Shown piece by piece: positions 1 to 64,000 of a stretch of DNA of 64,000 nt (position 1 is the first letter of the stretch; every line of letters starts with the position of its first letter). A program made the translations under genes and the position numbers. The notes beneath the pieces are model-generated. The model saw only the letters and a program-made list of their open reading frames with translations, was not told where the DNA came from and made no database searches. Source of the stretch: Nostoc sp. B(2019). Its GTDB lineage: Bacteria > Cyanobacteriota > Cyanobacteriia > Cyanobacteriales > Nostocaceae. The DNA is taken from assembly GCF_010091925.1 (NCBI RefSeq), contig NZ_WVID01000003.1, positions 248,001 to 312,000 of the forward strand, read 5' to 3'.

Positions 1-247
1 ATAGCTGTTGTTTTTCACTCCTGTTAATGATGTTTCCAAGTGAAGGCAAGTAAAACCCATCAAATGTTGGTTGATGGTGACTCTTGAATTCTGACGTTGC
101 CCATCACTTATTGCATCGACCAGCTGAGGTAATCTTTAATTCACATTCATTAAAGTGCTATTCTGCATTCCCAATCACAAAACGCCCTGATTAATTTTCT
201 AATTACTGGCGTACATTAGATGCATCCTTGACAATTTTTTCACCCCC

Positions 248-290
248 GTCTATTTTTGACGGCGGAAAAAATCCGACGTTAAAAATAGAC
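248..290 (-). terminator. Inverted repeat downstream of fbp
   Basis: Two 14-base arms (GTCTATTTTTGACG and its near-complement, one G/T mismatch) enclose a loop that can itself pair through CGG and CCG. It lies 50-95 bases past the fbp stop codon on the minus strand, so it is a plausible 3' end for that transcript. There is no clear U-run after the stem, so a processing or protein-binding role is equally possible. Nothing else, gene or RNA, is visible in bases 1-342. Confidence 0.35.
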
Positions 291-342
291 AAAAAGTATA
301 CACATTCAAGCATTTGCACCTTCTGCCTTGTACTTGTCTTTA

Positions 343-1392
343 CTAGTGACCGTTTTGAATAAAAGACTCCACCTTTGCTACATCCTCTTTGCTACCAATA
401 ATTAGAGGCGTGCGCTGATGCAGTTTCTTTGGAACCACGTCTAGAATATCTACCAGTCCTGTAGTGGCACGACCACCTGCTTGCTCAATCAACATAGCCA
501 GAGGAGCAGTTTCATACAACAAGCGCAATTTACCTTCTGGTTTTTGAATTGTGCCTGGGTAAAGAAACACACCGCCTTGAACCAAAATTCTATGAATATC
601 ACTCACCATCGCCCCACTATAACGAGCGGTATAGCCCTCTGTGCGATGGACGTAGCGAATATATTCCCGGATTGATTCTTCCCACTGCCAAAAATTCCCC
701 TCGTTGACGCTGTAAACAGAACCGTGGTTGGGAATGCGGATATTTTCTTCTGTGAGAATAAATTCTCCTAAGCTGGGATCAAGGACAAAGGAATGAACGC
801 CCTTACCTATAGTATAGACCAGCATTGTGCTAGGCCCATATAGGATATACCCAGCAGCAATTTGCTTACGTCCGTTAGTCAGTAGGTCAGTTGCCTTGCG
901 ATCGCTATCGTTCCCTTCCTGTTGCCGAATGGCAAAGATGGAACCCAAGCTCAAATTAGTATCCGTATTGGATGAACCATCAATTGGATCATACAGTAAG
1001 GTATAGCGACCAATCGGGCAATTTTCGGGTATGTAATAGGGATTTTCCATTTCCTCGGAAGCTAAGCGACAAACTAAGCCACTTTGCTTAAACACCGAGA
1101 TAAATACGTCGTTGGCATAGACATCCATCTTTTTGACGGATTCTCCTTGCACATTTACTTCCCCAGTAAATCCGAGAACGCCTTCCATTAACCCGGCGCG
1201 GCTGAGGCGACGAGCAACCAGTTTGCCAGCAAGAGCGATACGATTCATCAATGCACTCAAATCCTGTGCATCTGCTGAAAAACTCTGAAGTTGCTGTAAA
1301 ACGTGACGGGATAAGGTTGTACAATCACGATCTAGAGCTTTATCTGTAGTATCGTTGATCAACAAATCTAAAGATTCTGGCGCTTTAGCCAT
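343..1392 (-). CDS. fbp: Class I fructose-1,6-bisphosphatase
   Basis: Hydrolyses fructose-1,6-bisphosphate to fructose-6-phosphate and phosphate in the cytosol, serving gluconeogenesis and the Calvin cycle. The 349-residue protein has the usual class I length. It carries ASEE (about 111-114) and the metal/phosphate signature DPIDGSSN (135-142), followed by a typical substrate-binding C-terminal half ([20 protein letters not shown]). The start [10 protein letters not shown] agrees with cyanobacterial relatives. It is a single gene: the next minus-strand gene upstream is 420 bases away. Cyanobacteria also have a bifunctional FBP/SBPase (GlpX type), so this copy may mainly serve sugar synthesis. 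The family call is secure; the physiological share is inference. Confidence 0.97.
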
Positions 1393-1813
1393 TTTTGTAT
1401 TCTCTCTAATGATGGGCTGTTAGTTGGGTGATCTTTGTATGTGGCAATTTATGGTTGCTGCCTCTATCTTAGAAAGGTAAGTCTCTAACTTAGATGTGAT
1501 TTTAGATAAACTAAAGAAATGAATGTTTGGCGGCTTCTGTTTCCCAAGCATAAAAACACAGAGGCTTGCTGTTTGGCTTTATTGTTTTCTAAGGGTAGAA
1601 ACCACCAATAGCAAATACTTTTTTTAGTAGATATACTTATATATTTTACTCTGTCGGAGGAAAAACCAACTAGTTGTGAGATGTGTTTGGCGATCGCAAC
1701 TAGTCGGGCGTAGTTTTATCAGGTTGCTTGATTTTGCATTGTTTCTAGTAAAGTTGAGCGACGTTGTATTGCGTAACTAGAAAACAATTTGCTATGATGA
1801 TTATTCGTGTTTA
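1393..1813. other. Intergenic region between the RRM gene and fbp
   Basis: About 420 bases without a convincing gene. It must contain the fbp promoter and the 3' end of the RRM gene, both on the minus strand. The only marked signal is one HIP1 octamer near 1690. No RNA gene or repeat was recognised. Confidence 0.5.
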
Positions 1814-2098
1814 TTAGAACTCTGGCTTTTTACCCCAACTATCTCGCCGATTATCCTCTCGCGGTTTGGCTTTATTGACTCTGAGTTGACGGCCCATCCA
1901 TTCTGCACCATCTAACTCGGTGATAGCAGCGTCTTCTTGGGCATCTTCATTCATCTCAACAAAGGCAAAGCCACGCATCCTGCCTGTTTCGCGGTCAGTA
2001 GGCAAAACAACTCTTTTAACCTCGCCGTAGTCTGCAAATACGGCTCTTAAGTCTGCTTCGGTAGCGCTGTAGGAGAGGTTTCCAACGTAAATAGTCAT
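1814..2098 (-). CDS. RNA-binding protein with a single RRM domain
   Basis: A 94-residue protein made almost entirely of one RNA recognition motif. RNP2 is IYVGNLSY (3-10) and RNP1 is RGFAFVEM (42-49); a short basic tail (NKAKPREDNRRDSWGKK) follows. This matches the cyanobacterial Rbp family, whose members bind single-stranded RNA and are often cold-induced. The tail lacks the long glycine-rich stretch of some Rbp proteins. The 458-base spacer upstream would allow a long 5' untranslated leader, as is known for cold-regulated rbp genes, but no specific element was identified. Family assignment is secure; cold regulation is inference. Confidence 0.95.
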   Translation of the reverse strand: MTIYVGNLSYSATEADLRAVFADYGEVKRVVLPTDRETGRMRGFAFVEMNEDAQEDAAITELDGAEWMGRQLRVNKAKPREDNRRDSWGKKPEF

Positions 2099-2557
2099 GT
2101 GAGATCACGTAATTGTCAACAAAGAGTGATTAGTTCAGCGGCAAAACAGATTTAATAAAATTGTAAATATTGCACAATTTCCTCTACAGCATTCGCCATT
2201 CGTGAATGTTGTGGAAGACTAACCAATCAAGTCAGGCGACATTATTTACAATTAAATGTGCTATCTGGATGTAGTGCTTTGCTGGGGTTTTTCCAGGTGA
2301 AGCAACTACCATGCTAAACTTACGCGTACGCTCATATAATAACTGATTGTGACGTTTTTCAAAGTATGAGGTTTTACAAACTCTGATTACGTCTAAACAT
2401 ATAGTTTCATATTATTTTCATTGTCATTTTCATAAATATTGCTAATAACGCCAAACTGATTTAAGGAAATCAAGAGCCTGAGGAATAAAGAACCTGGGCG
2501 TAACTTGGTTAATCCCGCGTCACAATTAGACGCGGGAGGATGTAATCACCCTAAACT
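2099..2557. other. Intergenic region upstream of the RRM gene
   Basis: This 459-base AT-rich region should hold the promoter and leader of the RRM gene. A short inverted pair (CCCGCGTC / GACGCGGG, about 2513-2537) lies just past the end of the next small gene on the minus strand and could act as its terminator. No open frame in it looks coding. Confidence 0.4.
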
Positions 2558-2776
2558 TTAGTCAATTGAAATCTGCTGAGGCCCAGTGGCCTTGCCATTA
2601 TGTGCCTCAGTTATGGTGATGGTGTAACTGTTGGAGCGGATCTGTTGATCCAGCCAACCTTTAACGGGATCGTCTGCAAGGTTGAGTCGAAGTATACCAG
2701 AGAAGAACCCACCCAGAAATGAAACTGGATGCTGAGTTAATTCTCTGAATATAGGTGACAATTCATCAATGAACAT
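2558..2776 (-). CDS. Small conserved hypothetical protein
   Basis: A 72-residue soluble protein starting MFIDELSP. This ATG was chosen over an upstream GTG because AGGAG lies about 8 bases before it. The middle is hydrophobic and glycine-rich (SFLGGFFSGILRLNL), followed by DDPVKGWLDQQ and a short C-terminal strand-like segment. No catalytic motif is visible. It lies 270 bases downstream of nrdJ on the same strand, beyond a terminator-like hairpin, so it probably has its own promoter. It resembles short proteins found only in cyanobacteria; function unknown. Confidence 0.7.
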   Translation of the reverse strand: MFIDELSPIFRELTQHPVSFLGGFFSGILRLNLADDPVKGWLDQQIRSNSYTITITEAHNGKATGPQQISID

Positions 2777-2927
2777 TAAGATTCTCCTAGCGCTGTCGTA
2801 AAAAATTATCACTTTTTAACTGATCGTAACGTGTCTAGCGCTGTAAAGTTCGGTGTAACAATGGATACTATGTACAAGTAATAGTCAGCTGTTACGCTTT
2901 TAAATTGCATAGTGACTCATAAAGATT

Positions 2928-2975
2928 GTCAAAAGTCAAGGCTAATCTGGATTCGTTACCGTCTTGACTTTTGAC
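2928..2975 (-). terminator. Terminator-like inverted repeat after nrdJ
   Basis: A perfect 13-base inverted repeat, GTCAAAAGTCAAG and its complement, with a 22-base loop. It lies 70-120 bases past the nrdJ stop codon. On the minus strand it is followed by AATCTTT, a weak U-run. The arms consist of the GTCAAAAGTC motif that recurs in other spacers here, so it may equally be an inverted pair of short repeats. Confidence 0.45.
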
Positions 2976-3046
2976 TACTATTACCAAAAGATGTGCAAGT
3001 TAGGTGCGCGACAGCTTACCTATCCTGAGTTGATAGTTAGTTTACC

Positions 3047-4120
3047 TTATGAGCTTGGTTGCTGATCGGGAAACATACACTTATCAGAATCACAACCACT
3101 AGGGCCGGCCTCTGACAATTCACCTAAGTCATAGCGGCTTAATACTGCACAGAAATCATCTGTTTTGCGTCGTGCTTTCACTTCTTGATTCAAACGTTCG
3201 TAGGTGATTTTATCTATTGGTTCAAACGGTAAACGTGGGAATGATTGCAAGTCATCAAAACGGGCTAAAAGAGCTGCGGAAATATATCCTTCATCATTTT
3301 GAATAGCTTCGTATATTTTCTGTCCCAAAGGTTCAATTTCATCAGAACGCAGTTCCAAAGTAGCAGATGTATTATGGGTAACGTACCAACGCTGAACTTG
3401 GAGAACAAAATCAAATTGAGCTAAGACTGAAAACTGAGAAACATCAACTTCATCAGCACCAGATAAATCAGCCCAAGGTACAGAAACAGGGATTTCTACT
3501 AACCATTCACTCACTCGTGGATCAAAGGGATCGTTGAGCAAATTGCCCTGTTCATCTTTGTCAGATTGAGAGGGAATGACGTTATAACCATAGTCAATAC
3601 AAGCTAAGGCTACTGGGTCATTTTTACCGAAAGTAATCCGCCGAATAAATCTTTGGGCTTTGGGGGGATGCCAGCCTGAACTAGCATTAGTTAATAAAGC
3701 TTTAGTGCCACTAGGTTGGACTGTGGTACAGCGATTTGGACGTTTAAGATTGTGGCGATCGCAGTAATCCCAAACTACCCGATGTACAATATCTCTCCAA
3801 GAACTTAGATATTTTTCTTCTTGGTGTTTAAACGCTAATCCTTGTTCAGTTGCAGGTCTTCCTTCGGCCCACCAGCGCAGCCAATCAACGCCAAAAGCAT
3901 GGACAAAGAAATCAAATAAACCTGTGAAAGAAACCCCGACAATTGGGTCTAATTCACGGCTGTATTGATAGCGAAGTTCTAAGAATTTGTGATTCAAAAG
4001 TGCTGCTACAGATAATGCTCCAGCAGTGAAAGCTTCCTCTTGTTCTTTATAGTTATATGGGTCTATTTGATTCAGGTGGACTTCTGACAAATTGCAGTGG
4101 AAGTTACTGCCGATAATTTC
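3047..4120 (-). CDS. nrdJ: Class II ribonucleotide reductase, exon 2 (C-terminal part)
   Basis: Second exon of the adenosylcobalamin-dependent ribonucleoside-triphosphate reductase, giving 357 residues after splicing. It begins with the catalytic Glu that completes the NPCG-E active-site motif and continues IIGSNFHCNLSEVHLNQ. The C-terminus carries the redox pair GCDSDKC, expected to re-reduce the active site. An ATG formed by the last intron bases, immediately before GAA, makes this look like an independent gene, but a protein starting there would lack the radical-bearing Cys and be inactive. Joined to exon 1 the protein has 773 residues, the normal size for the family. Confidence 0.93.
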   Translation of the reverse strand, partial: EIIGSNFHCNLSEVHLNQIDPYNYKEQEEAFTAGALSVAALLNHKFLELRYQYSRELDPIVGVSFTGLFDFFVHAFGVDWLRWWAEGRPATEQGLAFKHQEEKYLSSWRDIVHRVVWDYCDRHNLKRPNRCTTVQPSGTKALLTNASSGWHPPKAQRFIRRITFGKNDPVALACIDYGYNVIPSQSDKDEQGNLLNDPFDPRVSEWLVEIPVSVPWADLSGADEVDVSQFSVLAQFDFVLQVQRWYVTHNTSATLELRSDEIEPLGQKIYEAIQNDEGYISAALLARFDDLQSFPRLPFEPIDKITYERLNQEVKARRKTDDFCAVLSRYDLGELSEAGPSGCDSDKCMFPDQQPSS

Positions 4121-4432
4121 CATTTTTGTTATCCTAGGGGCTTTTTATCCTCTAGTTCTACGAGTTCTTAATTCCCCGTAGATCCGACTATATTTTCTAC
4201 TAAAGATTAAAAGTATCATTAGTAGCCGGAGACTCGTGGAGCCGTTATTAAAAACGGGAGTAAAACCCAGATTATATTCTTTTTACAATTCACATTTATT
4301 TTAAATTGTAAAAAGGTTCACTCTCTAGTCTGTACGGTGTCAAAGGTGCTTTAATCTCTCTGATTACCTCGGTATTCCCAATCGCAGGGTTCACCGATTT
4401 TCTCCGGTGTTTAACGTGAGGCAAAATTACTT
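4121..4432 (-). ncRNA. Group I intron in nrdJ (312 nt, no ORF)
   Basis: Removing these bases joins NPCG to EIIGSNF exactly in frame. P1: the exon end CGTGTGGT pairs with the guide GCCTCACG (4422-4415), placing a U-G wobble at the 5' splice site. P2: CACCG/CGGTG hairpin. P7: CAGACTA (about 4332-4326) pairs with TAGTC inside AAAATATAGTCGG (4195-4183), matching the conserved R and S elements. P8: CTACTAA/TTAGTAG lies directly before S. P9: CTACG/CGTAG follows it. The last intron base is G, as required. A 12-bp peripheral hairpin sits at 4279-4315. There is no homing endonuclease, and a TAA seven bases into the intron blocks read-through. Confidence 0.92.
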
Positions 4433-5680
4433 ACCACACGGATTCAGCCCATAGCGAGCCAAACGATGTTCTAGTTCATTAGCATCAAGGTTGGGATAGC
4501 GTTCCTGCAACCACTGCTTTGCTTTTCCTTGTTCGTAAGATTGCAAAAATTCTACTTTCAATGCTGGTGTTGAGAGCAAATCAATGTTCGCTCTAGCTAC
4601 AGCTTCACCAGCCCATTGAATTGCTCCCTCACCACTGTAATACTGTTTGCGGACAGCATTCAGACATTCTTCTAATGTCGGTTTGCGGTGAAAAACTCTA
4701 GTATGATTTGCCATCCTCAGAGCATCACGCTCTGGATCAATTCGCCAGTTGCCATTTTCGTCCTGCTGCCATAAATTATCTTTGGCACTGGCTGCTTGTT
4801 GGTCGTCAGCCGTAAATTGACGCATCCCTGCACTTCTTCTAATATTACCTGCAACAATTGTTACAGCAGCTTGGTCAATTAACAGACAGCATTCAACTGA
4901 ATTTAATTGTCTGCCTACAGCTTTATTGAGAATGGATGCACAACGCTGATAAAGTCCGGGCAATTTAACAGGATTAGCAACTCCTCCAAAGCCGTTAAGA
5001 GTTTCTCCTGCTTTACGTACGTCGCTGATATCGACTAATACTTGTACAGACGCAAAATTTTGCGTCTCTACTTTGGCAAATCGTTCATCAGTAGAGAGTT
5101 CCAATAGGGTTTGATATGATTCAACCCAACCTTCACGGCTATCTCCCACGTGAATAGTGACGCTGTTGCCTTCTATATGGGTTTCAGTATATTCACGACG
5201 TATTTGTTTAGGCGTGCTACCGATTTCACCTTGTACAGTGACATTTAAATGATTGCGGATGGGTGGCAACTGGTTAATATATTGTGGTTCTAGGATGGCT
5301 CCAGTACCACAGCCCATCATTGCCAGATCCATCATCAATCCGAAGGCACTCCAGTCTTCTAGATTAGTGGAGGTGCAATTATAAGCCCCAGAAAAGTTCT
5401 TGGGCTTGGTTATCCAGTCTGTACCACCAACCCATAACCAGCGCCCACTGGGCAGAGCTTTCAAGTTTCGTTGCATCAGATCTAGTGTGGCAACTTCTTC
5501 TGGGCGTAGTTTCCCCAACTTGATTAAACCTGTTAGGGTGCGATCGCATACCTCATCCCATGTTTCTCTCAACCCTGCCGCTGTACGGCGGCTGTAAGTT
5601 CTGAAAAATACGGGATTGGCAGCAGGGGCAGTTTCAGGAAACTTTGCACTCTGGCGTTTTCGTTCAAGCTCTCGAACCAT
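4433..5680 (-). CDS. nrdJ: Class II ribonucleotide reductase, exon 1 (N-terminal part)
   Basis: Encodes residues 1-416 of the B12-dependent ribonucleoside-triphosphate reductase, which makes deoxynucleotides without needing oxygen. Visible features: FFRTYSRR near the N-terminus, GAYNCTSTNLEDWSAF holding the first redox Cys, GCGTGAILEP, NIRRSAGMRQF, and finally GLNPCG, whose Cys415 corresponds to the thiyl-radical Cys408 of the Lactobacillus leichmannii enzyme. The intron follows directly. The start MVRELERKR lies inside a 157-base segment that is repeated farther upstream before another gene. No cobalamin riboswitch was recognised in the leader. Confidence 0.95.
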
Positions 5681-5818
5681 AAATCAAGTCTTGTTGCATG
5701 CGGATAGATATAAGACTATACGCCAAGTAGATTTAGGATCAAAGATTGTCAAATTGTCCACTTTGCGCTAGCTCTACGTTGTACTAATTGCAACAGAAAA
5801 TTATAGTGTATAATGTCT
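5662..5818 (-). repeat. nrdJ leader, copy A of a 157-bp direct repeat
   Basis: Includes the first codons of nrdJ (MVRELE) and about 140 bases upstream. It is nearly identical to 6244-6400, with a handful of substitutions concentrated toward the promoter-distal end. It presumably contains the nrdJ promoter and leader. The two copies are in the same orientation, 582 bases apart. Confidence 0.9.
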
Positions 5819-5881
5819 TTTTCTCTTGCTGAAATGTCTATACTGAGTTGTAATTATGAACAGTATTTGAGCAATTGAGCA

Positions 5882-5914
5882 ATGGGGGTATAGGGAAAAT
5901 TCACATACCCCCAT
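5882..5914. terminator. Perfect 10-bp inverted repeat
   Basis: ATGGGGGTAT and its exact complement flank a 13-base loop. It lies between the small membrane-protein gene and the nrdJ leader, so it could end the small transcript and insulate nrdJ. It lacks a U-run on the minus strand. Confidence 0.4.
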
Positions 5915-6056
5915 TCGTAAGCCAATTGTCGCTTTTTAAAGCAACTTGGGTCACTCTGGCAGGCGTAAGCTTTGCCCATATCTGGGAGTCTTGCTTCCGC
6001 TTCATACTTTAAAATTAGGCGGCAGTATAGGTAATCGCTTACATTCTTTCAGCTAG

Positions 6057-6263
6057 TTACTTTCTATTTTTATTTACCACTTTCAGCAAATCGGTAATTG
6101 ATTTTAGCTGCATTTGGGCAAACCAAGTCATCGCAATAATAACTGTTACTGCAACGCCTCCATAACTCAGTATAGGTATTAAACCTCCTGCTCCAGGTGG
6201 TGGCGGGACGTTTGTCGAATTAGTAGACATGATAATAATTTTTTGTTCAAGCTCTCGAACCAT
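6057..6263 (-). CDS. Small single-span membrane protein behind a duplicated nrdJ leader
   Basis: Up to 68 residues. The first codons (MVRELEQK) derive from the duplicated nrdJ start region; an internal ATG gives a 57-residue form beginning MSTNSTNVPPPP. A proline-rich N-terminus is followed by one hydrophobic helix (GLIPILSYGGVAVTVIIAMTWFA) and a short basic tail (KVVNKNRK), so it is probably anchored in the membrane with a cytoplasmic tail. No known family was recognised. Which start is used cannot be decided: neither has a strong ribosome-binding site. Its leader should give it expression like that of nrdJ. Confidence 0.65.
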   Translation of the reverse strand: MVRELEQKIIIMSTNSTNVPPPPGAGGLIPILSYGGVAVTVIIAMTWFAQMQLKSITDLLKVVNKNRK

Positions 6264-6400
6264 AAATCAAGTCTTGTTGCATGCGGATAGATACAAGACT
6301 ATACGCCAAGTAGATTTAGGATCAAAGATTGTCAAATTGTCCACTTTGCGCTAGCTCTAAGCGGTACTAATTGCAACAGAAATTTATGATGTATAATGTC
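6244..6400 (-). repeat. nrdJ leader, copy B of a 157-bp direct repeat
   Basis: Near-identical copy of 5662-5818, placed in front of the small membrane-protein gene in the same orientation. It begins at the same point inside the coding start (GTTCAAGCTCTCGAACCAT) and ends at the same TATAATGTC, after which the two flanks diverge. The sharp borders show a segmental duplication rather than convergent promoters. Confidence 0.9.
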
Positions 6401-6578
6401 GATTCTCCTCCGACATAGCTAAGTACTACGTTGCAATTAGAACATAAGTTTATGCAAACGCGATCGCTGATGCAGAGACAGAATTAATAAGCGATCGCAA
6501 GTGCGTAACTTTCTCTCACACTCATAACAGTTAATTACGTCTACGATCTGAAATTAAGAGATAATCGCTGAAGCCATC

Positions 6579-7232
6579 ATGCTAGAGTACAATCCCTTAG
6601 CTTGTTTGCCCTCATCTGAGGAACTACCGGACTCTGACGACACCCCAGTGGATAATGAATTACAAGATTTAATTCCTGGTTTACTCAAAGCCATCTTAGC
6701 GATGGCTTGGGCCGAACGTATGGATTGGTTTTTTGGTGTGGATATGGGTATTTATTATGACCCAGATTTACCAGCGATCGTCCCAGATGGGTTTTTGAGT
6801 TTGGGCGTAGAGCGATTTTATGATGAAAACCTCCGCCCCAGTTATGTGCTTTGGGAAGAGAAGAGAGTACCGATATTAGTGCTGGAAGTGGTATCTCAGA
6901 CATATCGCGGTGAGTACTCAACTAAGAAAGCAGAGTATGCAAGATTGGGGATTTTGTACTATGTAGTTTACAACCCATTTCGTCGCCGCAAGCCACGTTT
7001 AGAAGTTTACAAATTAGTTAATAATGGCTATGCATTACAAGATGGTAATCCCGTTTGGTTGCTAGAGATAGGTTTAGGAATTGGCATAGAACGTGGAAGT
7101 TATCTAGGAATTACGCGGGAGTGGTTGTACTGGTATAAGGCGGAAGGAAAGCGCTTTTTAACACCAGAAGAACGCGCCCAATTGCTAGCGGAAAGATTGC
7201 GATCGCTCGGCATAGATCCTGATTTAATCTAA
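6579..7232 (+). CDS. Uma2-family endonuclease-like protein
   Basis: A 217-residue protein of the Uma2 (DUF820) family, which has a PD-(D/E)XK-type restriction-endonuclease fold and is greatly expanded in cyanobacteria. The core is seen in VDMGIYYDPDLPAIVPDGFLSLGV, then VLVLEVVSQTYRGEYSTKKAEYARLGILYYVVYNP, containing the expected acidic and K/E active-site positions. The C-terminus ERLRSLGIDPDLI is the normal family ending. The gene is alone, and its stop codon abuts the outer inverted repeat of a miniature element. Nuclease activity is inferred from family; the biological role of these proteins is not settled. Confidence 0.88.
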   Translation: MLEYNPLACLPSSEELPDSDDTPVDNELQDLIPGLLKAILAMAWAERMDWFFGVDMGIYYDPDLPAIVPDGFLSLGVERFYDENLRPSYVLWEEKRVPILVLEVVSQTYRGEYSTKKAEYARLGILYYVVYNPFRRRKPRLEVYKLVNNGYALQDGNPVWLLEIGLGIGIERGSYLGITREWLYWYKAEGKRFLTPEERAQLLAERLRSLGIDPDLI

Positions 7233-7339
7233 GAGGATGTTTTAAAAGTTCTCTGGTCGGTAGCAAAACGTTTTAGATCCCCCTAAATCCCCCTTTTTAA
7301 GGGGGACTTTGATTGATTCCGGTTCCCCCCTTTTTAAGG

Positions 7340-7720
7340 CTACGGTGTACACACATCTCTGTACCAAACCGAAATCATTGTAGATCCTCCTAAATCCTCC
7401 TTAAAAAGGAGGACTTTGAGAGGTTTTTGCCCCCCTTTTTAAGGCAGGGCTGTTTCATTCCCTAAAAGGCGCTGATTTACAAGCGTTTCAAGCAAAAAAA
7501 ACAGGTGACTAAAAAATCTGATTGGGCAAGAAAATGGTGAACGCACTTAAATTTGCTGGTTGAGGTGGTAGTTTTTCTTTTTTCCACTCAAGCAAATTTC
7601 TGACTCATACTCTTGACAAAATCCCTAAGAGATCGAATGAATCAGCCCTGCTTTTTAAGGGGGGTTGGGGGGATCAAAAGCCTGTAGGGCAACTCTAGAA
7701 GACTTGTGTGTACACCGTAG
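7340..7720. mobile_element. Middle miniature element (381 bp)
   Basis: Bounded by perfect 16-base inverted repeats CTACGGTGTACACACA. Identical 10-base direct repeats CTTTTTAAGG at 7330-7339 and 7721-7730 flank it and look like a target-site duplication. It contains a second GATCCTCC-type palindrome that is itself interrupted by the inner element. No coding sequence. Confidence 0.75.
7445..7650. mobile_element. Inner miniature element (206 bp)
   Basis: Bounded by 16-base inverted repeats CAGGGCTGTTTCATTC (one mismatch) and flanked by the same 10-mer CTTTTTAAGG at 7435-7444 and 7651-7660. It is the newest layer, because it splits the palindrome inside the middle element. The remaining roughly 170 bases are unique and non-coding. 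Confidence 0.75.
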
Positions 7721-7825
7721 CTTTTTAAGGGGGGTTAGGGGAGATCTAGAAGTGCCTAAAATTACAGCCGACCACTTTTAAAACATCCTCTAAAAACATT
7801 CTGCTACATTAACAAAGTCCACAAT

Positions 7826-8190
7826 GAAGCTCCGAGGTTCATCAACGAAGCTCCGAGGTTCATCAACGAAGCTCTGAGGCTCACGAACGAAGCTCCGAGG
7901 TTCACGAACGAAGCTCCGAGGTTCACAAACGAAGCTCCGAGGTTCACAAACGAAGCTCCGAGGTTCACGAACGAAGCTCCGAGGTTCACGAACGAAGCTC
8001 CGAGGTTCATCAACGAAGCTCCGAGGTTCATTAACGAAGCTCCGAGGTTCATTAATGGAGTTCAAAGACTCATTCACGAATATAAAAGGCTCGTCCGCGA
8101 GTATCAAAGACTCTCGCGCGAGTATTAAAGACTCATCCGCGAGTATCAAAGACTCGTCCACGAGTATAAAAAACTCGCGCACGAGTATCA
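7826..8190. repeat. 21-bp minisatellite in two sequence families
   Basis: Eleven copies of a 21-base unit (GAAGCTCCGAGGTTCAYVAAC) run from 7826 to about 8056. They pass without a gap into about six copies of a second 21-base family built on GAGTATCAAAGACTCGTCC. Because the period is a multiple of three, several frames stay open. The minus frame would encode heptapeptides (PRSFVNE, then SLILADE) from a TTG codon; no ribosome-binding site or start supports translation. It lies between the nested mobile elements and the 3' end of the conflict locus. Confidence 0.85.
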
Positions 8191-8308
8191 AAGACTTATT
8201 ACAGCAATTTTCATTTATTTAGAAAACACTCTCGCGTTCTTCTTTGCGCCTACCCTGCGGGAACGCCTAAAGGCGAATGCGTGAGATAAAAAATCTTTCG
8301 GTGCTGTA

Positions 8309-8336
8309 ATTACGAATTACGAATTACGCATTACCC
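8309..8336. repeat. ATTACGA heptamer repeat (left flank of the conflict locus)
   Basis: Four head-to-tail copies of ATTACGA-like heptamers, a short tandemly repeated repetitive sequence of cyanobacterial type. They overlap the last codons of the TPR fragment. A matching array lies just beyond the other end of the locus at 12665. Confidence 0.7.
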
Positions 8337-8580
8337 TATCAAGACTTGCACTCACACTTTCAGCATCCGGTGACTTCAATCGCTGCAAAATCTCTAAAGC
8401 TGGTTGCAAATAGGATATCGCTTTAGTGTATTCACCCTGTTGTTCTGCCAAATGCCCTAACCACCACAGAGTCATTGCTTTGCCTTGGACATTACCAATG
8501 CGTTCATTTATTTCCAAAGACTGATTGTAGAGTGCGATCGCTTCATCCACTTCCCCTTTGTTGGCGTAGATACTCCAGAC
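8317..8580 (-). pseudogene. C-terminal TPR segment cut off by a frameshift
   Basis: This segment continues the TPR array of the CHAT-NTPase gene in another frame: IYANKGEVDEAIALYNQSLEINERIGNVQGKA, then a divergent last repeat (HLAEQQGEYTKAISYLQPALEILQRL) that caps the superhelix, and a natural end. The repeat unit at 8523-8640 is 118 bases long, whereas all its neighbours are 120, so two bases are missing near 8572-8578. It has no start or ribosome-binding site of its own. It is either the lost end of a truncated protein, or is restored by slippage, recombination or a sequencing correction. Confidence 0.8.
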
Positions 8581-11500
8581 AGTGCAACGTCGTCGCTTTG
8601 GTTTGGACATCCCCAATGCGTTCAGTTATTTCCAAAGACTGATTGAAGAGTGCGATCGCTTCATCTACATCCCCTTTGTTGGCGTAGATGATTCCCAGAC
8701 AGTGCAACGTCGCCGCTTTGCCTTGGACATCTCCAATGCGTTCATCTATTTCCAAAGACTGATTGTAGAGTGTGATCGCTTCATCCACTTTCCCTTTGTT
8801 GGCGTAGATATATCCCAGATTGTGCAATGTCACCGCTTGGGTTTTGAAATTACCAATGCGTTCATTTATTTCCAAAGACTGATTGTAGAGTGCAATCGCT
8901 TCATCCACTTCCCCTTTATTGGCGTAGATAGCTGCCAGATTGTGCAACGTCGCCGCTTTGGTTTGGACATTACCAATGCGTTCATTTATTTTTAAGGACT
9001 GATTGAAAAGTGCAATCGCTTCATCCACTTCCCCTTTGTTGGCGTAGATCATTCCCAGATTGTGCAACGTCGCTGCTTTGGTTTGGACATTACCAATGCG
9101 TTCATTTATTTGCAAAGACTGATTGTAGAGTGCGATCGCTTTATCCACTTCCCCTTTGTCGGCGTAGATATATCCCAGATCGTTCAACGTCGCCGCTTTG
9201 CCTTGGACATCTCCAATGCGTTCTTTTATTTCGAAAGACTGGTTGTAGAGTGCGATCGCTTGATCCACTTCCCCTTTGTCGGTGTAAATATATCCCAGAT
9301 TGTGCAACGTCGTCGCTTTGCCTTGAACATTACCAATGCATTCTTCTATTTCCAAAGACTGATTGTAGAGTGCGATCGCTTGATCTACTTCCCCTTTGTT
9401 GGCGTAGATATATCCCAGATTGTGCAACGTCGCCGCTTTGCCTTGGACATCTCCAATGCGTTCCCATAGTTCCAAAGACTGATCGTAGAGTGCGATCGCT
9501 TCATCAACTTCCCCTTTGTTGGCGTAGATACGTCCCAGTTCTTGCAACGTCGCCGCTTTGCCTTGGACATCTCCAATGCGTTCCCATAGTTCTAAAGACT
9601 GATTGTAGAGTGCGATCGCTTCATCAACTTCCCATTTGCTGGCTTTCAGCATTCCAAAATGATGATAAATTGATGCTAATTCTTGTTCGTCTTCTGCGGG
9701 ACAAAGATTTAAAGCTTGCTGGTAATAGTTTAATGCTTGATCAACCTCACCCATTTGGTGTTCACAATAAGCCATTTCTTTAAGAACCCTATGGTTTTTA
9801 GTAATTTCTAAGGTTGATTTGCACAGAGGTATTGCTTCCCGAAATCGACTTTGTTTCCGCAAGTGTTCTGCCAATGAACTAGCTATTTTCACCGCAATTT
9901 CTCCATCCTTCCCCAACAACGCCAAGCGATGAATTTCTAACTTTTGTGTTTCCGTCGCACCTCCCGCCTCCCACCACAGACGATACAAAATTTGTGGAGC
10001 TTGTTTATACAACTCTTCACCCTTGGGGTTTTCTGGAAACTCTAGCAACGGTGACAAAATCCGGGGAACACGATACAACCTCTCTGTGTTGTTGGTGAGG
10101 GTAACTTCCAACAAACCCAAAATTTCAGCGCGTTGCTTATGACTTTCCCAACTTGAGATATCCTCACAAATCGGGGAAATCGCAGCTTGAGGAACAGGTA
10201 ACTCATACACCAACAACTTCCCCAGCATTTGACGCAAAGCTGGAGTTTGCTGCTTCAGCAATACCTCTGCCAAAATATGCTCACGAAATTCCTTTTCCTT
10301 ATCTGCCATCTTTTGCAGAATCATCTCAACTCCCCTCATATACCCCTCGTCGCTTGCGGGGAGGGGTGCCGTAGGCGGGGTGGGGTTCTGGGAATTTTGC
10401 AAAATCTTATCTAACCATTCCAACAGCCGAGGATTTCCATCAGCTGCTGTTTTGGCACGTTCCGGCAAATCTGGCTGAAATTGCCAACTGCCATTAAACG
10501 AATTGAGACGATTATACTTTTTAATTAAATCTGCCCCACCCAAAGCACCCAGAGGTTCGCGGTACAGACGATGATTCAGTTCCGACAATGTGAAATTGTA
10601 GCGACAGGTAATAATTACCTTGTGGGGAAGTTGGGAATTTTGCATCGCCTTCAGCAACGCCAGCAGTACATCCACAACTTGTGGTTGCAAGACATAAACC
10701 CCATTGCGTAATTCCAAATTTTCCTCAAAGTCATCCAGCACAAACACGAAACGCTGTTCTTTGGCATTCAGTCCTTCAGTGAAAAACTTGGTGAGACGCT
10801 GCATCAAGGGTAACTTGCCATTAAGAATTTCATGCCCCCGTTCCGAAGTACATTGTTTAATAAGGGTATTGAGCAGTTTGTCCTCATCCAGTTGCCGAAA
10901 GTTCACCAGCCTGTGATAGCCAACCATCCTTTCCAGAAGTCGCGCCGTCACAGTACTCTTACCCACACCCCCCAGTCCGTGAATTAGTACCCCTAATGAA
11001 GTGCGAATTGCTTTGAGACAACGTTGCAAAGTCCGCCGTCTCCCAACAAACTCAGAGGGTTTCGCCACCCGCACCAGTTGGGTATCGGGATCTAAAAACT
11101 GTTGGTATGCAGGTTCCGGCGCAGAGGGTGGCACATCTCCCAACACTTCCACCAACGCACCCGGACATTCTCCCTGGACATATAACCGCAACAAATGCCA
11201 GTCACGCACATTCTGTTTAAACAACTGCTGGTAAGTGCTAGCGAGTGCTTGGGCTAATTGATATCCGGCTGCCAATTTGCCGTAGAGGTGCGCGGCGGCG
11301 GCTGTAGCTGTCCGATCTTCCACAGGCCGCCCCCAACTTAAAACCGCCCTCGCCCCTTGTGCAATAAGTGCCTCAGCCATAGAAGGGACAGCCCCTTTAT
11401 CTGGTGCTTGTCCAGTCCGACACCCAGATAAAAACACCAATTTGGGAAAGCGAAACCGGAAGACTTCGGCCAGTTCTGCGGCTGTGGTTTCGTGGCGATC

Positions 11501-12175
11501 GCCGATTTCCGTCTCAGTGATAAAGTAAGGCGTGTAAGGTGCTTCATCTTTAATAGAGGCGTGTCCTGTGAGGTGAAACACATCAAAGTCATTAAAATAG
11601 CGACTCCACACCTTACCCAACTCGCTGACGCAGCCGCTTTCTTCCACCCGCAAATCTACAGCAAAATCTCGCGTATCAGCCAGAATTCTCGCCTCTTCCT
11701 GTTCAAACTCTAACTTTGGTTCCACGCCTTCCGGATCGGTTGCCATAAACAATACTCGCAATTGTCGTGCTTCCACAGAAAACCCTGCCGTTTCTTTCTC
11801 AATCCAGCGCAGAGGCAAAACCACTGGATTAACCCGCTTGATCAAAAAATCCTCACCATCATGCAGCACTTCCCAAGGTAGATGTGCCAGTTGTTTCCCA
11901 GTATCAATGGCAATTACCAACCCCTCACCGCGACAGTTAGCAATTCCCCGACTCAACCACCGTCCATCCCCATCCAACCAAAAAAATAACTGCCGCCCGA
12001 TTCCTGGTAAATTGGGCAGCAGTTTATAGTAATCTCGTTCACCTTGCTTGAGGAAATCAGCGATTTCTGCCAGTTTCAGGCGGCGTGATTCATAGTGCTT
12101 TATTTGAGGTAGCCAATACCTGAGTTCAACCGTTTCCTGCGTACTTTCCCGTAGTTGAATGCGGATAGTTTGCAC
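8543..12175 (-). CDS. CHAT protease-like / STAND NTPase / TPR conflict protein
   Basis: A 1210-residue signalling protein. The N-terminal CHAT (caspase-like) domain has catalytic His205 in FHLTGHAS and Cys252 in FLSGCRTG. A STAND/NB-ARC-like NTPase follows, with Walker A GLGGVGKST (400-408) and Walker B FVFVLDDFE (477-485). After a helical region, about ten 40-residue TPRs (YANKGEVDEAIALYNQSLEI type) run from about residue 790 to the end. By analogy with NTP-dependent conflict systems, the TPRs would sense a trigger, the NTPase oligomerise and CHAT cleave a target. The upstream EACC1-like gene ends one base before its start, so the two are translationally linked. The last TPR is frameshifted, ending in QQRGSG. 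A proline-rich insert (PTPPTAPLPASDEGY) near residue 607 derives from a palindromic repeat. Confidence 0.92.
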   Translation of the reverse strand: MQTIRIQLRESTQETVELRYWLPQIKHYESRRLKLAEIADFLKQGERDYYKLLPNLPGIGRQLFFWLDGDGRWLSRGIANCRGEGLVIAIDTGKQLAHLPWEVLHDGEDFLIKRVNPVVLPLRWIEKETAGFSVEARQLRVLFMATDPEGVEPKLEFEQEEARILADTRDFAVDLRVEESGCVSELGKVWSRYFNDFDVFHLTGHASIKDEAPYTPYFITETEIGDRHETTAAELAEVFRFRFPKLVFLSGCRTGQAPDKGAVPSMAEALIAQGARAVLSWGRPVEDRTATAAAAHLYGKLAAGYQLAQALASTYQQLFKQNVRDWHLLRLYVQGECPGALVEVLGDVPPSAPEPAYQQFLDPDTQLVRVAKPSEFVGRRRTLQRCLKAIRTSLGVLIHGLGGVGKSTVTARLLERMVGYHRLVNFRQLDEDKLLNTLIKQCTSERGHEILNGKLPLMQRLTKFFTEGLNAKEQRFVFVLDDFEENLELRNGVYVLQPQVVDVLLALLKAMQNSQLPHKVIITCRYNFTLSELNHRLYREPLGALGGADLIKKYNRLNSFNGSWQFQPDLPERAKTAADGNPRLLEWLDKILQNSQNPTPPTAPLPASDEGYMRGVEMILQKMADKEKEFREHILAEVLLKQQTPALRQMLGKLLVYELPVPQAAISPICEDISSWESHKQRAEILGLLEVTLTNNTERLYRVPRILSPLLEFPENPKGEELYKQAPQILYRLWWEAGGATETQKLEIHRLALLGKDGEIAVKIASSLAEHLRKQSRFREAIPLCKSTLEITKNHRVLKEMAYCEHQMGEVDQALNYYQQALNLCPAEDEQELASIYHHFGMLKASKWEVDEAIALYNQSLELWERIGDVQGKAATLQELGRIYANKGEVDEAIALYDQSLELWERIGDVQGKAATLHNLGYIYANKGEVDQAIALYNQSLEIEECIGNVQGKATTLHNLGYIYTDKGEVDQAIALYNQSFEIKERIGDVQGKAATLNDLGYIYADKGEVDKAIALYNQSLQINERIGNVQTKAATLHNLGMIYANKGEVDEAIALFNQSLKINERIGNVQTKAATLHNLAAIYANKGEVDEAIALYNQSLEINERIGNFKTQAVTLHNLGYIYANKGKVDEAITLYNQSLEIDERIGDVQGKAATLHCLGIIYANKGDVDEAIALFNQSLEITERIGDVQTKATTLHCLEYLRQQRGSG

Positions 12176-12176
12176 T

Positions 12177-12503
12177 TTATTTGCTGAGAGATTTGAGGAT
12201 TTCCGTGATTTCCTCTATAGTAGCTTCTTCGAGTAAAATCCTGTTTCCAGTATCAGGGTCAAGAATTACCACATCAAATTGCTTACCTGGATGGGATTTC
12301 TGCCATTCTTGATACCATTTGCGGATTTGCTCAGCTAAAGCCGCAACACCACCCACAATGGTAATAATAGTTGCGATCGCCGCCAAAGTTCCCTCTCTTT
12401 GCGTCGGAACTTCGTAGCTTCCAGATATTCCCGGAATTCCTAGCAAAGCCTCCGCCGCCGCTGGTGCGCCTTCACCCTCAATACCGATTTGAATTTCTGC
12501 CAT
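12177..12503 (-). CDS. EACC1-like accessory protein of the conflict locus
   Basis: A 108-residue protein starting MAEIQIGIEGEG; this ATG is preceded by GGTGAT at good spacing, unlike an upstream GTG. A short N-terminal strand region leads to an alanine-rich hydrophobic helix (LAAIATIITIVGGVAALAEQIRKWY), then a strand (FDVVILDPDTGN) and a C-terminal helix (IEEITEILKSL). This order matches the effector-associated constant component 1 (EACC1) family, which accompanies CHAT- or peptidase-bearing NTPase conflict systems. Its stop is one base from the start of the CHAT gene. The family match is from memory of the pattern, and the function of EACC1 is unknown; it may hold the effector at a membrane or restrain it. 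Confidence 0.75.
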   Translation of the reverse strand: MAEIQIGIEGEGAPAAAEALLGIPGISGSYEVPTQREGTLAAIATIITIVGGVAALAEQIRKWYQEWQKSHPGKQFDVVILDPDTGNRILLEEATIEEITEILKSLSK

Positions 12504-12664
12504 AAAATCACCAGCGAATTTATACAGTGTTTTTATCTCACGCAAAGGTGCAAAGACGCAAAAAAGAAAGCATTTCTAAATTATTTAGTTTGTATTGTAC
12601 CGATTGCCTAAAATAAGACAACAGATTCAAACTTTGAAACCTAGATTTAATCTGACTTTCAAAA

Positions 12665-12690
12665 ATTACGAATTACGAATTACGAATTAG
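12665..12690. repeat. ATTACGA heptamer repeat (right flank of the conflict locus)
   Basis: Three exact ATTACGA copies and a partial fourth, immediately before the start of the next gene. It is the same heptamer as at 8309-8336, so the two arrays bracket the EACC1/CHAT genes in direct orientation. Confidence 0.7.
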
Positions 12691-12691
12691 T

Positions 12692-13261
12692 ATGTCTCTT
12701 GCTCCTTGGCGAAGTGCGATCGCCCATGCCCTCCATCGCAACCGCAGCCTTGTTTATGCCCGTTATCTGCAACTAGCAACAGTACGGGCAAACGGTCGTC
12801 CTGCTAATCGTACCCTGGTCTTTCGCGGCTTTCTTGAAGATACCAACCAGCTAAAATTTATTACTGATGCCCGAAGCGATAAAGCCGAGCAGATACAGCA
12901 GCAACCTTGGGCAGAAGTTTGCTGGTACTTCCCCAATACACGAGAACAATTCCGCATTACTGGATACTTGACCCTAATAGGCGACGATGATTCTCACTCT
13001 GCCCGCATCACCACTTGGCAGGAACTAAGTGATGCAGCGCGTTTACAGTTTGCTTGGCCTCATCCTGGTAAACCAAGAGAGGAAAAAGCAGCCTTTGAAC
13101 CACCACCGCCGAATCTCGCTCAACCAGTGCCTAGTTTTTGCCTACTGCTACTCGATCCAACGCAGGTAGATCATTTAGAATTGCGCGGCGAACCACAAAA
13201 TAGATGGCTTTATTGCCGCAACGATCAGCAAGAGTGGTTTACACAAGAGGTTAATCCTTGA
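12692..13261 (+). CDS. Pyridoxamine 5'-phosphate oxidase-like FMN-binding protein
   Basis: A 189-residue protein of the PNPOx-like split-barrel fold, close to the cyanobacterial Alr4036 type. Typical features: APWRSAIAHALHRNRSLVYARYLQLATVRANGRPANRTLVFRGF at the N-terminus (first strands and FMN contacts), KAEQIQQQPWAEVCWYFPNTREQFRITGYL in the middle, and the C-terminal strand VDHLELRGEPQNRWLY. The family usually binds FMN, but substrate and reaction are unknown. It stands alone, transcribed away from the conflict locus, and its start follows the ATTACGA repeat directly. Confidence 0.9.
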   Translation: MSLAPWRSAIAHALHRNRSLVYARYLQLATVRANGRPANRTLVFRGFLEDTNQLKFITDARSDKAEQIQQQPWAEVCWYFPNTREQFRITGYLTLIGDDDSHSARITTWQELSDAARLQFAWPHPGKPREEKAAFEPPPPNLAQPVPSFCLLLLDPTQVDHLELRGEPQNRWLYCRNDQQEWFTQEVNP

Positions 13262-13316
13262 TTTAGTAGTCAAAAGTCAAAAAGTCCAGAGTCCAGTGTC
13301 AATAGTCCAAGAATTT

Positions 13317-13532
13317 TTGACCCTTTAACGCCAGTCGCCTCTCCTAAAAGAGACGCTGCGCGTAGCTTGCTTCCCCGTAGGGGTACAAGTCGGGAAACCC
13401 TTTCGGCAGTTCCTCATGGGGGAAACCCCCATCGCCCTTGGCGTCTCCCCTTGGGAGAAGACCGGACTGCCGACGCTCCTACGTCGCTACCGCTACGCTA
13501 ACACCACGGCGCTGGCTCCCCTTGACCCTTGA
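13317..13532. repeat. Long member of a GC-rich palindromic repeat family
   Basis: Starts TTGACCCTTTAACGCCAG and ends GGCGCTGGCTCCCCTTGACC, so its ends are complementary. The interior has further palindromes (CTTTCGG.., GGGGGAAACCCCC, GGCGTCTCCCCTTGGGAGAAG). Degenerate GTCAAAAGTC heptamers flank it on the left. Shorter relatives occur at 39031, 39421 and 44908. The spacer contains nothing else. Confidence 0.7.
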
Positions 13533-14297
13533 CTAAATACCAGCACCATCTAAAAATTGCTGGATCGCCTTATCTCTAAGGTTACACGAGCGAGAGTTTT
13601 GTGCCGACTCATCTTCTTTAACAACTAAATTACCCGCTAAAACAGGAGTTTTTTCAGAAGAATTAGTACGCTGGAGATTTTGTATTTGTTCTTCAAGTGA
13701 CTCAATACGGGTTACTAAAGCACGAATCACTTCAGCTTCCGAATCTGGTAAATTGTTGTGTTCTAAGGGAGCAACCCGCACTCCAGAACGGTAGACAATA
13801 CGACCGGGTACGCCTACCACAGTACAATCAGTAGGCACATCCCTCAAGACGACTGACCCAGCACCAATGCGGACATTATTGCCAATTTGGAGATTACCCA
13901 GTACCTTCGCTCCAGCTCCGACTACGACATTTTCGCCCAAAGTTGGATGGCGTTTGCCGCTTTGTTTACCAGTCCCTCCAAGGGTGACACCTTGATAAAT
14001 TAGGGCATAGTCGCCTACGATCGCTGTTTCGCCAATTACCACACCCATCCCGTGGTCAATAAACACGCTCTGTCCAATTATTGCACCTGGGTGGATTTCA
14101 ATTCCAGTTAAAAACCGAGCTATGTGAGATATCAGGCGAGGGATAAAGGGAATACCAATACTGTGCAGCCAGTGAGCTAGCCGATGGAAAAATAGGGCTT
14201 GCAACCCAGGGTAACAAAACAAAACTTCCAACCAGTTACGGGCAGCTGGATCACGTTCAAAGATGATGCGAAGGTCAGCACGCAGAGTAGATAGCAC
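13533..14297 (-). CDS. cysE: Serine O-acetyltransferase
   Basis: Transfers acetyl from acetyl-CoA to L-serine, the committed step of cysteine synthesis. The 254-residue protein has the helical N-terminal domain ([31 protein letters not shown]) and a left-handed hexapeptide beta-helix (residues about 70-185), with [38 protein letters not shown] and [25 protein letters not shown]. The catalytic His residues lie in IHPGA and DHGMG. The C-terminal extension ([31 protein letters not shown]) has coiled-coil character, as in other cyanobacteria. The start codon is GTG. Single gene; repeats lie on both sides. Confidence 0.96.
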
Positions 14298-14399
14298 GAG
14301 ATAATACCCTCGGAAAGCAAAACGAGCTACTCTCTCATATTATCGTCCCAAGTGTTATCTCTCATATCTCTCAAAGGAGGATTGGAGATTGGGCATGGG

Positions 14400-14492
14400 A
14401 TATGGGCCATTGGGGAAAGGGAAAGGGGTAAAGGGAAAAGGTAAGAATCATCCCTTTACCCTTTGCCCTTTAACCTTTTCCCTCCTTCCCCA
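14400..14492. repeat. Purine/pyrimidine palindrome
   Basis: A run of GGGAAA/GGTAAA blocks (14403-14440) is followed after a short loop by the matching CCCTTT/ACCTTT blocks, giving a long imperfect hairpin. It lies between cysE and the secreted-protein gene and may act as the latter's terminator. Similar pyrimidine tracts occur in other spacers here. Confidence 0.6.
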
Positions 14493-14508
14493 GTCCCCAA
14501 TCCCTACT

Positions 14509-15000
14509 TTATTGCTGTACCGTCACAGTGTAGTTACGCTTCATCCCAGGGTTAAATGTACCTACCCAAATTCGATAAGTGCCACTTTTCCAGTTTTTGT
14601 CGTCAACGCTAGCATCTTTACTTTTACCAGTGTCATCGCCACAACGAATTGTGTTTTTGTCTGGACCTTGGATAAGTAAAGTCGTATCGTATCCATTACT
14701 GTTGACTTGTATTTTCAGACGGGAAAAGTCTTTTTCCAAAATCATAATGTGATCTGGAGTGGGGTCAGCAAAGCCGATACAGGCATTCCTGTGCTGATCG
14801 CGGTTACTAATGGCAGATAAGGAATAGGAACCACTTGTATACCCTTCCACTATTCCTCTAGCTGCTTCAAAGCCTTGTGACAGACTAAATTTACCAAAAT
14901 GTGCTGTCTCTTCTGCTATTACAGGGGTAGCTGTTATGGCGGTGAATATAGCCAATAACAAGCCGGCACGAAACTGAAGTCGGGGGCGACGATATTTCAT
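14509..15000 (-). CDS. Secreted conserved hypothetical protein
   Basis: A 163-residue precursor. The N-terminus has a basic region and a hydrophobic core ending APVIA-type (LLLAIFTAITATPVIAEE), a clear Sec signal peptide. The mature part contains ACIGFADPTPDHIMILEKDFSRLKIQVNSNGYDTTLLIQGPDKNTIRCGDDTG and WKSGTYRIWVGTFNPGMKRNYTVTVQQ. This looks like a beta-sandwich of the kind found in bacterial pre-peptidase C-terminal-like domains, with two Cys that could form a disulfide. No enzyme motif. It would act in the periplasm or outside the cell. Monocistronic. Confidence 0.82.
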   Translation of the reverse strand: MKYRRPRLQFRAGLLLAIFTAITATPVIAEETAHFGKFSLSQGFEAARGIVEGYTSGSYSLSAISNRDQHRNACIGFADPTPDHIMILEKDFSRLKIQVNSNGYDTTLLIQGPDKNTIRCGDDTGKSKDASVDDKNWKSGTYRIWVGTFNPGMKRNYTVTVQQ

Positions 15001-15209
15001 GGTAGCCCTCCAACAGGCTATTATTGTTATTATATATACATATTTTATTTATTAAAACCCGTATAATCCCAGTAGGTGTGCCACATTAAAATGTGCCACA
15101 TTTAAAGTTTTTGCAGTTAATGGAAGTTGAGGAGTGAGAACAGGGGGGAAGTTGCAGCAAATCTTTCCCCTCTACCCCTGTGTCTTTTGACTCCTTGTCC
15201 CCATCTCCC

Positions 15210-16859
15210 TTACGAGTGATCAAGTTGGAAGAAGACACCGCCTTTGAGCGCTCGCGTGTCAGTGCCATAACTACTGATTGTGAGCGATCGCAGTTTGTCG
15301 AAAAATGGTTTGCCTAATACTTCAACTAGCTTCAGAATTGGTAGCTGACGCTCTAATAGATTCTGGCTCTTTGACCAGTCAAGATATATGTAGCCTTGGT
15401 TTTGTTGAGGGATGGCAGCGATACTATCTTGGAAATTGGGATTGTCAATTAAGGAATTGTTCTTGGCTGTGAGGACTTCATCCATTGTCTCTAGGTCAGA
15501 AGTGAAAATTTCGTAATTTCCTAGAGTTGTATGTACTCCTTGCACTTTTGCCTCGATGCTCAATGAGCGTCGCTCTTTGGTATCGGCTTGTTTAGAAGCA
15601 GTGACTAACTCTGTCCAAGCAGAGATTTTTTGTTTGTCTAGAGTGAGGGGACTAATGCTGAGTCCATTTGATGAGGCGATCGCATCCAAATGAGCAACGC
15701 CTTGTTGTACACCTTCTGTGTTTTCCACCACAAAAATCCAATGGGGAGTTGTTTGTTGCGGTAACAATGCTATGGCGTATTCTCCTTGTACCCAGCTGAA
15801 AATATCTTCTGCCAAATTTACGCCCCAGCGTTTTTGAATATTCGCTAATGGTTCTAGCAATGGAATCACATCTTTCCCCGAACCATATATAGTCGCTGTC
15901 GCTTGTTTCCAGAGTTTGGCTAGATCGCTATTGCCCAAATTACTCAAATTTGAGCCGGAGATTGCCAAATCGGCTGATGCTGGAATGTACTGCAACGCTT
16001 CTACAGGTTTAGATAATAACGGGGATGAAGTGGCGATCTCTGATGAAGCCAGAAATGTAGTTTCTGCCAGTAATCCTTTGGGGTTCAAGGCTAGAGAAAT
16101 AATTTCGCTGTCATAGGTTTTTTCTGATAGTTCTAAGCCTTGCCATTTTGCCACCATAGGAAGATTCAGAAAAGCTACAGCTAAACTACCTTTGGGTACT
16201 TGTTTAGTAGCTTTTTGGTATTCAGGGAATTTAGTCAAATTCAGATCGGGAGCTTGGACATTATTGATGGCTTCTCGCAGCACTTTCGGATTATTGGCAA
16301 ACAATACAAAGCCTTCGCCGACAACTGCACCTGTAAGCAAGTCCTGCTCTGGTTGAGAATTGTCATAGATCAGTTTGACGCCTTTGTATTGCTCAACGGC
16401 TAAATTTGCCCCGGCTAATGCCCGTTTGGAAAAAAACAACTCAACAAACTCGCGGCTTTTCTGTGGTTGCTTGGTTGCTAGTGCCATTAGATACCCTGGC
16501 TGCTGTCCATTTTCTGGATCGCGATCAATGTCTAAGGTGGTGATAGCCAGTGTAATTTCGTCTCCTAGCCAGGGCTGAATATCTTGTTTGTAATCTATGC
16601 GACTTTTAGCCAATAAACTAGTTTTGAGCTTGGACAGTTCACCATCACGCTCCAACGCCTGTAAACGGTCTGGATTCACCAGTAATGACGCCGTAACAGG
16701 GGCAAGTTTTGACACAAATATGGCAGCACTTGGTTGGGAGGTAGAGGCGATGAGGTTAACCGGACTTTTAACGAACCAGTAAAAGCCAGCGATTACAATC
16801 ACTAGTAGCGCGATCGCACCAGCTACTAGGAAACCAAAAAATGAGCTTTGCCTGTTCAC
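15210..16859 (-). CDS. DUF3352 domain-containing membrane-anchored protein
   Basis: A 549-residue cyanobacterial DUF3352 protein. One N-terminal membrane segment (about 9-29, FLVAGAIALLVIVIAGFYWFV) anchors a large domain probably located in the periplasm. Repeated features of the family are visible: AAIFVSKLAPVTASLLVNPDRL, DIQPWLGDEITLAI, GSLAVAFLNLP, and SADLAISGSNLSNL. It has no catalytic motif and no assigned function. A tandem 15-base repeat (TGTGCCACATT..) lies just past its 3' end at about 15072-15103. The start is clear, directly before a hydrophobic segment. Confidence 0.88.
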   Translation of the reverse strand: MNRQSSFFGFLVAGAIALLVIVIAGFYWFVKSPVNLIASTSQPSAAIFVSKLAPVTASLLVNPDRLQALERDGELSKLKTSLLAKSRIDYKQDIQPWLGDEITLAITTLDIDRDPENGQQPGYLMALATKQPQKSREFVELFFSKRALAGANLAVEQYKGVKLIYDNSQPEQDLLTGAVVGEGFVLFANNPKVLREAINNVQAPDLNLTKFPEYQKATKQVPKGSLAVAFLNLPMVAKWQGLELSEKTYDSEIISLALNPKGLLAETTFLASSEIATSSPLLSKPVEALQYIPASADLAISGSNLSNLGNSDLAKLWKQATATIYGSGKDVIPLLEPLANIQKRWGVNLAEDIFSWVQGEYAIALLPQQTTPHWIFVVENTEGVQQGVAHLDAIASSNGLSISPLTLDKQKISAWTELVTASKQADTKERRSLSIEAKVQGVHTTLGNYEIFTSDLETMDEVLTAKNNSLIDNPNFQDSIAAIPQQNQGYIYLDWSKSQNLLERQLPILKLVEVLGKPFFDKLRSLTISSYGTDTRALKGGVFFQLDHS

Positions 16860-17108
16860 ATTAGACCTATAAAACGCGAAGGTTTACAGCAATTTAACTA
16901 AAATGCCCGGAATCCACCATTTCGATTTGGCGGCGGATGAACGACAGGTTAAGTAGATTGCGACTTAGATGGAAAGCGTGCTCGTAAATCAATACAGTTC
17001 ACTTAGAACTGTGAGACAAGCAGACACACCCTTCTCAAAATGGATGCTCATGCTAGATTAAAGGTTTTCTGTCACCATAAATAATATAGGATTGTTTACA
17101 AAAACCTC

Positions 17109-17456
17109 ATGACAGGGAAAATTTTTGGTCAAATCAGTGTAGAGGAACTAGCACAACGTCTATCTGCTAATGAGCCAGGTATTCAGCTAGTGGATGTGCG
17201 TGAACCGCAAGAATTGGCGATCGCTAATATTGAGGGCTTTGTCAATCTACCCTTGAGTGAATTTGTCGAATGGGGCGATCAAGTACCCACCCTCTTCAAT
17301 CCCCAAGCTGAAACTCTTGTGCTATGTCATCATGGCATTCGCTCTGCCCAGATGTGTCAGTGGTTAATTGCTCAAGGATTTACAAATGTTAAAAATATCG
17401 CAGGCGGTATTGATGCCTACTCCATGTTGGTTGACTCTTCAGTTCCCCAGTATTAG
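17109..17456 (+). CDS. Rhodanese-like domain protein
   Basis: A 115-residue single-domain rhodanese. It has the first signature VDVREPQELAIANIEGFVNLPLSEF and the active loop LCHHGIRSAQM with Cys73, expected to carry a persulfide, and the closing NIAGGIDAYS. Such short proteins shuttle sulfur or act as phosphatase-like or redox partners; the specific role is unknown. It is transcribed divergently from the DUF3352 gene, 249 bases away, so both promoters lie in 16860-17108. Confidence 0.93.
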   Translation: MTGKIFGQISVEELAQRLSANEPGIQLVDVREPQELAIANIEGFVNLPLSEFVEWGDQVPTLFNPQAETLVLCHHGIRSAQMCQWLIAQGFTNVKNIAGGIDAYSMLVDSSVPQY

Positions 17457-18159
17457 CTTGTAATTCCCTAAGCCATAAACTTCAGTTGGCACTCAATACT
17501 TTTCGGTTGAGAGTTAAAGATAGCCCTTTCAAGGTGGGTAAAAATTCTCGAAAATAAATACTCTAACCTCTTATCTCTGTGTTATGTACCCTTCTTTAGT
17601 TAAATAAATTACTTCAAACCGCAGCGAAAAGTATGTAGCAAGATCCCGTAGGGTGCACCGGCTACCGGCGAACATAACTTTTCAAGGCAGAGGCGCGGAG
17701 AGAACAGAGAGAAAAAAGAAGTTTTACAAGTCACCTTGAAAGAGCTACCCCTTACCCATGAACTTTTTCTCAAGCCGAAAAGGAGATAAGAACTTGCCCC
17801 TTTTGGCACTAAGTACATGGCTTAGGGAACCTTTCGAGCCAAATACATTATAAATTGGCAGAGCAATACGTATCTAATACTACTTTTGTTAGTATGGACT
17901 TATGCAAAAATACGGGTAAAATACACATAACAACCAGCAACTTTGGCAGCAAAAGTTAGGCTTTATTTAAAGCGCAATTCCAAGAACTGCTGGACGTAAA
18001 CTTTAAAGTTATTTGTCACAATATAATTAAGTAATTTGTTATCTTAATTAATTATTAATAATTTTTTTGTAGTCAAATTTTCTAAAAATTTTTTCAAAGT
18101 TTGATTAAAGTTTGCTTTCAGCAGTTTGATTAAGGTTTGCTTTCAGCAAAACATATCCT
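17457..18159. other. Intergenic region between rhodanese gene and hrcA
   Basis: About 700 bases without a credible gene. A minus-strand frame at 17609-17818 has repeat-like composition and no family resemblance. The right third is very AT-rich and leads into the tandem repeat before hrcA. No exact CIRCE operator was found; TTGGCACTC near 17483 has no proper partner. Confidence 0.5.
18099..18148 (+). repeat. 25-bp tandem duplication just before hrcA
   Basis: Two adjacent copies of a 25-base unit (GTTTGATTAA-A/G-GTTTGCTTTCAGCA) differ at one base and end 11 bases before the hrcA ATG. They occupy the place of the leader and ribosome-binding site, and no clear Shine-Dalgarno sequence is seen. 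The unit could be an operator or a chance duplication. Confidence 0.7.
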
Positions 18160-19269
18160 ATGGAAGTCCAGTTGACAAATCGACAACAGCATATACTTTG
18201 GGCAACGGTACGTCACTATATCGCTACAGCAGAGCCGGTTGGTTCAAAAGCTTTGGTCGAAGAGTACGACCTGGGTGTTAGCTCAGCCACAATCCGCAAT
18301 GTGATGGGCGTTTTAGAAAAGTCTGGGTTACTTTACCAACCACACGCCTCGGCGGGAAGAGTACCCTCGGACTCTGGCTATCGCATTTATGTTGACCAGT
18401 TAATTACACCTTCTCTGCGAGACGCTACGCGAACAGAAACTTTAGGGCGAGAGGTAGAGGTGGCATTGCAAAAGCGCCTCCAGTGGGAAGATTGGAGTTT
18501 AGAAACTCTGCTGCAAGGAGCTGCACAAATTTTAGCAACCTTGAGTGGTTGTATTAGCTTGATTACGATGCCGCAAACCACTACAGCCTTATTGCGACAT
18601 TTGCAATTAGTGCAAATTGAAGCAGGACGGATCATGCTAATTGTGGTGACAGACAGTTATGAGACACATTCCAGGTTGATGGATTTGCCAGCAGTACCGG
18701 AAGAAACACAACGTGATCCAGAGGTAATTGATCGCGAGTTACAGATTGTTTCTAACTTTTTGAATAGCCACTTGCGTGGGCGAAGTCTTTTGGAATTAGC
18801 TTACCTCGACTGGAGTCAATTAGATCAGGAGTTCCAACGCTATGGCGAATTCTTGAAAAATTCAGTTGCGGAATTGACTAGGCGCACTGCTGCACCTTCT
18901 GCGACACAAATTATGGTTCGGGGTGTGGCAGAAGTTTTGCGCCAACCGGAATTTTCTCAATTACAACAAGTGCAAACGATTATCCAACTGCTGGAAGAAG
19001 AACAAGACCAACTGTGGCGATTAATATTTGAGGAGCCAGATGCAGAGGATGCGGGCAAACCACGAGTAACGGTTCGCATTGGTGCAGAAAACCCACTAGA
19101 ACCGATACGTACCTGCACCTTGATTTCTTCTACATATCGCCGAGGTTCAATACCAGTAGGAAGTGTGGGAGTTTTGGGGCCAACGCGCCTAGATTATGAA
19201 AGTGCGATCGCTGTTGTGGCTGCTGCTGCGGATTATCTGTCAGAAGCTTTCGGTTATTTTAATCCTTAG
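18160..19269 (+). CDS. hrcA: Heat-inducible transcription repressor HrcA
   Basis: Represses chaperonin genes by binding CIRCE operators; GroEL keeps it folded, and heat releases repression. The 369-residue protein has the N-terminal winged helix ([76 protein letters not shown]) and the GAF-like HrcA core ending [34 protein letters not shown]. No groES/groEL or dnaK genes are nearby. A tandem repeat, not a CIRCE element, precedes the start, so autoregulation is not evident from sequence. Confidence 0.97.
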
Positions 19270-19336
19270 AGATTGCGCGTATCAGGCAGATAGCACGATT
19301 TCTACCGGCAAAATCAATCATTAATTAACTGTAATT

Positions 19337-20032
19337 ATGGTAAGAAAAATTGCCTTTGGGGCATTATGGCTAGGATTTGTTGCCTATGCTTTTGTTGTGG
19401 CTCCTCCCACTCAACCCGGCACATTTGAGTTAATTAGAAACCTTTGTACTGGTCAGTGGCAAGGTATTAACCCTCTAGTAGTAGCACTATTTTACCTCAT
19501 GGGCATCTGGCCCATAATCTACAGCGCACTAGTGTTTATTGATGGCAGAGGACAAGAAATATCTGCTTGGCCATTTGCGATCGCCTCTTTTGCAGTCGGG
19601 ATATTTGCGTTGTTACCCTACCTAGCTCTAAGGGAACCAAATAAACAATTTGTTGGTAAAAAGAATGTCTTTCTCAAGCTACTAGATTCCCGCGTGCTGG
19701 GTATTATCTTGACAATAGCTACAGTTATTCTCGTTACCTATGGTTTGCGAGGAGGAGATTGGGGTGATTTTGTGCGACAGTGGCAAACCAGTCGCTTCAT
19801 CCATGTGATGAGCATAGATTTCTGCCTACTTTGGTTATTATTTCCCGCATTGTTGAGAGATGATATGGCCCGTCGCAGTTGGCAAAATCCGCAGTTTTTC
19901 TGGTTAATAGCATTGCTCCCGCTATTCGGCCCATTAATTTATTTGTGTACGCGTCCACCATTAATAGAAATGGGCGCAGAGGCGATACCCAGCCAGCAGC
20001 AAACTCAAAAATTCAAAATTAAAACCGATTGA
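19337..20032 (+). CDS. Conserved multi-span membrane protein (paralogue 1)
   Basis: A 231-residue membrane protein with about six hydrophobic segments: IAFGALWLGFVAYAFVV, INPLVVALFYLMGIWPIIYSALVFIDG, PFAIASFAVGIFALLPYLAL, VLGIILTIATVILVTYGL, VMSIDFCLLWLLFPALL and FFWLIALLPLFGPLIYLCTRP. Loop motifs YLALREPN and LRDDMARR are shared with the next gene. Relatives occur in cyanobacteria and plastids, but no function is established. It lies 68 bases after hrcA and 80 bases before its paralogue, all on the same strand. Confidence 0.85.
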   Translation: MVRKIAFGALWLGFVAYAFVVAPPTQPGTFELIRNLCTGQWQGINPLVVALFYLMGIWPIIYSALVFIDGRGQEISAWPFAIASFAVGIFALLPYLALREPNKQFVGKKNVFLKLLDSRVLGIILTIATVILVTYGLRGGDWGDFVRQWQTSRFIHVMSIDFCLLWLLFPALLRDDMARRSWQNPQFFWLIALLPLFGPLIYLCTRPPLIEMGAEAIPSQQQTQKFKIKTD

Positions 20033-20111
20033 AAAAAATATGAGTGTTCACTAATATCAGAGAAGTGATTAATCGCTTTTCTGGTGTAAATTAAATGGAC
20101 ATCACCTGAAG

Positions 20112-20786
20112 ATGATGACGAGAAAACTTGTATTGTGGTTAATATGGGCTGGGTTCATAGCCTATATTATATTGTTAGCACCGCCGCTGCATTTAGAGGA
20201 AACATTGGCGCTGCTGAAAAATATATTTACTCTTCAATGGGTTGCTATAAATCCAATTATTTTGTCCTTATTCGGTCTTGTTGGAATCTGGCTACTAATT
20301 TACAGTGGTCTGCTGTTTATTGATGGCAGGATGCAATGGATTCCTTTCTGGCCTTTTGCCTTAGCATCAATTGGTTCAGGTGTGCTTGGTATTTTACCGT
20401 ATTTAGCTTTTCGTGAACCAAATCAGGAGTTTTCTGGACAAAAGGATGCTTTTTTGCGGCTGCTAGATTCTCGTTTTTTTGGTATTATTTTGAGCTTGAG
20501 CACACTTGGCTTACTTACATATAGTTTCAGCTTGGGCGATTGGGGAGATTTTGTCCAGCAGTTTCAACGCGATCGCTTTATTAATGGCATGAGCTTGGCA
20601 TTTTGCCTTTTTTACCTTTTATTTCCCACAGTTCTTGGTGATGATATGGCTCGTCGCCACTGGGATAATCCTCAACTGTTTTGGGTAGTGGCATTTGTCC
20701 CACTACTCGGCCCACTTACTTATCTTGGTTTACGTCCGCCGCTACCGTTAAATAGCGGTGAAGAATTGTTGATAGGTAATAGGTAA
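20112..20786 (+). CDS. Conserved multi-span membrane protein (paralogue 2)
   Basis: A 224-residue protein that aligns along its full length with the preceding one: the same order of hydrophobic segments, plus PYLAFREPN, FLRLLDSR-FFGIIL, GDWGDFVQQFQRDRFINGMS and LGDDMARRHWDNPQLFWVVAFVPLLGPLTYL. The pair arose by tandem duplication and has since diverged to roughly half identity by eye. No transporter or enzyme signature was recognised. Location is probably the plasma or thylakoid membrane. Confidence 0.85.
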   Translation: MMTRKLVLWLIWAGFIAYIILLAPPLHLEETLALLKNIFTLQWVAINPIILSLFGLVGIWLLIYSGLLFIDGRMQWIPFWPFALASIGSGVLGILPYLAFREPNQEFSGQKDAFLRLLDSRFFGIILSLSTLGLLTYSFSLGDWGDFVQQFQRDRFINGMSLAFCLFYLLFPTVLGDDMARRHWDNPQLFWVVAFVPLLGPLTYLGLRPPLPLNSGEELLIGNR

Positions 20787-20832
20787 TAATAAGCGATCGC
20801 CAATCACTAATTACAATTTAGAGCAACAAAAA

Positions 20833-21597
20833 TTATTTAGAAATTTTGTAAATTTCTGGTAGCTGCCACCAAGGAACATGGGGATATTCATGATGTTCTT
20901 CATGATAGCCAAAATGATAGCAGGTAATAAATGACCACCAAATTGGACGGTTAATAGTTTGAGCCTTATGAGGCTGAATATAACCGCCTACTGGCTCACT
21001 ATGAGGTAGGAAAGTACCGAAGTAAAATAATTGCAATGAACTTAAAAGTGAAGGAATTACCCAAAAGTAAGTTAGATTATCGCTGGGTATATAGAATACG
21101 TAATTCAGAACGTTATAAATAATAGTCAAAGCTATAATTTGTCCCCAACTCCAGTAACTCTTCATAAAATGAAGATACCAGGAAAAGAAATTTTTGTGTT
21201 TACCATTATGAAAGTCCGGGTCTATTTGACTAGCTGGATTGTGATGGTGTAACCAATGCTTTTTCAATAACTTTTTATATGGTAAAAGACCATATAAAGA
21301 TAAAGTCAATGTCCCGATAATATGGTTAATTTTAGGGTTTTGAGGAAAAACTACCCCATGCATGGCATCATGTGATGTAATAAATAATCCCGTATACAAA
21401 AACGTTTGCCAAAGAATGGTTGGCAGTAATATCAAAAAGTTTAACTTAGAGATATCAAGTGAAAGTAACAAAACTAGGCTAATGACCCATACGCTAATAA
21501 TGACAATAGCAATGAAAAGTCCCTTAAATAGGGATTTATTTTTCAATACTGGGGTAAGCTTTATTTGACGATTTGGTGGTTGTTCTAATTGGATCAC
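20833..21597 (-). CDS. crtW: CrtW-type beta-carotene ketolase
   Basis: Adds a keto group at C4/C4' of beta-ionone rings, leading to echinenone, canthaxanthin or related ketocarotenoids. The 254-residue membrane di-iron oxygenase has the three histidine clusters: HDAMH (76-80), HWLHHHNPA (114-122) and HEEHHEYPHVPWWQLP from residue 232. The ending EYPHVPWWQLPEI is characteristic of CrtW within the fatty-acid-desaturase-like superfamily. Four hydrophobic helices are evident. It is monocistronic, converging with the membrane paralogues. High-light regulation is plausible beside an hli gene but not shown. Confidence 0.94.
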   Translation of the reverse strand: MIQLEQPPNRQIKLTPVLKNKSLFKGLFIAIVIISVWVISLVLLLSLDISKLNFLILLPTILWQTFLYTGLFITSHDAMHGVVFPQNPKINHIIGTLTLSLYGLLPYKKLLKKHWLHHHNPASQIDPDFHNGKHKNFFSWYLHFMKSYWSWGQIIALTIIYNVLNYVFYIPSDNLTYFWVIPSLLSSLQLFYFGTFLPHSEPVGGYIQPHKAQTINRPIWWSFITCYHFGYHEEHHEYPHVPWWQLPEIYKISK

Positions 21598-21810
21598 GCT
21601 TTTACTCCGCCTAGCATTCAGATAAAAATTCCCAAAATATAGTCATGACAAAAATTACTAACCACTAGCTAGAAAGTCTATTAGCGGCGAGTATTTTGTA
21701 CTAGACAGGGCCAAGGATTTGAAAGTGTGTAAAAATGTTAAGATACTTTAAATATTATTACACACCTAACCGCTAAACCAAAAACTGTTTTCGGTTAAGA
21801 GGTTGGTGGC

Positions 21811-21876
21811 ATGAGTAAGTACACTGCTAGCCCCAGTATCCGCGGCCACCAGTGTCCTCCTGTGAGTACTTTGTAA
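21811..21876 (+). other. Candidate small ORF in a structured leader (21 codons)
   Basis: An ATG preceded by AGAGGTTGGTGGC starts a 21-codon frame (MSKYTASPSIRGHQCPPVSTL). Upstream, TATTAT near 21760 could be a -10 box. The segment can fold: AACCG/CGGTT before the ATG, GGTGGC/GCCACC across it, and AGTAC..CACTG with CAGTG..GTACT. It could be a leader peptide, a small protein or a structured small RNA. Its relation to the downstream genes is unclear, because the next gene lies on the other strand. The rest of 21598-21910 should contain the crtW promoter. Confidence 0.3.
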
Positions 21877-21910
21877 ACAGCCAAAGCCTGCAACTAAAGA
21901 CGGTCAATCG

Positions 21911-22114
21911 TTAACGGGGGGTATAAGAAATGAGGTGGAGTACATCCCGCACTACGCTGTAGCCGTTAAGATCCCAAAGTAGGTAAGCAATAAAACCGAT
22001 CATAGCCAAGCGACCGTTCCAAAGTTCAGACTGAGGAGTAATACCAACATCACCGGCATTACGATCCTTGTCATTATATGCGGTTTCAGTTTTATCACTA
22101 GGATAACGTTCCAT
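21911..22114 (-). CDS. hli: High light-inducible protein (one-helix CAB-like)
   Basis: A 67-residue small Cab-like protein. The single chlorophyll-binding helix is ELWNGRLAMIGFIAYLLWDLNGYSVV, containing the conserved E-N-R-AMIGF signature. A hydrophilic N-terminus with an acidic and basic mix precedes it. Such proteins sit in the thylakoid membrane, bind chlorophyll and carotenoid, and protect photosystem II assembly under strong light. The gene is monocistronic with its own 330-base upstream spacer. Confidence 0.95.
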   Translation of the reverse strand: MERYPSDKTETAYNDKDRNAGDVGITPQSELWNGRLAMIGFIAYLLWDLNGYSVVRDVLHLISYTPR

Positions 22115-22446
22115 TGTTAAGTTTCCTTAAGAATTTAATTACACTCTTCATATTACCTGCCTAGCTATTTAGCGCTATCTGTCTAGAGTTTCAAAGTACA
22201 AGCAACTCTAAAGAATGAGATTTTAAGGAAGTTTAGAAAATAGTTATACAACAAAAGTTTGAGAAATTTTTTATTAGCCTATTGAGTAAGGGCTTTTTTA
22301 ACACGCAAATGATAGCCAGAGTATACATTGATGCCAACAGTATATTCTCCAAGTTGTAATCAAAAATCTAACGCAAGCCAGAAGGTTTTTTGAATTTTCT
22401 TACCCAGAGTATATAGATAAGAAATGATGTTTTTCAAACTTAAAGT
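22115..22446. other. Divergent promoter region of hli and the SDR gene
   Basis: This 332-base AT-rich spacer lies between two divergent genes and must hold both promoters. A clear ribosome-binding site was not found before either start. No repeat or RNA gene was recognised. Confidence 0.45.
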
Positions 22447-23265
22447 ATGGCTCCTACAGTTTTGATTACAGGTGCTTCGCAAGGTATTGGTAAAGCAACA
22501 GCTCTTTTGTTTGCTCGAAAAGGATATGACCTCGTACTTGCAGCTCGTCAGGCTGACCGCTTGGAAGCCGTAGCCCAGGAGATGCAAGGTCTTGGTCATA
22601 CAGCCCCATTAACTATTACTTGCGATGTCACAGATTCATCTCAGGTACACACATTAGTGCAAAAGGCGTTGGAGCATTATGGCTATATCGATGTGCTGGT
22701 GAACAATGCAGGTATCTTTGCATCGGGGCCAGTAGAAGAGTTTTCTCTCAGCGATTGGCACCAGGTTATAGACACTAATTTATGGGGATATATCCACACA
22801 ATTAATGCCCTTCTGCCTCATTTCCTCCAACGAGGAAGTGGAACCATCGTTAATTTAAGTTCCATCGGGGGTAAAGTGCCTACCCCATACTTAGTTGCTT
22901 ACTGTACTAGTAAATTTGGCGTCACAGGTTTGACGGAGGCACTGCAAGCGGAGTTACAGCCAAAAGGTATTCATGTTTGTGGGATTTATCCAAATTTGAT
23001 CAACACTGGTTTGATGGAACGGGCTATTTTTCGAGGTAAGGATGAGCAAGATGCCCAAACTCGACGCGAACAGCTCAACAGCGTGGTAAAAACTCCTGTT
23101 GTAGAGAAGCCTGAAGATGTCGCAAATGCTATTTGGGATGCAGTTAAGAATAATAAGTCAGAAGTGATGGTTGGTTCCGCGAATGTGTCGCAAGGTTTGT
23201 ACCGCTTGTTTCCTGGTTTGATCAAATGGGTTTCTCGGCAAGGCTTGAAAAATAAGGATAAGTAA
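22447..23265 (+). CDS. Short-chain dehydrogenase/reductase
   Basis: A 272-residue classical SDR. It has the cofactor loop TGASQGIG (8-15), the structural motif NNAG, and the catalytic set Ser (NLSSIGG), Tyr and Lys in YCTSK. The Arg after the second strand (ARQADR) favours NADP(H). The C-terminal half carries the usual PNLINTGLM substrate-loop region, and the tail is basic (WVSRQGLKNKDK). The substrate is unknown. The gene converges with the SRPBCC gene: the stop codons are six bases apart. Confidence 0.94.
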   Translation: MAPTVLITGASQGIGKATALLFARKGYDLVLAARQADRLEAVAQEMQGLGHTAPLTITCDVTDSSQVHTLVQKALEHYGYIDVLVNNAGIFASGPVEEFSLSDWHQVIDTNLWGYIHTINALLPHFLQRGSGTIVNLSSIGGKVPTPYLVAYCTSKFGVTGLTEALQAELQPKGIHVCGIYPNLINTGLMERAIFRGKDEQDAQTRREQLNSVVKTPVVEKPEDVANAIWDAVKNNKSEVMVGSANVSQGLYRLFPGLIKWVSRQGLKNKDK

Positions 23266-23271
23266 ATAATT

Positions 23272-23715
23272 TTATTCGCATTCGCGTTTCGTTACATAGT
23301 GGCGGTAGCGAAACATAGCTTCTAATTGCGCTTGTACTAACCAACCGCTGATAAATTCAACTGTTCCTCCACCAGGCATGGAGAAGGAAATAGCATCAGT
23401 CAGCTTGGTTTGGCCATTTTCTGGTTCAAATTCATGTCGATGTACCCAAGATTCAAAAGGGCCAGATATCTGTTCGTCAGTAAATAGACGATATTTTTCG
23501 TGTTCAGTGTGACGTGCTAACCAAGTCAAGGGTAATGGCCCTAGAAAAAGGCGAAATTCTGTGATAGCACCTACATCAAGTCCCCCTTCACGGCGAACAA
23601 TTTGAACTGGTTGCCAAGGTGGAGTTAGTAGTTGTAAGATATCTGATCTTTCGTGAAATTTCCAAACTACTTCTGGTGGTGCATTAATTACTGAAGAATG
23701 TTTAAAGTGCAGCAT
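23272..23715 (-). CDS. SRPBCC (START/Bet v1-like) family protein
   Basis: A 147-residue ligand-binding fold protein. It starts MLHFKHSSVINAPPEVVWKFHERSDILQLLTPPWQPV and continues with PFESWVHRHEFEPENGQTKLTDAISFSMPGG, the canonical SRPBCC arrangement of helix-grip strands; a C-terminal helix ends in YRHYVTKRE. Such cyanobacterial proteins are often annotated as cyclase/dehydrase-like, but the ligand is unknown. It is the last gene of a four-gene minus-strand cluster (SemiSWEET, radical SAM, Cys-rich, SRPBCC). Confidence 0.9.
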   Translation of the reverse strand: MLHFKHSSVINAPPEVVWKFHERSDILQLLTPPWQPVQIVRREGGLDVGAITEFRLFLGPLPLTWLARHTEHEKYRLFTDEQISGPFESWVHRHEFEPENGQTKLTDAISFSMPGGGTVEFISGWLVQAQLEAMFRYRHYVTKRECE

Positions 23716-23734
23716 GGAAAGAAAAACCTAAAAT

Positions 23735-23926
23735 TTATTCTTCGTATTCGGTATCAATCTCGATATCTAGGGTATCTTCATCAACTCGCACATACAAAAT
23801 ATTTGGGTGACAGCAAACTTGACAATCTTCTACATAAGATTGCTGTCCCCCAGCACTCAAATCAATAAAGGTTAAGTTCGGTTCGCCGCAATAGGCGCAG
23901 TAATACTCAGCTGTGTTTTGCATCAA
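23735..23926 (-). CDS. CPXCG-motif cysteine-rich small protein
   Basis: A 63-residue protein with two paired-cysteine knuckles, YCAYCGEPN and DCQVCCHPN, expected to bind one zinc ion, followed by an acidic tail (DEDTLDIEIDTEYEE). This matches the CPXCG-type family of small bacterial zinc-ribbon proteins of unknown function. It sits 8 bases after the radical SAM gene and 19 bases before the SRPBCC gene on the same strand, so it is very likely cotranscribed with them. Confidence 0.9.
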   Translation of the reverse strand: MMQNTAEYYCAYCGEPNLTFIDLSAGGQQSYVEDCQVCCHPNILYVRVDEDTLDIEIDTEYEE

Positions 23927-23934
23927 GTTTTCAG

Positions 23935-25581
23935 CTATGAATTCAATGGCTGTAGTTCCTTTGTAGATGAGTTGAAATGACTCGTAGCATCAGCCAAATG
24001 CTTTAGTAGTGTAGACTGTGGCAGAGGCCCTTGCAAGTGACTCCACGGTAATACTTGCTCTGTTGACCAATGAGCGTGGACATAGAAATCTAAGTCGGGG
24101 ATTTGTCCTTTGAGTTGTTTAAATGCACGTTTGTAGCTACCCAAGGAGTCGCCAAAGTCGCGGGTAAGTTCGAGAAGTTGGGAAAGTCGGCGATCGCCTC
24201 TTGATAATAAAGCTTGTATAATCGACCAATTATAGCTTTCTGGACGGAATTCTATGCCTTGGGGTTTTAGCTGCTTTTGTAACATCTGCAACCGCTTTTC
24301 CGCTTGGCGATTCACTCCAAACCATTGAAACGGTGTGTGTGCTTTGGGGACAAAGGTGCTACATCCAAATGTTAACCGCAATCCAGGCGCAGCTTTTTTG
24401 ATGCTACGCATCATCGCCACAGTTTGCTCTAAATCCTCTGCTTCCTCACCAGGGATTCCCGCCATTCCGTAGAGTTTCAAGCTTGTTAATCCACCAGCTT
24501 TAGCATTTATCGCCGCTTGGATAATTTCATCATTATTTAACTTTTTGTTGATGATTTGCCGGACTTTTTCTGAACCACTTTCTACGGCAATAGTAAGCGA
24601 TCGCGTGTCTCGTTTCGCTAAAGTTTTCGCCAAATTTACTGTCACCGTATTGGTTCGCACTGAGGCAATACTCAGACGCAAATCATCATACTTTGGCTGG
24701 CTAATATAATCTAGCAACGCCTCAAATTCTGGATGCTGAGTAACAGAAGCTCCCAATAATCCAAGGCGATTTGTAACTTGTAAACCTCTTTCAATTGCCG
24801 GAATTAACGAACCTTCAAGACTCGCAGTTCTAAAAGGCAATGTGAGATAACTCGCCATACAGAAACGGCACATTTCTGGACAGCTTCTTACCACTTCCAC
24901 CATGTAAATATTTTCCCATGCAGCTTTTTCTGTCACCACAGTTGATGCAGATAAGGTATTACCTCGGTAAGTCTGCTTTTGTACTAATGCGGGAATTTCT
25001 GGAGAAATTGGTTTAATAGACTTAACCACACCATCTATACCTTGATATTCCACCTCATACAAACTAGGAACATAAATTCCTGGTATTTGTGCAAGTGTTT
25101 TGAGTTGAGTTTGTCGCTCAGCTTTTCTAACTTCTTTGTACGCCTCAATGAAATCTCCCAGCAGGTTTTCACCATCCCCCAGCAAAATTACATCAAAAAA
25201 GTCTGCAAAAGGTTCAGGGTTAGCAGTCAGAACGGGGCCACCACCAAAAATTATCGGATGATTATCACCACGAGAAGTTGCTCGAATGGGAATTTGCAAA
25301 GATTCCAGCAAATTTAAAATATTTACATAATCCAGTTCCCAGGAAATAGAAAATCCAACTATTTCCGGCTTTCTAGGTAGTTGTTCATGAGTATCTGTGA
25401 ACAAGCGACTCACCTGTACATCATCACGCATTGCCAAAGTTGCCCAAACAACCTGATAGCCAAGGCTAGTTATACCCACGCTGTACTCATTGGGAAAGGC
25501 AAAAATGACTGGTATGGCGTCATTGTCGGGTGTGGTTGGGGTGAATAAGAGGCGTTCAGAGTCAAATACAGATGATGTCAC
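23935..25581 (-). CDS. B12-binding-domain radical SAM protein
   Basis: A 548-residue protein. The N-terminal region (about 1-180) resembles a cobalamin-binding Rossmann fold (VIFAFPNEYSVGITSLGYQVVWATLA; IVGFSISWELDYVNILNLLES; IIFGGGPVLTANPEPFADFFDVILLGDGE). The radical SAM core follows, with the cluster motif CPEMCRFC, then GLLGASVTQHPEF and TSLKLYGMAGIPGEEAEDLEQT. It resembles the TIGR03960 group without the fused DUF2344 partner. Reaction unknown. It lies in an operon with the zinc-ribbon and SRPBCC genes, and SemiSWEET is 27 bases upstream. Confidence 0.92.
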   Translation of the reverse strand: MTSSVFDSERLLFTPTTPDNDAIPVIFAFPNEYSVGITSLGYQVVWATLAMRDDVQVSRLFTDTHEQLPRKPEIVGFSISWELDYVNILNLLESLQIPIRATSRGDNHPIIFGGGPVLTANPEPFADFFDVILLGDGENLLGDFIEAYKEVRKAERQTQLKTLAQIPGIYVPSLYEVEYQGIDGVVKSIKPISPEIPALVQKQTYRGNTLSASTVVTEKAAWENIYMVEVVRSCPEMCRFCMASYLTLPFRTASLEGSLIPAIERGLQVTNRLGLLGASVTQHPEFEALLDYISQPKYDDLRLSIASVRTNTVTVNLAKTLAKRDTRSLTIAVESGSEKVRQIINKKLNNDEIIQAAINAKAGGLTSLKLYGMAGIPGEEAEDLEQTVAMMRSIKKAAPGLRLTFGCSTFVPKAHTPFQWFGVNRQAEKRLQMLQKQLKPQGIEFRPESYNWSIIQALLSRGDRRLSQLLELTRDFGDSLGSYKRAFKQLKGQIPDLDFYVHAHWSTEQVLPWSHLQGPLPQSTLLKHLADATSHFNSSTKELQPLNS

Positions 25582-25607
25582 AGGTGTTTGTTAGAGGCAG
25601 GGCAGGT

Positions 25608-25862
25608 TTATCTATATTTAATTTTAAGCCATAGAATAATGAAGTTAAAAACCAACGTCACGCTGTTAGCAAGAATGATCGGTAAAGATTGCAGATAAAT
25701 TCCATAGATTAACCATAAAGACAAACCACTCATGAATGTAATCAGCATGATGAAAGAAACATCTTTTGCTGATTTTGTTTGCCAAGTTTTAAACATCTGT
25801 GGCAAGAAAGCGATCGTGGTTAGTGAGGCAGCAGCTAATCCTAGAATTGTTAATAAGTCCAT
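25608..25862 (-). CDS. SemiSWEET-type sugar transporter
   Basis: An 84-residue protein with three transmembrane helices, one triple-helix unit of the SWEET/MtN3 fold; two copies dimerise to form a sugar uniporter. Signatures: LTTIAFLPQMFKTWQTKSAKDVSFIM (helix 1 and loop), MSGLSLWLIYGIYLQSLPIILANSVTLVFNFIILWLKI (helices 2-3, with the conserved Asn). The start MDLLTILG was chosen because a longer frame adds 16 residues not typical of the family. First gene of the minus-strand cluster. Confidence 0.92.
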   Translation of the reverse strand: MDLLTILGLAAASLTTIAFLPQMFKTWQTKSAKDVSFIMLITFMSGLSLWLIYGIYLQSLPIILANSVTLVFNFIILWLKIKYR

Positions 25863-25974
25863 GCGATGCAACCATATCAAGTAGTTTGTAGTGTAACGCC
25901 AGAGTAACACTTGAATTACACCAAATTATTCTTAGTCTATCTTTCAGTTTTTTAATGAGATTTTAATTGTTGAT

Positions 25975-27852
25975 TCAGCCCTTATTATTCGGCTTTTTAA
26001 TATAGGACTTCGCCCAAGCATACCGCTGCGAATCTTTTTTTAGCAGATACTCTATTACTTCCCGACGCTTGTTTTCATCCTTAGCATTTTTCACTACTCG
26101 CTTGATTTCGGAATCCATATCTCTAGGATTAGCTCCACGTTTGATTGCTTCTTGAAACCAATACTCACCATCTGAATATTGATGCCGTTCAAAACAAATA
26201 GCTCCCATCAAAGTGTAAGGGTGATGGCTTTTTGGTTGATACTCAATAGCTTGACGAGCGCAATTTTCGGCTTTATCTAATTTTTCAATATCTCGAAAGG
26301 CTCCACCTCTGCTAGTTAGCAAAGCTGACTTTAGTTTATTTTCTTTAATTTTGTCGAATTCTAAATTATTCGTCAGTTGCAATGCCTGTTCTGAGTTATC
26401 TGCTTTGCGCCAATGGCTGCTGGCATTTGCTAAGTTCCATTTGTTATCAGTTAGTTGAAACTCCTGCTCATAGAAATTTGCCTCAATTGTGTGGTAAGCA
26501 ATCAAAATCTTACCAGAGAATAATTTAATTCCTTCATACTTAGGCTTTTCTTGCCACCTATAATAACTATATGTTGCTTGAGACACTTCAGTTTTATTCT
26601 CCTGAAGCCAAGCAACATCTGTTGGTTCAAGTCGCTCTTTTAACTCAAGCTTTTGCAAAATTGTGTATAAAAGACTGGTGTGTGATTTATCTTGATAGCC
26701 TAAAACATCATATTTTGATTTCAAAGCTGCAAAGTGCTTTTTTTGAGCGTAAATAATGATATCTTCACATTTATTGTTTTTCAGCCACTCAATTTCTGAC
26801 TCATTCAGTAGTTCTCCCGAATCTATCTTAAATTTTAAGGTAGAAGCATATTTTTCATTCGCAATTTCTATAATCTCAGTCAGCTTGCGTTTTTTGAGAA
26901 AATTAATATCCTGTTCACCTAACTGATTGGAAAATTCAAGCCTTTTGAGAATTTTATACAGGTGACTCTTAGGCGATGAATCCTGATAATCAGTTGCTTT
27001 ATACTTAGCTCTCAAGGCAGCAAATTCTCGCGTTTGTTCCAATTCTTGAGCAATGGTAATTGTTTCGCTAAGCCCTTGCTGTTCCAGCCAGTTAATTTCT
27101 GACTCACTCAAATTATTTTTTGCGTCAATGTTTTGCAGTATCGGATATAGGGAACTGGATAATGATAAGTCAGGGTGTTTATTTGCTTGGTATTTATCTC
27201 TTAACTGAGCAAATTGAGCTTCTTTTACTGACTCTTGTTGCTCAAAAAATTCTACTGTTTCAAAGAGTTCTCGTTTGAGCAACCATTCCAATTCAAGAGC
27301 GCTTATTCTTTGTTTACTTTCCAGTTTATTGAGAATTTTATATAGTGGGCTATTAGGTGATGAACCTTGGTATTTAGTAGCTTGGTACTTTGTCTTCAAA
27401 ACAAAAAAATGCCTTTCCAACTCCATCTTTTGAGCAAGAATAACTGTCCCACCAAGCTGATTATTTCTTAGCCATTCAATTTCTGAATTAGTGAGCGTTT
27501 TTTCTGAATCAAGCTTCCAAAGAATTGGGTACAGAGTAATAGAAATATTTTTGAAAGCTCCTCCATTTTTAGGAACTTGATACTGAGATTTAAGATGGGA
27601 AAACTCATTTTCTAGTTTTCTAAGTTCTTCTAAGTTATATTGCTGCTGTTGGCAAATGGTTTCAACAGTTTCAAAAAGTTCCCGCTCTCTTAACCAATCA
27701 AACTCTAATTCAGTTAGCTTAATTCCTAAGTCAACTTTTCGCAAGATAAGATATAGAAGACTAGAGGGTGATGAATCTTGACACTTAGTTGCTTGGTATT
27801 TTGATTTTAAAACAGTAAAGTGTTTTAAACGATTTTGAAACTCTTTGTCCAT
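25975..27852 (-). CDS. Large repeat protein with C-terminal TPR-like region
   Basis: A 625-residue protein of unknown function. Residues 1-430 contain six units of about 65 residues, each reading roughly F-x-x-LKxKYQATxYQDSSPxSxLYxILxKLExxxxLxxxExxWLxxxxLxExIxIAQ, plus one half-unit after the fifth. This implies a solenoid of helical pairs. The C-terminal third has TPR-like helices (AENCARQAIEYQPKSHHPYTLMGAICFERHQYSDGEYWFQEAIKRG). No enzyme motif, signal peptide or membrane span is present. A scaffold or protein-binding role is inferred. It stands alone, upstream of the SemiSWEET cluster on the same strand. Confidence 0.85.
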   Translation of the reverse strand: MDKEFQNRLKHFTVLKSKYQATKCQDSSPSSLLYLILRKVDLGIKLTELEFDWLRERELFETVETICQQQQYNLEELRKLENEFSHLKSQYQVPKNGGAFKNISITLYPILWKLDSEKTLTNSEIEWLRNNQLGGTVILAQKMELERHFFVLKTKYQATKYQGSSPNSPLYKILNKLESKQRISALELEWLLKRELFETVEFFEQQESVKEAQFAQLRDKYQANKHPDLSLSSSLYPILQNIDAKNNLSESEINWLEQQGLSETITIAQELEQTREFAALRAKYKATDYQDSSPKSHLYKILKRLEFSNQLGEQDINFLKKRKLTEIIEIANEKYASTLKFKIDSGELLNESEIEWLKNNKCEDIIIYAQKKHFAALKSKYDVLGYQDKSHTSLLYTILQKLELKERLEPTDVAWLQENKTEVSQATYSYYRWQEKPKYEGIKLFSGKILIAYHTIEANFYEQEFQLTDNKWNLANASSHWRKADNSEQALQLTNNLEFDKIKENKLKSALLTSRGGAFRDIEKLDKAENCARQAIEYQPKSHHPYTLMGAICFERHQYSDGEYWFQEAIKRGANPRDMDSEIKRVVKNAKDENKRREVIEYLLKKDSQRYAWAKSYIKKPNNKG

Positions 27853-27982
27853 GTTGATAAGTACCGCGATAACACTGCTTGATTTGTGTTAGCTGCTACT
27901 ATAACAACACTTAGTAACAAACAGGGATGGCACAATCACCACCCTACAATAGTGAAATTTGCTTGAAAAAATTGCGTGTTAC

Positions 27983-29071
27983 CTACAACACTTTACACTG
28001 CCCATGATGCCGCAATAAATGGTCGCACAGCACTAAAGCTACCATCGCCTCAACCATTGGAACTGCACGCGGTAATACACAAGGATCATGTCTTCCCTTT
28101 GCAGCTAATAGCGTTTCTTCACCCTCACGAGTTACAGTCTTTTGCTCTTTTCTAATTGTTGCTGTTGGCTTAAATGCAACTCGTAAAATGATATTTTCAC
28201 CGTTGGAAATTCCTCCTTGAATACCACCAGAACGGTTTGTGACGGTGCGAATTTCACCCTGTTCATCAATATAATATTCGTCGTTATGCTCAATTCCGGT
28301 TAACAGTGTTCCCGCAAAGCCTGAACCAATTTCAAAGCCTTTGCTAGCAGGGAGAGACATCACACCCTTAGCAATGTCAGCTTCCAATTTATCAAATACT
28401 GGTTCACCTAAAGCTTTTGGCACATTCCGCGCCACGCATTCCACTACACCGCCAATAGAATCACCTTGTCTACCAATTTGCTCAATTAATTCAATCATGC
28501 GATCGCCACATTCAGCATCGGGACAGCGGACGATGTTGCTTTCCACTTGTTCTAAGGTGACGGTATTTGGATCAATTACGCCTTCTAAGTCTTTGATGCG
28601 CTTGACGTAACCGATAATTTCAACATTGGCAACTTGACGGAGAATTTTTTTAGCGATCGCACCTGCTGCTACTCGCCCAATTGTCTCACGCGCTGACGAC
28701 CTACCGCCACCCTGCCAATTGCGAATGCCATATTTCGCATCATAAGTTGCATCTGCGTGAGAAGGGCGATACTTGTGTGCCATCTCGTCGTAGTCTTGCG
28801 GACGAGTGTCTTTGTTTCGTACCAAAATTGCTATGGGCGTTCCTAGAGTTTTTCCTTCAAATACGCCAGAGAGGATCTCACAGGTGTCCGCTTCCTTGCG
28901 AGGAGTCGTGATTTTACTTTGTCCTGGACGCCTTCTATCTAGTTCTACTTGAATTTCTTCAGCTGATATTTCTAGCTGTGGAGGACAACCATCAATGACA
29001 ACCCCCACACCACCGCCGTGAGACTCGCCAAAAGTAGTAATGCGGAATAGATGCCCAAAAGTATTGCCCAT
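27983..29071 (-). CDS. aroC: Chorismate synthase
   Basis: Converts 5-enolpyruvylshikimate-3-phosphate to chorismate using reduced FMN, the last shared step of aromatic amino acid synthesis. The 362-residue length is normal. Signatures: [17 protein letters not shown] near the N-terminus, [37 protein letters not shown], and the C-terminal [22 protein letters not shown]. It is a single gene, 220 bases downstream of psbA on the same strand but separated from it by a strong terminator. Confidence 0.98.
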
Positions 29072-29212
29072 GATTTTGAGGAAGTATCGCCCAGCGTTTG
29101 TAGTTTACCAATAGCATTTTCTCACTACAAAGCGACAAACGACATGATCATCATTGACCCATTTATTTGACTTTTTTGCTTATTGTTTCGATAAGTATAT
29201 TTTTGACAACAA

Positions 29213-29244
29213 AAAAGAGTCCTCGGTTTCCGAAGGACTCTTTT
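29213..29244 (-). terminator. Rho-independent terminator of psbA
   Basis: AAAAGAGTCCT and its exact complement form an 11-bp stem, extended by CGG/CCG with one bulge. On the minus strand the stem ends in CTCTTTTTTG, giving the U-run. It lies about 50 bases past the psbA stop codon and separates it from aroC. Confidence 0.9.
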
Positions 29245-29292
29245 GATTTAATTAAAGATGTTGCATTCCAACATCTCTACAGTATTTAAGTA

Positions 29293-30375
29293 TTAACCGT
29301 TGATAGCAGGAGCGGTTAAAGCAACAGGAGCAACTTCGCCAGCAGCCAAATCTAGGGGGAAGTTGTGAGCGTTACGCTCGTGCATTACTTCCATACCTAG
29401 GTTAGCGCGGTTGATTACGTCTGCCCAAGTTGAGATGACGCGACCTTGAGAGTCAATCACGGATTGGTTGAAGTTGAAACCGTTCAGGTTGAACGCCATC
29501 GTGCTTACACCTAAAGCGGTGAACCAGATGCCGACAACAGGCCATGCAGCTAGGAAGAAGTGCAGTGAACGGCTGTTGTTGAATGAAGCGTATTGGAAGA
29601 TTAGACGACCAAAGTAGCCGTGGGCTGCAACGATGTTGTAGGTTTCTTCTTCTTGACCGAATTTGTAACCGTAGTTTAGAGATTCGGTTTCGGTGGTTTC
29701 ACGAACCAAGGAAGAGGTTACTAGAGAACCGTGCATTGCGGAGAACAAAGAACCGCCGAATACACCAGCCACACCTAACATGTGGAAGGGGTGCATCAAG
29801 ATGTTGTGTTCTGCTTGGAACACGATCATGAAGTTGAAGGTTCCTGAGATACCCAGGGGCATACCATCACTGAATGAACCTTGACCGATGGGGTAGATCA
29901 AGAATACTGCGGCAGCAGAAGCTAGAGGTGCGCTGTAAGCTACGCAGATCCAAGGACGCATACCCAAGCGGTAGGATAATTCCCACTGACGACCCAAGTA
30001 GCAAGCACAACCGATTAAGAAGTGGAATACTACCAATTGGTAAGGGCCGCCGTTGTATAGCCACTCATCTAAGGAAGCAGCTTCCCAAATTGGGTAGAAG
30101 TGCAAGCCGATCGCGTTAGAAGAAGGAACAACTGCACCAGAAATGATGTTGTTTCCGTAGATCAAAGAACCTGCAACTGGCTCACGGATACCATCAATGT
30201 CCACAGGAGGAGCAGCGATGAAAGCGATGATAAAGCAGGTGGTAGCCGCTAGTAGAGTAGGAATCATCAAAACACCGAACCAACCGATGTATATACGGTT
30301 TTCAGTGCTGGTGATCCACTCACAAAAACGAGTCCATACGTTAGCGCTAGAGCGCTGTTGTAAGGTTGTAGTCAT
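29293..30375 (-). CDS. psbA: Photosystem II D1 protein, D1:1-type
   Basis: Reaction-centre core subunit that binds P680 chlorophylls, pheophytin, QB and the manganese cluster, in the thylakoid membrane. The 360-residue precursor is full length, with five membrane helices. Ligands are visible in [31 protein letters not shown] and the C-terminal [14 protein letters not shown]. Processing after LDLA would remove the tail beginning [16 protein letters not shown]. Residue 130 is Gln, which by established knowledge marks the standard, low-light D1:1 form rather than the high-light Glu130 form. Filamentous cyanobacteria usually have several psbA genes; only one is here. Confidence 0.99.
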
Positions 30376-30726
30376 TGTTTTATAAGTGCTATTGGTTGTT
30401 AAAAATGAATCAGGCAGATGAATGTTTGCCTGTTGTATTTGAGTCTACATGAATTTATTTTGATGCGATATATGACTTAATATTCTGTAATGAATTTGTT
30501 GAGTAAGCTTACCAAAGTGTAAAGTTTTTTTACCACTTAGTTAAAGTTAATTGAGGCGCTCAAAGCCTTTTCAACATTAAAAAACTATGCTTTCAAAAAG
30601 GCGATCGCCTAGTTAGCTGACTTTACATTTCTTAATAAATAGTCTTTAAACTCTTTAATAGAAAACATTTATTAAAAAATTAGCAGAGTGGGCATTGTCC
30701 ACCCTGGCTTACTATTTAGGTTTTAA
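30376..30726. other. psbA upstream region
   Basis: About 350 bases holding the psbA promoter and leader on the minus strand and the 3' flank of the preceding MBOAT gene's position. No textbook -35/-10 pair was certain. One HIP1 octamer lies near 30601. No RNA gene was recognised. Confidence 0.4.
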
Positions 30727-32223
30727 TTAAAAATCAAAGTAGATGTAGGGCAAGCTGCCTTCAGGAGCTAATAACCAAACGGCGTAGAGGCATAGAGGCA
30801 CAAAAACAAGCTTTATAGGCCAATGGAACTCTAATTTCAATTTGCGGTTAAAGACATAAACTACACCCATGAAACCAGCTATAGCTAACAGCACCCAGGT
30901 GAGTTGGTATTGGCTCATATTCAGGGCTTCCACGTAGACCTTTTGAGCAAACTGTTCATCAGCAGGATAACCCCAAAGATGCCGAATTACTAAAGAAGAG
31001 TCTTGGACATTGGGTAGGCGAAACCAAATCCAAGAGGTAAAAACCATCAGTTGGGTCAACAACCAAGCTACAAATATACCCAGGGGATTTTGCCAGAATT
31101 GTTCTAGATTCTCAAAGCGATCGCTCATAACATCTGTAAGCCGATGAACCACTAAAGCTAACCCGTGGATTGCGCCCCAAACAACATAACCCATAGCAGA
31201 TCCGTGCCAGATACCTGCAATTAGCATCACAATCAATAAATTCCAGCAAGTGCGGGCTAAACCCCGTCGAGAACCACCTAAAGGAAAGTAGAGGTAGTTA
31301 CGCAACCAATCTCCCAGAGTGATATGCCAGCGCCGCCAAAATTCTGCAATATTGGTGCTGAAGTAGGGAAAGTCAAAATTTTCAGGCAGAACCAACCCGA
31401 AGAGTAAAGCACTGCCACGGGCGATGTCTACATAACCGTTGAAATCCAAATACAACTGCAAGCCATAAGCAAATGTAGCCAACCAAAGATCAGTACTACC
31501 CGCTCGTTGCAAGTTGCCAAAACATAAATCAACAAAAATTCCCAATTGGTCTGCTAAAATGCCTTTCTTGACAGCGCCCCTAGCAATTAACCACAGTGCC
31601 TCTGCGACTTTATCAGTAGTAGGAAGATGTAGCGTATTGAATTGAGTCGCTAGGTTGTGGTAGCGAGTAATTGGGCCTGATATTAATTTGGCGAAGAATA
31701 ATTTGTATGTTGCAAATTTGAGAAACTGATCAGTAGCGGGAGCACCGCGATAGACATCTACCAAATAGGCTATGCATTCAAAGGTAAAAAATGAAATCCC
31801 CAGAGGCATAAACTTAAAAGAGCTATCTGGTGAACTGATTTCTATATCAAAAACTAACTTGGATAAAAGTGGTAAATACTTAAAACCTAATAACAGTAAA
31901 ACATTTAAAATCACACCCACCCACAACAGCTTGAGTCGTCGAAGATTCCAGTCACCTTGAGAAAATTGCCACTCTTCATTAGAAATTTTATAGTCAAGTG
32001 AATGTTGTCCTGGTGAGGTGTTTTTTCCGATCTCTAGACCCAAACGAAAATTGATAAAAGTAAGTGCTAATAGTAATGGGATGTACTGCACATGCAAAGA
32101 TGCATAGAAAACAAGGCTAGCAATTAGCAGTGTCCACAAACGTAATTTTTGTTTTGCTAAAGACCAGTAAATTCCTAGTACACTCAGCAAAAACAGTCCA
32201 TAGAAAATTGATATAAAGTTCAT
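30727..32223 (-). CDS. MBOAT-family O-acyltransferase (AlgI/DltB-like)
   Basis: A 498-residue membrane protein with about ten hydrophobic helices. The MBOAT core is clear: FMPLGISFFTFECIAYLVDVYRG, LYLDFNGYVDIARGSALLFG, FPYFSTNIAEFWRRWHITLGDWLRNYLYFPLGGSRRG, and the catalytic-His region LLIVMLIAGIWHGSAMGYVVWGAIHGLAL. Such proteins pass acyl, usually acetyl, groups across the plasma membrane to exported polysaccharides. The upstream DUF1574 gene with SGNH-hydrolase-like motifs is the expected partner, like AlgJ/AlgX with AlgI. The acceptor polymer is not identified. Confidence 0.94.
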   Translation of the reverse strand: MNFISIFYGLFLLSVLGIYWSLAKQKLRLWTLLIASLVFYASLHVQYIPLLLALTFINFRLGLEIGKNTSPGQHSLDYKISNEEWQFSQGDWNLRRLKLLWVGVILNVLLLLGFKYLPLLSKLVFDIEISSPDSSFKFMPLGISFFTFECIAYLVDVYRGAPATDQFLKFATYKLFFAKLISGPITRYHNLATQFNTLHLPTTDKVAEALWLIARGAVKKGILADQLGIFVDLCFGNLQRAGSTDLWLATFAYGLQLYLDFNGYVDIARGSALLFGLVLPENFDFPYFSTNIAEFWRRWHITLGDWLRNYLYFPLGGSRRGLARTCWNLLIVMLIAGIWHGSAMGYVVWGAIHGLALVVHRLTDVMSDRFENLEQFWQNPLGIFVAWLLTQLMVFTSWIWFRLPNVQDSSLVIRHLWGYPADEQFAQKVYVEALNMSQYQLTWVLLAIAGFMGVVYVFNRKLKLEFHWPIKLVFVPLCLYAVWLLAPEGSLPYIYFDF

Positions 32224-32243
32224 CGGTTAGTTATTTGTCATTT

Positions 32244-32292
32244 GTCAAGAGTCAAGAGTCAAGAGCCAAGGGTCAAGGGTCAAGGATCAAAA
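32244..32292. repeat. GTCAAGA heptamer tandem repeat (STRR)
   Basis: Seven head-to-tail heptamers (GTCAAGA x3, then GCCAAGG, GTCAAGG x2, ATCAAAA) between the DUF1574 and MBOAT genes. This is the classical short tandemly repeated repetitive sequence of heterocystous cyanobacteria. A C/T-rich stretch follows (32320-32348). Confidence 0.85.
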
Positions 32293-32348
32293 GTGCTGAT
32301 TCCTGAGTCCTGGGTTAGAAATTCTCCCCCTGCTCCCCTGCCCTCTTC

Positions 32349-35300
32349 TTACTTCGCTGGCCACGGAATCATCGGGTCATGAGCTAGCTTTTTCGAGACT
32401 TCGTATGCCCCAAAGCGATTGAGGTGGCTAGGGTCAGAAAAGTAGTCATTTGTTTTTGTCCACTGTTGGCTCAAATCGCGATAGATGAAGTTGGGACTAG
32501 TAGCTAAACTCAACATATATTGCTGAAATTCTTGCTCATATTTTTTGCGTACTGGGTCTAGATAATCTGCGGTGAGAGGCGTGTTGACAAACACTAAGGA
32601 AATTTTTTGATCTTGGGTAAACTGAAGCACTGCTTGCAACGCGGCATCTTGTTCACCTCCTATTTGGAAGGATTTATAGTCGTTGTCGTAATTTCCTGGA
32701 ACTCTCGAATGTTTTTGATAGTATCTAGCGGGATTGAAGCGAATAGACAAGGGTAGAAAGCCATCAAAGTCAACTGCTTGTTGAGAAGTATATTCGTCTG
32801 AATTATCAGTTGTTGACTGTGTTTTTGATGTGGTTGTTTGAGAGCGATCGCTAACTAATGGCAATGAATTCCATTGTTTTTGCAATAAACTTTTAATCTG
32901 GTCGCGGTTTTGATAGCTAGCCGAGAAAACAGCTAGACCCTGATTTAACCATCCGTCTACAGCTTGATAGATGCTAATCTCTTGTTTTTCCGCTTTTGTC
33001 TTTTGCTCCTCAGTAGGATTTTTGAGAGCCTGATCACTATTTGGAGTTGCCAATTTTTTCTGCAACGCCTGTTTATAACCATTTGATGCAGTAATTGACT
33101 TAAAGGTTATATCCTCGCGACCACTATTAAAAGCACGCGCTCCATCTGCCCAGATAATTAGTTTGGGTAGTTCTGATGGTTCCAGAACTTCACGGATCAC
33201 AAAGTCTACAACTTGTGCCGTAGCACCATTAATGCCAAAGTTAAACACGTCAAGATTTGGATAACCTTGAGTTGCCAAAGCTTTAGAAAGTGCTGCCGGA
33301 TCTACTCCTCTGAGGGCACGGGAGGAGCCAATAATCAACACATCAGGTGGAGTACCAGTTCTAGCCAGACGTTGTTTATACAGCACTAGTTGCTCATCTA
33401 ACTGTCTGACATTGAAACTTGGCATTTGCGATCGCGCTGCTAACAAGATGGCGGTTGCGGTTGCCTTTTCTTTGAGTGGTGCGGCTGCCAAATTTCTTTC
33501 CTGAGTATCATCACTACTTTGAGTAAACTCAGAAGCGTTGAATACAGAACTATTATTTGGAGGGGATTTTGTCTTGGAAGTATTGGCTAAAAATGCTGTT
33601 CTCTCACTCTGATTTCTCCCAGCCGTCAATGATGCTTTTTGCTTAGAAGATGATGGCGAGACACTAGTAGCAGTTGGTGTCAGCATGGTACGTGTGATAA
33701 TTTGACCCAACACCCAATCGGTTTGGAGAGTGAGCAATAATCCCAACGTCCCCCAGACTAAAGCGACCTTAAGTCCTTGACTATCAGAGTTGAAATCCGC
33801 TGGCTGGTTGCTTTCCGTAAATAGCTGAGTTGCCAACAGCCATTTTTTCCCTGTTGCACTCGCCGTTGTCAGCCAATCCCGCGCCACTCCCGTAACAAAA
33901 CTTTGAACTTCCTCTGTTGTTAAGTCGGGACGCAAAATTGGCTCGTCTGTCTCAGAGGTGATGAGGTCGCTAACGTATTGAGAAGTGGCAGCAAATTCTG
34001 GGGTAGCTTCTGGTACTAAACGCTGGCGATGATCAAAATCAACACCATAGTGCCAAAAGGGTTCCTTATTGCCAGCACGGCGTCCGTAAACACGCACACC
34101 CGTAATGCCAGGAAGTTTTAACTGGCGCATAAACTGAGCAACTTTGTTTGCTACTTGTTTACGTGCTGGACAAACGGGTGCATCACACATAATGTGCAAT
34201 AAATCACCTTTACTTAGCAGGAGTACACGAATACCACCTGTCAATAAACGCCAATCTAAGTCAGGGTTAAGTAAGCGCTCCAGTAAAAAAACGATCGCAG
34301 GTTCATCGCCAGTAGTCGCCAGTTCCAGTGCTGACACAGCAAGGGCGGGATGTTCAGTAGCAGGTAAAGAAACCCAATCAATCCAAGCAGGTTGCTTCTC
34401 GCTTGTTTTTTGTCCGTAGATGGTGGCGGCGAGAATACCTTGAGGAGCGATCGCTTCTAGCAGTGGTAAAATCGCCTCCAAGCACTGGGCTTTATCTGGC
34501 GCTGGGGCAGTTTCTAAAGGGTCAAAAGCTGGGGTGCAGAAGACATGTAGAGTTGATTCTTTGAGAGAAGCTTGGATGGCAACTTTGGACTCGGCAAATA
34601 ACTCAGTTAATAGCCGGGCGATCGCTTGCACATCTCCCCAACGCGCCCATTCTTTGAGCATTACCTCTGGTGGCGTTAGATCCACCCGCAATAGCCAATC
34701 TGGCGCACTCTCACCGCTGACTTGCGAAACAATCACTGCATCCTGGTAGCCGGAAAGCTTCAAATGACGCAACTTCTGGGCTACTGGTTCGGCTAGCAAT
34801 GATGCATCGGGGCTGTAGCTCGACTGACAAAAGATCCACAGGCGATTTTCATCGGGCTGAGAGTTCTGTTTTGACTGAGACTTCCGAATCTTTACCTGTA
34901 CTGCCACCCCCAAGGTACTCAAAGTTTCGCTAAGATAACGAGCAATAGCATCTGGATTTCCTTGTCGTGCCAAGCTTTCGTTAGAGACAATCAGCGCCCC
35001 ACCAGGTTGTCTTGATTTTTCCGAGTCTTCTAATAGAGCTTGTTGCACCTGCTCTAGATGCCGTTCTATTTGATTCAAGTAAACCCGATGACACCATTGG
35101 GGGCGCTGTTGCTCTTTTTTTCGGCCGTAGACAAATACTTGGTATATTGAGGGTTGTTCGTTGCTTGTGAGAGTATCCAAGTCTGTTTGCTGTAATGCTC
35201 GTAGCAAGTCAGACAGAGTGCGCCAACGTTGCGGACACTCTGTACCTTCACAAAGAATGTGCAGGTCGTTTCCCCGCAACCGGACTTTCACCCCAAAAGT

Positions 35301-35369
35301 GTTGATTCCTGTTGCTTGGCTTACCAATTGTACTAAGGATTGCTGACGGTCTGGTAATACTGTTTTCAT
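32349..35369 (-). CDS. DUF1574-family protein with SGNH-like domain, MBOAT partner
   Basis: A 1006-residue protein. Residues 1 to about 440 hold four units of roughly 110 residues, each with a strand pattern such as VKVRLRGNDLHILCEGTECP or GDLLHIMCDAPVCPARKQVANKV and ending in VYGRK..P.W. A membrane segment (VALVWGTLGLLLTLQTDWVLG) lies near residue 540. The C-terminal SGNH-like domain has VLIIGSSRALRG (Ser near 682) and DPSHLNRFG (Asp979, His982), the expected catalytic set. By analogy with AlgX/AlgJ it would place acyl groups, supplied by the MBOAT protein, on an exported polymer. The 126-base spacer to the MBOAT gene suggests one operon. Confidence 0.88.
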   Translation of the reverse strand: MKTVLPDRQQSLVQLVSQATGINTFGVKVRLRGNDLHILCEGTECPQRWRTLSDLLRALQQTDLDTLTSNEQPSIYQVFVYGRKKEQQRPQWCHRVYLNQIERHLEQVQQALLEDSEKSRQPGGALIVSNESLARQGNPDAIARYLSETLSTLGVAVQVKIRKSQSKQNSQPDENRLWIFCQSSYSPDASLLAEPVAQKLRHLKLSGYQDAVIVSQVSGESAPDWLLRVDLTPPEVMLKEWARWGDVQAIARLLTELFAESKVAIQASLKESTLHVFCTPAFDPLETAPAPDKAQCLEAILPLLEAIAPQGILAATIYGQKTSEKQPAWIDWVSLPATEHPALAVSALELATTGDEPAIVFLLERLLNPDLDWRLLTGGIRVLLLSKGDLLHIMCDAPVCPARKQVANKVAQFMRQLKLPGITGVRVYGRRAGNKEPFWHYGVDFDHRQRLVPEATPEFAATSQYVSDLITSETDEPILRPDLTTEEVQSFVTGVARDWLTTASATGKKWLLATQLFTESNQPADFNSDSQGLKVALVWGTLGLLLTLQTDWVLGQIITRTMLTPTATSVSPSSSKQKASLTAGRNQSERTAFLANTSKTKSPPNNSSVFNASEFTQSSDDTQERNLAAAPLKEKATATAILLAARSQMPSFNVRQLDEQLVLYKQRLARTGTPPDVLIIGSSRALRGVDPAALSKALATQGYPNLDVFNFGINGATAQVVDFVIREVLEPSELPKLIIWADGARAFNSGREDITFKSITASNGYKQALQKKLATPNSDQALKNPTEEQKTKAEKQEISIYQAVDGWLNQGLAVFSASYQNRDQIKSLLQKQWNSLPLVSDRSQTTTSKTQSTTDNSDEYTSQQAVDFDGFLPLSIRFNPARYYQKHSRVPGNYDNDYKSFQIGGEQDAALQAVLQFTQDQKISLVFVNTPLTADYLDPVRKKYEQEFQQYMLSLATSPNFIYRDLSQQWTKTNDYFSDPSHLNRFGAYEVSKKLAHDPMIPWPAK

Positions 35370-35585
35370 GGGAAGTTAACTTTACAGGAAGCGATTGTTG
35401 GGGGATAGTGCCTGCACTTGTAAACTAGAACCATAGATTTATCACACTCTGACATTTTTTTTTAACACTTTTGTCACCTTCGTAGCTCGCAAAATGGGCA
35501 AAGATAGTTTTGTACGGTTGCAAGTCAGACTGATCTTAAGTTTTGCGTTTATTTTACTCATCTTCCTAATAACTGAGAATTAGCA

Positions 35586-35822
35586 ATGCCTCCTGTCAAC
35601 CAACAGCCCTCTTCTAACTCCGGATTAAATCTGGTTTTGTTTAGCATTCCCCAATATTTCCTTTTACAAATAGGTACAGCGTCTATACTACTGCTGCTCA
35701 CCACACAGAAAACTACTGTAAGAGCGCTAGAAGCTATAGGGGAAGCCAGTGAAGAATTATTTCGGGGCGATCGCCTACCCATTCTCAATTTCCCAGACGA
35801 CAACGAACTTGATAAAAGTTAG
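35586..35822 (+). CDS. Small hypothetical protein
   Basis: A 78-residue frame, MPPVNQQPSSNSGLNLVLFSIPQYFLLQIGTASILLLLTTQKTTVRALEAIGEASEELFRGDRLPILNFPDDNELDKS. A Pro/Ser/Asn-rich N-terminus precedes one hydrophobic helix (about 20-42) and an amphipathic helix. It has the look of a genuine small membrane-associated protein conserved among filamentous cyanobacteria, but no family was named. It lies between the divergent DUF1574 gene and ppc. The opposite-strand frame is a shadow. Confidence 0.6.
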   Translation: MPPVNQQPSSNSGLNLVLFSIPQYFLLQIGTASILLLLTTQKTTVRALEAIGEASEELFRGDRLPILNFPDDNELDKS

Positions 35823-35927
35823 AAAAATATACTAGAAACAATTATTTGCTCCGGAAAAATACCATGAGCATTGGGTGCAAAACGTAAGAAGTGTAAACAG
35901 TAATCAGATTTATCAATAATAGAGAAT

Positions 35928-38900
35928 ATGGGTTCCCTTTTATACTCTTTGTCTCAAGCTGCAAATATATGTCCGGCATCGGAGTTATTTTTGCGCCATC
36001 GTCTACAGGTAGTAGAAGAATTGTGGGAATCAGTTCTTCGGCAAGAATGCGGTCAAAATATGGTAACTCTGTTGCGGCAGTTGCGCGATCTGTGTTCGCC
36101 AGAAGGACAAGCAACAAATGACCAAGCCTCCTCAGCCGTAAAATTGATTGAACAACTGAATATCAACGAAGCAATCCGAGCGGCTCGTGCCTTCGCTCTG
36201 TATTTTCAGCTGATTAACATCATAGAGCAGGAATATGAACAAAAGCAGCAGTTGAGTCGCTTTGAGTCAGAAACAGAACCAGCAGAGCAAGAAACCTTAC
36301 CCAATATTATCTATTCATCCAACCAAGGAGAAGACGACGCGCCTGTTAAGAGGGGAATAGTAGGAGACTTGCTGACCAGAAATTGGGTGGACAAACCACA
36401 AAGCAAACAAAAAGGTACTTTTGCTGCTTTATTTCCCCATTTATTTAAACTGAACGTACCACCGCAGCAAATTCAACGCCTAATTTCACAACTAGATGTG
36501 CGCTTAGTCTTCACAGCTCACCCCACAGAAATTGTCCGTCATACCATCCGGGATAAGCAGCGACAGGTAGTAAAACTCTTGCAACAACTCGATGCTTTGG
36601 AAAGTCGGGCTGGTAGTACAGGAGGGGGATATCCTTGGGAAGTAGTAGACTTACGCGAACAATTACTCGAAGAAATTCGCTTGTGGTGGCGCACAGACGA
36701 ACTTCACCAGTTCAAACCCTCGGTACTGGATGAGGTAGATTATGCCCTGCACTATTTCCAAGAAGTATTGTTTGATGGTATTCCCCAACTTTATAAACGC
36801 TTCAAATACACTTTAGCTGCTACCTTTCCTTGGCTGGAACCGCCGAGTAAAAACTTCTGCTGTTTTGGCTCTTGGGTAGGTTCAGACAGAGATGGTAATC
36901 CATCAGTAACACCAGAAATCACCTGGCAAACAGCTTGTTATCAGCGCAAAATGGTTTTGGGAAGATACATCGAATCAGTGAAGCAACTGATTGAATTATT
37001 GAGTGTGTCGATGCACTGGAGTGATGTCTTACCAGATTTGTTGGAATCTTTAGAGTTAGATCAGTCTCAGTTGAGCGAAGTATACGACGCACTGGCGCTA
37101 CGTTATCGGCAAGAACCCTATCGGCTAAAGCTAGCTTATGTGCAGAAACGGCTAGAAAATACACGCGATCGCAATTTAGCCTTATATAACCGGGAAACGC
37201 CAAAAAATCAAGACACCCCAATGTATCGTTCGGGAGACGATTTTCTAACAGAACTGCGGTTGATTCAACGCAACTTAACCGAAACAGGTTTAAGCTGTCG
37301 AGAACTAGAAAATCTTATTTGTCAAGTAGAAATCTTTGGCTTTAACCTGACACAGTTGGATATCCGCCAAGAATCATCCCGCCACGCCGATACGTTAAAT
37401 GAAATTCTCGAATACCTGCAAGTACTTCCTCAACCTTATAACGAACTCAGTGAAGAACAAAGAGTCGCTTGGCTAACAGGAGAACTAAAAACCCGTCGCC
37501 CATTAATTCCAGCAGAATTACCATTTTCTGAAAAGACCAACGATGTAATTGAAACCTTCCGCATCATGCGATCGCTGCAACAAGAGTTTGGCGGCAATAT
37601 CTGCCACACTTATATTATCAGTATGTGCCGCGAAGTTAGTGATGTACTGGAAGTGTTACTGTTAGCCAAAGAAGCCAGACTTTTTGACCCCGCCATTGCT
37701 GTAGGAACGATTCAAGTTGTTCCTCTATTTGAGACAGTAGAAGACTTGCAACGCTCCAGAAGCGTCATGCGTCAGCTCTTTGAACTCCCCCTATATCGAG
37801 CTTTGTTAGCCGGCGGCTACCAAGAGATAAAAGCAGCAAGTGCAGAAGATTCTTCCTCTCCTGCTTCCCCAGCCTCCCCTGCTCCCCCCTCCTCCTCCCC
37901 CCTCACCCCTAACTTACAAGAAGTAATGCTGGGGTATTCTGACAGCAACAAAGACTCTGGTTTTTTAAGTAGTAACTGGGAAATTCATAAAGCCCAAAAA
38001 TCACTCCAGACAATCGCAGAAGGGTATGGCGTGAATCTGCGGATTTTTCACGGACGAGGTGGTTCTGTTGGACGCGGTGGTGGCCCAGCTTATGAAGCTA
38101 TTTTGGCTCAACCAGGTCACAGTATTAATGGGCGGATCAAGATTACCGAACAAGGAGAAGTTTTGGCTTCCAAATACTCCTTACTGGACTTAGCTTTGTA
38201 CAATTTGGAAACCATCACCACTGCTGTAATTCAAGCTAGTCTGCTGCGGACTGGGTTTGATGATATCGAACCCTGGAATGAGATTATGGAAGAATTAGCA
38301 GCGCGATCGCGTCAGCATTATCGTGCTTTAATCTACGAGCAACCCGATTTTATCGACTTCTTCCACCAAGTAACCCCAATTGAAGAAATTAGCCAGTTGC
38401 AAATTAGTTCCCGTCCCGCACGGCGTCCATCTGGTAAGAAGGATTTAAGCAGTCTGCGAGCTATCCCTTGGGTATTTAGCTGGACACAAACCCGCTTTTT
38501 GCTACCTTCCTGGTACGGCGTCGGCACAGCGTTGCAAGAATTCTTGAACGGAGAACCAGAAGAACACCTGAAATTGCTGCGCTACTTTTATGTCAAATGG
38601 CCCTTTTTCAAGATGGTCATTTCCAAGGCAGAAATGACCTTGGCAAAAGTAGACATACAAATGGCGCATCACTATGTTGAGGAATTGTCAAAACCGGAAG
38701 ATAAAGTGCGCTTTGAGCAGGTTTTCGAGCAAATTGCCAGCGAATTCTATCTCACAAGGGATTTGGTGTTAAAAATTACTGGTCACAATCGTCTTTTGGA
38801 TGGTGATCCTGTATTGCAACGATCTGTGCAATTACGCAATGGCACAATTGTACCCTTGGGATTTATTCAGGTTTCCCTGCTCAAGCGCCTACGACAATCT

Positions 38901-39017
38901 CTAAATACTACTGCCACTTCTGGAGTTATCCACTCCCGTTACAGCAAAGGTGAACTACTGCGAGGAGCATTGTTAACCATTAATGGCATTGCTGCTGGGA
39001 TGAGAAATACAGGTTGA
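35928..39017 (+). CDS. ppc: Phosphoenolpyruvate carboxylase
   Basis: Carboxylates phosphoenolpyruvate with bicarbonate to oxaloacetate, replenishing the incomplete-TCA intermediates used for nitrogen assimilation. The 1029-residue enzyme is full length, with the catalytic [13 protein letters not shown] (194-206), [17 protein letters not shown], the glycine loop [14 protein letters not shown], and the C-terminal RNTG. The usual N-terminal phosphorylation Ser of plant enzymes is absent, as expected in cyanobacteria. Near residue 645, a Pro/Ser-rich insert ([20 protein letters not shown]) interrupts the region before [17 protein letters not shown]; its DNA resembles nearby C/T-rich spacer repeats. 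Confidence 0.97.
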
Positions 39018-39030
39018 GCCGCTACGCAAA

Positions 39031-39100
39031 GTCAAGAGTCCAAAGGAGCCAGTGCGCCCTTGCGGTTCCCCGACTTGTAGGAACTGGCGTTCCAAAGTCC
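39031..39100. repeat. Palindromic repeat family member, reverse orientation
   Basis: Reads GTCAAGAGTCCAAAGGAGCC..., with arms GCCAGT and ACTGGC around a central part containing CCTTGCGG/CCCCGACT. It belongs to the family at 39421 and 44908 in the opposite orientation. It fills most of the ppc-39129 spacer. Confidence 0.6.
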
Positions 39101-39128
39101 AAAATCCAAAGTTTTTGACCCTTGACAA

Positions 39129-39383
39129 ATGACTAAAAATAGAGTTCTCATTTGCACCTTATTAGCACTATCATCAGGTTTCTTTGGTGGTTACATCGGT
39201 GGACAAACCACCCTAATGCTGCATAACCAAAAGTGTCAAAACCAGCCTTGGGGCTTCAAGCAGATGTGCAACGCCTGGGTAACACCAGGAGCAATGTGGC
39301 AAGGTAGCACCACAGGAATATGGACAGGCACAATCTTAGGGGCATTTGTCGGCGGTTCAATGACGCGCCAAACTCGTGATTAG
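39129..39383 (+). CDS. Small membrane protein, hypothetical
   Basis: An 84-residue protein with two hydrophobic, glycine-rich segments: VLICTLLALSSGFFGGYIGGQTTLML (5-30) and GIWTGTILGAFVGGSMT near the C-terminus. Two Cys (KCQNQPW, MCNAWV) lie in the loop between them. GxxxG patterns suggest helix packing. No family was recognised. It follows ppc on the same strand after a repeat, so it may be cotranscribed. Confidence 0.65.
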   Translation: MTKNRVLICTLLALSSGFFGGYIGGQTTLMLHNQKCQNQPWGFKQMCNAWVTPGAMWQGSTTGIWTGTILGAFVGGSMTRQTRD

Positions 39384-39420
39384 TCATTTGTCAGCAGTAA
39401 TTTCTTTTGACTTTTGACTT

Positions 39421-39480
39421 TTGAACGCCACTTGCTTTATGCCGGGAAACCCGTCCAACGCAGTGGCTCCTCTTGACTCC
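39421..39480. repeat. Palindromic repeat family member (arms GCCACT/AGTGGC)
   Basis: TTGAACGCCACTTGCTTTAT leads through an inner hairpin CGGGAAACCCG to CGCAGTGGCTCCTCTTGAC. The outer arms GCCACT/AGTGGC differ from the 44908 copy (GCCAGT/ACTGGC) by paired changes that keep the stem. Confidence 0.7.
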
Positions 39481-39484
39481 TTAA

Positions 39485-39871
39485 TCAACCATCAGTCGGA
39501 GCAATAGGCGATTGTAAATTACTCAAAGTTTTCCAAGTGTTAGTGCTGGTATCAAAACAACGCCAATTTTTCCCAGAGCGCTCTTGATAGCAAAACAGGC
39601 TGCGATCGCGACCATCAAGATTATCAGTTAAATAATATACAATTCCTCGAAAAGGATAAGTTTTGCGACTCAGCCGCTTAGCCACTGCTTGATTCGGACA
39701 TTCGATAACAAAAACTGGTAAACCATCCAGGTGAGCTAACGAAAAGATACACATCCGCAAAATGGCTCTGAGCCAACTTTCTGAATTGTCAAAATAGTCG
39801 TCTATGATTTTGTTGGTTAGACCTTTTTCGAGCTTACGGTCTTTGTCGTGAGGAGTTTGGACATCAGACAT
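39485..39871 (-). CDS. Conserved hypothetical protein
   Basis: A 128-residue soluble protein starting MSDVQTPHDKDRKLEKG. This ATG has AGGTGA about 6 bases upstream; a GTG seven codons earlier is less likely. The body (NKIIDDYFDNSESWLRAILRMCIFSLAHLDGLPVFVIECPNQAVAKRLSRKTYPFRGIVYYLTDNLDGRDRSLFCYQERSGKNWRCFDTSTNTWKTL) looks globular with mixed helix and strand. No domain was recognised. It is transcribed opposite to its neighbours, ending in the repeat at 39421-39480. Confidence 0.7.
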   Translation of the reverse strand: MSDVQTPHDKDRKLEKGLTNKIIDDYFDNSESWLRAILRMCIFSLAHLDGLPVFVIECPNQAVAKRLSRKTYPFRGIVYYLTDNLDGRDRSLFCYQERSGKNWRCFDTSTNTWKTLSNLQSPIAPTDG

Positions 39872-40078
39872 AGCATCACCTAATTGCCACACCGTTGGTT
39901 TGAGATTAAACCAAAATCTTGAGAACTGACAAGCGTATATATAGCAGGGAACAGGCGTAAAAGGTACTGGAGATTAGGGATTGGGGATTACAGAAAAATA
40001 CCATTAAGTAGGCAAACAGAAAATTTAGGGATCAGCAAGGCTGGTAAAATCTGCTTATAGCCTTGAGAGCAAATTGTC

Positions 40079-40384
40079 ATGCCTACTGAAACTAACCCAG
40101 GAAATCAAACTACTACGGGTGCTGATGCTATTGATGAAGCGATCGCGCAAGGAATTGATTTTGATGGTTCTCCCATTCCGCCAGCCAAGCTAGAACTTTA
40201 TGGTAAAGTCATGACGCTAGAGGGCAATAGACAGCGTAGTGGCGTTTCCAATACAATGCGATCGCGTATTGTACGAATTGGTGCAAAACATATTCCCCAA
40301 GCAGAACTCGACAAATTACTTGTAGATGCTGGTTTCGCACCTTTAAAAGAGAAAGAAATTGCCTTTTTTTATAGCGGCAAGTAA
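40079..40384 (+). CDS. Conserved hypothetical protein
   Basis: A 101-residue soluble protein. After a Thr/Asn-rich start (MPTETNPGNQTTTGADAIDEAIAQGIDFDG) comes IPPAKLELYGKVMTLEGNRQRSGVSNTMRSRIVRIGAKHIPQAELDKLLVDAGFAPLKEKEIAFFYSGK. Helical regions and a conserved-looking basic central stretch (RQRSGVSNTMRSRIVR) suggest nucleic-acid or phosphate contact, but this is only inference. Short proteins of this pattern are frequent in cyanobacteria. Monocistronic. Confidence 0.75.
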   Translation: MPTETNPGNQTTTGADAIDEAIAQGIDFDGSPIPPAKLELYGKVMTLEGNRQRSGVSNTMRSRIVRIGAKHIPQAELDKLLVDAGFAPLKEKEIAFFYSGK

Positions 40385-40921
40385 ATATTAGCTGAGGATA
40401 CTAAAATAGGACTTTGGGGAAACATAATCACCCCAGTAGGCTGATACAGACTTGGTTTGCATTATTCGCAATCACCAAAGGCAGGAGTCAACAATACAGC
40501 AGACTCCTGACCTATTTTGAAAGATTCAAGTTAACAATGCTAATTAGTAGCCCTTTCAAAGTGGCTAAAAATCCCAAATATTTTCCCGAATCTTAGGCTT
40601 TTCACCTTCGTGTCGTAGTACGGGGAGTCCGTTCAAGTCGAGCCAGCCGCTTGCGGGGGTTCCTCCCGTTGTGCGGACTGGCATGGGAAACCTACCCACA
40701 CGGCTGCCCTTGTCTTGGTAGTTAAAAAATTGCCTTTTTAACCACTAAGACTCTAAGACACAAAGAAAGATACATTCCCTTTTAAAGGGCTAATCCTAAT
40801 TGATTCAGTGTTTTTCAAAAGACTATGCATTTGACATCAATCTACAGATCGAGGGATTGATTTTTGATAAATAGACATGATAAATATAACAGCAATTTGT
40901 ATAATTTTTAACAACATTTAG
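40385..40921. repeat. Intergenic region with GC-rich repeats
   Basis: This 537-base spacer has no credible gene. At about 40612-40722 is a GC-rich repeat (CCGCTTGCGGGGGTTCCTCC, then GGGAAACC..CCC), relative of the one at 60585. TAGCCCTTTCAAAGTGGCTA at 40548 resembles 17520-17539. The last 170 bases are AT-rich and precede the FkbM pseudogene. Confidence 0.5.
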
Positions 40922-41562
40922 ATGAGGCTTTCTGTAATGAAGTGGCTAAAACGAACCTATCAATTTCTTTTTACCAGGAAATCCTTATTTAATTTTCATT
41001 TAGCTCTGTTTCATCTTTCGCTTCGAGGAATGGGCATTTTAAATTATGAAAGCAAAGTTGATTCAGGAGAAGACTTTTTTATTAAAAAATACATCAAAGG
41101 AAAAGAAAAAAAGATAATAAGGGCAAAGCAAAGATATATGACTACCGTGATCAAGATTCTTCAGGACATGCATCGTTGTATAAGAATGTCATAGAAGTGC
41201 TGCATTATTCATCATCGATAGAGTACGAAATAGAGATAACTACCATTGATGATTTTGTCAAAGAGCATGATATTAAAGAGATAGATTTTCTGAAGATAGA
41301 TACAGAAGGACATGAATTAGCCGTCTTAAAAGGGGCTAGAGAACCTCTTAGTAGTGGCATCATAAAAATGATCCAATTTGAGTTTAATGATATGAATATC
41401 GTGTCTCGAACATTTTTTCGAGACTTTCAAGAGATTTTAAAAGGGTATCGTCTTCATAGAATGATGCGAGATGGACTTATTCCTATGAAGGCATATTTAG
41501 GCGGAAGACAAATTCATTACGAACTCTTTGCCTATCAGAATATTGTTGCGATTCGCGATTAG
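40922..41562 (+). pseudogene. Decayed FkbM-family methyltransferase
   Basis: Two overlapping frames. The first begins MKWLKRTYQFLFTRKSLFNFHL and runs to GILNYESKVDSGEDFFIKKYIKGKEKK. The second, in another frame, resumes at YDYRDQDSSGHASLYKNV and holds EITTIDDFVKEHDIKEIDFLKIDTEGHELAVLKGA, the FkbM C-terminal signature. The SAM-binding segment expected between them (FDVGANVGNY-type) is gone, roughly 60 codons, and the junction is out of frame. So the enzyme cannot be functional. The gene is more AT-rich than its neighbours, suggesting lateral acquisition. FkbM enzymes typically methylate sugars or other surface or secondary metabolites. Confidence 0.85.
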
Positions 41563-41741
41563 TAAGTATCTGAGTTTTTTGAAAGGCAAAACTATCAGGA
41601 TTGGCTACTAAACCAAGACTTTAAATCAAAAAAGAGTAGATATTATTAGTAAGTGATCGCTCATACCGCCACGTAATAAATAATCGCCAAACTGCCCATT
41701 TTTTAACTTCTATTCACCAAGAGTTAATATAATAAACTTCG

Positions 41742-41780
41742 GAGTTTTAGCCTATGTGCTAAATATCTCCGGTTTTTTAG
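41742..41780 (+). terminator. Rho-independent terminator
   Basis: CGGAG..TTTAGC pairs with GCTAAA..CTCCG, with an internal bulge, and TTTTTT follows on the plus strand. It terminates transcription from the FkbM remnant and lies six bases before the convergent NUDIX stop codon. Confidence 0.75.
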
Positions 41781-41785
41781 CTAAT

Positions 41786-42217
41786 TTACAGATACTCAAA
41801 AAATACTTCTGGTACTAATCTTAATTCTCCAGATTTAAAACGAGAAATTTCTATCCAAAGTGCCCGATGTTTATGAGTTTCTGACTCAGAGAAAACTAAA
41901 CTTTCCAGTTGATAAAATTTGGGTTCGGCAAAATCACATTGATAAAGTTGAATAATTTCGTGTCCCTGTCTACCATTAAATGTAAACAGATTTTCTATAC
42001 AACCCAGATAGCGGATATTCGTTAAATCTGCCTGAATTTCTTCTTGAAATTCTCGCTCTAGAGCTAGGCAGCTAGTTTCACCAAATTCAACACCACCACC
42101 CAGAGCACGATAAAATGTGTCTTGCTTGACTGGATCATAGCCTTCAGAAACAAATATGCGATCGCCATCCCGAATTAGCCCCAAGGCCAATAGCCGAATT
42201 TCACCTGGTTTATTCAT
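41786..42217 (-). CDS. NUDIX hydrolase
   Basis: A 143-residue NUDIX-fold protein. The NUDIX box is seen as GGGVEFGETSCLALEREFQEEIQAD (about residues 40-64), fitting Gx5Ex7REuxEExGu with Gln in place of the last Gly-type position. Substrates are nucleoside-diphosphate-linked compounds; which one is unknown. It starts 8 bases after the stop codon of the upstream DUF3531 gene, so the two are cotranscribed. Confidence 0.94.
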   Translation of the reverse strand: MNKPGEIRLLALGLIRDGDRIFVSEGYDPVKQDTFYRALGGGVEFGETSCLALEREFQEEIQADLTNIRYLGCIENLFTFNGRQGHEIIQLYQCDFAEPKFYQLESLVFSESETHKHRALWIEISRFKSGELRLVPEVFFEYL

Positions 42218-42225
42218 TGTTGTAA

Positions 42226-42687
42226 CTAATTGTCGTAAATAGAGTGAGAACGACTGTCACTATCTTCGACAGGCCAATCTGTATTTTCGCCGCCGATGTA
42301 CAATTCTTCAAGAGTGACATATTCTTCAGAAAGCTGTGTGAGGGCGTTGATTAAAATATCTAAGGCGATCGCATCACTCGTTCCTAAGTCAAACCAGCAA
42401 CGTGCCCACATACCCTCATACTCAAACTCACCCATATTATGCATCAGCGCTAGCAGGCTTTTATCATACCCTTGCGGATCATAATCCATGTAGTTGATAT
42501 CATTTCCGGTTTCCTGCACTTGCAGATTTTCAGCATTGAATGCACCCAGTTTACCTAGATAAAACCAGGAATTAAAAACCTCTTCTACATACTGCTTTTC
42601 ACGCCCAGAAGGAATGGTGCTGAACTTCAGCCAAATCCAAACATCAAATGGATTAACATCACGGAACTGAATCTGCATTGCGGACAA
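42226..42687 (-). CDS. DUF3531 family protein
   Basis: A 153-residue protein conserved in cyanobacteria and plant plastids. It starts MSAMQIQFRDVNPFDVWIWLKF and contains EKQYVEEVFNSWFYLGKLGAFNAENLQVQ, INYMDYDPQGYDKSLLALMHNMGEFEYEGMWARCWFDLGTSDAIALDILINAL, all family-typical. Function unknown. An alternative start is the second Met (MQIQFRD). It is followed by the NUDIX gene on the same strand. Confidence 0.92.
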   Translation of the reverse strand: MSAMQIQFRDVNPFDVWIWLKFSTIPSGREKQYVEEVFNSWFYLGKLGAFNAENLQVQETGNDINYMDYDPQGYDKSLLALMHNMGEFEYEGMWARCWFDLGTSDAIALDILINALTQLSEEYVTLEELYIGGENTDWPVEDSDSRSHSIYDN

Positions 42688-42851
42688 ATATTTTAACTAC
42701 TCTTACTAAAAATAAGCATATCAGGGTAGGGCTTGGAATAAGGTAGGAGTCAAAGGTCAAGAGTTAGAAGGCAGAGTGGCAGAGTGCAAAGACTTACTGC
42801 AACTGCTCCCCTGCTCCCTCATCTTCCCAATGCCCAATGCCCAATACCCAA

Positions 42852-43814
42852 CTAAACACCCGAATTATTCAGGCGACTAACAGCACCACCGCGTTCACTC
42901 TCAATTTGTTTTACCAAATTAGCTGGGAGTTGAGATCTTTTAGTTAATGCTTTGTCAAAATTAGCGATCGCTTCTTGGATAAGTTGTTGGCTTTTTTCCT
43001 GTCTCCCCTGTTCTTTAAGGATTTGGGCTTTGAGATAATAAATTTCTGGGTTATCGGATGTAGTTTTGATCGCGCGGTTGGCATATTCTAGCGCCTGGGA
43101 GTACTGTTTTAAATCCCGGTAGGCAAGAGCAATACCCCGATCCACAAGATACTGAGGAGCAGCATTTCTTTCCAAGCGTTCAATTGCCTGATCTGGGCTA
43201 GCAAAAGGCAAGTTGACAGCCAACATCAAATCCATATAACCCTTGAGTAAATTCAATTCTGGATCGTTGGCAGAAATCGCTTCGGCTTTGTCTAAATATT
43301 CATAAACTTGCCGCAGCCGACCTAAAGCTCTTGGCGCACCGTTGACTGTACCCTCGCGAGTGAGAATTACCGCTCCTTCTAAAAAATGACCAACGGCAGT
43401 GTATAAATTACCACGCAAAGGGTTGCTTGAAATCAATTTTTGTCCAGTTTCTAAGGTTTTCTGGCTGTAGGTGTCTAGTTTGCCAAAATCCTTTTTTCCA
43501 TAAGCTAAGGATGCCTTCATGGCATAAGCTAGAGGTTCATTTGGTTCATTGGATATTGCTTTTTGCAGGTAATGCTCTGCCTCTGGATAGTTACCTTGTT
43601 GGAAAATTGCTTTAAAAGCTGCTTCCGTTTGATCTCCAATTTCATGAGGTTTGTTACTCCGAAACGGATCTCCAGCGAGGGAGGGACTGATCCACAGATT
43701 AAGAGCTATTGTCCAAGGGGCAACGCCAAAGGCGATCGCACCTGCAAAACTAGCCTTAGCAAACCTAGTAAGTTTGGCAAACAAAATTGGTCGAGAAGAA
43801 AACCGTTTAGTCAT
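42852..43814 (-). CDS. Exported TPR-repeat protein
   Basis: A 320-residue protein. A basic N-terminus and a hydrophobic core (FAGAIAFGVAPWTIALNLWISPSLAGDP) look like a signal peptide or anchor. At least five TPR-like helix pairs follow: GNYPEAEHYLQKAISNEPNEPLAYAMKASLAYGKKDF, LDTYSQKTLETGQKLISSNP, LEYANRAIKTTSDNPEIYYLKAQILKEQGRQEKSQQLIQEAI. Proteins of this arrangement (Sll0314-like) are common in cyanobacteria and act as periplasmic or membrane-side binding scaffolds. Monocistronic; divergent from the ABC gene. Confidence 0.85.
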   Translation of the reverse strand: MTKRFSSRPILFAKLTRFAKASFAGAIAFGVAPWTIALNLWISPSLAGDPFRSNKPHEIGDQTEAAFKAIFQQGNYPEAEHYLQKAISNEPNEPLAYAMKASLAYGKKDFGKLDTYSQKTLETGQKLISSNPLRGNLYTAVGHFLEGAVILTREGTVNGAPRALGRLRQVYEYLDKAEAISANDPELNLLKGYMDLMLAVNLPFASPDQAIERLERNAAPQYLVDRGIALAYRDLKQYSQALEYANRAIKTTSDNPEIYYLKAQILKEQGRQEKSQQLIQEAIANFDKALTKRSQLPANLVKQIESERGGAVSRLNNSGV

Positions 43815-44167
43815 TTTAGCCCTCAGAATAATTGCCGTTGAAATAGTTGTATGTCTTACTTAAAATGCAAAAAGATGATTTCAGCCAACACTTTCTACAC
43901 AGGTTGACTTCAGTAATTTTTCCAGGTTCCCATGCTTGTTGTAGGCATTATTCACGGGTAAGTCTGCCACAATGGAGAGGATTCACAAATGGCGCTCGGA
44001 CTTCTCGGACGCTGCCGCCTGATAACTTCGGGGAGAAGGTGGATGATTCTGGCTGCTAGATTAAGGTGTGAACACAGGTAATGCGCTATAAATACTTTTC
44101 AGAATCTTCTAGTTGCTCTTGGTGTAGTTAATTCAGTAATTTGCTGACTTTTTGGTAATCTTAACAA
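43815..44167. other. Divergent promoter region, TPR gene / ABC gene
   Basis: About 350 bases without a gene. A GC-rich block at about 43990-44050 carries the direct repeat CTCGGACTT/CTCGGACGC and possible short stems (GGCGC/GCGCC-like), unlike the AT-rich flanks. It could be part of a small RNA or a repeat fragment; not identified. Confidence 0.35.
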
Positions 44168-44842
44168 ATGCTCTATCTTAGAAATCTAATTTATCACCCC
44201 ACAGCTTGCCCAACAGCGATTCTCAAATCAATCAACCTAGAATTAGCACCCCAGCAGTTGGGTCTGATTATTGGCCCTAGTGGTTCTGGTAAAAGTACCT
44301 TACTAGAAATTTTGTCGGGACTAGCCGAACCTACTTCTGGCGCAGTCTTTTGGCGAGAACAAGAACTCATAGCCGAACAGCTACAACAATTGGCTGGGTT
44401 AGTATTTCAGTTTCCAGAGCGACATTTTTGCGGTGGTTCGATTTTAGAAGAATTGCGTTTAGGGCATCCTGAATTGGGGTCAGAGCGAGTCAGGCAGGCA
44501 CTAAGTGAAGTAGGATTAGAGCATTTATCACTTTCAGCAGCACCTCATGCTTTGAGTGGTGGTCAGCAACGACGTTTAGCTTTGGCAGTGCAATTAATTC
44601 GCCAGCCAAATTTACTATTGTTAGATGAACCAACAGCTGGATTAGATTGGTCAATGCGTCGGCAACTGGTAAATTTATTAGCGAAACTGAAACAAGATTG
44701 GACATTGTTGATAGTGACACACGATGCTGGCGATCTTTTAGCGATCGCAGACCGTTGCTGGACACTCAACCACGGTGAACTAGAATCAATTGATCCAGAA
44801 ACTCTAAGAGCCAAAGTCAAAGAACCGCAACCGACAGCGTGA
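44168..44842 (+). CDS. ABC transporter ATP-binding protein (ECF/CbiO-like)
   Basis: A 224-residue ATPase. It has Walker A GPSGSGKST (about 38-46), Q-loop VFQFPERHFCGGSILEEL, the signature LSGGQQRRLALA, Walker B LLLLDEPTAGLD and the switch His in IVTHD. The Q-loop form FPERHF is typical of the energy-coupling-factor (EcfA/CbiO) group and of plastid ABCI-type relatives. No permease or substrate-binding subunit is encoded nearby, so its partner and substrate are unknown. Confidence 0.93.
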   Translation: MLYLRNLIYHPTACPTAILKSINLELAPQQLGLIIGPSGSGKSTLLEILSGLAEPTSGAVFWREQELIAEQLQQLAGLVFQFPERHFCGGSILEELRLGHPELGSERVRQALSEVGLEHLSLSAAPHALSGGQQRRLALAVQLIRQPNLLLLDEPTAGLDWSMRRQLVNLLAKLKQDWTLLIVTHDAGDLLAIADRCWTLNHGELESIDPETLRAKVKEPQPTA

Positions 44843-44907
44843 AAGAGAGCAGGGGAGCAGGGGGGCAGAGGAGCAGGGGGCAGAGGGGCAACGAAAACTA
44901 ATGACTC

Positions 44908-44964
44908 TTGAACGCCAGTTGCTTTAAGTCGGCGGAGCCGCCCAACGCACTGGCTTCTCTTGAC
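44908..44964. repeat. Palindromic repeat family member (arms GCCAGT/ACTGGC)
   Basis: TTGAACGCCAGTTGCTTTAA, an inner stem CGGCGGAGCCG, then CGCACTGGCTTCTCTTGACC. Same plan as 39421-39480, with compensating changes in both stems. A GGGGAGCAGGGGGCAG tract precedes it and GTCAAGA-type heptamers follow. Confidence 0.7.
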
Positions 44965-45001
44965 CCTTGACTCTTGACAAATAGCCAATGACCAATGACA
45001 A

Positions 45002-45751
45002 ATGACAAACCCAACAACTCCCTTATTGCCGGAAATGCCAGAAATATGGCAGGAAACTCTGAATTGGCAACCAACTGCTCAACAGCAGGCGCAATTCCAG
45101 AGGCTTTATGAATTAATCCTGGAAGGAAATCGCCAGCTAAATTTAACTCGGATCACCGACCCTCACGAGTTTTGGGAAAAACATCTCTGGGATTCTTTAC
45201 GGGGAATTGCGCCACAAATGCGATTCATCTCGTCTTTACAAACGGGTGCGTCTGTAATTGATATTGGCACGGGTGGAGGTTTTCCTGGGATTCCGATAAA
45301 AATTGCTGTACCTAATTGCACAATTACTCTTTTGGATTCTACTCGTAAAAAAATTACTTTTATTGAAAAAATCTTAACTGAACTTGCCCTTAGTAATGTC
45401 AAAACTCTGATTGGTAGAGCTGAAGAAATAGGTCAGCAACCCCAACATCGGCAAACTTACGATATTGCCTTAATCCGTGCTGTCGGTACTGCTTCCGTTT
45501 GTGCAAAATATGCTTTACCATTGCTTAAACAGGGTGGGTTAGCCATAATTTATCGTGGTAATTACACAGAAGATGAAACAACCACTTTGCAAAGTACTGT
45601 TAAGCAGCTAGGTGGAGTTGTTGAATCAATAGAGCAATTTTTCACTCCCATTAGTACAAGCATCCGTCACTGTTTGTATTTGCGTAAAACAGCAACTACA
45701 CCAGCTAATTTTCCTCGTGCTGTTGGTGTACCTACTCAAAAACCGCTGTAA
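45002..45751 (+). CDS. rsmG: 16S rRNA (guanine-N7) methyltransferase RsmG
   Basis: Methylates G527 of 16S rRNA (E. coli numbering) using SAM. The 249-residue protein has the family start LNWQPTAQQQAQFQRLYELILEGNRQLNLTRITDPHEFWEKHLWDSL, the SAM motif VIDIGTGGGFPGIPIKIAVP, then LLDSTRKKITFIEKI and RAVGTASVCAKYALPLLKQGG. A C-terminal extension after YLRKTA is of the usual cyanobacterial kind. Formerly called gidB; no other gid or par gene is adjacent. A small palindrome (GGGGCTACGCCCC) lies after its stop at about 45768. Confidence 0.97.
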   Translation: MTNPTTPLLPEMPEIWQETLNWQPTAQQQAQFQRLYELILEGNRQLNLTRITDPHEFWEKHLWDSLRGIAPQMRFISSLQTGASVIDIGTGGGFPGIPIKIAVPNCTITLLDSTRKKITFIEKILTELALSNVKTLIGRAEEIGQQPQHRQTYDIALIRAVGTASVCAKYALPLLKQGGLAIIYRGNYTEDETTTLQSTVKQLGGVVESIEQFFTPISTSIRHCLYLRKTATTPANFPRAVGVPTQKPL

Positions 45752-45892
45752 TTCGTAATTCGCTCTGGGGCTACGCCCCGCTAAGCTAGCGTAATTCGTA
45801 ATTTAGAGGCATCAGATTTAATCTGGGTAACATTCTTTGAATCTGTTACCCTATTCGGCATAATTGGTCTAAGGAGAAACAGAAATTAGCTA

Positions 45893-48800
45893 TTAAGCAA
45901 AAGGAATTTCAATTACAAATTCTGTTCCCTTACCAAGAATAGAATTGCAACTCAACTTGCCACTGTGGGTTTCTTCGACAATTTGACGAGCGATCGCTAA
46001 TCCTAATCCTGTTCCTTTGCCAACTTCTTTAGTGGTAAACAGGTGATCAAAAATATGCTCTTTAATCTCCTCTGACATACCTGGCCCGTTATCTGTGATC
46101 CGAATTACTATCGTATTCTGGTCGTTGGATACTTCGGTGCGAATAATAATTTGCTGAGGATTAGTTTGTAATTGGGCAAATGTTTGTCCAACGCTTTCTG
46201 TATCAAATACATCAATTGCATTGGCAAGGATATTCATAAATACTTGATTTAACTGCCCTAAAAAGCACTTAACAGGCGGTAATTTACCATAATCTGTAAT
46301 CACTTGAATCGCTGGACGTTTGTCCGATGCTTTCAGGCGATACTTCAAAATCAACAGTGTACTTTCAATCCCTTCATGGATGTTGCAAGCAACTTTTTCA
46401 GATGTATCGGCTCTGGAGAAGGTGCGGAGACTTGTGCTAATGTCTGTAATGCGTTCTGTCGCTACCTGCATCGAACTTAATAGTTTTGGTAAGTCCTCAG
46501 AGAGAAATTCTAGGTCAATATCTTCTGCATGGTCGATGACTATGGGTGCTGGAGTAGGATGATGTTGTTTAAGCAATTGTATATGGGCGAATAAATCTTG
46601 GATATATTCCTCAGCATTGCTGAGACTGCCTTTGAGAAATCCAATGGGATTGTTAATTTCGTGTGCGACTCCTGCAACTAAATTACCTAAAGTTGCCATT
46701 TTTTCATTTTGCACCATTTGTAATTGAGCTTGCTGAAGTTCTTGCAGCGTTTGTTCTAACTCCTGAGATTTTTGACGAATTTCTGTTTCAGCTTGTTTGC
46801 GATCGCTGATATCTCTAAAAAACCAAATCCGACCGTAATAATCATTACTATCCGACCAAACTGGAGCAGAATACCGCTCTAAAATGCGTCCATCTTTGAG
46901 GTAAATCTCATCGTAACTCGTTTCCCTAGGGTGGTCATAAAGATACTCAACAGTCCTCAAAAAATCTTCCGGGTGTGATAGTTGATCAAGGACAAATCCT
47001 AAGAGTTTTCTGTCGTCCCTAGTTTGAAGTAATGCCTGGGGAATTTGCCAAATTCGGCTAAATCGTTGATTGTAAGCGCTGATATTGCGGTTTTCATCAG
47101 TTAGCAAGATGCCATCAAAGGAAACTTCTTGTTGAGCAACAAAAATGGCATTACTTCGCTGAAGGTCTGCTAGAGATTGGGTAAGTTGGATTGCTTTCTC
47201 TCGTTCTTTGAGTTCTGATTGCTGCAAAGTTTGATATAGTTTGGCATTTTCCAAAGAGATGGCAGCTTGAGCGCATAATAGTTGGATAACTTCGGTGCGA
47301 TCGCTCGTAAATGCACCAATGGTCAACTGATTTTCTAGATACAACAACCCGATTAATTTACCCTGATGTACAATCGGCGTACACAAAACACTCTTAGGTT
47401 GTTCCTGTATCAAATATGGGTCGGCCATAAAATCGTTATGAACCGTAGCATCATCCAATACGACCGTTTTTAAGCTGCGTTTAACATAGTTTACGACTGT
47501 GGCAGGAACAGCTTGACTGTACTCCAAAGGTACAGACAGCATGGTGACACTTTCATTCATGCTGGCTACAGTTTCCACCATGAGATTACCATCTTCAAGT
47601 ATCAGCAGGACAGCCTTTTTCGCCCCAGCATTTTCCATCACCACTTGCATTAAGGTATAAAGCAACTGTTCTAGTTGAATTTCACTGGAAAGGGCTTGTA
47701 AGGCTTTAAGAATAGTTGTTAAATCTAAAGATTCAGAAATACTGCTACTACTAGGGCGGCTTGTTTGAATGGTTTGATTTAGGAATGAAGATGAGGTGAC
47801 GGTGGAAATACGCGTTTCACCTAGTTGGAAGCGATGCTGTTGCGCTTGCAGGATGGGAGCAAGGAGTTGGGGATAGCGTTTTTCTAGGTCATCAATTTTG
47901 GCTTTTGCTCCCCAACGAGCATAACAATAGTAGGCTTCTTGCATGTAGGATTGAGCTACCTTTTCTTTGCCCCAGTCGAGGTAGAATTTGGCAGCTAGTT
48001 CGTTAGCTAAGGCTTCTTCTTGAATATAGCTGTTTTCTTTAGCTCCCTTGATAGCGTGATCATATAGTTCCATTGCTTGATGTGTTTGCCCACACATCCG
48101 CTCTTTTTCTGCTTCAATTAAGTGGAATTTATGCAAACAATTCATTGGGGCATGATGTGCCCATAACTTCATTTTTTTCTGATTGGCTGCAACTCGCTTT
48201 TGAATTTGTTTACGCTCTGATTGTGAGGCATCTGAATATATAGCAAGCTGTGATAGAGAATCATAAAAGTAGAAATGAACAACAGGTTGTAGTGCCGTTC
48301 CAGCTTCCAAATATTTAGCAGTCATTTCTGCTTTTTCAATGGCTCCGGTATAGTCACCAAATAGATAACGAAGCATGAGTTGATTGACATAAGAAAAGAA
48401 AAGCCCAGTGCCATCGCCTTTCTGCTCTTGGAGTGCAGGTTGTTTGTCTTCGTTGTAGCTATCACCAATTAAATAATCAGGGTTTAGCGATCGCCCTAAT
48501 AAGTTCAATGCAACTTGATGATAGATGCTAATGTAAACAAAAGCATTCGTTTGCTTAAATTGATTCACTGCCTCACGATATAAACGAGTTTCCTGCTCAA
48601 CTTTTGTCAGATCCTCACCAATTGAATATAAATGTAGGGAACGGATAAGAATAGCCCAGGATGCGTATTCCACATCACCAGTTTCTAATCCACTTTGATA
48701 GGCTGTGAGCAATGGATTAATAGTTTCTCTAATATGTCCATGCCAATGGTTAATAAAACAATTAACCATAAATAGCGTCTTACATTGCTGTTCTTTAGCA

Positions 48801-51757
48801 TTGAATACATCTAAAAGCTGGAGAGCCAGTTGACCAAATTGATAACCTGTTTCAATGTCGAGTAAAATTCCACAGTGAATTAGCCCAAACCAGCTATAAG
48901 TAAATGCCGATAAAGACGTATTGCCATATTTAACGGATAAATTAACTTGTTTAAATACTGTTAGCGGTAATAAATCAGGATGCCCGATATATGCAGCAGA
49001 TAAAGCACTGGACAGAATCCGCATTGCTGCTAGCTGGTTAGGGTTACTCATCCGAGGCAGATTTACTAAATCTACAGGTTTTTTCCCAGCTAAAGACAGT
49101 TTTGTGGTGGTGAGTCCTACTAATGTCTGTATTTTTTTCGGTTGTTTAGGTAAGTGAATACCTAACTTTTGTAAAACCTCTAATGCAGTATTAATTGCTT
49201 CTTGAAGCTGATTTTGTGCAAGATATGCTTGAATCAGAATTTCGTAAGCTTTCACTTGATCGAGTAGTGATTTAGTATGTTGTCGAATTATGTTAATGTG
49301 TTGCTCTACTTGCTCAAATCGCCCTGTTAAATAGGCTAATTCTGCGGCTTCATCATGCAAACTCAAGATTAATTTATAATGAGAATCCCAAGCATTTTGG
49401 TTCAATAGTTCAATGCCTAAGTTCAAGTATTTATTAGCGGACTCGTATGCCGTAGTAGCCTTTGCCCGATGTCCAGCAATAAAATTTAGTTGGGCTAATT
49501 CATCTTTTTCAGATGAATTTTTAAGGTTTGAAATGCCAACATTTAATTGGTTGACGATATCAAAAATGTTGGATTCAATTTCTGTTTGAGGAGTGCTTTG
49601 CAGTAGTAATTGACCAATTTTTTGATGTGTAGATTGTTTTTGCTTTTCTGGAATAAGGGAGTATGCAGCTTGTTGCACGCGATCATGTAAAAACTTATAC
49701 ATTACCGCTTGTAAACCTTGAGCTATATCCTGTGTCTCTCGCCCAAGGTAGAACTTATAGATTTCACTTTGAGGCAGAATTAACCCCTCTTGCAAAGCTT
49801 TCCACAGAGCTGTTGCAGTTTCGGTTTCTGACTTTTGAGACACGATCGCCAATGTCGCCAAGTCAAATTGATTACCAATACACGCCGCTAATTTCAACAC
49901 ATCTTGCGTGACTTCTGGCAATTTCTGCAACTGCAATGCCATGAATTCGACAACATCATCCGATAGTGCTAATGCCTTCACCTCTGCAATATCACACTGC
50001 CAATTTCCATTATCCAAATCAAACTGAATTAGCCCATCTTCATAGAGCACTTTGAGAAATTGCGTACTAAAAAATGGATTGCCTTGAGTTTTCTGATACA
50101 CCAAATTGCTCAGCGGTTGCGCTATTTCTGGTGAACAATTAAGAGTATCAGCAACAAGTTGATTTAAACTTACTGTACTTAGTGGTGCTAAGGTAATTGT
50201 GTTAATATTAGTGTTTTCTTTGCCAATTTCCTTGAGAGTTAACATCAAAGGGTGAGTATTAGAAACTTCATTATTTCGATAAGCTCCAATTAATAATAAA
50301 TACCCACTCTCTGACTCGCTCATCAACAACTGCATTAACTTCAAAGATGCCGAATCTGTCCACTGCAAGTCATCCAGAAAAATCACTAATGGATGTTCTT
50401 TTGTAGTAAATATTTGGATGAACTTTTGAAATAGCAAATTAAAGCGATTCTGCGCCGCTGTTCCCGAAAGTTCTGGTGCAGGAGGTTGTTTACTAATAAT
50501 TTGTTCTAGTTCGGGAATGACTTCAATAATAACTTGCCCATTGTCACCCAGGGCGGCTAAAATTTTGGTTTTCCAACTTGACAATTGGGCATCGCTTTCA
50601 CGGCTCAATTGCCCCATCAAGTCACGAAATGCTTGTACAAAAGCTGAGAAAGGAATATTGCGATTAAATTGGTCAAACTTGCCTTTAATGAAGTAGCCGC
50701 GTTGACGGACAATTGGTTTATGGACTTCGTTAACGATCGCGGTTTTACCAATACCAGAGAAACCCGCCACCAGCATGAGTTCTGTCTGATTATTAGTAAT
50801 GTGATTAAATGCTTCTAACAGAGTTTTGACTTCTGTTTCTCTACCATAAAGTTTTTCAGGAATCAGGAAGCGATCGCACACATCCCGTTGAGCAATTTGG
50901 AAATCCTCAATTTTGCCAATTTTCTGGAGTTGATGCAAACAAATTTCTAAATCATATCTCAGTCCTAATGCACTTTGATAGCGATCTTCGGCATTTTTTG
51001 CCATCAATTTCATCACAATATCTGAAATCGATTTGGGAATTTTGAATTGCTCCAAAGGAGTGGGTTGTTTGGCAATATGACAATGTACCAACTCCATTGC
51101 ATCGTTCGATTGGAATGGTAAACTTCCTAACAGTAATTCGTAAAAAGTTACACCCAAAGAATAAAAATCTGTGCGGTAGTCAATCCCGCGATTCATCCTT
51201 CCTGTTTGTTCTGGAGATAAATAACCAAGAGTCCCTTCCAATACATTAGGACTCATTAGAGTTTGAGTTTCTCGTGGCAGCAAAGATGCAATACTAAAAT
51301 CAATAAGTTTAACTTGTTTAGTATCTGGATGAATGAGAATATTAGCAGGCTTAATATCTTTATGAATAATGCGATGGCGATAAAGTAAATCTAATGTATT
51401 GCACAGAGCGATCGCAATCTCAAAAAACTCCGTCAGACTCACCCCATCTTTACATTTCCCTGACCATTCCTTTAAGGAAATTCCCCCAAAGTCTTCCATC
51501 ACCAATGCAGAGCTATTCTGGTATGGTTCTAAGCTATAAGTTTGAATGATTCCAGGTAGGTTGAGATTTTTAGCAATAGTATACTGATTACGAAACTGCA
51601 CCAGTTCAGTGAAACTAGGATAAGGATTCTTCAACAGTTTAATTACTACAGGTTTTTGGTCACTCTCTCGAAAAGCACGATAAACCAGAGTTCTAGAACC
51701 GTTGTAGAGTTCTTCGCTAACTTGATATCCGGGAATGATGACTTGGGTGCTAACCAT
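45893..51757 (-). CDS. Ser/Thr kinase - AAA ATPase - GAF - PAS - histidine kinase (Hstk type)
   Basis: A 1954-residue cytoplasmic signalling protein. Residues 1-270: protein kinase, with Lys40 (VVIK), HKDIKPAN (132-139) and DFS (153-155) where DFG is usual. About 300-600: ATPase with Walker A GFSGIGKTA (332-340) and Walker B LVIFLDDLQWTD. A long TPR-like helical region follows to about 1330. Then a GAF domain (about 1390-1540), a PAS domain (about 1570-1690, ILLTDENRNISAYNQRFSRIW), and a histidine kinase with His1699 in GVAHEINNP, N-box NQVFMNILANAID and DNGPG. Such kinases are typical of filamentous cyanobacteria, some acting in nitrogen or iron stress. The trigger is unknown and no response regulator is adjacent. 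Confidence 0.95.
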   Translation of the reverse strand: MVSTQVIIPGYQVSEELYNGSRTLVYRAFRESDQKPVVIKLLKNPYPSFTELVQFRNQYTIAKNLNLPGIIQTYSLEPYQNSSALVMEDFGGISLKEWSGKCKDGVSLTEFFEIAIALCNTLDLLYRHRIIHKDIKPANILIHPDTKQVKLIDFSIASLLPRETQTLMSPNVLEGTLGYLSPEQTGRMNRGIDYRTDFYSLGVTFYELLLGSLPFQSNDAMELVHCHIAKQPTPLEQFKIPKSISDIVMKLMAKNAEDRYQSALGLRYDLEICLHQLQKIGKIEDFQIAQRDVCDRFLIPEKLYGRETEVKTLLEAFNHITNNQTELMLVAGFSGIGKTAIVNEVHKPIVRQRGYFIKGKFDQFNRNIPFSAFVQAFRDLMGQLSRESDAQLSSWKTKILAALGDNGQVIIEVIPELEQIISKQPPAPELSGTAAQNRFNLLFQKFIQIFTTKEHPLVIFLDDLQWTDSASLKLMQLLMSESESGYLLLIGAYRNNEVSNTHPLMLTLKEIGKENTNINTITLAPLSTVSLNQLVADTLNCSPEIAQPLSNLVYQKTQGNPFFSTQFLKVLYEDGLIQFDLDNGNWQCDIAEVKALALSDDVVEFMALQLQKLPEVTQDVLKLAACIGNQFDLATLAIVSQKSETETATALWKALQEGLILPQSEIYKFYLGRETQDIAQGLQAVMYKFLHDRVQQAAYSLIPEKQKQSTHQKIGQLLLQSTPQTEIESNIFDIVNQLNVGISNLKNSSEKDELAQLNFIAGHRAKATTAYESANKYLNLGIELLNQNAWDSHYKLILSLHDEAAELAYLTGRFEQVEQHINIIRQHTKSLLDQVKAYEILIQAYLAQNQLQEAINTALEVLQKLGIHLPKQPKKIQTLVGLTTTKLSLAGKKPVDLVNLPRMSNPNQLAAMRILSSALSAAYIGHPDLLPLTVFKQVNLSVKYGNTSLSAFTYSWFGLIHCGILLDIETGYQFGQLALQLLDVFNAKEQQCKTLFMVNCFINHWHGHIRETINPLLTAYQSGLETGDVEYASWAILIRSLHLYSIGEDLTKVEQETRLYREAVNQFKQTNAFVYISIYHQVALNLLGRSLNPDYLIGDSYNEDKQPALQEQKGDGTGLFFSYVNQLMLRYLFGDYTGAIEKAEMTAKYLEAGTALQPVVHFYFYDSLSQLAIYSDASQSERKQIQKRVAANQKKMKLWAHHAPMNCLHKFHLIEAEKERMCGQTHQAMELYDHAIKGAKENSYIQEEALANELAAKFYLDWGKEKVAQSYMQEAYYCYARWGAKAKIDDLEKRYPQLLAPILQAQQHRFQLGETRISTVTSSSFLNQTIQTSRPSSSSISESLDLTTILKALQALSSEIQLEQLLYTLMQVVMENAGAKKAVLLILEDGNLMVETVASMNESVTMLSVPLEYSQAVPATVVNYVKRSLKTVVLDDATVHNDFMADPYLIQEQPKSVLCTPIVHQGKLIGLLYLENQLTIGAFTSDRTEVIQLLCAQAAISLENAKLYQTLQQSELKEREKAIQLTQSLADLQRSNAIFVAQQEVSFDGILLTDENRNISAYNQRFSRIWQIPQALLQTRDDRKLLGFVLDQLSHPEDFLRTVEYLYDHPRETSYDEIYLKDGRILERYSAPVWSDSNDYYGRIWFFRDISDRKQAETEIRQKSQELEQTLQELQQAQLQMVQNEKMATLGNLVAGVAHEINNPIGFLKGSLSNAEEYIQDLFAHIQLLKQHHPTPAPIVIDHAEDIDLEFLSEDLPKLLSSMQVATERITDISTSLRTFSRADTSEKVACNIHEGIESTLLILKYRLKASDKRPAIQVITDYGKLPPVKCFLGQLNQVFMNILANAIDVFDTESVGQTFAQLQTNPQQIIIRTEVSNDQNTIVIRITDNGPGMSEEIKEHIFDHLFTTKEVGKGTGLGLAIARQIVEETHSGKLSCNSILGKGTEFVIEIPFA

Positions 51758-51894
51758 ACTGCTGAATCCTAAGAACTTCTAGATTTAGTGTTCCCGGATG
51801 CAGAAAGTAATTCATCACCAAAAACCCTCTATTTACTTTCGCTTAATACAAAGCATGTAAAAAAAAATGGCAGCAGAATAGTTCTCTTACAAAA

Positions 51895-51948
51895 AACCAC
51901 AGATAAACACCGATGAACATGGATATATATCGGTGTTTATCTGTGGTT
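51895..51948. repeat. Perfect 20-bp palindrome
   Basis: AACCACAGATAAACACCGAT and its exact complement with a 14-base loop, in the 452-base spacer between icd and the large kinase gene. It may end the icd transcript (minus strand), but sits about 260 bases past the stop. Otherwise the spacer holds only AT-rich sequence and TAATTCATAATTCATAA heptamer-like repeats near 52175-52195. Confidence 0.8.
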
Positions 51949-52209
51949 CAATTGAAAAAATTTCGACTTATACAAGAGACTCCATGAGTGGAACTCACAA
52001 GAAACAATGAAAATACCTCTTCCCTGTTCCCTATTTCCCGTTAAGAGTTCCCTATTTTCAAGGCAGGTACATTGTTATCCTAAGCTTTTTGTCCGTTACT
52101 ATACTTTCTTAGATTTTGGCTACAAATGATCCTCAAAAATTTTCTTTAAAGGAAAGAACTATGAATTATTAAAATAAATAATTCATAATTCATAAGTCCT
52201 TAATTACTA

Positions 52210-53637
52210 TTAAGCATTACCAAAATGCTGAATAATCGCCTCAGCAAATTCAGAACATTTTAAAGGTTTAACTGGTGGTTCTAGCAACCGTGCTAAATCG
52301 TAAGTAACTTGACTATTAGCGATCGCATTCCCTAAACCTTTCTTAACCAGGTCTGCGGCTTCTTGCCAACCCAAATACTCTAGCATCATCACACCAGACA
52401 AAATCAGCGAACCGGGATTAATCCGGTCTAACCCAGCGTGTTTAGGCGCAGTGCCGTGGGTTGCTTCAAAGATGGCACAGGCATCACCAATATTTGCCCC
52501 TGGGCCCATTCCCAGCCCACCAACAATTGCCGCAGCAGCATCAGACAAGTAATCGCCGTTCAAGTTCATCGTTGCCAGAATCGAATACTCATCGGGTCTG
52601 GTTTGGATTTGTTGAAAAATACTGTCAGCAATTCGGTCATTTACCAATACCTTGTCTTTCCATTTACCATTGCCGTGAGTTTCCCAAATTGTGTCAAGAA
52701 CGTTTTCAACTTCCTTGACAATTTGCACTTGTTTATCTGTGGTCAGGCTGTCAAATCCTGGATCAATTTGACGGGCATTTTCTTCTAAGGAAATATCAGG
52801 GTTATTTTCCTTGTTACTCAAAATCCAAGATTCCCGTTCAGTGACAGTAGAGGCGCGAAATTCGCTAGTTGCCAGTTCATAACCCCAATCGCGGAAAGCA
52901 CCTTCGGTGTACTTCATGATATTGCCTTTATGCACCAAAGTCACTTGTTGCTTGTGTTTGGGCAACAGCAGGGCGTGTCTGATAGCGCGTCTTACTAGAC
53001 GTTGGGAACCGCTTTTGCTGATTGGTTTAATACCGATGCCAGAATCGAGGGGGATTCGCTTTTTCCCATGTTCTGGGGTGGCGGGAATTAGTTCTTCGTT
53101 GAGGATTTTAATTAAGCGATCGCCGATTTCGCTACCTTGACGCCACTCAATACCTAAATAAATATCTTCCGTATTTTCCCGATAAACAATTACATCCAAC
53201 TTTTCGGGATTTTTGTGGGGTGAGGGTGTACCTGCATAATAGCGGCAAGGACGCACGCAGGCATACAGGTCAAAAATTTGCCGTAATGCTACATTCAAAG
53301 AACGAATACCGCCCCCAACTGGAGTGGTCAGCGGCCCTTTGATAGCTACACCATATTCTTGAACCGCTGTCAAAGTATCTTGAGGTAAATACTGGTAAAT
53401 ACCGTATAAATCACAAGCCTCATCTCCAGCGAAAACCTTGAACCAGCTGATTTGACGCTGGCCCTTGTATGCCTTTGTTACCGCAGCATCTAGTACTTTT
53501 TGGGTAGCAGGCCAAATATCTATACCTGTGCCGTCGCCCCGAATAAAGGGGATAATTGGATTGTCAGGCACAATAGGTTCACCATTTTTGAAGGTGATTT
53601 TTGCTCCGGTTGTGGGGGGAGTAATCTTGTCGTACAT
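52210..53637 (-). CDS. icd: NADP-dependent isocitrate dehydrogenase
   Basis: Oxidises isocitrate to 2-oxoglutarate, the carbon skeleton for ammonia assimilation and the nitrogen-status signal in cyanobacteria. The 475-residue enzyme has [36 protein letters not shown] (substrate loop), [17 protein letters not shown], the Lys region [28 protein letters not shown], and the C-terminal cofactor region [29 protein letters not shown]. An insertion of about 45 residues ([19 protein letters not shown]..) is the cyanobacterial form. NtcA control is known in relatives; no NtcA site was located with confidence. Confidence 0.97.
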
Positions 53638-53942
53638 ACTTCACACGCTCCTGATAGATACGCCGCCACTTTTGAAAATCTTTTTTTGGCAGGCTTACAG
53701 ATATTGCTGTGTCTTTTGTTCACCAAGTCATGAGGCGCAGATTTTTCCCCTATTCCCCTTGTACAGCATTTGGGGGTGAGGTATGGATTTTCAGTGAAAC
53801 CATCGTAATTTTGTACGATCAAAAATAGTAAACTACTTTTCGCTATCAGTGTTTTTCTTTAGAAAACACCCGATAGGCGATCGCCTACGGCACGCCTTCA
53901 AGGGCGAACACTTTTTCACTGACCGCTAACACCAGTAATGGC
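53638..53942. other. Divergent promoter region of icd and gun4
   Basis: About 305 bases between divergent genes. Contains GGCGATCGCC and a short GC-rich palindromic stretch (about 53872-53905, CGATAGGCGATCGCCTACGG). It must include both promoters. No RNA gene or small coding frame is convincing. Confidence 0.45.
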
Positions 53943-54671
53943 ATGACAGACTCAATGATTGTATCAGGCACAGCTAATGACATCGACTCTCTCCGCCTCC
54001 AGTTAATCTCTGGGTCTGAAAAAGCCCAACAACAAATAATCTCACAGTTAGCTGATCTGGATAATGCAGGACTAGATGTGTTGATGGAATTTTTACTGCA
54101 ACGTCGTGATCACCCAGTGACTTGGGTTGATGGCAAAGCCTACCAAGTCCTCTACAACTCTGATGCACCTAAAGCCAAAGAATTCATGCAAACTAATTTT
54201 CCTGAAGGAATTGTACCTCTAAAATCAGAGTGCGGGATTAATTACAATCCCTTGCAACAGCTACTTGTCCTCCAAGACTTCCAAGCAGCTGATCGCGAAA
54301 CTATACAGAAAATGTGTGAACTAGCAGGGCCAACGGCTGTACAAAGAAAATGGTTGTATTTTACTGAGGTAGAAAATGCCCCGGCTGTTGACTTGCAGAC
54401 CATTAACAACCTGTGGTTAGTTCACTCTGAGGGCAAGTTTGGCTTTTCGGTGCAGCGAGAAATTTGGTTGAGTTTAGGAAAAAATTGGGACAATTTCTGG
54501 TCGAAAATCGGCTGGAAAAGCGGCAATAGCTGGACACGATACCCACATGAGTTTACCTGGGATTTGAGTGCCCCTAAAGGTCACTTACCCCTCTCTAATC
54601 AACTGCGGGGAGTGCGAGTGATGTCTTCTCTACTATCTCACCCAGCCTGGTCTACAAATCCAGAAAAATGA
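53943..54671 (+). CDS. gun4: GUN4 protein, Mg-chelatase stimulator
   Basis: Binds protoporphyrin IX and Mg-protoporphyrin and stimulates magnesium chelatase (ChlH), steering tetrapyrroles to chlorophyll. The 242-residue protein has an N-terminal helical-repeat domain (about 1-85, LRLQLISGSEKAQQQIISQLADLDNAGLDVLMEFLLQR) and the GUN4 core from about 95: LQQLLVLQDFQAADRETIQKM, RKWLYFTEVENAPAVDLQTINNLWLVHSEGKFGFSVQREIW, and the pocket region FWSKIGWKSGNSWTRYPHEFTWDLSAPKGHLP. A second possible start, MIVSG, lies five codons in. Monocistronic. Confidence 0.96.
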   Translation: MTDSMIVSGTANDIDSLRLQLISGSEKAQQQIISQLADLDNAGLDVLMEFLLQRRDHPVTWVDGKAYQVLYNSDAPKAKEFMQTNFPEGIVPLKSECGINYNPLQQLLVLQDFQAADRETIQKMCELAGPTAVQRKWLYFTEVENAPAVDLQTINNLWLVHSEGKFGFSVQREIWLSLGKNWDNFWSKIGWKSGNSWTRYPHEFTWDLSAPKGHLPLSNQLRGVRVMSSLLSHPAWSTNPEK

Positions 54672-54695
54672 TTTAGGTTTAAGTAAAAAGAAATT

Positions 54696-54899
54696 ATGAT
54701 CAATGCCAACAAGCGAGAATTCTACGTCATCATCGAACGAGATGAGGATGGCTACTATGTCGGAGAAGTTCCTCAGCTAAAAGCTTGTTACAGCCAGGGA
54801 GAAACAATTGATGAGTTAATGGTGAATATTAAAGAAGTAATTGAACTTTGTTTAGAATCAGAAATTGATGAGACAATACCAGAAATTGTAGGTATTTAA
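54696..54899 (+). CDS. hicB: HicB-type antitoxin, orphan
   Basis: A 67-residue HicB antitoxin of the short type. The partial RNase H-like fold is seen as REFYVIIERDEDGYYVGEVPQLKACYSQGETIDELMVNIKEVIELCLES, matching the family core. Such antitoxins neutralise the HicA mRNA interferase encoded beside them. Here the toxin gene has decayed to a fragment immediately downstream (54902-54961). The antitoxin may therefore be redundant, or may act against a HicA encoded elsewhere. Confidence 0.92.
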   Translation: MINANKREFYVIIERDEDGYYVGEVPQLKACYSQGETIDELMVNIKEVIELCLESEIDETIPEIVGI

Positions 54900-54901
54900 A
54901 A

Positions 54902-54961
54902 GGTAGTAATTTAATACCAAAACTACCAAATTTAACTGGCAAAACAGTTATTAATAAGTAA
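54902..54961 (+). pseudogene. hicA: hicA toxin remnant
   Basis: Directly after the hicB stop, the frame reads GSNLIPKLPNLTGKTVINK and then stops. IPKLPNLTGKTVI matches the usual HicA start (MPKLP-x-TGK-x-VI), with ATA in place of the initiating ATG. The double-stranded-RNA-binding-like core and catalytic His are missing: the frame ends after about 15 codons of HicA sequence and AT-rich DNA follows to the brnT gene. Confidence 0.75.
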
Positions 54962-55007
54962 AGTAACTCCAAAAATCCCTTGAAATACACGATGATACAA
55001 TATTTCC

Positions 55008-55280
55008 ATGAAGTTTGAGTGGGACGAAAACAAAGCGGCAAAAAATCTGTCAAAGCACAGAGTTTCGTTTGAAGAAGCCAAAACTGTTTTCGGTGATCCG
55101 CTCTATGTTGACTTCTACGATCCAGACCACTCAGATGATGAGGAGCATTACCTTATTGTTGGAGAGTCAAATCAGGGACGCTTATTAATCGTGTCGTATA
55201 CGGAGAGAGGAAATTTGATTCTCCTCATTAGTGCAAGATTTGTAACGCCAGCAGAGCGAGAAGCTTATGAAGAAGGGTAA
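55008..55280 (+). CDS. brnT: BrnT family toxin
   Basis: A 90-residue type II toxin, a RelE-like ribonuclease. Signatures: FEWDENKAAKNLSKHRVSFEEAKTVFGDPLYVDFYDPDHSDDEEHYLIVGES near the N-terminus, RLLIVSYTERGNLILLISARFVTPAEREAYEEG at the C-terminus. The WDxxKAxxNLxKHxVSFExA start and ISAR..T..ER end define the family. The downstream antitoxin gene overlaps its last 14 bases. Confidence 0.95.
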   Translation: MKFEWDENKAAKNLSKHRVSFEEAKTVFGDPLYVDFYDPDHSDDEEHYLIVGESNQGRLLIVSYTERGNLILLISARFVTPAEREAYEEG

Positions 55281-55515
55281 ATCAGAAATGGAAGATGATC
55301 TGCGTTCAGAGTATGACTTAAAGAGCCTAAGGGTCAGAAAATTTGGCTCTGGGCGAAAGAGCTTTGGTGAAACAATAATTCGTTTAGAACCTGATGTTGT
55401 ACAGATGTTTCCCAATGCTGATGCTGTCAATGAGGCTTTACGGTTTCTGATCAGAATTATGCAGGAAAATCAAATTTCTACACCAACAACGCAGCCTAAT
55501 ACTTCGTCAGATTGA
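55267..55515 (+). CDS. BrnA-like antitoxin partner of BrnT
   Basis: Up to 82 residues; an internal ATG (55288) gives a 75-residue form starting MEDDLRSEYDLKSL. SEYDLKSLRVRKFGSGRK resembles the BrnA N-terminus, and RLEPDVVQMFPNADAVNEALRFLIRIMQ could form the DNA-binding ribbon-helix-helix region. The 14-base overlap with brnT supports coupled expression, the usual arrangement for autoregulated type II systems. The match to BrnA proper is partial. Confidence 0.82.
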   Translation: MKKGKSEMEDDLRSEYDLKSLRVRKFGSGRKSFGETIIRLEPDVVQMFPNADAVNEALRFLIRIMQENQISTPTTQPNTSSD

Positions 55516-55519
55516 ACGG

Positions 55520-55648
55520 ATGAAAGCCCATAGTCCTGAGTTCAATGTTACTTTTTGCCCCTCAATTCCACCAATAAAGGATTGCTATGCAAGATACTTA
55601 TGTGATGCTGAACTTACAACAAAGGAATTAATAGAATTACTCGAATAA
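55520..55648 (+). other. Possible small ORF or gene remnant (42 codons)
   Basis: Frame MKAHSPEFNVTFCPSIPPIKDCYARYLCDAELTTKELIELLE is also open upstream (ILRQIER), through the end of the antitoxin gene. The composition looks coding and the ending is amphipathic. It may be the 3' remnant of a gene lost when the toxin-antitoxin genes were inserted, or a real small gene. The ribosome-binding site is poor. Confidence 0.35.
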
Positions 55649-55695
55649 AATTGTTTGGAGAGTTTCCTTACTAATCCACAACTTCAAATCGGCTT

Positions 55696-56799
55696 ATGGC
55701 AAAAGTTCGTCTAGAAGACATCAAGCGAAGATTTAACAATGTCACCGCTATCGAGGACATTACCTTTGAAATTCCCGATGGAGAATTTTGGGTTTTGGTT
55801 GGGCCATCAGGTTGCGGTAAGTCTACAATTTTACGAACGATCGCAGGTTTAGAAAGTGCCACATCTGGCAAACTCTTTATTGGCGATTCGCTGGTGAACA
55901 ATGTCCCAGCCAGACAGCGAGATGTGGCGATGGTGTTCCAAAACTACGCTCTGTATCCTCACATGACAGTGGCGCAAAACATTGCCTTTGGGTTGCAGAT
56001 GCGGAAAGTTGACTCGAAAATCATTCAAGAACGAGTCGGGACGGTGGCGCGATCGCTTTCTCTCGAACAACTGCTAAATCGCAAACCCAAACAACTTTCT
56101 GGGGGACAACAACAACGGGTAGCTTTGGGAAGGGCGATCGCCCGCGAACCACAAGTATTTTTACTTGATGAACCGTTGTCTAATTTAGATGCTCAATTGC
56201 GAGACGATACACGAGCAGAATTAAAGCAGCTACATCAAGAATTAGGTATCACAACTATCTACGTCACCCACGATCAAGTTGAGGCTATGACTTTGGCTGA
56301 TAAGATTGTGGTGCTAAATCGGGGACGAATTCAACAAATTGGCGATCCCCAATCGATTTATGCGCGTCCTGCTAATCAAATGGTGGCGGCTTTTTTAGGC
56401 AATCCCCCAATGAATATTTTACCTGCAATCTATAAGGGTGATGGTTTTGAGGTCTCTGGACAGGTATTAGCAATTCCTTCATATATGCAGGAGAATTTGC
56501 GCTTACCCCAAGGACAAAGTTTTGATTTGGGGATTCGTCCTGAACATATTTTTATTAATGAACTGCAACAAGCAGCAGAAAATCAGAGTCAGCTAGTTGT
56601 GGAAGTTAAGGTAGTGGAACCCTTGGGGAGAGAAACCTTAATTCGTGCAGCTTTACTCAGATCAACGACGTTGCTGAATATTCAAACAGGTGGAAATGTG
56701 CGTTTGCGTCCAGGCGATCGCCTTTCTCTGCAACTGGATTTAAATGAGTTGTTTGTATTTGATCCCAAAACTGGTATCAGAATCTCACCTCAAGAGTAA
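55696..56799 (+). CDS. Sugar-type ABC transporter ATP-binding protein (UgpC/MsmX-like)
   Basis: A 367-residue ATPase. Residues 1-235 carry Walker A GPSGCGKST, the Q-loop, signature LSGGQQQRVALGRAIA, Walker B VFLLDEPLSNLD, and the H-loop YVTHDQ. A TOBE-type regulatory domain follows (about 260-365, FDLGIRPEHIF; LVVEVKVVEPLGRETLIRA). This architecture belongs to multi-sugar or glycerol-3-phosphate importers (CUT1), whose ATPase often stands alone and serves several permeases. No permease or binding protein is adjacent. Confidence 0.95.
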   Translation: MAKVRLEDIKRRFNNVTAIEDITFEIPDGEFWVLVGPSGCGKSTILRTIAGLESATSGKLFIGDSLVNNVPARQRDVAMVFQNYALYPHMTVAQNIAFGLQMRKVDSKIIQERVGTVARSLSLEQLLNRKPKQLSGGQQQRVALGRAIAREPQVFLLDEPLSNLDAQLRDDTRAELKQLHQELGITTIYVTHDQVEAMTLADKIVVLNRGRIQQIGDPQSIYARPANQMVAAFLGNPPMNILPAIYKGDGFEVSGQVLAIPSYMQENLRLPQGQSFDLGIRPEHIFINELQQAAENQSQLVVEVKVVEPLGRETLIRAALLRSTTLLNIQTGGNVRLRPGDRLSLQLDLNELFVFDPKTGIRISPQE

Positions 56800-56813
56800 C
56801 TCTCGTGTGGTTT

Positions 56814-56852
56814 AAATTAAAAATGTAGAATTCCAAAAACAATTTTTAATTT
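56814..56852. terminator. AT-only inverted repeat between convergent genes
   Basis: AAATTAAAAAT and its complement (11 bp) with a 17-base loop lie between the stop codons of the ABC gene (plus) and the lipoprotein gene (minus). They end in A- and T-rich runs on both strands, so the hairpin may serve both transcripts. It is weakly stable because it lacks G-C pairs. Confidence 0.45.
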
Positions 56853-57295
56853 GGCTTCAGAATCTCCATCTTTGTGATCAGAGATTCTTTTCGGGTTTTG
56901 CCACAGGGTTCAGCACTTTGACAATCATTAACTGATTCTAGTTCATAAAAAGCACGTACTTTCTTATTTAAAAAAGTTGCTTGTTCTGTGCAGATATCAA
57001 ATGATGCACCTACATTATGCTCAGTTCCATTTTCATCTACTAGGGTGACGTAACACATAAGATCACCATTCACCAACTCTTTGACTGTGCCAATTTTCGG
57101 TTGTTTGGTTGCAGTCTTCTGAGTTGTGTCAGTTTTATTTTGAGTGCCTGTTGAAGTTTCTTGTATAGTTTCTGTTTGAGATTTTTCAACCTGATTTGTT
57201 TGAGTTTCCTTTACTGTATCAGTTTGTGAGTTTTTGCAACTCGCAATCCAAAAAAAGCAAATAATTAATGACATTATCAGAATTGTTTTTTTCAT
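56846..57295 (-). CDS. Lipoprotein, hypothetical
   Basis: A 149-residue precursor starting MKKTILIMSLIICFFWIASC. The signal peptide ends in the lipobox IASC, so the mature protein is lipid-anchored at its Cys. An upstream, longer frame (23 more residues) does not fit a signal peptide. The mature N-terminus is a Thr/Gln/Glu-rich linker (VKETQTNQVEKSQTETIQETSTGTQNKT..) followed by a small domain with four Cys (LMCYVTLVDENG..DICTEQ..DCQSAEPCGK), probably disulfide-bonded. No family assigned. Confidence 0.8.
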   Translation of the reverse strand: MKKTILIMSLIICFFWIASCKNSQTDTVKETQTNQVEKSQTETIQETSTGTQNKTDTTQKTATKQPKIGTVKELVNGDLMCYVTLVDENGTEHNVGASFDICTEQATFLNKKVRAFYELESVNDCQSAEPCGKTRKESLITKMEILKPN

Positions 57296-57527
57296 GAAGT
57301 TAATTAGGTTGCTGTTATCCCGAATTTTCAAGATAGATACAATAATTTCTAAGAATATAACCAAGCTTGTTAAGAACTGGCAACTCCCAAAGAGATAATT
57401 TTTTGGAATATTAATAAAAATTACGCTTCTTTAAGTAAAAAATATTTTTGTTTAAGTGTTTACCTGTAATTAAAACACCATAGATATGGGAAAGCTAATT
57501 ATATAAAACACTTATTTAAAAAAACGA

Positions 57528-59375
57528 ATGGCCTTATTCAAAGTCGGTCAATGGTTTGAAAAATTGAAGGTTGGACAAAAAATCGGTCTTGGGTATGCTC
57601 TAACTTTGGGGCTGACAATTGTTGGTACAACATTGGGGGTAGGACTGACGCACTATTATCAATACATAGCGCAAGAAACAGAAGAAGATGCCCTGGAAGA
57701 ATATCAACTTTTGACCCGCTTACAAACCGACTTGCTACAAACGCGATCGCGCAAACATGAATTTATCCCACTCCTCAAAAAACCTGAAGAATTGAAGAAA
57801 CAGTATGCTCTATTTTTGAAGTACTACTCAGATTTCAAGCTAGCGTGGCAAGAATTTAAGGACTCTGAGGGAGCAACCAAGGGCGAAGAAGAAAAGGAAT
57901 TACCAGGCGAAGCAGAGAGAACAAGGGAATTTATTGAGGAATACGGAGGGTCTACAGAGGCTTACATACATCAACTAGATGGACTTTTACAGCAAATTAA
58001 TCTTGCTGAGTTAAAACCCGAAAATATCGACACGGTTCGCACACAAATTGAACAATTTGATGAAAATCCCATACATCCCCAAATAGATGGTTTTTTAGAA
58101 GATTTGGTGGAAATCATCAAGTTTTCTAATATGGAGTATGACTTGGCACAAACAACCCTCGAAACTTCTAGAAGATTGCAGTTACAAATTATTGTAGGAA
58201 CTTTGCTGTTTTCTGGATTAACTGCGCTGGTTTTGGCTATTGCGACGACTCAGGCTATTGCTCGCCCAATTCAAATTCTTACTAGAATATCTCAACGCAC
58301 TATTCAGGAGTCAAATTTTGACTTGCAAGCTCTTATTAAAAGTGAAGATGAGGTAGGTGTACTTGCTTCTTCGTTTAATCAACTAATTGCTTGGGTTAAA
58401 GAACTTCTGCAACAGCAACAAGAAGCTAATGAAAAATTGGAGTTAATTAATCAAAATCTAGAACTGACAGTTGCAGATAGAACTCAAGAATTAAATGATA
58501 AAAATACTTATCTTTTGGAACTTATAAAAGAATTACATGATACCCAAACCCAAATGATCCAGAGCGAAAAAATGTCAGCTTTGGGTCAAATGGTAGCAGG
58601 AATCGCCCATGAAATTAATAACCCAGTCAGCTTTGTTTACTCTAATCTTCATTATATTCAAGAATACACCGAATCTTTACTACAATTAATAGATCTGTAT
58701 CAGCAGTATTATCCAAATTCGCCGCAAGTAATTAAAGAAAAAATTGACACTATTGAACTCGACTTTCTGATAAAAGATTTAAATAAAGTTATTCAATCTA
58801 TGACAGTAGGTACAACGCGTATTCGGGAAATTGTTTTGAGTTTGCGGAATTTCTCTCGCTTAGATGAGGCTGAATTCAAAGCTGTAGATTTGCACGAAGG
58901 CATAGACAATACTTTAATGATTTTACAGCACCGTCTTAAAGCACAGGCTCATCGTCCATTAATTCAAGTTATCAAAAAATATGGTCAATTGCCCTTAGTT
59001 GAATGTTATCCAGGACAGTTAAATCAAGTGTTTATGAATCTACTTTCTAATGCCATTGATACTCTAGAAGAATCATTTGTTAATAACAAAATATTGAGCA
59101 TTTCGATTAGTACCGGAGTCTCTTCAGAAAATCATGTGTTAATTTCAATAGCCGATAATGGTTCTGGTATTCCAGAACATATTCAAAGTAGGCTATTTGA
59201 CCCATTTTTTACTACTAAAGATGTTGGTAAAGGTACGGGCTTAGGTTTATCTATCAGCTATCAAATTGTCACGGAAAAGCACGGGGGTAAAATCTGGTGT
59301 GAATCGATGCTAGGGGAGGGGACAAAATTTATGGTTGAGATTCCAGTGCGCTTAGTTTTGCAAAAAGTTATTTGA
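57528..59375 (+). CDS. Membrane sensor histidine kinase with HAMP
   Basis: A 615-residue kinase. Two membrane segments (about 19-41 and 219-241) bracket an extracytoplasmic helical sensor of about 180 residues. Next come HAMP (about 241-293), a coiled coil, and the kinase core: H box GIAHEINNPVSFVYSN with His361, N box NQVFMNLLSNAID, G1 ADNGSG and G2 GKGTGLGLS. The core is close to that of the large kinase at 45893. No response regulator is adjacent. The gene starts directly after an AT-rich leader and is monocistronic. Confidence 0.95.
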   Translation: MALFKVGQWFEKLKVGQKIGLGYALTLGLTIVGTTLGVGLTHYYQYIAQETEEDALEEYQLLTRLQTDLLQTRSRKHEFIPLLKKPEELKKQYALFLKYYSDFKLAWQEFKDSEGATKGEEEKELPGEAERTREFIEEYGGSTEAYIHQLDGLLQQINLAELKPENIDTVRTQIEQFDENPIHPQIDGFLEDLVEIIKFSNMEYDLAQTTLETSRRLQLQIIVGTLLFSGLTALVLAIATTQAIARPIQILTRISQRTIQESNFDLQALIKSEDEVGVLASSFNQLIAWVKELLQQQQEANEKLELINQNLELTVADRTQELNDKNTYLLELIKELHDTQTQMIQSEKMSALGQMVAGIAHEINNPVSFVYSNLHYIQEYTESLLQLIDLYQQYYPNSPQVIKEKIDTIELDFLIKDLNKVIQSMTVGTTRIREIVLSLRNFSRLDEAEFKAVDLHEGIDNTLMILQHRLKAQAHRPLIQVIKKYGQLPLVECYPGQLNQVFMNLLSNAIDTLEESFVNNKILSISISTGVSSENHVLISIADNGSGIPEHIQSRLFDPFFTTKDVGKGTGLGLSISYQIVTEKHGGKIWCESMLGEGTKFMVEIPVRLVLQKVI

Positions 59376-59398
59376 TATTGTTGGACTTGAGTATTGCA

Positions 59399-60460
59399 CT
59401 AGACTACTTGTTTTAACTGAGATTTTGCTAACTCACTTGGAGCAAATGCCCCATTTTCTGTAATTATTGCTGTAATTAATTCAGCTGGTGTGACATCAAA
59501 AGCTGGGTTGTAATAATCTACACCCGATGGTGTGATCAAAGTGTCGCCAATTTGGTATATTTCCTCTGGGTTACGCTCCTCAATGGGAATTTTACCACCA
59601 TCAGACAACTCAAAATCTACGGTGGAAAGGGGAGCAGCGACGAAGAAAGGAATATTATGTGCTTTGGCTACGATCGCTAAACTATAAGTACCAATTTTGT
59701 TAGCAGCATCGCCATTAGCGGCAATTCTATCAGCACCAACAACTACGGCATTTATTAAACCCTGCTTCATGCAATGAGCAGCCATGTTATCAGTAATTAA
59801 TGTAACTGGAATACCTTCTTGGACGCATTCCCAAGTTGTGAGTTTTGCACCTTGCAAGCGGGGGCGGGTTTCGTCGGCAAACAGACGTGCTAAACGCCCT
59901 TCTCTCCAAGCAGAACGCACAACACCCAAAGCTGTGCCGTAACCAGCAGTAGCTAGGGCCCCAGCGTTGCAGTGGGTGAGTATTGTCAGCTTTTCTGGAG
60001 TCTTGGGCAAAACTGCCAAACCGCGATCGCCGATCGCCTGACAAGTTTGCAAATCTTCAACATTAATAGATTGGGCAGTTTGGAAGAGGGTTTGTTTGAT
60101 TTCTTCGACTGTTCCCAGGGTTTCGTAGGCGGCTTTCATCATGCGGCTAATTGCCCAAAATAAATTTACCGCCGTCGGCCGAGTAGAACGCAACAACTGG
60201 GCAACTTTATCTAAGCTATCTAAAAACTCATGGCGATCGCTTGTCTCAATTTCCCTCGCCCCAAGATACATTCCATAAGCTGCTGCTACACCAATTGCCG
60301 GCGCACCTCGGACAATCATCGTTTTAATCGCCCGCGCCATATCTTCGCTGCGGTGAATTTCCACAAATGCATACTCGTTGGGTAAACGGGTTTGGTCAAT
60401 TAGTGATACTGAATTGTTGTGCCAAATAACGGGATAAACCTGGTTTGTAGAAGATGTCAT
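59399..60460 (-). CDS. mtnA: S-methyl-5-thioribose-1-phosphate isomerase
   Basis: Isomerises 5-methylthioribose-1-phosphate to the ribulose form in the methionine salvage pathway. The 353-residue protein belongs to the eIF2B-alpha-like family: [50 protein letters not shown] with the catalytic Cys, [14 protein letters not shown], and [20 protein letters not shown] with the catalytic Asp. No other methionine-salvage gene lies nearby. Confidence 0.96.
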
Positions 60461-60722
60461 AGGATATTGGAGATTAGGGACTGGGAATTAGGGATTGGGA
60501 AAGAGTTTTCTCTACACCAGTCCCTTTGACCAAATAATTATTAATTCATAATTCATAATTAAATGGGTTCAAGTCCCCACTCTCTTACAAAGTTGAGGCA
60601 GTCCGTTGGCGGGGTTCCCCCGCTTAAAGGAACTGTCGTCTGTTCGCCGGAAGCCGGCGCTCAGACTTTGCGCTGATTGCAATTATGAATTAGTAATTAT
60701 TAATTATGAATTAGGTTGACTG
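60461..60722. repeat. Spacer with GC-rich palindromes and heptamer-type repeats
   Basis: Contains TTAATTCATAATTCATAATT (about 60540-60560) and a GC-rich palindromic repeat (about 60585-60670, GGCGGGGTTCCCCCGC, then GCCGGAAGCCGGC). GGGTTCAAGTCCCC at 60565 looks like a tRNA T-arm, but no tRNA body surrounds it. Confidence 0.6.
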
Positions 60723-62738
60723 CTAATGCTCGTGGGGAAAATAGGCAATAATCATAGCAACATTCGGGTGAGTATGAGCGATCGCCTCTGGTATACGACC
60801 TAAAAGTGAAAGTAGTTGCGTTTTTTGCTCAACATACCCGTTTAATACCAACAGATCGTTGGTTTTGAGTAAACGAGAAACTTGCTGCACAAAATTACCC
60901 CGCACTTTTTGAATGGGTGTATTTTCTGGTAATTCAGCATCAGTCAGATCTATAGATACTCCCCGTACTGATACAACTTGTAAAAGTTGTAGAGATGCTT
61001 TAAGTTCCGTTGATAAACTTTTGGCTAATTGGATACTCTGCCCGAAAGAACTAGCATAAGCTTGTTGGGTGGTGAAAGCGAGAAATACTCGTGCTGTATG
61101 CTCAATTGGTAATGGAAATCGAGTTACCAAAACGGGTACTGCACTGCGATGTACAATCTTGTCAATCACACCGCCAAAGAGATTTTCCTGATAGGTAGAG
61201 TAACCTTTCCAGCCGCAGACAATCACACTAGCCTGCTTCTCTTCTGCCACGCGAGCAATTCCTTTGTCAATTGATTCGTCAATCCGACCAATGGGAGTAA
61301 CATTGACAACCGCAGCATGGGCAATCATTTCTGCGGTTGACAGTAATTGGCTTTGCCTAGCTTTATCTTCTGGAGAGATGAAGGAACTGTGTTCTAGTAA
61401 GATGTGGAGTGGCAATAAAGTGCCGGTAGCTGATTTTGTTAGGAGTATTGCCAACTTTAGCAGGTTATCTTCAGTGCTGGGATTGGCAACTGGGACTAAA
61501 ACGCGATCGCCCAAATTTCCTGTTTCGCGGCTTTGATTACTAACTTCTCCTGGCTTGAGTTTTTGTCCCCACTGATTTGTTACCCAAGGAGAAGTGATAC
61601 AGGTAACTAAAATCATGGCGATCGTGCCATTCACTGTTAACTGATCAACCAACTCGATTTTATAAGCAACGGTGATCGCAGCCAGAGTAGAGGCAGCTTG
61701 AGCCACAGATAGCCCAAACATCAACATGATATTATCAAAGCTGAATCCGAATAACTTGCCTGAACCCCATGCAGGAATAAACTTGGCAATAATCGCAACA
61801 GTTACCATGACAGCTGATACTAGGAGCGATCGCGGTTCTTGAATCAGAATTAGGGGATTCACCAACATTCCTACAGAGATTAGGAAAAAAGGTACAAACA
61901 GCGTATTTCCAATAAATTGAATTCGATTCATTAGGGGGCTAAGCTGCGGAATTAGCTGAGTAATAGCAACTCCAGCTAAAAAAGCACCAATAATCGGTTC
62001 AATCTGGATTAATTCTGCCCCATAAGAAACCACAAATAGCGTCGCTAGGACAAATATAAATTCTGCCCCTTCGTCGTGTCCAAATCGCTGAAAAAACCAG
62101 CGACCGAGGCGAGGTACACCCCATAGCGTCAAAAAGGTGTAGATAATCAGTGAAGGAATCAGGAATAACCAAAATTCAAGGCTTAAACTGCCTTGATGCG
62201 CTCTGACTACTACTGCTAGAACCAAAAGTGCCAAAATATTGGTGATTAACGTGCCTCCGAGCGTGGTAGTTAACACCTGAGAGCGCATAAGTCCCAATTT
62301 ACTGACTATCGGTAGTGCTAGTAGCGTGTGAGAAGCAAAACAAGAAGCAACTAGAATGGCAGGTAATACACCATAGCCGATCGCCATTATGGCTACAGTA
62401 CCTAATGCCATCGGCACACCAAAGGTAGCTAGTCCGAATATGACTGCTTTATCAGCGTTGTATTTCAGATCATCTAAGCTAGTTTCTAGTCCTGCCATGA
62501 ACATGAGAAATAGCAAGCCGACTGTACCTAAAAGCACAATCGTGTTATCCCGCGCCAATAATCCCAGTCCATTAGGGCCGACTATGACCCCCGCTAGAAT
62601 TAATCCCACAATACCTGGTAGTCGGATTTTCTCAAATAGCAGGGGTGCGATCAGCATAATCCCCAAAATCATCAGAAAAACCGGTACTGGCTCTTTAATT
62701 GGTCTAGATAATACGGAAGCTAGCAAAAAATTAGTCAT
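60723..62738 (-). CDS. CPA2-type cation:proton antiporter with C-terminal USP domains
   Basis: A 671-residue membrane protein. Residues 1 to about 390 hold the Kef/CPA2 exchanger with 11-12 helices, including RLPGIVGLILAGVIVGPNGLGLL and LEFWLFLIPSLIIYTF; the ion-binding region is expected near EPIIGAFLAGVAI. Residues about 405-671 are universal-stress-like: DRVLVPVANPSTEDNLLKLAILL and ASVIVCGWKGYSTYQENLFGGVIDKIVHRSAVPVLVTRFP, the latter a typical ATP-binding loop. It would move Na+ or K+ against protons, perhaps under nucleotide control. Monocistronic. Confidence 0.92.
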   Translation of the reverse strand: MTNFLLASVLSRPIKEPVPVFLMILGIMLIAPLLFEKIRLPGIVGLILAGVIVGPNGLGLLARDNTIVLLGTVGLLFLMFMAGLETSLDDLKYNADKAVIFGLATFGVPMALGTVAIMAIGYGVLPAILVASCFASHTLLALPIVSKLGLMRSQVLTTTLGGTLITNILALLVLAVVVRAHQGSLSLEFWLFLIPSLIIYTFLTLWGVPRLGRWFFQRFGHDEGAEFIFVLATLFVVSYGAELIQIEPIIGAFLAGVAITQLIPQLSPLMNRIQFIGNTLFVPFFLISVGMLVNPLILIQEPRSLLVSAVMVTVAIIAKFIPAWGSGKLFGFSFDNIMLMFGLSVAQAASTLAAITVAYKIELVDQLTVNGTIAMILVTCITSPWVTNQWGQKLKPGEVSNQSRETGNLGDRVLVPVANPSTEDNLLKLAILLTKSATGTLLPLHILLEHSSFISPEDKARQSQLLSTAEMIAHAAVVNVTPIGRIDESIDKGIARVAEEKQASVIVCGWKGYSTYQENLFGGVIDKIVHRSAVPVLVTRFPLPIEHTARVFLAFTTQQAYASSFGQSIQLAKSLSTELKASLQLLQVVSVRGVSIDLTDAELPENTPIQKVRGNFVQQVSRLLKTNDLLVLNGYVEQKTQLLSLLGRIPEAIAHTHPNVAMIIAYFPHEH

Positions 62739-63369
62739 ATCTCTGCCCTAGAGTTGCATTAACATCTGGTTTGATCTGTTAGTGTTAGCAGGGCAAAGCC
62801 CAGTATGAGCGTTTTCAGACTTTTGCAAGAGATTTAAATGGCAATTTTGTATATCAGCATAAATATTTCTAACTCAATAGTGGAATATGCTGGCGACTCA
62901 ACTTTATAACGCTTCTCTGTTGTGTGCAATACACTTTGGTAGGGTAAGGGGCTAAAAACTAGAATTAGTGTGTTCCATCAATATGTAAACTGTTATTAAA
63001 CTCTGATTTATTAAGTTAATAAAAGATGAGTTAATAGGTAATTTTTACATAATTATAAATAAACTTATCTTTGATGAAATTAAAATAATTTTTTAGTGAA
63101 TACTTAATTTTTATTTAATATTTATTATGTGTCTGTTTAAGTTATTTACACTTTAAATCTAGTTCTTTTTCACAAGCTAAAGAGGCTATATTTGAGAGCA
63201 AACTCGAAAGTTCACTAGGATTAATAGCAAAGAAATTTTTAAGAGACGACCATCAACCAGGAATTAGACAAGACATTAATGTTTTAGGCCGTCTCTCAGA
63301 AATTATCAACCAGCAATAACTGAGAATCCTCCACTCACTGCTAATAAATCTAGTGGAGGAAAAATTTTA
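62739..63369. other. Long AT-rich intergenic region
   Basis: About 630 bases between the antiporter start and the dxs end, both on the minus strand. The middle (about 63000-63130) is extremely AT-rich. The segment 63170-63319 contains a coding-like fragment listed separately; otherwise no gene, RNA or repeat was recognised. Confidence 0.5.
63170..63319 (+). pseudogene. Possible 3' remnant of a lost gene
   Basis: The plus frame reads SQAKEAIFESKLESSLGLIAKKFLRDDHQPGIRQDINVLGRLSEIINQQ and stops. Its amino-acid composition looks coding, with an amphipathic helical middle, but there is no start codon: the frame runs back open into AT-rich DNA without ATG. It ends about 50 bases before the dxs stop on the other strand. 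It could be the end of a degraded gene; no family was recognised. Confidence 0.3.
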
Positions 63370-64000
63370 TTAGCTAACGGGAGACAGTTTTTGCTGAAAG
63401 AAAGATTGCAATACTCTCTCTGCGATTTGATGACTAGTTAGACCTAATTCTGTCTTAGATTCATTTGGTTCAGCATGATCTACCAAGACATCTGGTACAC
63501 CAAACCGCTTCACCGGAACTAGAATATCAGCATCCATTAAAGCTTCAGCGATCGCAGAACCAAAGCCACCTATAACACAGCCTTCTTCTAGGGTGATGAC
63601 GCGTCCGATTTTCTCAGCTAAAGGCAAAATCAACTCGGTATCCAAGGGCTTAGCAAAACGAGCATTAATCACAGTCGCTTCAATGCCGTGTTCGCTGAGA
63701 ATTTCAGCGGCTTGCATCCCTGGATAGACCATTGTGCCATACGCAACGATTAACACATCATCGCCAGTGCGGAGAATTTCCCCCTTGCCGATTTCTAAAG
63801 GTTCCCAACCTTCTTCCATCAGGGGAACACCGTAGCCATTGCCACGAGGATAGCGCATGGCGATCGGGCCGCTGGTATGGTTAACGCCAGTCACTATCAT
63901 GCGTTGAAGTTCTGCTTCGTCTTTGGGGGCCATCATTACCATATTGGGAATGCAACGCAGATAAGCGATGTCATACATACCTTGGTGGGTGGGGCCATCA
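63370..64000 (-). CDS. dxs: 1-deoxy-D-xylulose-5-phosphate synthase, C-terminal part (cut by window edge)
   Basis: Condenses pyruvate and glyceraldehyde-3-phosphate with thiamine diphosphate, the first step of the MEP isoprenoid pathway. The visible part is the transketolase pyrimidine-domain end and the C-terminal domain: [46 protein letters not shown], and [55 protein letters not shown]. The frame is open to the last base, so the gene starts beyond 64000. It supplies precursors for the carotenoids and chlorophyll made by other genes here. Confidence 0.96.

Follow-up and report, generated by a model that had tools for sequence, protein, structure and literature searches.

A group I intron at the NPCG/E codons of nrdJ in a Nostoc genome, and its relatives at the same site

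In the genome of Nostoc sp. B(2019), nrdJ appears to gene callers as two open reading frames (ORFs), which raises the questions of what separates them and how a ribonucleotide reductase (RNR) is made from the pair. The locus was analysed within a window of 64,000 nucleotides, to which all positions refer (Table 1). Read without splicing, the gene gives a 417-aa ORF with a stop two codons into the insert, and a second ORF of 358 aa. An in-frame stop at most seven codons after exon 1 was found in all 81 copies tested, and passages of a 2014 review report such early stops for many group I introns (PMC3984707). Removal of the 312 bases, as proposed in a preliminary description of this DNA, joins the exons in exact frame to a protein of 773 aa (...LNPCG/EIIGSNFHC..., the slash marking the insert, which lies in phase 0 between the codons of Gly416 and Glu417). 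The spliced product matched TIGR02505 (adenosylcobalamin-dependent RTPR) along its full length, with 748.6 bits over residues 8-766 of 773 at a cut-off of 340; by homology, the host gene is a B12-dependent class II ribonucleotide reductase of the RTPR type. In the NPCGE motif of the class II family we take the Cys to be the radical cysteine and the Glu to be catalytic. With these roles assumed, the placement of the insert between the two codons, also put forward earlier, holds to the base at NPCG/E. Two tandem repeats were noticed elsewhere in the window. The one at 7826-8200 has a unit of 21 bases, with about 11 copies that match at 94% and a weaker stretch of related units of that length, and overlaps a short ORF encoding EPRSFV-type heptapeptides. 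The one at 8477-9643 has a 120-base unit in 9.7 copies and lies largely inside a minus-strand ORF of 1210 aa, whose repeats presumably resemble TPR units.

Table 1. Window coordinates of the interrupted nrdJ gene and of the structural elements of its intron.
Feature	Position	Strand	Remarks
nrdJ exon 1	5680-4433	minus	416 codons; ends AAT CCG TGT GGT = NPCG
Group I intron	4432-4121	minus	312 nt, phase 0; starts AAGUAAU, ends AAAAAUG
nrdJ exon 2	4120-3047	minus	GAA ATT ... = EIIGSNFHC...; 357 codons + stop
In-frame UAA	4427-4429	minus	second codon past the 5' splice site (GGT/AAG TAA)
ATG, false start of exon 2 ORF	4121-4123	minus	insert ends AAAAATG/GAA
P1	exon 4440-4433 with guide 4425-4415	minus	U-G at 5' splice site (4433/4422); U-G in 39/39
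P10	4429-4423 with exon 2 bases 4120-4114	minus	93.7% of cells paired
P3	4407-4402/4231-4226	minus	compensatory change at 6/6 pairs
P4	4397-4393/4373-4369	minus	relatives' alignment
P5	4389-4387/4379-4377	minus	relatives' alignment
P6	4368-4366/4338-4336	minus	relatives' alignment
P6a	4363-4358/4345-4340	minus	relatives' alignment
P7, guanosine-binding helix	4332 + 4330-4326 with 4190-4185	minus	GACUA/UAGUC
P7.1	4325-4323/4241-4239	minus	subgroup IA extra; compensatory at 3/3 pairs
P7.2 stem	from 4315-4314/4280-4279	minus	subgroup IA extra; two pairs, present but invariant
P8	4225-4221/4201-4197	minus	loop short in this copy
P9	4181-4177/4162-4158	minus	relatives' alignment
P9.1	4155-4149/4140-4134	minus	compensatory at 3/7 pairs; one A-C mismatch in this copy
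Terminal G	4121	minus	last base of the intron

At the Rfam gathering score, a curated threshold and no structural feature, there were 0 matches in the 64-kb window. At a lower threshold, RF00028 reached 25.4 of 50 bits (E = 2.9e-4) with misplaced ends on 801 bases around the site, a low score for which the long P7.1/P7.2 stretch is the likely cause. Because RF00028 stayed below its gathering score, relatives were used for the structure. Twenty introns, none of them from the window's own clade, served to build a covariance model for the P3-P7 half, which gave 83 bits (E = 1e-17) at 4414-4321; the model's sole other match in the 64 kb had E = 0.94, and the whole genome gave a single match, the nrdJ intron (genome counts from this model are lower bounds owing to stricter filters). 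The group I fold expected of a covariance search was thus missed by Rfam at its gathering cut-off and recovered by the model of relatives.

For comparative structure analysis, 39 non-redundant copies out of 68 short ones were aligned. The structure from P1 to P9.1, including the P3/P7 pseudoknot, was paired in 98.5% of 2335 cells, with compensatory change at 36 of 60 pairs and two-sided changes in 363 cells, where shuffles gave 103 and sliding of the partners no more than 68; a mismatch within P1 (U-U in the window's copy) was excluded from the pair count. The thermodynamic fold had z = -5.8, with none of 100 shuffles as good. P10, in which the guide pairs with the initial seven bases of exon 2, was paired in 93.7% of cells versus 43.5-66.8% when slid, and most of its pairs vary little, with changes on both sides at two of seven. 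The sequence of P7 is GACUA/UAGUC within the window's clade and GCGUA/UACGC in the majority of other relatives, and a terminal guanosine is present in all 82 extracted copies (see below). In the window's copy the named core pairs are intact, and every core element claimed from the letters alone (P1 with U-G, P7 as GACTA/TAGTC, P8, P9 and the final G) is present. A group I intron at 4432-4121 of nrdJ is thereby confirmed. Subgroup IA is recognised by P7.1 and P7.2 between P7 and P3 and by the presence of P9.1; from these elements the window's intron probably belongs to it.

The intron DNA was searched against 388 genomes of the order and matched in 88, from 81 of which 82 copies were extracted. 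The other seven genomes comprise one with a copy broken by a contig end (L082) and six with weak matches (E 7e-4 to 9e-4), of which four (G035, G292, G303, G014) have model matches in rtcB instead. All 82 copies occupy the same phase-0 NPCG/E site and measure between 244 and 1258 nt; one genome (G156) has two nrdJ loci (L012, L090), both with a same-site intron, of 244 and 254 nt. The long copies carry endonucleases of three kinds. The first, of 311-344 aa (L088, L083, L085), matches the Pfam family of phage endonuclease I below cut-off (E about 9e-4) and has a NUMOD3 motif that is above cut-off in L085 only and endonuclease I as its best PDB sequence match (E 0.02); the other two are a GIY-YIG (L067, E 2e-10) and an HNH endonuclease (L069, E 4e-10). 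L056 and L038 appear, by inspection, to hold broken endonuclease remnants. A search of viral contigs for relatives of the L088 endonuclease gave 15 pattern matches, 0 of them confirmed. The window's intron contains no endonuclease gene, its longest inner ORF being 42 aa, in keeping with its first description as short and ORF-free.

In the rtcB (RNA ligase) genes of L162 and L165-L169 (G282, G292, G014, G035, G303, G321), inspection suggested a related group I intron, at a site of GSLGGG/NHFIEV type to which we presumably may ascribe an active-site role. L167 combines partial RtcB family matches with a LAGLIDADG ORF (PF14528, E 1e-8). With the relatives' model, no intron of the rtcB type was matched in the window's genome.

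The three exon codons paired in P1, all of which have silent alternatives, read CCGTGTGGT in 100 of 100 intron-bearing genes (82 + 18). In 32 genes uninterrupted at the site, 13 different codon strings occur and CCGTGTGGT is found in five; in a larger table it is found in 6 of 34 uninterrupted genes. Among 20 independent pairs on the nrdJ tree, the signature went with the intron in about 17, there was no difference in about 3, and 0 went against; with intein-bearing rows removed, the figures for the remaining 15 pairs were about 12, 3 and 0. In the tree-row table, 5 of 89 intron rows had a missing or other codon string and were counted against the association; these rows are taken as alignments running into the intron, or as lacking the codons. 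Codons just outside P1 vary across the 82 genes, both before it (AAC 46, AAT 36) and after the site (GAA 70, GAG 12; ATT 43, ATC 34, ATA 5). Since silent sites outside P1 vary and the P1-paired codons are fixed, the pattern favours P1 pairing over a converted tract. Co-conversion by homing was considered as a cause of the fixed codons and is less likely, given the variation at the adjoining silent sites.

The nrdJ tree comprised 141 genes after repeat loci of a genome and rows less than 60% filled had been dropped. It showed 24 changes of intron presence, a count that holds for this sample only, whose intron-bearing genes had mostly been selected for their similarity to the window's intron. 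For both the nrdJ and the intron tree the search was short and many branches have weak support (in the quick search for nrdJ, 36 of 138 inner ones). The introns of the window's type form one clade of 18 (SH-aLRT 99). The window's intron differs from that of L016 by 0.85 substitutions per site at a close nrdJ distance (0.19), and from that of L003 by only 0.08 at a larger one (0.29); over 83 genes, intron and gene tree distances are weakly correlated (Mantel rho 0.25, 0 of 499 permutations as high). In lineage, the window's intron differs from the introns of those nrdJ genes beyond the genus that are closest to its host gene. This disagreement between intron lineage and nrdJ tree speaks for horizontal replacement of introns within the site, together with some descent, and we infer a lineage that is specialised on this codon pair, has spread horizontally, and has been gained or lost many times.

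Within the window's genus, the intron is present in three of four other genomes and missing from the fourth (G347), whose nrdJ has an in-frame insertion with a LAGLIDADG domain between His423 and Cys424. We read this insertion as an intein from its sequence; no Pfam splicing domain was matched in it at E 1e-3. In ten other relatives, nrdJ has an insertion starting at the catalytic Cys415: the eight that were read at both ends have the form NP/C...HN/CGE without a stop, and both of the two given to Pfam contain an intein splicing domain. The intein loci directly before Cys415 are L172-L181; intein-like, LAGLIDADG-bearing insertions before Cys424 occur in L125, L140 and L182-L187, and L181 apparently has both. 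Like the window's intron, these inteins are selfish splicing elements at most ten residues from the same catalytic Cys; unlike it, they act by protein splicing, and they have no sequence relation to it. An intein at Cys415 would split the exon strand of P1, and in a sample drawn for a purpose other than exclusion, it was found in 0 of 100 intron genes and the intron in 0 of 8 intein genes. Further insertions were seen at nrdJ codons 282/283, about 393 and 554/555 (L087, L072, L039, L083, L085 and others). We regard nrdJ as a multi-site refuge for intervening sequences.

A search of named genomes with a pattern of P1 and guide returned at least 114 stretches; among the matches listed, 66 are by their titles cyanobacterial and 48 Bacillota, including Neobacillus, Lentibacillus, Anoxybacillus and Paenibacillus. 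The pattern was also matched by seven viral contigs. NPCG is the motif interrupted in 121 of 121 matches listed, where the pattern demands the PCG codons and neither the Asn nor the frame, and the Bacillota genes whose 3' end was found have the intron at NPCG/EQPL. This wider occupancy of the codon pair, in many cyanobacteria, Bacillota and viral contigs, had escaped the preliminary description. Of three Bacillota exons compared with NCBIfam, two match PRK08115 (976.3 and 916.8 bits, cut-off 854); for the third, PRK08115 and NrdJ_Z remain below cut-off (288 and 240 bits). One viral locus (L306, from a 199,763-base record, viral by its collection) combines an RTPR gene of about 57% identity to the window's with an intron of 249 nt scoring 92.8 bits with the cyanobacterial-intron model; another (L311, also viral by its collection) has a gene of the NrdJ_Z type with a 244-nt intron at 31.1 bits. 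A search of a plasmid collection gave no match, and a phage collection gave two partial matches, one to part of exon 2 (annotated as ribonucleoside-triphosphate reductase) and one to part of the intron (an unannotated phage record).

With E up to 0.01, the cyanobacterial-intron model matched 30 of 42 Bacillota and viral loci (28 of 35 Bacillota loci listed by name, 2 of 7 viral). When 8 cyanobacterial, 12 Bacillota and 2 viral introns were aligned together (22 in all; L228 left out for its long insert), one structure was 98.8% paired, with compensatory change at 28 of 44 pairs and 189 two-sided changes versus 58 in shuffles. P1 pairs in this alignment follow for most rows from the search pattern, and P4 and P6 were omitted, as the Bacillota rows were misregistered by MAFFT (10 of 22 rows paired in P4). 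The endonucleases of L088 and L203, from the two phyla, are homologous, with 29% identity over 308 columns (E 7e-34). In the intron tree, 17 Bacillota introns form one group (support 98); with this single group, the tree gives no case for recent transfer between the phyla.

Could the introns of Cyanobacteria and Bacillota have arisen independently at this site, sharing a guide because the NPCG codons are conserved? The 12 of 42 Bacillota and viral loci without a model match speak for this, some of them having other core types with the same guide: in L210, L219 and L276 (Bacillus spp.) and the viral contig L309, an insert of 176-186 nt with a different core lies at NPCG/E. We nevertheless consider it unlikely, as the whole core of the main type aligns across the phyla in the 22-intron alignment, P1 pairs following there from locus selection, and the long copies of both phyla carry the homologous endonucleases. 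We lean, with some reserve, towards a single group I lineage specialised on NPCG/E that would have crossed phyla (Cyanobacteria, Bacillota) and class II families (RTPR, NrdJ_Z), occurs in viral contigs, which are probably its vectors, swaps three kinds of endonuclease, replaces sister lineages at the site, fixes silent codons of the host by its P1, and has inteins as competitors for the same ten codons.

Group I introns generally follow a two-step mechanism that requires a guanosine. In the nrdJ transcript, the guide would pair with the exon bases CGUGUGGU to form P1, and a guanosine bound in P7 would attack behind the U in the U-G pair. Exon 1, its end now free, would then attack behind the intron's terminal G, with P10 providing the alignment, and NPCGE would be restored. 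From the sequence we infer both the catalysis by the nrdJ intron and its efficiency in the cell, through which it would splice itself out in this way and so restore the RTPR. With a probability of about 0.96, the best explanation of the locus is a self-splicing group I intron, probably of subgroup IA, at NPCG/E, which is an endonuclease-free member of a mobile, site-specialised lineage.

A single nrdJ is present in the genome (7.43 Mb, 99.99% complete), its two matches being the two exons, and there was no match to PF02867 (large subunit), PF00268 (class I small subunit) or PF13597 (class III), which matched 11, 7 and 6 of 14 control genomes, respectively. PF02867 misses the RTPR type, the window's own gene included, and is uninformative on it, so that the statement of a sole RNR rests on the nrdJ search and the three Pfam searches together. 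As no other RNR was found, splicing is probably essential, and without it no functional RNR should be expected.

A regulated switch would gate this only RNR by splicing, for example, at high guanosine nucleotide supply or dNTP demand. Such a role would suit an intron that interrupts, at the catalytic codons, the one RNR found, and the guanosine that group I splicing needs; no conserved added domain was seen, however, the peripheral regions vary most (39-copy alignment, by inspection), and relatives including the same-genus G347 are without the intron, hence without a general regulatory need, which leaves a switch quite improbable. That the intron is a decayed relic in a dying or silent nrdJ, now split, is extremely improbable: the low Rfam score and the one mismatch in P9.1 agree with decay, but the core pairs are intact, both exons are full and open, the intron is kept in three of four congeners examined, and loss of function should be lethal with no other RNR found.

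Equally far-fetched are two genes whose products assemble as separate polypeptides, the second started at the ATG that ends the intron; both ORFs are open, the second with an ATG, and passages of one paper describe a split RNR that works as pieces in phage Aeh1 (PMC3653736), but a strongly constrained RNA fold, needless for a spacer, lies between them and the ATG is not conserved. The last three intron bases in the 82 copies are CTG in 54, ATG and TTG in 11 each, AAG in 5 and TAG in 1, by which the ATG is ruled out as a functional start. Ending only 11 of 82 copies, it matters for annotation alone; of what was first noted about it, the two ORFs seen by gene callers stand, and it is no conserved feature.

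The phage RNR introns considered here, which are group I introns of subgroup IA2, lie in class I or III genes, unlike the class II gene of the window. They are described in part of the literature for T4 nrdB and nrdD, Twort nrdE and SPbeta nrdE/nrdF, those of Twort near functionally important residues (PMC3653736). For cyanobacteria, a group I intron in an RNR gene was published in 2007, according to passages of citing papers (Meng 2007, J Bacteriol 189:2150, cited in PMC1995217, PMC12702839 and PMC3984707), and the cyanobacterial RNR cases are termed nrdE in a passage of one review (PMC3984707). As far as these passages go, the window's intron, which is likewise of the group I type and interrupts an RNR gene of a cyanobacterium, is no new class, as had been recognised at the outset. 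The 2007 intron reportedly carries an insertion sequence, to judge by its title, whereas the window's copy is compact and ORF-free. Cyanobacterial tRNA genes also contain group I introns. A further candidate group I intron elsewhere in this genome (L002, G000:C39:22799-23050) differs from the nrdJ intron in scoring above the Rfam cut-off (79.1 bits); it is perhaps such a tRNA intron, and ARAGORN called no tRNA on it.

In the open-access literature searched, no description was found of the lineage in Bacillota, the cross-phylum site, the scale of the lineage or the codon lock. What we consider notable is the lineage scale, the two-phylum range and the codon lock, the cross-phylum spread above all. 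The 2014 review, in the passages at hand, sees little evidence for horizontal intron movement among bacterial species and notes that Bacillus introns are similar to phage ones (PMC3984707). The NPCG/E site offers an unusually dense natural test of intron movement, in which more than 100 copies at one codon pair in two phyla occur alongside empty sites, inteins as rivals, and three kinds of endonuclease together with broken intermediates. A gene interrupted at its active site is easily misread as two genes, and the present case suggests that an essential gene may depend on a ribozyme at its active-site codons.
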